Source of the DNA: Actinomycetota bacterium | GTDB taxonomy: Bacteria > Actinomycetota > Aquicultoria > Aquicultorales > Aquicultoraceae | Reading direction: 5' to 3' | DNA length: 33,493 nucleotides | Assembly (NCBI GenBank): GCA_030018005.1 | Contig: JASEGT010000019.1 | Coordinates: 1 to 33,493, forward strand | Shown: positions 1 to 33,493 of the stretch, piece by piece | How positions within the stretch are numbered: position 1 is the stretch's first letter | How the letters are laid out: the number at the start of each line of letters is the position of its first letter | The notes under the pieces: model-generated | The model's input: the letters and a program-made list of their open reading frames with translations, nothing else | Told to the model about the DNA's origin: nothing | Database searches by the model: none | Translations under genes and position numbers: made by a program

Positions 1-710
1 TCGATTTTAATCTCGCCGCCGATACATTTGGCGCCCTGGCCCCACTTAAGCTCGATAGTCTCGACGCCCAGCTTGTCGAGAACGTACTCGGCCACACCAA
101 AACGCGTATCCTCGACGTTGAGTTGGACAATCATGTCGCCGTAACCCTCGTGCCATTTCTTGTAGAGCTCGACGCGGCGTCGCATCTCTGGAGACTCGGT
201 TACTTTGCCGTTCTTGAATTCGGCTTGCGGGTCGATACCGCAAACGTTCTCACCGCATACGAGGCTGATACCCGCGATTGCGGCTCCCGCTGCGAAATGT
301 TCCCAGTTGCGGCGGGCGATATCGGTCGAGCCGAGCGCCCCGGTAAAGACCGGCACGCGCATCTTGACTTTATTGTCGACACCGAACTCGGTCTCGGTGC
401 TGACCATGGGGAAGAGGCTGTTATCCGGGTCGCCTACTACGCCTGCGGGCAAACCTTTTGCCCCGAAGGCATATCCCATGATATTTAGGTGGGAGTAGTC
501 GATTGGATAATCCTTGTCGGCTCCGGCGGTGACGGTACCGTAGGGGCCTGGGTAGATTACTTCTCTTCCGCGAAACGAGGCTTTAAATACCTCGCAGTTG
601 CCCCGGCAGCCGTCTTCGCAGCGAGTGCAAAGACCCGAGCCGGGAACGACGCTGCGCGAGCGGTTAGTAGTGCCCGTCGCGTCATTGGCGTTTGGACGCT
701 GTAGATTCAT
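1..710 (-). CDS. FMN-binding glutamate synthase domain protein, 3' end cut by window
   Basis: The reading frame is open from the ATG at 710 to the window edge (236 codons) with no stop, so the C-terminal part is missing. A strong ribosome site (GAGGAGAG) lies just before the ATG. The N-terminus carries a four-Cys cluster (CTRCEDGCRGNC, about residues 29-40), then IYPGPYG, DYSHLNIMGYA and later GMD/ELKWGQGAK-type segments. This resembles the single-domain, archaeal-type glutamate synthase (COG0069) with an added N-terminal Fe-S-like motif. The family makes glutamate from glutamine (or ammonia-derived amide nitrogen) and 2-oxoglutarate on FMN. It lies 121 bp downstream of nrpR on the same strand, which suggests it is part of the NrpR nitrogen regulon. 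The redox partner and the glutaminase subunit are not in view. Family assignment is from remembered conserved segments, not a search. Confidence 0.85.
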   Translation of the reverse strand, partial: MNLQRPNANDATGTTNRSRSVVPGSGLCTRCEDGCRGNCEVFKASFRGREVIYPGPYGTVTAGADKDYPIDYSHLNIMGYAFGAKGLPAGVVGDPDNSLFPMVSTETEFGVDNKVKMRVPVFTGALGSTDIARRNWEHFAAGAAIAGISLVCGENVCGIDPQAEFKNGKVTESPEMRRRVELYKKWHEGYGDMIVQLNVEDTRFGVAEYVLDKLGVETIELKWGQGAKCIGGEIKI

Positions 711-783
711 TCTTCTCTCCTCTTGCAATAGAGTTGGACTTTACATTATTCGTTTTTGATTCTATTGAAAATGTTTATGAAGC

Positions 784-808
784 TTTTGAGCGACAGCGCG
801 CTCGAAAA
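784..808. other. Short hairpin between nrpR and the glutamate synthase gene
   Basis: GAGCG (788-792) pairs with CGCTC (799-803) around a 6-nt loop, flanked by TTTT on the left and AAAA on the right. It sits between nrpR (stop at 832) and the glutamate synthase start (710). It could be a weak terminator for nrpR or an operator. There is no clear T-run after it on the minus strand. Confidence 0.3.
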
Positions 809-831
809 TCTTGTCGATACCCCCTTTCAAA

Positions 832-1812
832 TTAGAGATTCCAAAAACTGACCAGCTTATCGAAGTCTATAAGCGTGCTCATTGCCTTGCTGTCGGTCTT
901 TATCCCCGACTCTTCCAGAGCGGCCAGGGGATTGAGACCGCCCATGACGACCAAACCTATCCGACCGGGGTTGACCGCGGTCTCGAGTATGGGCTGTCCG
1001 GGACGGCCGAAACGCAAAACACCATAGAAGCCGGCCTCCTCCAGCACCTTAAGGAGCGCCTTAGCTTTGTCGGTGGCGACCGCCGGTATTTCGCGAAAAC
1101 CAGCCAATATCTTGCCGCTGCCCGTGAGCGCGACCTCTTGGACCGAGGTCATCTTGCTGGCGATAAATATTTCCAGCGGGTCGATCGTGGTTCCCGCGTA
1201 GGTTATCAACTCGGTAAAACGCAACGGTTCTCCCTTGTCGAACTGGAGAATCCCACCGAACTTTGAATCGACGGGAATACCCGCCTGAAGAAAGATGCTG
1301 TTAAGCGTAATGCTGCAAATCGTGCCAAATGCCACGGAGCCGGCTGGGACCTCGATTGAGCCTATAAACTCGCCTTCGTTCGCGATGGCGACGAGGTCGC
1401 TGATGCCGAGCTTCGCGGCGAACGCGTCCTTCATGATGCTGAGCGCTTTATCCAAGACCTTTCGCGGCATCAGGGTCACATTTAGAATAACCCGGCCCAT
1501 CTTCTTGACGAGATTCAAATCCGCCATGAAAGAGAGAGTGTCGATTTTGGTGATAACCAGGCCGAGCTTGTCGGCGACGAGGGCATCGGAGAGTTCTTCT
1601 CTACCTCTAACTGTCAGGAGTCGCCCTTCTTTGCCGCGGACCTCAGTCAGACCACGCTCGTCCATCAATTGAAGATGATACCGGACGGCTCGCTCGCTAA
1701 GGTCGATACCGAATGACTTAAGCCGCTTGGAAATAATGCCTGCCCCAAGCGGTTCTTTTTCCTTTGATAAGATGTCGAGAATCGTCACCGATTTTCTTTC
1801 GATTTCGTGCAT
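832..1812 (-). CDS. nrpR: NrpR-family nitrogen transcriptional regulator
   Basis: 326 aa. The N-terminal ~75 residues form a winged helix-turn-helix (ISKRLKSFGIDLSERAVRYH, then VRGKEGR) of the type in NrpR. The rest (about 85-322) is one NrpR regulatory domain (DUF128), with segments such as MADLNLVKKMGRVILNV, VPAGSVAFGTICSITLN, SKFGGILQF and GRIGLVVMGGLNPLAALEE. In methanogens NrpR represses nitrogen fixation and ammonia assimilation genes and is released by 2-oxoglutarate. Some archaeal versions carry two regulatory domains; this one has one. The next gene on the same strand is a glutamate synthase, which fits a nitrogen-assimilation regulator. A 16-bp palindrome lies in its own leader (1844-1859), suggesting autoregulation. 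AAGG sits 9 nt before the ATG. Family call is confident; target genes are inferred. Confidence 0.87.
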   Translation of the reverse strand: MHEIERKSVTILDILSKEKEPLGAGIISKRLKSFGIDLSERAVRYHLQLMDERGLTEVRGKEGRLLTVRGREELSDALVADKLGLVITKIDTLSFMADLNLVKKMGRVILNVTLMPRKVLDKALSIMKDAFAAKLGISDLVAIANEGEFIGSIEVPAGSVAFGTICSITLNSIFLQAGIPVDSKFGGILQFDKGEPLRFTELITYAGTTIDPLEIFIASKMTSVQEVALTGSGKILAGFREIPAVATDKAKALLKVLEEAGFYGVLRFGRPGQPILETAVNPGRIGLVVMGGLNPLAALEESGIKTDSKAMSTLIDFDKLVSFWNL

Positions 1813-1843
1813 GTAAGCGAACCTTCAGCAAGCCATCGGCACA

Positions 1844-1859
1844 CGGCAACCGTTTGCCG
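1844..1859. promoter_or_regulatory. Palindrome in nrpR leader, candidate operator
   Basis: CGGCAACCGTTTGCCG is an inverted repeat with 6-bp arms (CGGCAA/TTGCCG) and near-symmetric centre. It lies 32 bp upstream of the nrpR ATG and downstream of its likely promoter. The position suits autorepression. It does not match the GGAA-N8-TTCC operator known from Methanococcus NrpR, so the binding protein is unproven. Confidence 0.45.
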
Positions 1860-1879
1860 ACTAAATTATCATAGCCTAT

Positions 1880-1909
1880 ATATTAAAGCAGGTAGTCGTA
1901 TTTATGCAA
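1880..1909 (-). promoter_or_regulatory. Likely nrpR promoter
   Basis: On the minus strand TTGCAT (1904-1909) and TAATAT (1880-1885) are separated by 18 bp, a reasonable sigma-A-type promoter. Predicted transcription start is near 1873, giving a leader of about 60 nt that includes the palindrome at 1844-1859. Confidence 0.45.
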
Positions 1910-2009
1910 ATAAAATTAACATATCCTTCACATGCGGGGAATATGGGCGAAACACCGGGTGTCACTAGCGGCTGTAGGGGCATAAAGATTTAAAGAATCA
2001 GCGCGGCGC

Positions 2010-2034
2010 GGTTCGAATCCTAAGCGGGGAGCCA
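2010..2034 (+). pseudogene. Orphan tRNA 3'-end fragment (tRNA-Asn-like)
   Basis: GGTTCGAATCC followed by GCGGGGAGCCA has the T-loop, acceptor strand, discriminator G and CCA layout of a tRNA 3' end, most like tRNA-Asn. No matching 5' acceptor (TCCCCGC) lies in the preceding 90 bp, and the T stem pairs at only two positions, so this is not a functional tRNA. It could be a relic or an attachment-site scar from integration at a tRNA 3' end. No integrase is seen nearby. Confidence 0.4.
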
Positions 2035-2088
2035 AATTTAATGCTCATGCTAATCGTCTCGCACGCGGAATCGTGTTTTAATCTGCGG

Positions 2089-2117
2089 GACCGTACCCCG
2101 TTTTCGGGGGGAAGGTC
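2089..2117. other. Hairpin in the nrpR-polA intergenic region
   Basis: CCCCG (2096-2100), loop TTTT, CGGGG (2105-2109), with an outer GACC (2089-2092)/GGTC (2114-2117) pair across an internal loop. There is no T-run on either side, so it does not look like an intrinsic terminator. Function unknown. The rest of the 489-bp gap (1813-2301) holds the elements listed separately and no gene that I can support. Confidence 0.35.
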
Positions 2118-2182
2118 ATTCTACCCATTTCAGAAGATAAATAGCTGATAACAAGTTATATAAAGCGGACTATCAACTATTA

Positions 2183-2225
2183 AACGCTATAATTAAGCCA
2201 TCCGGAAATATTGAACGCTATAATT
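2183..2225 (+). promoter_or_regulatory. Tandem -10 elements upstream of polA
   Basis: The 12-mer AACGCTATAATT occurs twice (2183-2194 and 2214-2225), 31 bp apart, each containing a perfect TATAAT. Neither has a convincing TTGACA at the usual distance. Transcription from the second would begin near 2231, which rules out translation starts at or before 2224 and supports the TTG at 2302 for polA. Confidence 0.5.
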
Positions 2226-2301
2226 GTGTATGCCGTCTCGTGTCTGTACAATAAAACGAGAACCACTCGTTAATCGAATCCCACACAGAGGCAGTGTAAC
2301 T

Positions 2302-4977
2302 TTGAAGAATAAAATCATCCTAATCGACGGCAACAGCTTGGTATATAGGGCGTTTTTCGCGCTGCCGACGACGCTTGCAAACTCGAAAGGGCAGGTGACA
2401 AACGCGGTCTACGGCTTTACGAGCATGCTTATAAAGCTGCTCAAAGATGAGAAGCCGGATGTCGTAATCGTAGCCTTCGACCGCGCCGCGCCGACCTTCC
2501 GACACGAGCAATTCGAAGACTACAAAGCGCACCGTGAGCCGACGCCGGATGACCTAATCAGCCAGTTTCCGCTTGTCAAAGAGGTGCTGAGGGCGCTCAA
2601 TATCCCGATATATGAACTCGACGGTTTCGAGGCCGATGACATACTGGCGACGCTCGCGTCGAGAGCCGAGGCCGAAGACGACGAGGTGCTGGTCGTCACA
2701 GGCGACCGAGACGCGTTTCAGCTAGTCGATGACCATATAAAAATCATGACCACCCGCAAGGGGATCTCGGACATTGTGATTTACGACCGCGCCAAGGTCA
2801 TTGAGCGCTACGGGATTACGCCCGAGCAGGTGCCGGATTATCTCGCGCTCAAAGGCGATGCCTCGGACAATATCCCTGGAGTGCCCGGTATCGGCGAGAA
2901 GACCGCGGCTAAGCTTATCCGGCAATACGGAAGAGTCGAGGAAATCCTTGCGGGCCTCGATAAGATAGAGAACAAGCGCTGGCGGGCGATGCTCGAAGAA
3001 AACGCCGCCGAAGCCGAACTCTCAAAACGACTCGCGATACTCGAGCGCGACGTGCCGATAGAGGTCGATTTCAGCGAGTGCCGTGTAGGCGGCTTTGACG
3101 AGCAAGAGGTTCGCCGCGTCTTCGCCGACTTGGAGTTTTTTACGCTCCTCGACAGGTTTTTTGCTCAAAGCAAAAACCAGCCGGCTCAGCCGTCCGAAAC
3201 CGGCGTACCCATAACCGCAACAACCGGTCCCGACATCATATATCTGGCACATGAGGAAGATGTGAAGCAGCTCGCCGCCGAACTCGACGCAGCGGGGCAG
3301 TTCGCCATCGTGGTCCGCGCGAGCGGCGAGAACAGCATCGACCGCGATATCGAAGCGCTGGCCATAGCATATGGCGAGGACAAGGTCTATATAGCCAAAG
3401 AGGCGACGACGCTCTTCGACGAGAACGAGCAGGCAATCGGCGCGCAAAACCTGCTGCGGATGCTCAAAACGCAGCTTGAGAGCGCTGCTATAGCCAAAGT
3501 CGGACACGAACTCAAGCAAGTCATGCTCGCGCTCTGGAACGAGGATATCCACCTCGGCGGTATAGCGTTCGACACCGAAATCGCCGCATATCTCATCAAC
3601 CCCGACCGCTCGTCATATCCTATAGAGGAGCTGGCCGCTATCTATCTCGGCATGGTGCTTTCGGGCACGACCGGCGATGAGCGCCTCGCGCTGGAGGCGG
3701 TCGCAAACCTGCGCCTCAAGTCAAAGCTCGAGGAGATTCTCGAAGAACAAAATCTGTTAAAGCTCTTCAATGAGATCGAGATGCCGCTCATACCCGTTCT
3801 CGCCAAGATGGAGCACGAAGGGGTCGGCATAGACACCGACTATCTAAGCGACCTCTCTAAAGAGACGGAGCTTCTTCTCGAGTCGATAGAAAACGATATC
3901 TACTCGCTGGCGGGACAGGAGTTCAACATCAACTCCCCGCAGCAACTCGGCGTCATCCTCTTCGAGCAGCTCGGCCTACCGAAGTCGAAGAAGACCAAGA
4001 CCGGCTATTCGACCGACGCAAACGTCCTGGCAAAATTGTTGACCGTCCATCCCATAGTCGAGAAGATTGTAAGCTTCCGAGAGTTGGCCAAGCTGAAGTC
4101 TACCTATATAGACGCGCTCCCGAGGCTCGTCAACCGTAAGACCGGCAAGATTCACACCTCGTTCAACCAGACGGTAACGACAACGGGGCGTCTCAGCAGC
4201 AGCAACCCAAACCTGCAAAATATCCCGGTCCGCACTGAGCTTGGCTCGCGCATGCGCGCCGCGTTTATCCCGTCGCGACCCGGAGAGTTCTTTCTATCGG
4301 CCGATTATTCCCAGATAGAGTTGCGTCTGCTCGCGCATTATTCAGGCGAAGAGGTGCTGATAAGGGCGTTCGAGGCCGACGAAGATATTCATGAAGTGAC
4401 GGCGATAGAGGTCTTCGGTGTCTTGCCCGAGCAGGTGACATCGCAGATGCGCCGTATCGCCAAGATGGTCAATTTCGGCGTTCTCTACGGTATGAGCGCG
4501 TACGGGCTATCCGACCGGCTCGGTATCCCGGTGGGCGACGCCCGCACCTTCATCGACAAATACTTCAAGAGCCTCCCCAAAGTCGAGGAATTCATAGCAA
4601 GGACGATAGCCGAAACGCGAGAGAAGGGCTACGTCGAAACGCTCCTCGGTCGAAGGCGCTATATCCCCGAGCTTAAAAGCAGCAATGGCAGGATTCGCAG
4701 CCTCGGCGAAAGGTTTGCGGTAAATGCGCCGCTACAGGGTAGCGCCGCTGACATCATCAAGCTGGCGATGGTCCGGGTCGACAAAGAGCTTGAGGAGCAG
4801 GCATTCCAGGCGAGAATGGTCCTGCAGGTCCACGATGAGCTTATCTTCGAGACATCCGAGGGCGAGCTGGATACGCTGAGCTTGATGGTCAGAGATATCA
4901 TGGAGCACGCGTTTCCGCTCAGAGTACGTCTAAAAGTCGATGTTTCTTCAGGTTTTAATTGGAAAGAAGCGAAATAG
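2302..4977 (+). CDS. polA: DNA polymerase I, proofreading domain degenerate
   Basis: 891 aa from the TTG at 2302. An in-frame start at 2224 exists but lies at the predicted -10 box; an AGAGG site precedes the TTG by 10 nt, and family members begin near KNKIILIDGNSLVYRAFF. The N-terminal 5'-3' exonuclease is intact (VIVAFD, EADDILATLA, GDRDAFQL, GDASDNIPGVPGIGEKTA). The middle domain lacks the DxE and exo II residues of proofreading enzymes (around residue 334 reads FAIVVRASGEN), so 3'-5' exonuclease activity is probably lost, as in Taq and Bst enzymes. Polymerase motif A is DYSQIELR (Asp668), motif B KMVNFGVLYG (Lys721) and motif C QVHDE (His844, Asp845). It fills gaps after excision repair and removes Okazaki primers. 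It is followed by rpsA as in other actinobacteria. Confidence 0.97.
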   Translation: MKNKIILIDGNSLVYRAFFALPTTLANSKGQVTNAVYGFTSMLIKLLKDEKPDVVIVAFDRAAPTFRHEQFEDYKAHREPTPDDLISQFPLVKEVLRALNIPIYELDGFEADDILATLASRAEAEDDEVLVVTGDRDAFQLVDDHIKIMTTRKGISDIVIYDRAKVIERYGITPEQVPDYLALKGDASDNIPGVPGIGEKTAAKLIRQYGRVEEILAGLDKIENKRWRAMLEENAAEAELSKRLAILERDVPIEVDFSECRVGGFDEQEVRRVFADLEFFTLLDRFFAQSKNQPAQPSETGVPITATTGPDIIYLAHEEDVKQLAAELDAAGQFAIVVRASGENSIDRDIEALAIAYGEDKVYIAKEATTLFDENEQAIGAQNLLRMLKTQLESAAIAKVGHELKQVMLALWNEDIHLGGIAFDTEIAAYLINPDRSSYPIEELAAIYLGMVLSGTTGDERLALEAVANLRLKSKLEEILEEQNLLKLFNEIEMPLIPVLAKMEHEGVGIDTDYLSDLSKETELLLESIENDIYSLAGQEFNINSPQQLGVILFEQLGLPKSKKTKTGYSTDANVLAKLLTVHPIVEKIVSFRELAKLKSTYIDALPRLVNRKTGKIHTSFNQTVTTTGRLSSSNPNLQNIPVRTELGSRMRAAFIPSRPGEFFLSADYSQIELRLLAHYSGEEVLIRAFEADEDIHEVTAIEVFGVLPEQVTSQMRRIAKMVNFGVLYGMSAYGLSDRLGIPVGDARTFIDKYFKSLPKVEEFIARTIAETREKGYVETLLGRRRYIPELKSSNGRIRSLGERFAVNAPLQGSAADIIKLAMVRVDKELEEQAFQARMVLQVHDELIFETSEGELDTLSLMVRDIMEHAFPLRVRLKVDVSSGFNWKEAK

Positions 4978-4984
4978 AATTGCC

Positions 4985-5009
4985 AAACCGGTTTATTTAG
5001 CTTAAGCTA
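4985..5009. promoter_or_regulatory. Two adjacent perfect palindromes downstream of polA
   Basis: AAACCGGTTT (4985-4994) and TAGCTTAAGCTA (4998-5009) are both perfect palindromes, 3 bp apart, immediately after the polA stop and about 40 bp before the candidate structured RNA. They could be operator sites for the RNA/rpsA transcript. No family operator is recognised with confidence. Confidence 0.4.
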
Positions 5010-5051
5010 TATACCAGCAAGGTGAAAAAGCAGTTCAACTAGAGGAATTCT

Positions 5052-5185
5052 TGCGGGTAAGCGGCGATGCCGCGTGGATAGAAAGGAAAAGTGGAGTTGA
5101 GGGCAGACTGATCAAGTTCGTCTTTTCCCGAAGCAACACAGAGTCCATGTCGCACTTAAATTACCGTTAGGACGGATAGCCCGCA
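5052..5185 (+). ncRNA. Candidate structured RNA or riboswitch-like leader before rpsA
   Basis: A closing helix pairs TGCGGGT (5052-5058) with GCCCGCA (5179-5185, one G-U). Inside are GCGGC-GAT-GCCGC (5061-5073), GGAAAAG (5085-5091) with CTTTTCC (5122-5128), and a smaller GTCC/GGAC helix (5143-5146/5170-5173). The closing helix abuts an intrinsic terminator at 5186. This is the layout of a multibranched regulatory RNA or a free-standing small RNA. I compared it mentally with common riboswitches, 6S, SRP and RNase P RNAs and found no match. There is no ORF of substance in the region. Structure is from hand pairing only. Confidence 0.4.
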
Positions 5186-5212
5186 GCCACCTCTGGTGGC
5201 ATTTTTGTTTTT
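5186..5212 (+). terminator. Intrinsic terminator upstream of rpsA
   Basis: GCCACC (5186-5191), loop TCT, GGTGGC (5195-5200), then ATTTTTGTTTTT. It ends the polA transcript and/or the candidate RNA at 5052-5185. It lies 38 bp before the rpsA start, so it could also act as an attenuator. Confidence 0.8.
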
Positions 5213-5250
5213 AATCGCCTATTGCTAAAAATTTGGGAGGTTTTAGATTA

Positions 5251-6765
5251 ATGTCCGAAAAAGAACCAATTGACAATCCGGAAAGCTACATGATCATGAA
5301 CGAGGACGGAGTACTAGTCCCCGATTACGATCAAACCATCAAGGTCTTCGATGATGGCGACATAGTCGTCGGCGAAGTCGTAAAAGTCGACCGCGATGAG
5401 GTGCTCGTAGACATCGGCTACAAGTCGGAAGGAGCGATTCCCGCCAGGGAGCTTTCGATTAGACCCGATGCCGACCCCTTCGAAATCGTCAAAGTAGGCG
5501 ACCGCATCGAAGCGCTCGTCCTTCAAAAAGAGGATAAAGAAGGAAGACTCATTCTCTCGAAGAAGCGTGCCGAGTATGAGCAAGCTTGGATTAGAATCCA
5601 GGCGCTCGCAAATACCAGCGAGACGATTGAGGGAAACGTCATCGAAGTCGTAAAAGGTGGGCTGATAGTCAACATCGGGTTAAGAGGGTTTTTGCCGGCG
5701 TCGCTAGTCGACTTGAGACGAACAAAAGACCTCCATCAATTCATCGGCCAGACCATGGAATGCCGGATTATCGAAATGGATCGCAACAGAAACAACGTGG
5801 TTCTTTCGAGGCGTGCGGTTCTTGAGGAGGAGAAGAAACACGAGAAGGGCAAACTCCTCGAGAAGATAGTCAAGGGAGCGGTGCTCGAAGGCAAAATCTC
5901 GAGTATCGTCGACTTTGGAGCATTCGTCGACCTTGGCGGCATAGACGGACTTATCCACATCTCGGAACTCTGCTGGAACCATATCGACCACCCGTCAGAA
6001 GTCGTGGCAGTCGGTGATGATGTAAAAGTCCAGGTTTTGGATGTTGACTTCGACCGCGAGAGAATCTCTCTCGGGCTTCGCCAAACACAGGAAGATCCCT
6101 GGAGACAAAAAGTGAGCGACTACAACGTAGACCAGCTCATAACAGGCAAGGTAACCAAGCTCGTGCCGTTTGGGGCGTTTGTCGAAATAGAAGAGGGCCT
6201 CGAAGGTCTCATCCACATCTCGGAACTTGCGCACAAGCATGTTGAGATGCCGGAAGAGATCGTCAAGGTGGGCGAGAGCGTCGATGTTAAAATCGTCGGT
6301 ATCGATGTCGACAAGAGAAGGGTAAGCTTGAGCGTCAAGCAGACTCTTCCCGCACCGGAGGATACTAAAGCAGAGGCTGCAGCTGAGACGGAAGATGTAG
6401 AAGAAGCGACCGTTGAAATTGCAGTAGCTGAAGAGGTCGAGCCTACGGTGGTAGAGACTACTGTAGAAGAGACGGGCGTCGTCGAGGCCGTAGCTGAGGA
6501 AGCTGTAGCCGAAGAAGTCGCCGAAGAAGCTGCGGCTCCTACGGAAGCCGAGGAGACGGCAGCAGACGAGACAGCTGAGCAAACCGTAGAAGAACCGCTT
6601 GTCGAAGAAGTAGCTGTTGAAGAAGCCACAACAGAAGCTGTTGAAGAAGTAACAGAAACAGCGACTGAAGAAGAGGCAACTGTGGCGGTCACGCCGGGCT
6701 CGCTTGAGGACGTGCTCAGCCAAATGAAGAAAGAGCATCCCAAAAAAGGATCGGGCGCGGAGTAA
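5251..6765 (+). CDS. rpsA: 30S ribosomal protein S1, four S1 repeats plus long acidic tail
   Basis: 504 aa from the ATG at 5251. The ribosome site GGGAGG sits 10 nt upstream; an in-frame TTG at 5233 overlaps that site and is rejected. Four S1 RNA-binding repeats lie at about residues 36-105, 122-190, 208-275 and 297-365, the last two with classic FGAFV...GLIHISEL cores. From about 366 the protein becomes a Glu/Ala/Val/Thr-rich low-complexity tail of roughly 115 residues, ending in a short basic segment (KKEHPKKGSGAE). Actinobacterial S1 proteins have four repeats with variable tails, but this tail is long and strongly acidic. S1 helps the 30S subunit capture mRNA. It is followed by its own terminator, so it is probably monocistronic. 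Confidence 0.95.
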   Translation: MSEKEPIDNPESYMIMNEDGVLVPDYDQTIKVFDDGDIVVGEVVKVDRDEVLVDIGYKSEGAIPARELSIRPDADPFEIVKVGDRIEALVLQKEDKEGRLILSKKRAEYEQAWIRIQALANTSETIEGNVIEVVKGGLIVNIGLRGFLPASLVDLRRTKDLHQFIGQTMECRIIEMDRNRNNVVLSRRAVLEEEKKHEKGKLLEKIVKGAVLEGKISSIVDFGAFVDLGGIDGLIHISELCWNHIDHPSEVVAVGDDVKVQVLDVDFDRERISLGLRQTQEDPWRQKVSDYNVDQLITGKVTKLVPFGAFVEIEEGLEGLIHISELAHKHVEMPEEIVKVGESVDVKIVGIDVDKRRVSLSVKQTLPAPEDTKAEAAAETEDVEEATVEIAVAEEVEPTVVETTVEETGVVEAVAEEAVAEEVAEEAAAPTEAEETAADETAEQTVEEPLVEEVAVEEATTEAVEEVTETATEEEATVAVTPGSLEDVLSQMKKEHPKKGSGAE

Positions 6766-6778
6766 CCCGCAATATTTC

Positions 6779-6806
6779 AAGGGCCTTGCACTGCAGGGCC
6801 CTTTTT
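6779..6806 (+). terminator. rpsA terminator
   Basis: AAGGGCC (6779-6785) pairs with GGCCCTT (6797-6803), followed by a T-run ending at 6806, 14 bp after the rpsA stop. Confidence 0.88.
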
Positions 6807-6872
6807 AGTTTGGGCTTCGCGCTGCTGTCGAGCGAGAATTGGCACGCAAAGACGGTAGTTCGCCGGCGTATC

Positions 6873-6881
6873 TGGTATAGT
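6873..6881 (+). promoter_or_regulatory. Extended -10 promoter of the VanZ-like/coaE operon
   Basis: TGGTATAGT is an extended -10 box. Its end is 7 nt before the ATG at 6889, so transcription would begin at or next to the start codon and give a leaderless mRNA. No ribosome site is seen before the ATG. The same TGGTATA element precedes uvrA and the gene at 32060. Confidence 0.55.
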
Positions 6882-6888
6882 GTTCATT

Positions 6889-7245
6889 ATGAACAGATGG
6901 TGGCATGTCGCGCTCTGGGCGACCCTTATTATTGTCCTCTCAGTCGGGCCTACCGGCCCGGAGGTCAGCGAGTTCTGGCCGTACGCCGTACATTTTTTTG
7001 AATATGCGATTTTAGGGATACTCCTCTACCGGGCTATCGTCTATACTTGGAAGGTGGCGGGCGGATTGAGCGCTATTGCGGCCATTACCGCCGCGTCGGC
7101 ATACGGTGTGGCAATGGAGTTGGTCCAACTATCGCTAAGTTACCGGGGTTTCGGCTACGATGATATCATCACGAATTTTGTCGGTGCCGCGATTGGGCTG
7201 CTCGTTTTTAAGCGCGGCCATAATTACAGGGAAGAGCGGGGCTAG
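6889..7245 (+). CDS. VanZ-like integral membrane protein
   Basis: 118 aa. Start chosen at ATG 6889 because the -10 box ends at 6881; a GTG at 6880 would overlap it. The protein has about four membrane segments and the VanZ family pattern: an N-terminal WxxL helix, HFFEYAILGILLY, AYGVAMELVQL and a C-terminal GFGYDDIITNFVGAAIGLL. Members are small membrane proteins of unclear function; VanZ itself gives low-level teicoplanin resistance. This is a stand-alone family member without van genes. It lies 24 bp upstream of coaE and is probably the first gene of an operon with coaE and the transglycosylase. Confidence 0.85.
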   Translation: MNRWWHVALWATLIIVLSVGPTGPEVSEFWPYAVHFFEYAILGILLYRAIVYTWKVAGGLSAIAAITAASAYGVAMELVQLSLSYRGFGYDDIITNFVGAAIGLLVFKRGHNYREERG

Positions 7246-7269
7246 GCTCGTTTTGTGCTGAGGATTGTC

Positions 7270-7875
7270 ATGAAGATTATCGGTGTAACCGGCCCAATAG
7301 CATCGGGCAAGTCGGTAGTCACAGCGCTCCTTAAGGAAAAAGGGGCGCATGTTATCGATGCGGACGTAATCGCGCGCGAGGTCGTCGAACCGGGCAGGCC
7401 GGCGTGGACGGATATAGTCGAGCATTTTGGCGGGAGTGTGCTCGGCCCCGACCAGAACTTAGACCGGCGCGAGTTGGGTAGAATCGTCTTCGGGGATGCC
7501 AAACAACGCGCGATCTTAAACGAGATTGTCCACCCGCGCGTTATGGATGAGGTCTATACCCGCCTTCGTGAAATGGAGGCGACAAATAACCCTGACATCA
7601 TCGTAGTAGTCGACGTGCCGCTTTTGATAGAGGTAGGCATGGATAAGCGTTGCGCACACACGGTGGTTGTGACGGCGGACGAAGAGATCCGGTTGGAGCG
7701 CCTTCTTAAGAAAGGCTTTTCCAGAGAAGAGGCCGAAAGACGCGTCGACGCACAGCACGGTAAGGACGCCCTTGCGAAATTCGCGGATGTGGTCATAGTA
7801 AATAACGGAACCTTAGACGAACTCAAAGAACAAACGGAAGCACTATGGAAGGTAATTCAAGCTGACAGCCAATGA
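7270..7875 (+). CDS. coaE: Dephospho-CoA kinase
   Basis: 201 aa from ATG 7270, with GAGG 6 nt upstream; a GTG at 7255 precedes that site and is less likely. P-loop GPIASGKS at about residues 8-15, then DADVIAREVV, HPRVMDE, VVDVPLLIEVGMD and RLLKKGFSREEAERR, all typical of CoaE. It catalyses the last step of coenzyme A synthesis, phosphorylating the 3' hydroxyl of dephospho-CoA. The usual actinobacterial C-terminal GrpB-like extension is absent. Position after rpsA matches actinobacterial gene order. A cytoplasmic enzyme, probably co-transcribed with its neighbours. Confidence 0.96.
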   Translation: MKIIGVTGPIASGKSVVTALLKEKGAHVIDADVIAREVVEPGRPAWTDIVEHFGGSVLGPDQNLDRRELGRIVFGDAKQRAILNEIVHPRVMDEVYTRLREMEATNNPDIIVVVDVPLLIEVGMDKRCAHTVVVTADEEIRLERLLKKGFSREEAERRVDAQHGKDALAKFADVVIVNNGTLDELKEQTEALWKVIQADSQ

Positions 7876-7909
7876 TTGTCGCTGTCGGTTAGCATATTAG
7901 GACGAAGCA

Positions 7910-8473
7910 ATGAGATTATCCAAAATCGCAATAATTGTAGTAATGCTGCCCTTTTTTGTCATCATGTGGTATCAGTGGTCTTTTACCGACAAGTTTGACC
8001 AGGTATTCTACCCCCTTGAATACAAAGAGGAAATAGGCCAAGCGAGCAAGAAATATTCGATAGACCCCTACTTGATAGCGGCAATGATTTACGAGGAGAG
8101 CAAGTTCAATCCGTCTTCCGAATCTCAGGCCGGTGCTGTCGGTTTGATGCAAATCATGCCCGATACCGGACGGTGGATCGCGGGCAAGCAGAAGCGTGGC
8201 TTTCGTGTAGACGATTTGCTTGACCATAGGGTCAACATCGATATGGGCTGCTGGTATTTCGACTACCTGCGCGACAAATACAGCGATGAGCGCTTAGCCC
8301 TAGCCGCATATAATTCCGGCTATAAAAACGTCGACCGTTGGCTTAACGATGGTCTTCACAATGATGTCGAAGATATGCTCGCGACAATCCCATTCAAAGA
8401 GACGCGGCTGTATGTGCAGAAGGTAACAGCTACCAGGGACAGATACGCGGATATCTACGCGGGCGAATTCTAG
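7910..8473 (+). CDS. Membrane-anchored lytic transglycosylase (Slt/GH23 family)
   Basis: 187 aa. An N-terminal hydrophobic segment (about 5-24) is a signal anchor, with no lipobox. The lysozyme-like domain spans about 40-175, with catalytic Glu in YEESKFNP and the family motifs GAVGLMQIMP and LALAAYNSGY. It cleaves glycan strands of peptidoglycan to 1,6-anhydro ends, outside the membrane. It lies 34 bp after coaE. An AGGACG sequence about 4 nt before the ATG serves as ribosome site. Small single-domain enzymes of this kind often follow coaE in Gram-positive anaerobes; that last point is memory, not tested. Confidence 0.92.
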   Translation: MRLSKIAIIVVMLPFFVIMWYQWSFTDKFDQVFYPLEYKEEIGQASKKYSIDPYLIAAMIYEESKFNPSSESQAGAVGLMQIMPDTGRWIAGKQKRGFRVDDLLDHRVNIDMGCWYFDYLRDKYSDERLALAAYNSGYKNVDRWLNDGLHNDVEDMLATIPFKETRLYVQKVTATRDRYADIYAGEF

Positions 8474-8512
8474 TAGACGACGGTAATGGCCGCGACCGGC
8501 TTGACCCAGCCC

Positions 8513-8556
<44 letters not shown>

Positions 8557-8604
8557 GGCTGTCTGTAGTGCCGGCCGTCGCGTGTAAAAACCTCTCAAAT
8601 CCCT

Positions 8605-8610
8605 TAGAAT
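8605..8610 (+). promoter_or_regulatory. Likely uvrB -10 box
   Basis: TAGAAT lies 9 nt before the uvrB ATG at 8620 with no ribosome site between, suggesting leaderless transcription. The -35 region is poor (GTGTAA at 17 bp). No SOS-box-like GAAC...GTTC repeat is visible. Confidence 0.4.
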
Positions 8611-8619
8611 AGAACCATT

Positions 8620-10671
8620 ATGAGTGATACCGATAAATTCAAAATCGAGGCCCCTTACGAGCCGAAAGGGGACCAGCCGCAAGCTATAGAGAAATTGGTC
8701 GCGGGCGTCAGGGGCGGTAACCGCTATCAGACGCTTCTCGGCGTTACCGGCTCGGGCAAGACCTACACCATGGCCAAGGTCATCGACAACATCGGGCGCC
8801 CCACGCTCATAATCGCGCCCAACAAGACCTTGGCAGCGCAACTCTGCAACGAGTTCAAGTACTTCTTCCCGACGAGCGCGGTCGAATATTTCGTAAGCTA
8901 CTACGACTATTACCAGCCCGAGGCTTACATCCCGCATACCGACACCTACATCGAGAAGGACTCATCCATAAACGACGAGATAGACAAGCTGCGGCACGCC
9001 GCTACCAGCGCGCTCTTTACCCGCCGCGACGTCATCATCGTCGCTTCGGTCTCCTGTATCTACGGCCTCGGCTCGCCCGAGGATTACCAGGCGACCGTCG
9101 TATTTTTAAACAAGGGCGAGGACTACAACCTGGACCACATCTTAAAGAAACTGGTTAAGATAAAGTATCAACGCAACGATTACAGTTACTCCCGGGGTAC
9201 CTTCAGGGTGCGCGGCGATGTGCTGGAGATATTTCCGGCTTACGATGAGATAGGCATTCGCGTCGAGTTCTTCGGGGATACGGTGGAGCGAATAGTCAGC
9301 ATCGATCCGCTCACCGGCGAAATCCTCAAAGCCCATGAGCATATGTCGATTTATCCGGCGACCCACTTCGTCACCGTTGAAGACAAGATAGAGCGGGCGC
9401 TCACCTCAATCCAGGACGAGATGGTAGACCGCATAATAGAGCTAAAAGAGCAGGGAAAACTCTTGGAGGCGCAACGGCTCGAACAGCGCACCAAGTTTGA
9501 CCTGGAGATGCTCCGCGAGGTCGGCTACTGCAACGGCGTCGAGAACTATTCGCGCCACTTTAGCGGTAAAGCGCCCGGCGAGCCGCCGGATACGCTTATC
9601 GACTACTTCCCGAAGGACTTGCTAGTCCTTATCGACGAGTCGCATATCACCATCCCGCAGCTAAACGGCATGTACAACGGGGATCGTTCACGCAAGCTCA
9701 CCCTCGTCGAGCACGGCTTCCGGCTGCCCTCAGCCGTCGATAACCGCCCCCTGCGCTTCGAGGAGTTCATCGAGAAAGTGCCGCAAATAGTCTTTGTAAG
9801 CGCGACGCCGGGGCCATTTGAGGCGCAGGTTAGTCAACAGGTCGCCGAGCAAATCATCCGCCCGACCGGTCTGGTCGACCCCGAGGTCATGGTGAAACCG
9901 ACCGGAGGCCAAGTCGACGACCTCTTCGATTTAATAAAAGCGCGCACCGACCAGAATGAGCGCGTGCTGGTGACCACGCTCACCAAGAAGATGGCCGAAG
10001 ATCTTACCGACTATTACTTTGAGATGGGGGTCAGGGTCCGCTACCTCCACTCCGACATCGACACGCTTGAGCGCGTGAAGATATTGACCGATCTGCGGCG
10101 CGGTGATTTCGACGTCCTCGTCGGTATAAATCTGCTTCGCGAGGGACTCGACCTGCCCGAAGTCTCGCTCGTCGCCATTCTTGACGCCGACAAAGAGGGC
10201 TTCTTGCGCTCCGAACGCTCGCTCATACAGACAATCGGGCGGGCCGCCCGAAACGTAAGTGGCCAGGTCGTCATGTACGCGGATTCGGTGACCGACTCCA
10301 TGAGCCGGGCTATTAGCGAGACAAACCGCCGTCGCAAGATCCAGAAGGACTACAACGAGGCGCATGGTATCGAGCCTGAGAGCATCCGTAAGGCTGTAAC
10401 CGACATCATCCAAAGCGTTGTCGCAGAATCTGGCAAGCTCTACAAAGCCCGCAAAGATAGCGACGAGATACAAAAGATACCCCTCCAAGAGCTCCAGAGC
10501 ATCATCCGCGCGCTCGAAGACGAGATGCGAACCGCCGCCGAGAGCCTCGACTTCGAAAAAGCCGCACTTCTTCGCGATGAGATGTTCGAACTACGCAAAG
10601 ACATCGACGAGATGGAAGGCCTAGGCGCCATCAGCAAGCAGAAACGCCCGGATTTGAGGATAGTGAAGTAG
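8620..10671 (+). CDS. uvrB: Excinuclease ABC subunit B
   Basis: 683 aa, full length for UvrB. Walker A GVTGSGKT at about 43-50, the beta-hairpin region [12 protein letters not shown] with IEKDSSIND at about 92-116, helicase motif [25 protein letters not shown] and QTIGRAARN, and a C-terminal UVR domain (about 625-660) that binds UvrC. It verifies DNA damage after UvrA loading and prepares incision by UvrC. It stands in the conserved polA-rpsA-coaE-uvrB order; uvrA follows 17 kb later and uvrC is not in the window. The gene ends at a bidirectional terminator 300 bp on. Confidence 0.98.
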
Positions 10672-10743
10672 TCACAGTTATCCTGCTAAATTCCGCCCTG
10701 AGCTGGAGACTTATGTGTGGTCGAGTCCGAGTAAACCATAAAT

Positions 10744-10766
10744 GGTTGACACATCAAACGTCAACC
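10744..10766. repeat. Inverted repeat in the uvrB-methyltransferase gap
   Basis: GGTTGAC (10744-10750) and GTCAACC (10760-10766) are perfect arms around 9 nt. AAATGGTTGA also recurs about 48 bp later. The gap 10672-11072 is 401 bp; apart from this and the terminator at 10974 I see nothing convincing. A 60-codon frame at 10742-10924 has no ribosome site and no recognisable features. Confidence 0.4.
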
Positions 10767-10973
10767 GAGGTCAGTTTAATGGACAACAAATGGTTGATGG
10801 CTCGAGTCGTGTTTACCGCAGGAAGCACAATAAACTACGCCACTTATTTCTTCTGGTAGCAGTAGGGGCGACAACGACCAGCGACGATCATGACGACGAG
10901 CTGCTGACAAGAGGCTTACCGTAAGGTTAAGCACTTACTTGCAACATAGCAGCAAAGAGTGCACTCAAACACA

Positions 10974-11006
10974 AAAGACCCGCTGTTTAGCAGCGGGTCT
11001 TTATTT
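10974..11006. terminator. Bidirectional terminator between uvrB and the methyltransferase gene
   Basis: A 12-bp perfect stem (10974-10985 / 10991-11002) with loop TTTAG has T-rich sequence to the right and A-rich sequence to the left. It can end uvrB transcription (plus) and transcription of the convergent minus-strand gene. Confidence 0.9.
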
Positions 11007-11072
11007 AACGATGTCAGCGCCAACGCGCTCAGTTTCTACCTGCTCGAGCAACCAAACCCCCAAGACCAAGCA

Positions 11073-12440
11073 TCAAACTCCAGCCCTTGTAAGAAACGCA
11101 AGCGACTCTATATGGAACGTCTGCGGAAAAAAGTCTACGAGCCGAACAGAATCTATCTTGTAGCCGGGCGCCAACCACTTAAGGTCGCGGGCGAGCGTCG
11201 CCGGATCGCATGAGACATAGACGATAGTCTCGGGTTGCAACCCGAGCAGGTTGTCGATTACCTTGCCTCCGATGCCGGAGCGTGGCGGGTCGACGATAGT
11301 TATGTCGATATGCCCGGCGGTACGCATGTCGAACGCTTCCAGCACCGAGCGAACAATGCGCACATTTGCAAGAGAGTTGCGCTCGAGATTTCGCCAACCA
11401 TCGGTAACGGCCCTTTTGCTCTCTTCGACCGCGATGACCTCGGCTCCGCTTTGGGCCACAGGGAGCGCGAAATTGCCGGCCCCCGCGTAGAGGTCGAGCA
11501 CCCACCGCCCGGATAGCGAGCCGAGTTGAGACAGGATGCGTGCGACCATCACCTGGTTTAGCCGCCAGTTGCCCTGGATAAAACCTCCGGGTGAGATGGT
11601 GTAGTCGATGTCGTTAAGCGGTAGAGTGAGGCTGTCTTTGCCATGAGTGGCCGAGGTCGAGTTGCCTTTGACGACGACGCCGTCAAAGCCGTTTTTGATA
11701 AGGAGTTTGCCTATATCGTTGAGGTGATTGTTATTTTGTTTACCCGGGCGCAGGCGCACGAGCGCAAAGACGCCGTCGCCATAGGTCGCGTGAATCTCGC
11801 TGATGGCGGCAAAAATATCCGGCTCGCTCGCAAGCGCGGCGCGAATCCTTGCCAATCCCTGATTTAGTTCATCCACCAGCAGCGGGCAGCGCTCGATATC
11901 GACCACCTCATTGCTCTTCTCCTTAAAGAAGCCGATGGACGGCGCGTCGACCTTAAACTGTGCCCGGTAGCGGTAGCCCCAGGCACCATCATCGAGTACC
12001 AGCGCCTCGTCTAGTCCGACCTCTATTTTGCCGATGCGGCGGAGGTTGTCCGCAAGGACAGCCTCTTTCATCTCGATCTGCTTTGCGTGCGAGGCGTACT
12101 GGAGCCGGCAGCCGCCGCAGGTCCCGAAGTGAGGGCAGGGCGGCTCGACGCGCTCGGGCGATGGCTCGAGTACATTGACCGTCGTCGCCAGCGAGTAGTC
12201 GCGCCGTTCTTCATCGATGACCGCCCCTACCGTCTCGCCCGGTATCGCGCCTTTTACCATAATGACCTTGGAGCGCGGAGGCCTAGGGCGATCGCCCGTA
12301 CTGTTGCTCGGCGGCGCTTCGGCCTCTGTAAATTCAGGCGGTTTGCGAACGAGAACCCGCCCCCCATAAATGGGTACGCCGCCGGTGAGGTCCAAGATTT
12401 CGTAACGGTTGTTTTTGTTCGATATTTTATTCATACACAT
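11073..12440 (-). CDS. rlmD: TRAM/Fe-S RNA uracil-5 methyltransferase (RumA/TrmA family)
   Basis: 455 aa. Order: a TRAM-like N-terminal RNA-binding region (about 10-95, ending VNVLEP), a 4Fe-4S motif CPHFGTCGGC with the fourth Cys in IERCPLL, then the SAM-binding core with LDLYAGAGNFALP, DPPRSG and the catalytic YVSCDPATLARD segment. The family methylates C5 of uridine in 23S rRNA (U1939 or U747) or tRNA. The exact target cannot be told, so the symbol is provisional. A Pro-rich insert (about 38-58) lengthens the TRAM region. The ribosome site is weak; a second ATG two codons in is an alternative start. Divergent from arsM, convergent with uvrB. Confidence 0.9.
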   Translation of the reverse strand: MCMNKISNKNNRYEILDLTGGVPIYGGRVLVRKPPEFTEAEAPPSNSTGDRPRPPRSKVIMVKGAIPGETVGAVIDEERRDYSLATTVNVLEPSPERVEPPCPHFGTCGGCRLQYASHAKQIEMKEAVLADNLRRIGKIEVGLDEALVLDDGAWGYRYRAQFKVDAPSIGFFKEKSNEVVDIERCPLLVDELNQGLARIRAALASEPDIFAAISEIHATYGDGVFALVRLRPGKQNNNHLNDIGKLLIKNGFDGVVVKGNSTSATHGKDSLTLPLNDIDYTISPGGFIQGNWRLNQVMVARILSQLGSLSGRWVLDLYAGAGNFALPVAQSGAEVIAVEESKRAVTDGWRNLERNSLANVRIVRSVLEAFDMRTAGHIDITIVDPPRSGIGGKVIDNLLGLQPETIVYVSCDPATLARDLKWLAPGYKIDSVRLVDFFPQTFHIESLAFLTRAGV

Positions 12441-12563
12441 AAACTACCATTTCAGCCGGTATTTGGATAGCCGCAGCGGCAGACGGTGAGGTAATCCTGC
12501 AGGCTTTCGCCCATTCAATATATCCAGGGCATATCCAAACAGCACTGGACTATTACTTTGTTA

Positions 12564-12569
12564 TATAAT
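12564..12569 (+). promoter_or_regulatory. Likely arsM -10 box
   Basis: TATAAT in the divergent gap between the methyltransferase gene and arsM. No good -35 box is visible. Predicted start near 12576 gives a leader of about 78 nt to the TTG start at 12654. A three-codon frame (ATG ATT GAC TAA) begins at 12581. Confidence 0.4.
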
Positions 12570-12653
12570 AGGCATATCACATGATTGACTAAGCCGGGCT
12601 ATTGCCAGCCGAAAATGCGGAGGCTGTTCGGGGACTTGAGAGAGGTGTTCGTA

Positions 12654-13505
12654 TTGGAGAACGATGACGTAAGGAAGATAGTGCGCGAAGGCTACGCGAA
12701 GATAGCACAGCTGGAGGAGTCGTGCTGTGGCCCATCGACGGCACCGGCGAAAAGTTCGGGCGGTTGCGGCTGTGGCTGCGGCGACCCGCAGGAATCTATC
12801 AGCAAACAGGTGGGCTACACCGACGAGGATATCAACTCGGTTCCCGATGGTGCCAACCTGGGGCTGGGCTGCGGAAACCCGGTAGCGCTGGCCTCGCTTA
12901 AAGAGGGCGAGGTCGTGCTCGACCTCGGCTCGGGCGGCGGCTTCGACTGCTTCCTCGCCGCGCCAAGAGTCGGGGAGAGCGGCCGCGTCATCGGCGTCGA
13001 CATGACCCCGGAGATGCTCGAAAAAGCGCGCGCCAACGCGCGCAAAAGCGGTTTCGCCAACGTCGAGTTCAGGCTGGGCGAGATAGAGCACCTTCCCGTC
13101 GCCGACAACGAGGTCGATGTCATCATATCGAACTGTGTCATCAATCTATCCCCCGACAAGCAACGGGTCTTCGACGAGGCGCACAGGGTTCTCAAACCCG
13201 GCGGCAGGCTGATGGTATCCGATATCGTCTTACTGGCCGACCTGCCCGATTTTATCAAAGACAGCATCACCGGCTATGTAAGCTGCCTCTGCGGCGCGGT
13301 CATGCGCGACGAGTATCTCGCCCTGATGGAGAAGGCCGGTTTTACCGGTGTCGAAATTATGGAGGAGACCGCCTATCCGGTGGAGAAACTGATAAGCGGC
13401 CCGGCTATTCAGGCCATAATCGAAGACCTCGACATAACAGATGAACGCCTATCATCAATCGCGGTCACGGTCTTAAGCGCAAAAGTCTGCGCCTATAAGA
13501 AATAG
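12654..13505 (+). CDS. arsM: Arsenite S-adenosylmethionine methyltransferase
   Basis: 283 aa from the TTG at 12654, which has GAGAGGTG 6 nt upstream and gives the usual MENDDVRKIV start; an upstream in-frame TTG at 12585 would add 23 atypical residues. A Cys-rich N-terminal stretch (CCG ... GGCGCGCGDP) is typical of bacterial ArsM. Three catalytic cysteines are all present: C73 (GLGCGNP), C161 (ISNCVINL) and C211/C213 (CLCGAV). SAM motif LDLGSGGGFD and VLKPGGRLMVSDIV follow. The enzyme methylates As(III) stepwise to methylated, often volatile or excreted species. No arsR, arsB/acr3 or other ars gene is adjacent, so it may be constitutive. Confidence 0.93.
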   Translation: MENDDVRKIVREGYAKIAQLEESCCGPSTAPAKSSGGCGCGCGDPQESISKQVGYTDEDINSVPDGANLGLGCGNPVALASLKEGEVVLDLGSGGGFDCFLAAPRVGESGRVIGVDMTPEMLEKARANARKSGFANVEFRLGEIEHLPVADNEVDVIISNCVINLSPDKQRVFDEAHRVLKPGGRLMVSDIVLLADLPDFIKDSITGYVSCLCGAVMRDEYLALMEKAGFTGVEIMEETAYPVEKLISGPAIQAIIEDLDITDERLSSIAVTVLSAKVCAYKK

Positions 13506-13539
13506 TACAATAGGCGTTGTCTGGTGGCGCCTTGCATCC

Positions 13540-13559
13540 CCTTGCCGGGCAAGGATTTT
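13540..13559 (+). terminator. Possible arsM terminator
   Basis: CCTTGC (13540-13545), loop CGG, GCAAGG (13549-13554), then ATTTTA, 35 bp after arsM. The T-run is short, so efficiency is doubtful. Confidence 0.5.
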
Positions 13560-13597
13560 AATGATTACCGGGTGTGGATTTTAAGAGGGCAAACTAG

Positions 13598-14977
13598 ATG
13601 TCAGGTGTAGGCAGAAACGACCCCTGCCCGTGCGGCAGCGGCAAGAAATTCAAAAAGTGTTGCGGCGCGCGCCCTTTTGCGGAGATAAAACCAGAGGCCT
13701 CGACGAAGAAACGCCAGGTGGATGCGATACTCACGTACCTAAGCAAAGAGCACGGCGAAGCTATCGAGGACGCCTACGAGGTATTCTTCGAAGAATTCGA
13801 CCCCGAAGAACATCTCGACGGCGGCTTGCAAAATATGGCGATGATAAACTTCTGGGACTGGGTGGTCAGCGACGCTCTCGCCGACTACGACGACCCGGAT
13901 AACAGAACAACCCTCCTAGACCTCTACATCGAAGACAACCGTAAAGAGCTAAGCGACGATGACCTGCGCGTTCTCGAGAAGCTAAGAGATTCGTATATCA
14001 GTCTCTACGAAGTCGCGGAGGTCTACCCCGAGGAAGGCTTAATCTTTGAGGATTTGCTTCTGGGCGGTTCGTTTAAAGTGCGCGAGCGCACCGCCACCCG
14101 CTATCTGAACAAATGGGACATCGTCGCTGTACGTCTACTCGAGATAGATGGTGAGTGGGTTATGTCGGGGAGTATCTACTCTTACCACCGGCACCGCAAG
14201 ACTAAACTAATCGAGGAGTTCAAGATCGACTACGAGCTGCTCAAAGGCGACCATCCCGATATTACGATGCGTGAATCGCTTAAGGAGAACGGCGATTTGT
14301 TCATGTACTATTGGTACGAGCCGCTTCTCTATCCCGAGTCGCCGCAGATAGCCACTTCAAGCGGCGAGCAGGTTATTATCTCCAAAGCGCGCTTCGATGT
14401 GGTGGACAAAGACGCGGTAATCGCCGCCCTCACCGCCATCAATGGTTTCGAGCGCGAAGATGAGAGCTTTGTCTGGCTCGGCGAGACCGAGCATATGAAC
14501 GGCCTGGTCCTCCTGGGGCAGGTCGTCTTCGAAGGAGACCGGCTTATTCTGGAGACCAATTCCAAGGAGCGACTGGAGAAGGGAAAAGCACTTATCAGCG
14601 AGCACGCCGGCGGACTGGTTATGCATAAGGCCGACGAGTTCCAAGATATCCTGCAGGCGCTCGAGAATCAGAAACTCGGTGTGCATGCGTCCAAAGACGA
14701 CGTCGACGATATCTCGCCCGAGATGCGGCAGCAGATCTATGAGCAGTTTATGCAAGGATATTATGAGAACTGGCTCAACGAACGCATCCCGATGCTCGAC
14801 GGCAAGACGCCACTCGAGGCTGTCAAGACCGAGGACGGCAAGCGAGGTGTTATCGAGACGTTAAAGTCCATTGAGAATGCCGAGCTTCGCAACAAAAAGC
14901 AGGGGCAAGCGCATGTCGATATCGCCTGGCTGTGGGAGCGCCTCGGGATAGAATGTCCGGGGTCTAAACAGCCTTGA
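13598..14977 (+). CDS. SEC-C zinc-motif protein of unknown function
   Basis: 459 aa. The N-terminus is a SEC-C motif (residues 6-23, C10, C12, C21, C22, with GRNDPCPCGSGKKFKKCC), the zinc-binding element also found at the SecA C-terminus. The remainder is acidic and probably alpha/beta with no membrane segment. A C-terminal stretch with WLNERIPMLDGKTPLEAV resembles the toxin-binding tail of MbcA/ParS-type antitoxins and of other SEC-C proteins, but this may be coincidental. AGAGGG lies 9-10 nt before the ATG. SEC-C proteins are often annotated only by the motif; possible roles are ribosome or Sec contact. It follows arsM on the same strand by 92 bp, with a possible terminator between. Confidence 0.8.
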   Translation: MSGVGRNDPCPCGSGKKFKKCCGARPFAEIKPEASTKKRQVDAILTYLSKEHGEAIEDAYEVFFEEFDPEEHLDGGLQNMAMINFWDWVVSDALADYDDPDNRTTLLDLYIEDNRKELSDDDLRVLEKLRDSYISLYEVAEVYPEEGLIFEDLLLGGSFKVRERTATRYLNKWDIVAVRLLEIDGEWVMSGSIYSYHRHRKTKLIEEFKIDYELLKGDHPDITMRESLKENGDLFMYYWYEPLLYPESPQIATSSGEQVIISKARFDVVDKDAVIAALTAINGFEREDESFVWLGETEHMNGLVLLGQVVFEGDRLILETNSKERLEKGKALISEHAGGLVMHKADEFQDILQALENQKLGVHASKDDVDDISPEMRQQIYEQFMQGYYENWLNERIPMLDGKTPLEAVKTEDGKRGVIETLKSIENAELRNKKQGQAHVDIAWLWERLGIECPGSKQP

Positions 14978-15041
14978 CGCGCAACAGACACCGTCTCTTT
15001 TTGATCCTCTCTTATGAGTCCCAAATCCCGCTGAAACCAGC

Positions 15042-15047
15042 TATAAT
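15042..15047 (+). promoter_or_regulatory. Likely -10 box of the gene at 15080
   Basis: TATAAT in the 102-bp gap after the SEC-C gene; predicted transcript start near 15054 gives a leader of about 26 nt containing the AGG ribosome site. No clear -35 box. Confidence 0.45.
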
Positions 15048-15079
15048 AGTGGCTAAGAATATAGATGAGGTTGATTTAC

Positions 15080-15685
15080 ATGTCGAGCGTTATAGACATC
15101 ACTCATTATCTAGACGACCGGGGTTTTCCGGTATTTGTCGGCTCAGCAGGTCGCTTGAGCAGGTTCTTTGGGAAGATCGTCGCGGCCGCATCGCTTTTGC
15201 CTGTCGAGGGTACCATCTTATCGGCGGTGCCATGCCGCAGGCGGCCCGGGCATAAGCTCTGCGAGGGAAGTATCCACATCTACCGGCGCTACGACGGGGT
15301 CATCGAATGGACCTGCCCTGAATGTGACGACGAGGGCTTTATCTACAATTGGGAGGCCACATACTGGGACAAGAGTCGTTATTACGATTCGAACCTCGGC
15401 TGCGACGCCATTGCCCTTATCGTCACACGCGAAGAATACGACGCTCTGGCCGGCATCGAAACGCTGTCCGAGGAGAGTGAGGCGATTCTTCACGCCGCGG
15501 CCACAGTCGATGACGGCGTTGAGATAGCCGCGGCACCCGGCGCCTTCGACGACCTGGCGGGCCATATTGCTTTCGAGGCCAACCACGAGGCGAACGAATG
15601 CAGCGAACTGCTGCTAGGCAAAGTCTGCGAGCGCATTGAGGTGCTTCTTGAGTTTAACGAGATAGCGCAAGGTTTTTACGATTGA
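15080..15685 (+). CDS. Uncharacterised protein with a zinc-ribbon-like Cys set
   Basis: 201 aa from ATG 15080, chosen because GATGAGG lies 9 nt upstream; an ATG at 15065 overlaps that site. I do not recognise the family. The first ~45 residues contain a basic/hydrophobic helix. A Cys set follows, CRRRPGHKLC then CPECDDEGF (about residues 52-95), which looks like a split zinc ribbon of the kind seen in nucleic-acid binding or zinc-handling proteins. The C-terminal half is acidic and Ala/Glu-rich, probably helical, and includes ATVDDGVEIAAAPGAFDD. No membrane segment. Lies between a SEC-C protein and the phosphatase gene with its own promoter. Function unknown. Confidence 0.75.
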   Translation: MSSVIDITHYLDDRGFPVFVGSAGRLSRFFGKIVAAASLLPVEGTILSAVPCRRRPGHKLCEGSIHIYRRYDGVIEWTCPECDDEGFIYNWEATYWDKSRYYDSNLGCDAIALIVTREEYDALAGIETLSEESEAILHAAATVDDGVEIAAAPGAFDDLAGHIAFEANHEANECSELLLGKVCERIEVLLEFNEIAQGFYD

Positions 15686-15880
15686 CCCAGCAGATAATCT
15701 GCCACTCTTAAAAGCGATCGACCGGTAAATGAATATATTAGCATTGAACCGGGTAGGAAATGTTACAACGGTAACAAACTTTTATGCGATGAAAACGGCA
15801 TTGGTAAAGAATGGCAAATGCAGGCTGGTAGAGAGGTTCTCGTGCTCGTAGCTGCCTGCAGAATTCTAGAGGTTGATAAA

Positions 15881-18031
15881 GTGACGGACGATAGTGGTAA
15901 AGCGTTGTTATATCCCGTAGGAGGCATGGTTGCCCCTGTCAATAACGCGGGCGCGGCATTGAAACATAGCGATTTTAAGACCTCGGCCCGCGAGATATAC
16001 GATGCGTGCAAAGATTTAGTCGGGGCGACCGCGGGCTATGTTGCCTTGCTCAACGATGATGGAGACGAGAATGAACTCTTATTTCTCGATGCCGGAGGTC
16101 TGTCATGCAATGTAAACCCGTCCCTACCGATGCCGATTCGGGGATTGCGCGCCGAGGCTTACCGGACCGGCAAACCCGTATACAACAATGACTTCGCCAA
16201 CAGCGAATGGGTCGAGTTCTTGCCGGAAGGGCATGGTAGACTCGACAATGTTTTGTTTGCACCTCTCCTGGTTGAAGGGAAAGCGGTAGGCCTGATGGGC
16301 GTGGCCAATAAGCCGGGCGGTTTTAACGCGGATGATGTCAGGATTGTATCGGCGTTTGCGAAGAACGCTGCCATAACTCTGCATAATAGCAGGCTATTGG
16401 GCTTATTGAGAAATAGCGAGGAGTGCTTTCGGTCGGTTGTACAGACTGCGAGCGATGCCGTTATTAGTATCAATCGTTCAGGACAAATAATCTTCTGGAA
16501 TAAAGCAGCAGAAACGATATTTGGATATTCTGCCGAGGAAATGACCGGAAAAGCGCTCAGCCTAATAATGCCGGAGCGGTTCAGAAAGTTTCATGAAGAG
16601 GCTTTACACAGGCTGCTTTCGACAGGAGAACAGCGCATCATCGGTCAAGTAGTCGAAGTAGCCGGGCTAAAAAAAGAAAACACCGAATTTCCCATAGAGC
16701 TTTCTCTTGCAAGATGGGAGACTGGCGAAGGAGCCTTTTTTACGGGTATTATTCGCGATATAACAGAGCGCAAGCATGTCGAGAAAGGGCTTAGAACCTC
16801 GAAAAGGTTGAGTGACGCCCTCAACGATATAAGCAAAGCGATAAATTCGACACTCGATTTCGATGCAATCATGGAAAAGGTCGTCGTGGAATCCGCCGAG
16901 GCGATAGGCGCGGAAACCGCCGCCGTGGCACTGCGTGAAAGGGGCGGGTGGCAAGTAAAATACTTGCACGGGTTTATGCAAGAGCTGAAAGGCATCAGGC
17001 TATCAGATGCGCAGGCCAAGGGTTTGGTATCTGCTGAAAAGACCAGGAACGTTGTGGTCATTAGCGACGCTGTAAATGACGAGCGCGTCAATGAACGGAT
17101 GGTACAAAGATACGGGATTCGTTCGGTTTTGATCATGCCTTTGATAGTCAGAAACGAGACTATCGGGGTGCTCTTTTTCACTTATCATTCAAAACAGGGG
17201 GAGTTTTCGAAGAGCCATGTCGATTTCGCGATAAAATTGGCGGCGTCGCTCTCTCTGGCTCTCAAGAACGCACGGCTATATGAGGCAGAACGACATATAG
17301 CACATGCCCTGCAGGAGACCCTTCTTATGCTCCCCGAAAAGATAAAAGGTCTCGAATATGGCTATCTTTATCGTTCCGCGACCGAGGCGGCGACAGTCGG
17401 CGGTGATTTTTACGATATATTCGAGATAGAGCAGGGGATAACCGGCATAGTCGTCGGCGATGTGTCTGGCTCCGGCATTGAAGCCGCGGCGTTCACGTCT
17501 GTAGTTAGAAACGCTATCAGGGCTTTCTCTATCAAGCTCAGGTCGCCTGCTCGAGTGTTGGCAAAGACCAACAACTTCATTTGCCGCACAAACTCCCCGT
17601 TTGCGTTTGTCACCATCTTTTTTGGCATACTGGATACGACGACCGGCAAGCTATTATATAGCTCTGCGGGGCATTCTCCCGCCGTGCTTAAAAGAAAATC
17701 CGGCGCCGTTGAATTGCTCGACCGGCACAATCCTATTGTGGGAGTATTTGAGACGGTGCGCTATAAAAGCCACGGGCATGACCTAGGCAAGGGAGATTTG
17801 CTCATCATTTATACCGATGGAATCACCGAAGCAAGACACGGACACGATTTTTTTGGTGAAGAGGGACTGCTGGAGTTTGTGGAAAAAATGGGTCCGGCAA
17901 AGGCCAGAGACGTGCCAAAGCGCGTATTCGCGGCGGTAATGGAGCATACAGGCGGTAGGTTGTCTGACGATGCCGCCATAGTGGCCATTCGCGTTGTGGG
18001 CAAGCCGGACGAGGGCTTAATGGATGACTAG
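15881..18031 (+). CDS. GAF-PAS-GAF-PP2C (SpoIIE/RsbU-type) serine phosphatase
   Basis: 716 aa from the GTG at 15881, which has AGAGG about 8 nt upstream. Other in-frame starts are ATG 15818 and GTG 15842, so the first ~20 residues are uncertain. Domains: GAF about 30-175, PAS about 180-300 (FGYSAEEMTGK, ending IIRDITERK), GAF about 310-470, and a PP2C-type phosphatase about 490-710 with GGDFYD, VVGDVSGSG, SSAGHSP, IYTDGITEA and DDAAIVAI. No membrane segment, so a cytoplasmic sensor. In the known family such enzymes dephosphorylate anti-anti-sigma proteins and so release a sigma factor. No anti-sigma, anti-anti-sigma or sigma gene is adjacent, so the partner is elsewhere. The ligands of the GAF and PAS domains are unknown. 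Confidence 0.92.
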   Translation: MTDDSGKALLYPVGGMVAPVNNAGAALKHSDFKTSAREIYDACKDLVGATAGYVALLNDDGDENELLFLDAGGLSCNVNPSLPMPIRGLRAEAYRTGKPVYNNDFANSEWVEFLPEGHGRLDNVLFAPLLVEGKAVGLMGVANKPGGFNADDVRIVSAFAKNAAITLHNSRLLGLLRNSEECFRSVVQTASDAVISINRSGQIIFWNKAAETIFGYSAEEMTGKALSLIMPERFRKFHEEALHRLLSTGEQRIIGQVVEVAGLKKENTEFPIELSLARWETGEGAFFTGIIRDITERKHVEKGLRTSKRLSDALNDISKAINSTLDFDAIMEKVVVESAEAIGAETAAVALRERGGWQVKYLHGFMQELKGIRLSDAQAKGLVSAEKTRNVVVISDAVNDERVNERMVQRYGIRSVLIMPLIVRNETIGVLFFTYHSKQGEFSKSHVDFAIKLAASLSLALKNARLYEAERHIAHALQETLLMLPEKIKGLEYGYLYRSATEAATVGGDFYDIFEIEQGITGIVVGDVSGSGIEAAAFTSVVRNAIRAFSIKLRSPARVLAKTNNFICRTNSPFAFVTIFFGILDTTTGKLLYSSAGHSPAVLKRKSGAVELLDRHNPIVGVFETVRYKSHGHDLGKGDLLIIYTDGITEARHGHDFFGEEGLLEFVEKMGPAKARDVPKRVFAAVMEHTGGRLSDDAAIVAIRVVGKPDEGLMDD

Positions 18032-18119
18032 GAAATCATCGCGCACGCTTTTGACGCTCGCTAACAATATCAATCAGGCAACATCTTGCGCAAAGCGAGA
18101 TATTAGGGAGAAATAATAT

Positions 18120-18863
18120 ATGAAACTTTCCGGCTGGCAAATACGCATGGGTTTGTCCTTGATATTGTTGTCCGCCGCCGTCTATGCGATTCATTACTTG
18201 ATTTTTAGAGACGCGCACCACATCTTCATCTATATGGTCGGAGACATTGCGTTTGTCTTTATTGAGGTATTGATGGTCAGCATGGTCCTACATCAGCTCA
18301 TGGAAGCGAGGGCTAAGTCGGTTATGTTACAGAAGCTCAACATGCTTATCGGGGTGTTCTTCAGCGAAATCGGGACAAAACTGATGGCTTACTTTTCGGA
18401 CCTCGACCCCGACCTCGACGCAATCAAGAACGACCTTATTATTACAAACGACTGGGCTGAACAAGATTTTAAGGAGGTCGGCAAGCTTCTTAAGAAGTAC
18501 GATTACAAGGTTATGGCCGATAGCATCGACTTGGATTATCTGCGTGAGTTTCTCGCTGAAAAGAGCGAGTTTTTATTGAGATTGCTGGAAAACCCAAACC
18601 TACTGGAACACGAATCGTTTACTGATCTTCTTCAGGCCATCTTCCATTTGAGTCAAGAGCTTCACGCTAGGGAGAATCTGAAGATATTGCCGGGTAGCGA
18701 TCGCGAGCATTTGGCCATAGATATAGAGAGGATTTACGGTATGATAGTATATCAATGGCTGGATTACATGGGTCATTTGAAAAGTAACTACCCCTATCTG
18801 TTTTCGCTAGCCATGAGGGCCAATCCATTTGACCAGAGCGCGTCCCCGGTCGTGCTCAAGTAA
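18120..18863 (+). CDS. Uncharacterised two-TM membrane protein with cytoplasmic helical domain
   Basis: 247 aa. Two hydrophobic segments (about 10-30 and 37-60, VGDIAFVFIEVLMVSMV) followed by a soluble, mostly helical domain of about 185 residues rich in Leu, Glu and Asp. I do not recognise a named family, though the VGDIAF...EVLMVS stretch looks like a conserved core. GGGAG lies about 12 nt before the ATG. It follows the PP2C phosphatase by 88 bp on the same strand and may be co-transcribed; a membrane partner for the phosphatase pathway is possible but only inference. Confidence 0.8.
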   Translation: MKLSGWQIRMGLSLILLSAAVYAIHYLIFRDAHHIFIYMVGDIAFVFIEVLMVSMVLHQLMEARAKSVMLQKLNMLIGVFFSEIGTKLMAYFSDLDPDLDAIKNDLIITNDWAEQDFKEVGKLLKKYDYKVMADSIDLDYLREFLAEKSEFLLRLLENPNLLEHESFTDLLQAIFHLSQELHARENLKILPGSDREHLAIDIERIYGMIVYQWLDYMGHLKSNYPYLFSLAMRANPFDQSASPVVLK

Positions 18864-18917
18864 CCTTCGCCGACTTATTAGCAGCTACGCGGGGGGGTTC
18901 GAAACACCAAGTTCTCA

Positions 18918-20102
18918 TTAACGCGCCGCAGCGGCACCAACCGAACTCGATCGTTTCGCGTGCTCCGCTATTGCCAGCTCATACGCCGCCAAAAGCGTCG
19001 TCGTCGAGCTCTCTACGCCGAATCGAACCGCGCCAGTCTGAGCATTCTGCGCCATCTTTTTCCTGAGTGCCGTATCGCCGAGCAGGCGGGCGAGTGCCGA
19101 GGCGAAATCTTCGAGAGTCTCTTCGGTAAGGAGGCCGTCCTCACGATGTGTGACGATATCGCCGGTGCCCATCGCGGTGACCGCTACGACCGGCAGGCCC
19201 GATGCGAGAGCCTCCATGATGGTGAGTGGGTGTACCTCGGTCGTCGAAGCCGTAGCAAAGAGGTCCGCAGCCCGGTATGCTTTCGGCATCTCATCGTAGG
19301 CTATGGCACCGAGCATCATGACATTGTCATCAAGCTCCCGCGCCGATACCATCTTGCGGAAGTTTTCCTCTTGCGGACCGCTCCCCGCAACGACCAGATT
19401 CACCTTAGAACCCGCTGTCTTACCGAGCAGTGCTTTGAAACTGTCGAGCAAGAAATCGAGGTTTTTCTCGAGCGCAATACGCCCCGAATAGAGGATAACT
19501 GCGGTATCCGGCTCGAGCCCGAGCCACACTTTCGCCTCGCGCCGGCCGAGCTTAAGGTCGGTGAATTTAGCGGTATCTATGCCGTTAGGCACTACGCTGA
19601 TAGGCCGTGTTACTTGCTGTGTCCTAAGGTAGCGGCTGATACCCTCCGAGGGCGCCACGACGAGGTCGCATTGCTGAATAAAACCGGTAACGTAGCTCTC
19701 GAGCGCTCCGCGCAACACGCCGCCGAGTAGCGGGATATAGTGAGAGTATTGGGTGTACTGCGTGTGGTTGGTAAAGACCAACGGCTTATTATGGCTGCGA
19801 GCCATAGTCAACGCATGGCGGCCCATGACAAAGGGGTGATGTACGTGTATCACATCGAGGGTGGCCGCTATGGCGCGCTGGCTTCTGGTGAGCGGTAGGG
19901 TGAGTCCATACCCCGGGTAGGCGGGATGACCGATCGAACGGCAAGCGATAAGACCCTTTTCACCGTTTTCGTTCCCGGTAGCCGGGGTAAAAACAAAAAC
20001 TTCATGTCCCCTGCTCTCAAGGGCGTCTTTGAAGTTAAGGATTGAAAACACGACCCCGTTGATGACGGGACGGTAACATTCCGTAACGATTCCTATTCTC
20101 AT
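18918..20102 (-). CDS. Family 4 glycosyltransferase
   Basis: 394 aa from ATG 20102, chosen because MRIGIVTECYRPVINGV is the standard start of this subgroup; the frame continues upstream to 20207 without similarity. GT-B fold: N-terminal acceptor domain with VIHVHHPFVMGR and VFTNHTQYTQYSHY, C-terminal donor domain with SGRIALEKN and the E-x7-E motif in EVHPLTIMEALASGLPVVAV. The closest known relatives are diacylglycerol glucosyl/galactosyltransferases and phosphatidylinositol mannosyltransferases, which build membrane glycolipids on the cytoplasmic face using nucleotide sugars. The real acceptor cannot be read. AGGGAG lies very close (2 nt) to the ATG. Transcribed against its left neighbour and separated from the secreted protein gene on its right by a terminator. 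Confidence 0.9.
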   Translation of the reverse strand: MRIGIVTECYRPVINGVVFSILNFKDALESRGHEVFVFTPATGNENGEKGLIACRSIGHPAYPGYGLTLPLTRSQRAIAATLDVIHVHHPFVMGRHALTMARSHNKPLVFTNHTQYTQYSHYIPLLGGVLRGALESYVTGFIQQCDLVVAPSEGISRYLRTQQVTRPISVVPNGIDTAKFTDLKLGRREAKVWLGLEPDTAVILYSGRIALEKNLDFLLDSFKALLGKTAGSKVNLVVAGSGPQEENFRKMVSARELDDNVMMLGAIAYDEMPKAYRAADLFATASTTEVHPLTIMEALASGLPVVAVTAMGTGDIVTHREDGLLTEETLEDFASALARLLGDTALRKKMAQNAQTGAVRFGVESSTTTLLAAYELAIAEHAKRSSSVGAAAAR

Positions 20103-20218
20103 AGCTCCCTGAAGGTCTAGGATATTTCGGTTTGTGGTCCTTGCGCCATAATCAGGACCCGACAACATATATTCTAACACAGCTATTCTACCACAATGCG
20201 AACACATCAGCGCTCAAC

Positions 20219-20253
20219 AAAAAACGCGGAGCTTGCTCTGAATAGCAGGCTCC
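20219..20253 (-). terminator. Terminator of the secreted-protein gene
   Basis: On the minus strand GGAGCCTGCT pairs with AGCAAGCTCC (one mismatch) around ATTCAG, followed by GCG and six T. It lies about 35 bp after the stop of the gene at 20287-20967. Confidence 0.85.
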
Positions 20254-20286
20254 ACGTCTTCTGTGGATATATTGTTTTGGGTTTAA

Positions 20287-20967
20287 CTACGGCTTAAAAT
20301 GGATCGCCGCGATATTGGTTGTCTTGCCTTTGTCGACGTCGACCGTGATGGTCATCGTGCTTACTCTCGTGTAGCGTTTAGATTTAGCTGTGATGGTGTA
20401 GAGAGCGTTATCCAGGTTAGGCTTAACATTTCTGAAGACAAAAACACCGTCCCTGCTCGATAGCGTAGCGCGGACGACCTTGCCCTTGCTGTTCAAAAGA
20501 CGCAAATGGACACCGCCTAGCGGTTTTGTAACCGCCTTGCCGGCTGTATCCGTCGTATCGAGAACTGTAGTACCCGCTATGCTGCCAAACTTTTTGCCAG
20601 CGGACCTCTCGTTCTTCTCGGCCTTCGCCGGTTTACCGTTGACGCCATACTTCACCGTTGTGGTGGGAGAGCATACAGGCCGCGTCGTCGACGTAGTCGG
20701 ACATGTGCATCGAGTGGTGCTTGTCGTGGCAGGACAAGTCGTGCTCGTTGCCGTCGGACATGTGCACCTGGTTGTGCTTGTCGTCGGACATGTCGAGCTG
20801 GTAGTCGTCGAACTGGTCGAGCTGGTCGATGTCGGACAACTCGCGCGTGTCGTCGAACACGTGGCACTCGGCTTGTAGTTTTTCGGACCGGCGAGCGCGG
20901 TGCCGGCGATCGCCATACAGGCGATGAGCGCCAGAGCTATAAATATCATCAAGCGATGGTTCTTCAT
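20287..20967 (-). CDS. Secreted Cys/Ser/Thr-repeat protein with C-terminal Ig-like domain
   Basis: 226 aa with a very strong ribosome site (GGAAGGAGGGG). An N-terminal signal peptide ends near ALA-GPK (about residue 26); LIAC inside the hydrophobic core resembles a lipobox, so a lipoprotein cannot be excluded. Residues about 36-105 are low complexity: Ser/Thr runs broken by short CPT, RCTCPT and STTCP units with nine cysteines. Next comes a Lys-rich linker. The C-terminal ~75 residues (GVHLRLLNSKGKVV ... SSRDGVFVFRNVKP ... YTITAKSKRY) look like a carboxypeptidase-regulatory/CnaB-type beta sandwich. It may be a surface or matrix protein, with the Thr/Ser section possibly glycosylated; a glycosyltransferase lies next to it on the same strand. 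No sortase motif or anchor is present at the C-terminus. Confidence 0.85.
   Translation of the reverse strand: MKNHRLMIFIALALIACMAIAGTALAGPKNYKPSATCSTTRASCPTSTSSTSSTTTSSTCPTTSTTRCTCPTATSTTCPATTSTTRCTCPTTSTTRPVCSPTTTVKYGVNGKPAKAEKNERSAGKKFGSIAGTTVLDTTDTAGKAVTKPLGGVHLRLLNSKGKVVRATLSSRDGVFVFRNVKPNLDNALYTITAKSKRYTRVSTMTITVDVDKGKTTNIAAIHFKP
20690..20862. repeat. Degenerate in-frame repeats encoding Cys/Ser/Thr units
   Basis: Units such as GTCGGACATGTGCA and GTGCTTGTCGT recur several times on the plus strand of this stretch, matching repeated CPTTSTT/RCTCPT peptide units of the minus-strand gene. The repeats are imperfect and keep the reading frame. Confidence 0.7.
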
Positions 20968-21130
20968 AATCCCCTCCTTCCTGTAATGGTCTATTCTGTT
21001 TGGTTACGACTGCTGCATTAGTTATAACGACAGGGGAGATATCTAAGTTACGGATTGAATCAAATAATCTTCGTAAATCCTATATCTTAGACTCCTTACT
21101 CAAATCGATTCATGGCACGTCTGGTTTCTC

Positions 21131-21628
21131 TTAGTCTATTTTCTTAAAGAACTTCCGGGGCCAGTTGCACACCGGGCATTTTTCTGGTGCTTCATCGATA
21201 TGGACATGTCCGCAGTTCTGGCAGACCCAGTATTCGACTGCCGGGGCACCTGCGAGGTCTGACAGCATCTCGCCAAAGAGGCGGGAATGTTCTTTCTCAA
21301 CGGCATTGGCGTTCTCGAAGCTCATTTTGGCGGCTTTTTCTTCCTCGCCGGTAGCGGCCTCTATCATCCTCGGATACATGCTCTGGAACTCGTAGTTCTC
21401 GCCGGTGATAGCCTCCTTGAGGTTCTCTTCGGTGGTACCGACTTTGCCTGTGGCCGCGATATGCTTTAGGGCATGGACGGTCTCACTATCGGCGGCCGCC
21501 CGGAGCAGTTTCGCCGCCTGGCTAAAACCTTCTTTTTCGGCTTGCTGCGCGAAGGCCAAATATGTCCGGTTGGCCTGCGACTCACCGGCAAAGGCTTCTT
21601 TAAGGTTATTCCGAGTCTCTTCGTTCAT
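21131..21628 (-). CDS. rbr: Rubrerythrin
   Basis: 165 aa with a strong AGGAGG site 4 nt before the ATG. The N-terminal ferritin-like diiron domain has ESQANRTY, ETVHALKH, ENYEFQSMYP and EKEHSRLF, giving the Glu/His ligands for two irons. The C-terminal rubredoxin domain has CQNCGH and CPVCNWP (four Cys). The protein reduces hydrogen peroxide in the cytoplasm of anaerobes and microaerobes, using electrons from rubredoxin or NAD(P)H systems. It is the compact form with the rubredoxin domain at the C-terminus. It is probably a single-gene unit; no PerR-type box was identified. Confidence 0.96.
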   Translation of the reverse strand: MNEETRNNLKEAFAGESQANRTYLAFAQQAEKEGFSQAAKLLRAAADSETVHALKHIAATGKVGTTEENLKEAITGENYEFQSMYPRMIEAATGEEEKAAKMSFENANAVEKEHSRLFGEMLSDLAGAPAVEYWVCQNCGHVHIDEAPEKCPVCNWPRKFFKKID

Positions 21629-21663
21629 GCGTCCTCCTTGTCATCCGCTTGTTTTCCATACAA

Positions 21664-21669
21664 ATTATA
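21664..21669 (-). promoter_or_regulatory. Likely rubrerythrin -10 box
   Basis: TATAAT on the minus strand about 35 nt upstream of the ATG, leaving room for a short leader with the AGGAGG site. The -35 region is poor. Confidence 0.4.
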
Positions 21670-21728
21670 TGCGATGCGTGATGTTGTTGATGTAGTCCGT
21701 GTGAGCGTCTTTTTCCGCCACACCGGTT

Positions 21729-21818
21729 TCAAACCGTATATTCTTTATTACCGAGCATGCGCAATAGTATGTCTTGCTGCGCCTCGTTTTCGAACTCTTC
21801 TCTGATGCATTTGCTCAT
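21729..21818 (-). CDS. Possible small 29-codon ORF
   Basis: Reads MSKCIREEFENEAQQDILLR... and ends EYTV-stop. There is no ribosome site, but TATTGT lies 7 nt before the ATG, the spacing seen for leaderless starts in this window. The composition is protein-like but too short to judge. The rest of the 333-bp gap (21629-21961) holds only the two promoters listed. Confidence 0.15.
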   Translation of the reverse strand: MSKCIREEFENEAQQDILLRMLGNKEYTV

Positions 21819-21912
21819 TGATCATACAATATTCAGCCACCCGCTATTCCTGACCGCGAAAAAATACGACAACCGCAATATTAAACATAAAGGTGACGAT
21901 GAACCGTGCCGA

Positions 21913-21924
21913 TATAATATTATA
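21913..21924 (+). promoter_or_regulatory. -10 box inside a perfect palindrome before the diguanylate cyclase
   Basis: TATAATATTATA is a perfect 12-bp palindrome that contains TATAAT. Predicted transcript start near 21925 gives a leader of about 37 nt to the TTG at 21962. The symmetry may be an operator or only chance in AT-rich DNA. Confidence 0.4.
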
Positions 21925-21961
21925 CATTGTCGCGTAAAAGCTCATTTCCGAGGTACGCATT

Positions 21962-23485
21962 TTGAAGATAGATAAATTTGATGGTCAAAAACCGAAGATG
22001 TCGCTCAAGGCGAGGCTCATTATGCTTCTGACTTGGATGATACTACCCTTTATAATTTTTTCAGTCTACAAGGCATACGATATTAACAAGAAACTTGAAA
22101 GAGACGCGCAAGTCGAGAGCTTAAATCTGGCAAGAAGCATCTCGCAGAGCATCGATGACTACATCGGCGCCACAGGTGATTTGCTTATATCCATCTCCAA
22201 CCACAACGACGTGAGAACTCAGAACTATGCCGCGATCAACGAATGGTTTAAAGATATAGGGCCGGATTATCCGTATTACGTCAACATCATCTTTGTCGAC
22301 ACGAAAGGTGACATTAAAGCTTTTGTAAAGCAGACCAAGGGCGCGAAGAGAGGCACGGTAAACGTCAGCGACACTGTCTACTATAAACGGGCAGCCACAT
22401 CGCACACCCTGTCGATCGGTGATTTTATGTACGGCAAGCTGACAGGCTTACCGGTCGTCCACGTCACGCATCCGGTTTTCAACATGGAAGGTGAAAGAGT
22501 AGGCCTAGTCGCCGCGTCATTCGACCTTACCAAGATACAGCATAAGCTCATGGTATCTAACGTGCCGAAACACAGCGTGGTGTCGGTCCTTGACGATAAG
22601 GGTGTCGTTATCGCGCGGAGCAGCAACCCCGATAAATGGGTAGGCGCGGATGTTCACGACAAACCGGTCTTTAAACTTATGAATGGCAAGTTAGAGGGCG
22701 ATATCGAAGCAGCGGGCTTAGATGGAACCGGGCGCCTGTTCGGTTTTGCTTCGACGACACGCGTGCCGTGGCGTGTGAGCGTTGGTGTCGATAACGAGTA
22801 CGTTTATTCGCAGCTAAAGAAAGAACTCGCTTATCATTTTATGGTATTCATACCGTTATTGCTTATAGCCCTCTTCGGTTGGATATGGATTGGCCGGGAT
22901 GTCAACAAGCTCCACGCCCGGACCGAGTATCTGACGCTCGTCGACCCGCTTACCGGATTGTATAACTACCGCAAGCTCAGCCGCGATTTAGATTTCGAGC
23001 TTCAGCGGTCGAGCCGGACCAAAGGTGAGCTTGGCTTTGCGATGGTCGATATCGACCACTTTAAACACTATAACGATAACAATGGACACCAGGAAGGCGA
23101 TGAGGCGCTCCGGCGAATCGCGGGTATTTTGAACACAACCGTTCGTGATACCGATACCGTTTATCGATGTGGCGGCGAAGAGCTATGCGTGCTGCTGCGA
23201 GATACGGATGCTAAAGGTGCCGTGGCTGTAATGGAGCGCGTTCGCCATGAGGTGGAAACGGCTAATTTCGTAGGTCAAGAAAAGCAGCCGTTAGGCAATC
23301 TTACAATATCGATAGGCGTCGCCGCGTATCCCTCGGACTCCATCTGCAAAGACGGTCTCATCAAGTGCTCCGATGTTGCCCTCTATAAGTCTAAGAGTGC
23401 TGGTAGGAATCGGTTGGAGGTATATTCAAGTGGTGAATCGGCCCCGATCGAGCAGGAAACCTCGTATTTTAGCCAGTGCATCTAG
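21962..23485 (+). CDS. Membrane dCache-GGDEF diguanylate cyclase, GGEEL variant
   Basis: 507 aa from TTG 21962 (GAGG 8 nt upstream; ATG 21998 is an alternative). TM1 about 18-36, an extracellular double-Cache sensor about 40-270 (YYKRA, GKLTGLPVVHVTHPVF, VVSVLDDKGVVIARS), TM2 about 283-307, then a GGDEF domain about 325-490. The signature reads GGEEL (404-408) in place of GGEEF/GGDEF, with the rest of the site conserved (DPLTGLYNYR, DIDHFKHYND, ISIGVAAY). An inhibitory RxxD site is present nine residues before it (R395-D398). Predicted to make cyclic di-GMP in response to an external small molecule. No EAL or PilZ partner is in the window. Activity of the GGEEL form is likely but not certain. 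Confidence 0.92.
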   Translation: MKIDKFDGQKPKMSLKARLIMLLTWMILPFIIFSVYKAYDINKKLERDAQVESLNLARSISQSIDDYIGATGDLLISISNHNDVRTQNYAAINEWFKDIGPDYPYYVNIIFVDTKGDIKAFVKQTKGAKRGTVNVSDTVYYKRAATSHTLSIGDFMYGKLTGLPVVHVTHPVFNMEGERVGLVAASFDLTKIQHKLMVSNVPKHSVVSVLDDKGVVIARSSNPDKWVGADVHDKPVFKLMNGKLEGDIEAAGLDGTGRLFGFASTTRVPWRVSVGVDNEYVYSQLKKELAYHFMVFIPLLLIALFGWIWIGRDVNKLHARTEYLTLVDPLTGLYNYRKLSRDLDFELQRSSRTKGELGFAMVDIDHFKHYNDNNGHQEGDEALRRIAGILNTTVRDTDTVYRCGGEELCVLLRDTDAKGAVAVMERVRHEVETANFVGQEKQPLGNLTISIGVAAYPSDSICKDGLIKCSDVALYKSKSAGRNRLEVYSSGESAPIEQETSYFSQCI

Positions 23486-23667
23486 AAACCCTTTCCGTGA
23501 TTGTCATATCTGGCGCGCCCGCTTGTTCTAAACTCTAACCCTAACAAGGGTTGGCGGTTTAAAACCCCAGCAGTTCCCAGCCGATTTTTCTTTTTTCGAT
23601 ATCTCGATTTCGCATTCTGCGCACCAATATCTTACAATAGCACCAGGATGGTTTTACGGAGGCGTCG

Positions 23668-23703
23668 GTGATCCTAAAAGACGTTCTGTCACAGCTCGTT
23701 TAG
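23668..23703 (+). other. Possible 11-codon upstream ORF
   Basis: GTG start with GGAGG 5 nt upstream, encoding MILKDVLSQLV and a stop 25 bp before the TTG start of the gene at 23729. The well-placed ribosome site is the only support. It may be a leader peptide or chance. Upstream, TACAAT near 23633 could be the -10 box. Confidence 0.25.
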
Positions 23704-23728
23704 CAGTCAGTTATCTGGGGGTTAGGAT

Positions 23729-24361
23729 TTGGACAATGAAAACAGCCTGCCGAGTGGGCAGGGAAACGATAAGGATAGGCCTAAGACACTGTTGAACTGG
23801 TTTAAAACGACTTCCCCCGTCATCAAAATCCTAGTGGTCGCGGGCTTTTTCATCATCTTAAGTAATGTGATTATAATCGCTTATGTAAGCTCTGTTACGA
23901 CAAACGCCGGTGTCGATTCCAGTAGTGAAGACGGAGCTTCGGTCGATGGGCAGCCCGCCGGTTCGCGCAAGCCAATGAAAGAAGTCGATTACGAAAAGCA
24001 TTTTGTCGACTACTACGAGAAGTCTATGCTCTTAAGCGAGCGCTTGCTCCAGCTTGCGGATGTAGAAGTAGGGCGGGACGGCGATTGGCACAAGGAGCTA
24101 TCCGTAGACATAACATTGTTAAAAACGCTTGCTAATAATGCACAAGATGTTGTTCCGCCGGCTTCGCCTGGCTACCAAGCGATTCATGAAGACTATCTCG
24201 AAGCCTTTGCCGATTTCAAGTGGGCCGCGGACAACCTGATGGCGGCATCGGCCGAGAATGATAAAGTACTTCAGGAAAGATGTGTTCGGAGGCTAAATAA
24301 AGGCCGGGCGCGCATGAACGACGCAGTTACGAAACTGAAGGATGTATATAGTAGAGACTAG
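23729..24361 (+). CDS. Uncharacterised single-TM protein
   Basis: 210 aa from TTG 23729; GGGGG and AGG lie just upstream. A hydrophilic N-terminus of about 30 residues precedes one membrane helix (about 31-53, IKILVVAGFFIILSNVIII). A Ser/Gly/Asp-rich linker follows, then a helical domain of about 130 residues (HFVDYYEKSMLLSERLLQLA ... FADFKWAADNLMAA) that is probably outside the cell. The helical part resembles a four-helix sensor-like or chaperone-like bundle, but I do not recognise a family. It follows the diguanylate cyclase by 243 bp and could belong to the same signalling group; no evidence beyond position. Confidence 0.72.
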   Translation: MDNENSLPSGQGNDKDRPKTLLNWFKTTSPVIKILVVAGFFIILSNVIIIAYVSSVTTNAGVDSSSEDGASVDGQPAGSRKPMKEVDYEKHFVDYYEKSMLLSERLLQLADVEVGRDGDWHKELSVDITLLKTLANNAQDVVPPASPGYQAIHEDYLEAFADFKWAADNLMAASAENDKVLQERCVRRLNKGRARMNDAVTKLKDVYSRD

Positions 24362-24474
24362 TCGTGATGCAACTTGTTTACCGGCGCAGATTGGGTTTTT
24401 GCGGCACGGCTGAGCCGAGTTTGAGACATGCGCCGGAGCCGGATACAAAGAGGAGTAGATTGGGATAAGCTATT

Positions 24475-24882
24475 ATGGCAGCAAATGAGACCGGCTGGCG
24501 GCCGGAAGAGTTCGAGATATGTATCGGTGGATGCTTCGGACCGACCTTCACGGTTCGCCTTAAGGAGGGCAATCTGACATATGAGAGTTCACCCGGCATG
24601 TACGCGCTTGCCGTGATAGAAGAGATTGCGCCGGACAGGGAGGCGTGGGTAAAGTTTTGGGACGAGCTGGACGCTGTCGGCGTTTGGGCTTGGGAGTCTC
24701 TATATGATAATTCTGATGCGGAGGGAACACACTGGTTTGTCCATATCGCAAAAGGCGAGCGATTTATTAAATCCGAAGGCGAGAACGCGTATCCCGGCTC
24801 GTATGGTCCCGAGTCGTCTGAAGCCTTCGAATGCTTCTTAGAAGCGCTCCGCAAGCTTCTCGGTGGAGTCGAGTTCTGGTAA
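24475..24882 (+). CDS. Small conserved-looking protein of unknown function
   Basis: 135 aa, soluble and acidic. Key features are GGCFGPTFTVRLKEGNLTYE, a Trp-rich stretch (WVKFWDELDAVGVWAWE), EGTHWFVHI, SEGENAYPGS and LLGGVEFW at the end. I recall small unnamed bacterial proteins with this order of motifs (GGxxGP, WxxFW..LD, GTxW, GxNxYP, GGxxF), but no function is known to me. No strong ribosome site: GGG lies about 10 nt before the ATG. Single gene between a membrane protein and another short unknown ORF. Confidence 0.7.
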   Translation: MAANETGWRPEEFEICIGGCFGPTFTVRLKEGNLTYESSPGMYALAVIEEIAPDREAWVKFWDELDAVGVWAWESLYDNSDAEGTHWFVHIAKGERFIKSEGENAYPGSYGPESSEAFECFLEALRKLLGGVEFW

Positions 24883-24990
24883 GGATTAGGGCTGCGCACG
24901 GCAGACAAGGCCATATATATCCAACCGATAATCTTCAAATTAGTCCGTGTCCATTGCCGTATTCTATGGTATATGCTAATTTTAAAGTCA

Positions 24991-25038
24991 AGCCCTTGTT
25001 TATGAATACGAATGTCTCTAAAAAGGACTTCAAGGGCT
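24991..25038. repeat. Inverted repeat around the start of the ORF at 25012
   Basis: AGCCCTTG (24991-24998) and CAAGGGCT (25031-25038) are perfect 8-bp arms separated by 32 nt that contain the ATG of the next ORF. In RNA the hairpin would place the start codon in a loop. Confidence 0.45.
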
Positions 25039-25320
25039 GTCTTGCCGCCAAAACATGCCTCTGTTTTTGTCGACGCCTGGGAAATGGCCGAGTCGAGTAC
25101 TCGGTCGTTTCTGTTTATAGACCACGTTAAAATATTTGTCGGACGGACAGAGTTTGACAAAGACAAAGAACAGTTGGGCGGCTATGACGTGGCGAGCACG
25201 CTCGACTTTAGCGAAGCGTTGACAGTAGGTCTTAAAAAAGGTGAAACGGACGCCGGCTCTGTCATGGTAGGGAAGAACGATAACGATACTTCAATCGTTA
25301 TAACACTAACGGCGGAATAG
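25012..25320 (+). CDS. Short hypothetical protein
   Basis: 102 aa. No family recognised. The first ~15 residues are basic; the rest reads as a plausible beta-rich protein (HASVFVDAWEMAESSTRSF, VKIFVGRTEFDKDKEQLGG, SVMVGKNDNDTSIVITLTA). The start is uncertain because no ribosome site precedes ATG 25012. A different frame (from about 24969 to 25130) overlaps its first part, so a frameshift or shorter true gene is possible. It ends about 100 bp before a terminator shared with rarA. Confidence 0.45.
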   Translation: MSLKRTSRAVLPPKHASVFVDAWEMAESSTRSFLFIDHVKIFVGRTEFDKDKEQLGGYDVASTLDFSEALTVGLKKGETDAGSVMVGKNDNDTSIVITLTAE

Positions 25321-25418
25321 TCGATGGAAATCATCATCGCGTAGGAGTGTTATCGCAGGCTCGAATGGCTGTAGCTATGGAAAGTGTAGCTAAAGAAAAC
25401 GGATAGCTCATTAAATAA

Positions 25419-25449
25419 AAGGCCCGCAGTCGTGGGTCTTTTATTTTAT
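25419..25449 (+). terminator. Terminator after the short ORF, overlapping the rarA 3' end
   Basis: AAGGCCCGC (25419-25427), loop AGTC, GTGGGTCTT (25432-25440) pairs fully in plus-strand RNA with two G-U pairs, followed by TTATTTTA. It overlaps the rarA stop at 25446 and may act weakly for rarA too. Confidence 0.75.
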
Positions 25450-26852
25450 ACCTTCTTCTGGCGTAACTTATTGAGTCGCTCTTTTATAGTCCTCTCATAC
25501 CCGTTGTCTGAGGGTTGGTAGTAGACCTTGTCTTTAAGATTCTCTGGGAGGTATGTCTCCTCGATGTAGTTATCTTCAAAATCGTGCGGGTATTTATAGC
25601 CCTTACCATGGCCGAGCTTCTTGGCGAGAGCGGTCGGCGCGTTTCGCAGGTGGTTGGGGATGGGATCGACCCGTTTGTCCCGCAAGTCTGCAATTGCGCC
25701 GAAAATCGCGGTTTTCGCCGAGTTCGATTTCGGGGCGCTCGCGAGGTAGGTCGCGCATTGCGTGAGCGCAAATTTAGCCTCGGGCATGCCGATAAAGTTG
25801 AGCGCGTCGACGGTCGCCGTAGCCAGAACGAGCGCCTGCGGGTCGGCATTGCCGATATCTTCAGAAGCGAAGATGACCATCCGGCGCGCAATGAATTTCG
25901 CGTCTTCCCCGCTCTCGAGCATTCGCGCAAGGTAGTAGACGGACGCATCCGGGTCGGTACCGCGCAGGCTCTTGATGAACGCGCTGATGATGTCATAGTG
26001 TGCGTCCCCCGCCCTATCATATTGGAGCTGCTTCTTGTTGATAGCCTCCTCAGCCATTGCGACTGTTATTACCATGGGACGTTGCCCCGATATCGCCGAT
26101 TCCTCCCCCGTCCTGTTCTTACCGGCGGTCTCGCCGCCGGCAGGCGTAGGTATGACATCGCTCTCGGCTGAATCCCCTACCAGGCTATTAGCCGCAAGTT
26201 CGAGCGCGGTGAGGGCGACTCGCGCATCCCCGTTGGAGCTTTTTGCTATATGCTCAATCGCCCCATCTTCAATAGCGAGCCCCAGGTTGCCTAGGCCGCG
26301 TTGAGCGTCGGCCATCGCCCGATTAAGAATCGCAATTATACCGTCATCCGAGAGCTGTTCCAGTCTGAAAAGACGCGAGCGCGAGAGTATCGGCGCGTTC
26401 ACCTCGAAACCAGGGTTCTCGGTCGTCGCGCCAATCAATACAATCGTGCCGGCTTCGATATGGGGCAAGAAGGCGTCCTGCTGGGCTTTGTTAAAACGGT
26501 GTATCTCATCGACGAAGAGGATTGTCTGCCTGCCCTCGAAGTCTCTCCTGTCCGACGCTTCTTTGACCACGTTTCGTATATCGGCGACTCCACTGGTGAC
26601 CGCTGAGAATTCGGTAAAGTGTGCCTTAGTCATATGCGCGACTATCCGCGCTATCGTTGTCTTGCCGGTACCGGGAGGTCCCCAGAGGATGATAGAACTG
26701 AGCCGGTCGTTCTCGATAAGGGCTCTGAGCAACCCCTTCGGGCCGAGCAGGTGTTCTTGTCCGACAAACTCTTCGAGCGAGCGCGGCCTCATCCGCTCGG
26801 CAAGCGGCGTCCTTTTACTGTTATGCATGGAATAGGAAAATAATGTATCCAT
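25446..26852 (-). CDS. rarA: Replication-associated recombination protein A (AAA+ ATPase)
   Basis: 468 aa from ATG 26852, chosen because a good promoter ends just before it; an extended frame to 26906 is not needed. RarA/MgsA/Mgs1-WRNIP1 family: PLAERMRPRSLEEFVGQEHL, Walker A GPPGTGKT, Walker B ILFVDEIHRF, sensor region IGATTENPGFEV, arginine-finger segment SRSRLF, then the MgsA C-terminal tetramerisation domain (RGTDPDASVYYLARM, ASEDIGNADPQAL, HLRNAPTALAKKLGHGKGYKYPHD). It acts at stalled replication forks and ssDNA gaps. A low-complexity insert of about 35 residues (SAESDVIPTPAGGETAGKN and on) sits between the ATPase lid and the C-terminal domain. No ribosome site; probably leaderless. Confidence 0.95.
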   Translation of the reverse strand: MDTLFSYSMHNSKRTPLAERMRPRSLEEFVGQEHLLGPKGLLRALIENDRLSSIILWGPPGTGKTTIARIVAHMTKAHFTEFSAVTSGVADIRNVVKEASDRRDFEGRQTILFVDEIHRFNKAQQDAFLPHIEAGTIVLIGATTENPGFEVNAPILSRSRLFRLEQLSDDGIIAILNRAMADAQRGLGNLGLAIEDGAIEHIAKSSNGDARVALTALELAANSLVGDSAESDVIPTPAGGETAGKNRTGEESAISGQRPMVITVAMAEEAINKKQLQYDRAGDAHYDIISAFIKSLRGTDPDASVYYLARMLESGEDAKFIARRMVIFASEDIGNADPQALVLATATVDALNFIGMPEAKFALTQCATYLASAPKSNSAKTAIFGAIADLRDKRVDPIPNHLRNAPTALAKKLGHGKGYKYPHDFEDNYIEETYLPENLKDKVYYQPSDNGYERTIKERLNKLRQKKV

Positions 26853-26859
26853 ATCTTGC

Positions 26860-26888
26860 ATTGTAGTGAGAATGCGTGAAAGTAACAA
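26860..26888 (-). promoter_or_regulatory. rarA promoter
   Basis: On the minus strand TTGTTA (26883-26888), a 17-bp spacer and TACAAT (26860-26865). The predicted transcript start is at 26853, directly before the ATG at 26852, so the mRNA should be leaderless. Confidence 0.65.
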
Positions 26889-27135
26889 CAAGCGGGAGAC
26901 GGTCATTATGCGCGCAAGAGGATGCCGAGGATTGAGTCGTTTATGTTTTGGCGGTTCGACTACGGGTTCTTCGGGTATCGGAAAGAACCGGGCATCGCGA
27001 AGCGTCTCTCAGGCATCGCCGGGATGGCACTAAGCAACGGCCGGCCTGACCGAATCCGGGAATTAAAGTCCGTGCGCGCGTAGGTGCTGGGGGTGTATGA
27101 TTAGAGCAGCAGGGAGGATTTGTGAAGGGGTGCGT

Positions 27136-27804
27136 ATGAGTCTGAGCTTACGTCGAAAGCGAAACGCCGCATACCTATTGTTCGTGGTCATGGCGGTTGT
27201 GTCTCTAGTAGTGACAGGCTGCGATAGTTTGCGTTCCGGGCAGGCCGGAAAAGAAGCGGCGACCGAGCAAGAAAAGCTTAAGACACGTGAAAGTGCCGAG
27301 TCCAGTGCAGAAGACACCGCCCGTATCAGGGATATCGAGCCGACAAAAGACACCGCCGATTTCTATAAGGCCGTGAAGGGCGCGAACAAGGTTGTCATAA
27401 TAGCAGGCGATATGGGAGACCCTCTCGAAGACCGGGAACAGGTACCGCTTAATGCCTTCAGCTCTCACGAGATAGAGTTCTGGCATATAATGGGCGCAAT
27501 CACCTCGGCGCTAGCCGGGAGCAAATCGCTTGAGCGGGAGAGCGATTACGTAATTCGCTGGTATGACAAGTACAAGAAACTGGGCGAGGCTAAAATCAAC
27601 AAAGAATCAGGGCTCACAGAGCTTAGGTATATAGTCTCGGCAGACGGAAAGCTTGCACCGGAGGGCAATGTAATATCCGGAAATGTCTTCATTCCAAAGA
27701 AAAAACTCGCCATCATCAAAGATACTGCGACAGCTCTTTTAAGCCAGCGCGAAAAGGAACTGGAGAAGGTCAAGAAAGGTGTCTCGCGAGGCGTAGAAAT
27801 TTAG
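27136..27804 (+). CDS. Uncharacterised lipoprotein
   Basis: 222 aa from ATG 27136 (GGGGTG 4 nt upstream). The signal peptide has a basic n-region (RRKR), a hydrophobic core and lipobox VVTGC, with Cys29 as the lipidated residue. A charged, Glu/Lys/Ser-rich linker (about 32-70) follows, then a domain of about 150 residues with KVVIIAGDMGDPLED, SSHEIEFWHIMGAITSALAG and YKKLGEAKINKESG. I do not recognise the family. Predicted to sit on the outer face of the membrane. It lies alone between divergent rarA and downstream uvrA; the 283-bp upstream gap (26853-27135) contains a GGTTCTT/AAGAACC hairpin at about 26965-26990 and no gene. Confidence 0.8.
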   Translation: MSLSLRRKRNAAYLLFVVMAVVSLVVTGCDSLRSGQAGKEAATEQEKLKTRESAESSAEDTARIRDIEPTKDTADFYKAVKGANKVVIIAGDMGDPLEDREQVPLNAFSSHEIEFWHIMGAITSALAGSKSLERESDYVIRWYDKYKKLGEAKINKESGLTELRYIVSADGKLAPEGNVISGNVFIPKKKLAIIKDTATALLSQREKELEKVKKGVSRGVEI

Positions 27805-27883
27805 AGCGGGTGAGTGAGGCGCGTCTAAGATAAGATTGGCGGCCAAATACTCAGAAGACCAAGCGTTTGAACGTTGCCAACCC

Positions 27884-27892
27884 TGGTATAAT
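27884..27892 (+). promoter_or_regulatory. uvrA extended -10 promoter
   Basis: TGGTATAAT, an extended -10 box; predicted start near 27899, leaving a leader of about 117 nt. No convincing SOS box overlaps it. Confidence 0.6.
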
Positions 27893-27946
27893 TAGGTCGG
27901 AACGTGATAATGGCTAGGAATGCGATAGACAGAAGAGATCATCGAC

Positions 27947-27964
27947 AGCTGTCCACGGACAGCT
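27947..27964 (+). promoter_or_regulatory. Hairpin in the uvrA leader
   Basis: AGCTGTC (27947-27953), loop CACG, AGCTGTC's complement GACAGCT (27958-27964), then TTAATCGTTTTATT. The stem is followed by a T-rich stretch, so it may be an attenuator or a weak terminator within the leader. Confidence 0.45.
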
Positions 27965-28015
27965 TTAATCGTTTTATTACTATAAGGATGTAGACAGTCA
28001 GGGACTGCGAGGATT

Positions 28016-30853
28016 ATGCAAGACGACAAGTTGATAATACGCGGAGCGCGTGAACATAACTTAAAGAACATAAGTCTGGAACTACCCCGAAACAAACTGA
28101 TCGTCATGACCGGCCTGAGCGGCTCGGGCAAGTCGTCTCTGGCCATCGATACCATCTATGCCGAAGGACAGCGACGTTATGTCGAGTCGCTCTCGTCCTA
28201 TGCGCGCCAGTTTCTCGGCCAGATGGACAAGCCCGATGTCGACCACATCGACGGCCTCTCACCCGCTATCTGCATCGACCAGAAATCGACCTCGAAAAAC
28301 CCGCGCTCGACGGTGGGGACCATCACCGAGATCTACGATTACCTACGCTTGCTCTACGCGCGAATTGGCGTTCCGCACTGTCCCGATTGCGGCAAAGAGA
28401 TAGCCCAGCAGACCTCGCAGCAAATCGTTGAGCAAGTCTTAAGGCTGGAGCCGGGAACCAAGTTTCAGGTGCTCTCACCGGTCGTTCGTGGCCGCAAAGG
28501 CGAGTACCGCGAACTTCTCGAGCGCTTGCGAAAGGACGGGTTCGCCCGGGTTCAGATAGACGGCAAAGTCTTTGGCCTCGACGAGGACATTAAGCTCGAT
28601 AAGAAGGAACGGCACGATATCGATGTCGTCGTCGACCGGCTGGTCATGAAAGAGGGGATAGAGCGCAGGCTCGCCGATTCGATTGAGACGGCCTTAAGCC
28701 TGGCCGATGGAATTATATCTATCGATATCACCGACGGCGAAAGACAAGACTTCAGCACGTTCTTCGCGTGTATCGATTGCGGGGTGAGCTTCGAAGACCT
28801 CGAGCCGAGGATGTTTTCGTTCAACAACCCGTACGGCGCTTGCCGCGAGTGCGCGGGTCTCGGCACGAGGATGGTGGTCGACCCGGAACTCGTCGTCCCG
28901 GATGCGAGCTTAAGTGTAAACGAAGGGGCTATTCACCCCTATTTCTATACGCGAATCGATTTTTATCCCAAGATAATCGGAGCGGTTTGCGAGGAGTACG
29001 ACATCGACATGGACACGCTGTGGATAGACCTCCCCGAGGAAGCGCGCCGGATTCTATTGCTCGGTACCGATAGGCCCGTGCATGTGAAGTATCGCACCCT
29101 TACCGGCCGAAGCCGCAGCTATAACTCGAAGTTCGACGGCGCAATCCAAAACCTGGCCCGCCGCTATCGCGACACCGAGAGCGACTATGTGCGCGAGCAG
29201 ATTGCGCAATATATGACGATGAGGGCATGTCCGGTTTGTGACGGGGCCAGGCTAAAACCGGAGAGTCTTGCGGTGACGGTGGGTGGCAAAAACATCCACC
29301 AGTTCAGCGAGATGTCATCTAAGGCCGCCTATGAGTTCATAACCAATCTCACGCTGACCGAGCGCGAGCAGATGATCGGGCACCGAATCCTAAAAGAAGT
29401 CCGCGAGCGCCTGCAGTTTTTGATCGATGTCGGGCTTGACTATTTGACGATAAACCGTACGGCGGGGACGCTCTCCGGCGGCGAAGCGCAGCGGATCCGC
29501 CTGGCGACGCAGATAGGCTCGGGTCTGGTCGGCGTACTCTACGTGCTAGATGAACCGAGCATCGGTCTTCACCAGCGGGATAACAAGCGTCTCATCCAGA
29601 CCCTCAAGCGCTTGCGCGACCTCGGCAATACACTCATCGTCGTCGAGCACGACGAGGAGACGATGCACGAGGCCGACTACATAGTCGACATCGGGCCTTT
29701 CGCGGGTGAGCACGGCGGCCATATCGTGGCAAGCGGGACATTCGACGATATCTTGGCGTCCCCCGATTCTATCACCGGCCAGTTTTTAAGCGGCCGGCGT
29801 AAAATCGAAACGCCCAAGGAACGTAGGGTGCCCGGCGATGCATGGCTCAGCATCAAGGGTGCCGCCGAGCACAATTTGAAAAACATCGATGTCGAATTCC
29901 CCCTCGGTCTCTTCACATGCGTGACCGGTGTTTCGGGGAGTGGCAAAAGCACGCTCGTTACCGACATCTTGTCGAAGGTGCTGGCGAGGAAACTCTATCG
30001 CTCGCGGGACCTTCCCGGAAAACACGAGGCGGTCCATGGGCTAGAGCATATCGACAAGGCAATCGAAATCGACCAGTCACCCATCGGGCGCACACCGCGC
30101 TCGAACGCGGCGACCTACGTAAAGGTCTTCGACGATATCAGGAATCTCTTCAGCCAGGTGCCCGAGGCGCAGGTAAGGGGATATAAACCGGGGCGGTTTA
30201 GCTTCAACGTCAAAGGCGGGCGCTGTGAGGCCTGTAGCGGCGACGGCACCATCAAGATAGAGATGCACTTTTTGCCGGATATCTATATACCGTGCGAGGT
30301 CTGCAAGGGCACTCGTTTCAACAAAGAAACGCTGGAGGTCAAATATAAAGGCAAGAACATAGCGCATGTTCTAAATATGTCGATTGAGGAAGCACTCGGT
30401 TTTTTCGAGAACATACCGAAGATTCGCCGCAAGCTACAGACGCTCTTCGACGTCGGCCTCGGCTATATCAAGCTCGGCCAGCCCGCGCCGACACTCTCCG
30501 GAGGGGAAGCGCAGCGCGTGAAGCTCGCGGCCGAGCTATGCAAGATAGCGACCGGGAGGACCTTCTATATTCTCGACGAACCGACAACCGGTCTGCACTT
30601 CGCCGATATCGAGAAGCTGCTTGAGGTTTTGGGCCGGCTTGTTGCCCAGGGCAACAGCGTCCTAGTCATCGAGCACAATCTCGACGTCATAAAGACGGCC
30701 GATTGGATAATCGACCTCGGTCCCGACGGCGGGGAAGCGGGTGGATTTGTGATTGCCGCAGGCTCACCCGAGGCTATTGCGTCGAACAAATCCTCGTATA
30801 CCGGCCAGTTCCTGAAGAAGGTTCTGCTCGATAGCGGTGTGCTGGTCGGCTAG
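28016..30853 (+). CDS. uvrA: Excinuclease ABC subunit A
   Basis: 945 aa, normal length. Two ABC ATPase modules: Walker [10 protein letters not shown] near residue 33 with signature [12 protein letters not shown] near 490, and Walker [10 protein letters not shown] near 643 with signature [12 protein letters not shown] near 828. Zinc modules: CIDCG with CRECAG (about 248-282) in the first half, and CEACSGDG with CEVCKG (about 738-766) in the second. It scans DNA as a dimer, recognises damage and loads UvrB. It lies 17 kb from uvrB on the same strand. GAGG is only 3 nt before the ATG, an unusually short spacing. Confidence 0.98.
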
Positions 30854-30887
30854 CTTTCAACACCTAATCTCAGCAAACCCTAGCACT

Positions 30888-30915
30888 CTGACACTTTAAT
30901 GTGTTAAAATATCTT
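30888..30915 (+). promoter_or_regulatory. hisG promoter with overlapping inverted repeat
   Basis: CTGACA (30888-30893), 16-bp spacer, TATCTT (30910-30915). ACACTTTAATGTGT (30891-30904) is a near-perfect inverted repeat over the spacer, a plausible operator. No T-box or His-rich leader peptide is seen in the 92-bp gap. Confidence 0.45.
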
Positions 30916-30945
30916 AATTAAACCGATATCAGTACGGGAGCTAAA

Positions 30946-31818
30946 ATGTTAAGCATCGCGCTACCAAAAGGAAGTCTCGAAGAGCAGACCCTCAAGCTCT
31001 TCGCGCAAGCGGACCTCGAGATAAAAAAGAGTGCCAGGGGTTACAATCCGACCACAAACGACCCCCGCATCAGCAAGGTCAAGGTTTTAAGGCCTCAAGA
31101 AATCCCTACATATGTCGCCGAAGGCTATTTCGACATGGGAATCGGCGGTCATGACTGGATAATCGAAACGGGCGCGGATGTCATAGAAGTCGCCGATATG
31201 CCGTATGCTAAAACCGGCGCGGGCATAATGAAACTCGTCGTTGCGGTGCCGGAGGGCTCACCGATCGAAAGGCCTGAAGACATCCCGCCGGGAAGTCGTG
31301 TCAGTACCGAGCTTATGAACGTAACCCAAAAATATTTTGAGGATATCGGCGTCCCGGTCAAGCTGTCGTTTTCATACGGGGCGACGGAAGCCAAGATACC
31401 TGAGCTTGTCGATGTCGTCGTCGACCTCACCGAGACGGGCGAGACACTTCGTCGTAATCGCCTGAAGATCATAGGCACCGTTCTCGAGTCTACAACGCGG
31501 CTGATGGTCAACAAAGCGTCGTGGGCCGACCCGCAAAAGAGGCAGGCAATCGAGGAGATAAAGACGCTTCTTCTGGGCGTGATAGAGGCGCGAGGCAAGG
31601 TCCTTATCAGCATGAACGTACCCAAGGCGCAGCTAGATACCATCGTCTCCGTTTTGCCGGCGCTCAAGAATCCAACCGTTTCCCAGCTCTACAACTCCGA
31701 ATACTTTGCGGTAGAGACGGTTGTAGAAAAGGCGTGTGTAAACACGCTCATTCCAGAACTCAAGGCCGCCGGGGCCGAAGATATAATCGAACTCGCAATT
31801 TCTAAAATAGTGCGCTAG
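30946..31818 (+). CDS. hisG: ATP phosphoribosyltransferase, long (HisGL) form
   Basis: 290 aa. Catalytic part with LSIALPKGSLEEQTLKLF, RPQEIPTYVAEGYFDMGI and the PRPP-binding segment DVVVDLTETGETLRRN. The C-terminal ~75 residues (RGKVLISMNVPKAQLDTIVSVLPA ... VETVVEK) are the ACT-like regulatory domain that binds histidine, so this is the long, self-contained form needing no HisZ. It makes N1-(5-phosphoribosyl)-ATP, the first step of histidine synthesis. GGGAG lies 5 nt before the ATG. No other his gene is in the window, so hisG stands apart here and has its own promoter. Confidence 0.96.
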   Translation: MLSIALPKGSLEEQTLKLFAQADLEIKKSARGYNPTTNDPRISKVKVLRPQEIPTYVAEGYFDMGIGGHDWIIETGADVIEVADMPYAKTGAGIMKLVVAVPEGSPIERPEDIPPGSRVSTELMNVTQKYFEDIGVPVKLSFSYGATEAKIPELVDVVVDLTETGETLRRNRLKIIGTVLESTTRLMVNKASWADPQKRQAIEEIKTLLLGVIEARGKVLISMNVPKAQLDTIVSVLPALKNPTVSQLYNSEYFAVETVVEKACVNTLIPELKAAGAEDIIELAISKIVR

Positions 31819-32038
31819 TTGGTTGGTCAATAAGCCGGCAAGTGGCCTCTAGCAGACTGGTCATCAAGCCATTACTTCGTTAGTAAGCAGGCCGTGGCTC
31901 GGATTAGCTCATAGCGGAAAACGTCGCTTCTGGTCTTACTCAGCCGGTCGGGCGAGAAGCGTTTACCAATTATTAGCCTACAACCACCCACTTTTTCTGC
32001 AAAAAGGCTCTAATAAATATGAAAAAGCGCCGGTATCG

Positions 32039-32047
32039 TGGTATAAT
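32039..32047 (+). promoter_or_regulatory. Extended -10 promoter of the gene at 32060
   Basis: TGGTATAAT; the box ends 12 nt before the ATG. The predicted start near 32054 would leave only about 6 nt of leader, cutting off the AAGGGTG ribosome-like sequence. The preceding 241-bp gap after hisG holds a CGCTTCT/AGAAGCG hairpin (31925-31961) and no gene. Confidence 0.55.
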
Positions 32048-32059
32048 TAAGGGTGAATT

Positions 32060-33394
32060 ATGTTTACAGAAATTGTATTCGGGACCGGTACGCAGAATCT
32101 TATATTAGATATACTTGCTATCGTTGTGAAGCTGGGCATCCTGCTTATCGCACTCATCTTCTTCCAGCGGCTATATGCAGAAATCGCAAAGAATTCAGCC
32201 GACGGTCATCCAGAAAAAACTATCTTGGTATTGAGGACCACGTTAACGGCTTTTGCGTTCGCTGTTTTAGCTCTAAACTGGCTACCTTGGCTTTACGGTG
32301 CCACGGGTTCGCAGAATGCCTATGACCTCGCCGTCGGTGAAGGGCAATACGCATTAGCCGTACCCCTCGTCTTTATTCTTATGGTGATTATCGCAGTTTG
32401 GCGACGCAGCCCTAATTCTCCCACATTGGTGGCACCTTTGTTTGCTGCATATGCGCTATCGATTGTCGCCATCGGCTTGACGTCAGCTGCTTATAGGGAC
32501 GCGCATGCCGTAGGGCCGGCGTGGCTGAGCCTGATCGCCGCCGCAATAGCGATATTCCCTGCGATTCTTTATGCGGAAGGAATGCCGCATCCAACTAACC
32601 GGTTGCTCTATCGCTTCATAAACCTGGGCAAGGTTCGTTATGATGAAGCCGTTCACTATGCAGCGCAAAACCTGCATATCAGCTACAAGGGCTCCAATGT
32701 TCCTATAGGCTTTTCTGCGGCAGAAGGCGAATACCAGGGGAAAGTCGTGCAAATATACGGCGCGGAGGGGAGCCTCTCAAACAATAAGATCGCGGGCATT
32801 ATGACGGGCGCCGACTTCAAGGTCGATGACACGATAATCAACAGGCCCCATGCATGGCCTGAGGTTTATTTTAAAGCGCTTCGCCTGGAGCTGCCGCGTT
32901 GGTATGTGGAGCTAGCCGAGGATGAGAACTGGGAACCCGACTTAAAGCGCCTTGAAATCGAAATCGACGGGATTCAGATAGAAGATGAATATGAGATAGC
33001 TTCGCCGAACGAGAAGAAAGCCCTGGAGATAGCCGAGAAACTAAGAGAAGAGATAATCGATTTAGACGCGGAATTCATCTTGTTAAACCATGACGGCGTC
33101 TTTGTCGGATATGATTTTTCGCGGATGCGCATGCCGGTAGAGTATCTCTTTGAAAAAATAAAGTTGCAGCTTAGCATGGCTGAGCAAATCGGGAAAATCT
33201 TGGCGCCTGCAAAAGCGGACAAGAAGCAGCCCGCGCCGAGAAAAACGGCAGAAGATAAGATAACCAAAGCGAAAGAGGCAAAGCCTAAACAAGCGCAAGA
33301 TAAGACCATCAAAAGCAAAGCCCGCAAGAAAGGGACGACAGCGCACTCTGGCCAAAAGGACCCCGCTTCCAACTCAGTGCCCAACAGTGTTTAA
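32060..33394 (+). CDS. Uncharacterised polytopic membrane protein with basic tail
   Basis: 444 aa. About five membrane segments in the first ~175 residues (LDILAIVVKLGILLIALIFF, LTAFAFAVLALNWLPWLYG, YALAVPLVFILMVIIAVW, LFAAYALSIVAIGLTSAAY, LIAAAIAIFPAILYA). A soluble domain (about 190-380) follows, with a beta-rich part (GKVVQIYGAEGSLSNNKIAG) and charged helices. The last ~60 residues are Lys/Ala-rich and basic, probably disordered and cytoplasmic, and could touch nucleic acid or acidic phospholipid. I do not recognise a family. Probably leaderless from the promoter at 32039. A strong hairpin overlaps its stop codon. Confidence 0.78.
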   Translation: MFTEIVFGTGTQNLILDILAIVVKLGILLIALIFFQRLYAEIAKNSADGHPEKTILVLRTTLTAFAFAVLALNWLPWLYGATGSQNAYDLAVGEGQYALAVPLVFILMVIIAVWRRSPNSPTLVAPLFAAYALSIVAIGLTSAAYRDAHAVGPAWLSLIAAAIAIFPAILYAEGMPHPTNRLLYRFINLGKVRYDEAVHYAAQNLHISYKGSNVPIGFSAAEGEYQGKVVQIYGAEGSLSNNKIAGIMTGADFKVDDTIINRPHAWPEVYFKALRLELPRWYVELAEDENWEPDLKRLEIEIDGIQIEDEYEIASPNEKKALEIAEKLREEIIDLDAEFILLNHDGVFVGYDFSRMRMPVEYLFEKIKLQLSMAEQIGKILAPAKADKKQPAPRKTAEDKITKAKEAKPKQAQDKTIKSKARKKGTTAHSGQKDPASNSVPNSV

Positions 33395-33428
33395 GTGATT
33401 TGGTCTTGAGAGACTCGACAAATCACTT
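33393..33428. other. Hairpin overlapping the stop codon of the last gene
   Basis: AAGTGATTTG (33393-33402) and CAAATCACTT (33419-33428) form a perfect 10-bp stem; inside, GTCT-TGAG-AGAC forms a second stem. The left arm begins in the TAA stop. A-rich, not T-rich, sequence follows on the plus strand, so it is not a standard terminator. It may protect the 3' end. Confidence 0.55.
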
Positions 33429-33493
33429 GAAAAAACAGTCTCGGTGCTGCTAATCTAGTGTCAATCGTTAATATGTTGATTTAGAATTTGGTA

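Follow-up and report, generated by a model that had tools for sequence, protein, structure and literature searches.

The spacer between polA and rpsA in a Candidatus Aquicultor genome (Actinomycetota, class Candidatus Aquicultoria) carries an undescribed, family-restricted structured leader RNA that most likely acts as an attenuator of rpsA. The window, which is the whole 33,493-nucleotide stretch of DNA that was analyzed, is contig C39 of this genome. In the window, the polA stop codon is located at 4977 and the rpsA ATG at 5251, and both genes are encoded on the plus strand, as are all features of the leader described below. The putative regulated gene, rpsA (5251..6765), encodes ribosomal protein S1 and was identified by its S1 domains (PF00575, four stretches, E 4.2e-72); a Shine-Dalgarno (SD) sequence, GGGAGG, precedes its ATG at approximately 5235-5240. 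We found the leader in all 11 Candidatus Aquicultoraceae genomes, which represent six genera. Each genome has a single copy at E <= 0.001, invariably located 5' of rpsA; the leader thus shares with r-leaders a consistent position upstream of a ribosomal protein gene (11/11).

The core of the leader is enclosed by the closing helix P1. The initial annotation had proposed that 5052-5058 (UGCGGGU) pairs with 5179-5185 (GCCCGCA) around further helices, and this helix of seven pairs, one of which is G-U, was indeed present and conserved in 11 of 11 family genomes. As annotated here, the P1 5' strand spans 5051..5058, and the 3' strand (GCCCGCAG, 5179..5186), which pairs with it and covaries across genera, contacts the 5' arm of a terminator. 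Inside P1, the P2 hairpin (GCGGC-GAU-GCCGC, 5061..5073) was 100% paired in the 11 genomes, with changes only of the G-U type. P3 is formed by 5074..5079 and GUCCAU at 5143..5148 and was paired in 97% of the cells of the model-fitted alignment. Both strands of P4, GGAAAAG (5085..5091) and CUUUUCC (5122..5128), were invariant in 11/11 genomes, and the loop AGAAA was invariant in the consensus structure. P5 was placed between P4 and P3 (5129..5142); this region forms a covarying hairpin (GCUC/GAGC, CCC/GGG, GCC/GGC) in the other seven species and is unpaired in Aquicultor. In the four Aquicultor genomes, including the window, the single-sequence minimum free energy structure lacked P4, and forcing P4 carried a penalty of 0.6-2.2 kcal/mol. 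In four of the 11 leaders (L007-L010), GGCAAGC beside P2 is complementary to GCUUGCC at the terminator and could form a helix there in place of P1, which suggests a second conformer; the alternative helix GCAAGC/GCUUGC could not form in the other lineages and was not retained.

Folding of the spacer gained only modestly over dinucleotide shuffles (z -2.14; 5 of 200 shuffles were equally good), so the closing helix alone would not be convincing, and the real evidence for the structure is comparative. The mean between-genus identity was 0.708 for the RNA core versus 0.355 for the rpsA fourfold-degenerate sites, indicating that the core of about 140 nt is under strong purifying selection. P1 varied by whole pairs across genera (UA/AU/GC; GC/CG; GC/AU/UA/GU), and in a swap test, swapped strands paired as well as the own strands in only 119 of 40320 permutations. 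In the model-fitted alignment, 86.9% of the cells were paired, compared with 31-51% when the partners were slid. Two pairs in P5 and one in P1 reached E < 0.05 in a two-set, R-scape-like covariation test whose null was tree-based, and no pair outside the structure did so among the 11 sequences. The covariation set comprised only 11 sequences, including four that were nearly identical, and manual adjustments were made to the alignment of P1 and P5. P2, P3 and P4 were paired but nearly invariant, too invariant for covariation testing. A conserved structure with covariation support, as expected for an r-leader, was therefore found through P1 and P5 (11 sequences, alignment partly manual). As evident from these comparisons, the leader RNA is real and conserved, and the check in related genomes that the initial annotation had set beforehand turned out in its favor, as the pairing was conserved and partly covarying.

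P1 directly abuts an intrinsic terminator (GCCACC-UCU-GGUGGC plus U tract, 5186..5212), which ends 38 nt before the rpsA ATG, as previously noted for this spacer. The terminator hairpin occupies 5186-5200 and is followed by AUUUUUGUUUUU to about 5212; a hairpin and then a U-rich tract were present in 11/11 genomes, and no other terminator-like site was found within 4950-5260. Upstream of P1, we found a conserved strand, ACUAGAGG (5038..5045), which is the complement of CCUCUGGU at 5190-5197 in the terminator hairpin and is the 5' strand of a candidate antiterminator helix, P0. The own pairs of P0 were better than swapped pairs (permutation fraction 0.0026), and the divergent leaders L003 and L008 showed matching changes. 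The energies of P0 and the terminator differed by no more than 2 kcal/mol in Aquicultor and by no more than about 4 kcal/mol in 9/11 genomes, and in L007 and L010 the terminator was favored by 5-6 kcal/mol. The overlap between P0 and the terminator makes the two helices mutually exclusive, as in an attenuator, although in L007 and L009 P0 is weak or missing. Because P0 is complementary to and nearly isoenergetic with the terminator, the leader resembles a transcription attenuator more than a trans-acting sRNA. Sequence comparison across the family thus demonstrated a conserved fold, mutually exclusive helices and a fixed link to rpsA.

Directly 3' of the polA stop codon, a conserved block in 11/11 family genomes contains a promoter composed of TTGCCA (4980-4985), a 17-nt spacer and TAAGCT (5003-5008), spanning 4980..5008; the -35 box copy of L009 was also read. 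Actinomycetota use -10 boxes of the form TANNNT, and a strict consensus promoter scan did not list TTGCCA-N17-TAAGCT. Transcription of the leader would start near 5015. The family alignment revealed no conserved promoter in the 38-nt gap between the terminator and rpsA and no conserved sequence between the terminator and the rpsA SD; therefore, transcription of rpsA must read through the terminator. Elsewhere in the window, a regulator with NrpR domains (PF01995 and winged-helix PF08461) is encoded beside polA at 832-1812 on the minus strand, and the gene at 13598-14977 on the plus strand encodes a protein whose N terminus has a SEC-C motif and whose C terminus weakly matches Xre/MbcA/ParS. 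NrpR-type regulators are mainly known for archaeal nitrogen control.

When the covariance model R1 was searched against 397 Actinomycetota, only the 11 family members were recovered at E <= 0.001; the leader was not found in the sister family, in the rest of the class or among the other 386 Actinomycetota sampled, and a second copy was not found in the window genome even at E 1. A few genomes of the class gave matches at E 0.006-0.08, which were judged to be noise, and two early matches (L012 and L013) were dropped because they were short and coding-like. The polA-rpsA spacer of the sister family genome G011 (L063) contains a different long helix, CAAAAGUCGACCAA/UUGGUCGGCUUUUG, and has no sequence similarity to the leader. 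It carries the same kind of promoter, TTGCAC-N17-TAAGCT in place of TTGCCA-N17-TAAGCT, and was rejected as the same leader on account of its different fold. The rpsA leaders may turn over between families.

With moderate confidence, we interpret the RNA as a structured 5' leader that would act in cis on rpsA and control its transcription by attenuation, the feedback trigger being our inference. RNA polymerase would start at the promoter just 3' of polA, and the core, P1 to P5, would fold. The terminator hairpin would then form and transcription would stop before rpsA; alternatively, an outer helix, P0, in which CUAGAGG pairs with the terminator's CCUCUGG, would stack on P1 and block the terminator. 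The state of the switch would be set by feedback, in which S1 or 30S subunits loaded with S1 would act on the invariant core; this core would carry a masked SD-like sequence and a four-codon mini-ORF. Such a leader would probably provide on/off control of the amount of S1.

The SD-like loop, AGAAAGGA (5080..5087), was invariant in 11/11 genomes and is complementary to the 16S tail UCCUUUCU over all 8 nt. The tail CACCTCCTTTCT was taken from the family genome G009 and formed a duplex of -10.0 kcal/mol with the loop; the 16S tail of the window's own metagenome-assembled genome was looked for and not found. A candidate mini-ORF, UUG-AGG-GCA-GAC-UGA (5097..5111), follows, with its start 8-10 nt 3' of AGAAAGGA. 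In 11/11 genomes, a start codon (UUG/GUG) was followed by three codons and an in-frame stop codon (UGA/UAG) at the same spacing. When the substitutions within this segment were randomly redistributed along the tree, the start and the stop both survived in 0.07% of the runs. A second frame at 5074-5100 (GUG/AUG-GAU-AGA-AAG-GAA-AAG) was also open in 11/11 genomes, and in eight of them its UGA overlapped the mini-ORF's UUG. It was rejected as a gene, as it had no SD, no synonymous changes in the invariant codons after GAU and no conserved stop, and was judged to be a by-product of RNA conservation.

These features suggest a specific form of the attenuation reading, in which initiation of the mini-ORF at AGAAAGGA/UUG, and not protein-RNA binding, would be the switch; we regard this form as possible but rather doubtful. 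The invariant SD complement, its spacing, the start and stop codons kept in all genomes and their rare joint survival in the simulations all speak for it. In addition, P4 would cover part of the SD-like loop, which would explain why P4 is invariant instead of covarying. Taken together, the SD-like loop, the conserved start and stop codons and the masking by P4 indicate that S1-loaded ribosomes may be the sensed signal. However, the mini-ORF bases could be explained instead by conserved RNA pairing, as they also lie in possible GGC/GCC or UUG/CAA pairs, and only two changes (UAG to UGA and UUG to GUG) are informative. One of them favors the ORF reading, since in Aquicultor the stop changed from UAG to UGA while the local GGC/GCC pairing was lost. 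Energetic coupling to the terminator was also lacking in most genomes: when the SD/mini-ORF region was blocked to mimic a ribosome and nearest-neighbor energies were computed, the terminator balance was unshifted in 9/11 genomes. Secondary structure alone thus does not explain how the core would be coupled to the terminator, and the coupling step is inferred. Leader-peptide attenuators of the trp/his type also have an SD-like site and a short ORF ahead of the terminator, and the Aquicultoraceae leader resembles them in this respect. In contrast to them, its ORF has four codons with variable amino acids and no run of regulatory codons, and it does not overlap P0, P1 or the terminator, so that no regulatory codons lie over the switch helices.

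A small-molecule riboswitch is an unlikely alternative, in which the core would serve as an aptamer, and its ligand, a metabolite connected with translation or growth, would stabilize P1/P0 and prevent termination. The compact multi-helix core, its many invariant unpaired bases and a covarying P1 beside the terminator correspond to the usual layout of such RNAs, and the close balance between P0 and the terminator would suit a ligand switch. The leader shares with transcription-attenuating riboswitches a conserved core closed by P1, an adjoining terminator and an antiterminator-like strand. Unlike them, however, it matches no known aptamer, and the only gene that it precedes is this one ribosomal protein gene, never one for metabolism or transport. 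The initial annotation had noted that no known RNA class fitted, and the Rfam scan that it had set beforehand bore this out, with no gathering match in the window and no relevant match at a relaxed threshold in the window or seven relatives. Near-matches to snR99 and isrD were far under the gathering scores. No covariance model of a riboswitch or of any other Rfam class, 6S, T-box, SRP and RNase P among them, matched the leader, and the true 6S RNA is located elsewhere in the genome (G000 C11).

A stand-alone trans-acting sRNA (about 190 nt) that has a promoter and a terminator of its own and merely neighbors rpsA appears quite improbable, although the promoter and terminator flank the RNA exactly. 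The adjacency of rpsA holds in all 11 genomes and six genera, rpsA needs read-through because the 38 nt after the terminator contain no conserved promoter, and the upstream strand complements the terminator. Of the three options originally offered for this RNA, a leader or attenuator is thus favored and an sRNA processed from the polA 3' end is disfavored, given the own promoter in 11/11 genomes, the single copy, the constant link to rpsA, the strand complementary to the terminator and the lack of room for an rpsA promoter. Least probable is the absence of any regulation, with a constitutive polA terminator and a stabilizing 5' leader on the read-through rpsA mRNA: a terminator would indeed close the transcription unit after polA, but a mere terminator needs neither purifying selection on a core of about 140 nt nor a dedicated promoter.

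To place the attenuator reading among known systems, we compared the leader with described regulators of ribosomal protein genes. The Aquicultoraceae leader is similar to r-leaders with a conditional intrinsic terminator, as it is structured, lineage-restricted and located before a single ribosomal protein gene, with the terminator as its likely output (PMC7247131). In contrast, the 20 new r-leaders in the survey of Eckert and Weinberg (2020) include none for S1/rpsA (Table 1) (PMC7247131). The main text of a 50-genome ncRNA survey makes no mention of rpsA (PMC11109978). According to a 2024 review, S1 autoregulation is translational in gammaproteobacteria (PMC10931766). The gammaproteobacterial rpsA operator is likewise a conserved structured leader before rpsA, and S1 represses its own synthesis there, but this operator has no canonical SD and acts on translation (PMC10931766). 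The Aquicultoraceae rpsA instead has the strong SD GGGAGG and a leader with an intrinsic terminator and thus does not show the operator's combination of a missing canonical SD and control at the translation initiation region. In the literature searched, we found no rpsA leader acting via transcription attenuation and no description of an RNA in the polA-rpsA spacer.

The kind of leader described here is already known, while its target, its architecture and the embedded initiation site are new, and it adds an RNA family that is missing from Rfam. A conserved rpsA leader in a deep actinomycetal lineage provides a test object for possible S1 feedback control outside Proteobacteria. We tentatively raise the prospect, which we consider rather unlikely, of a new leader class in which a P4-masked SD and a four-codon mini-ORF gauge S1-dependent initiation and set termination before the S1 gene. 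If this were true, S1 would be regulated by sensing its own ribosomal function.
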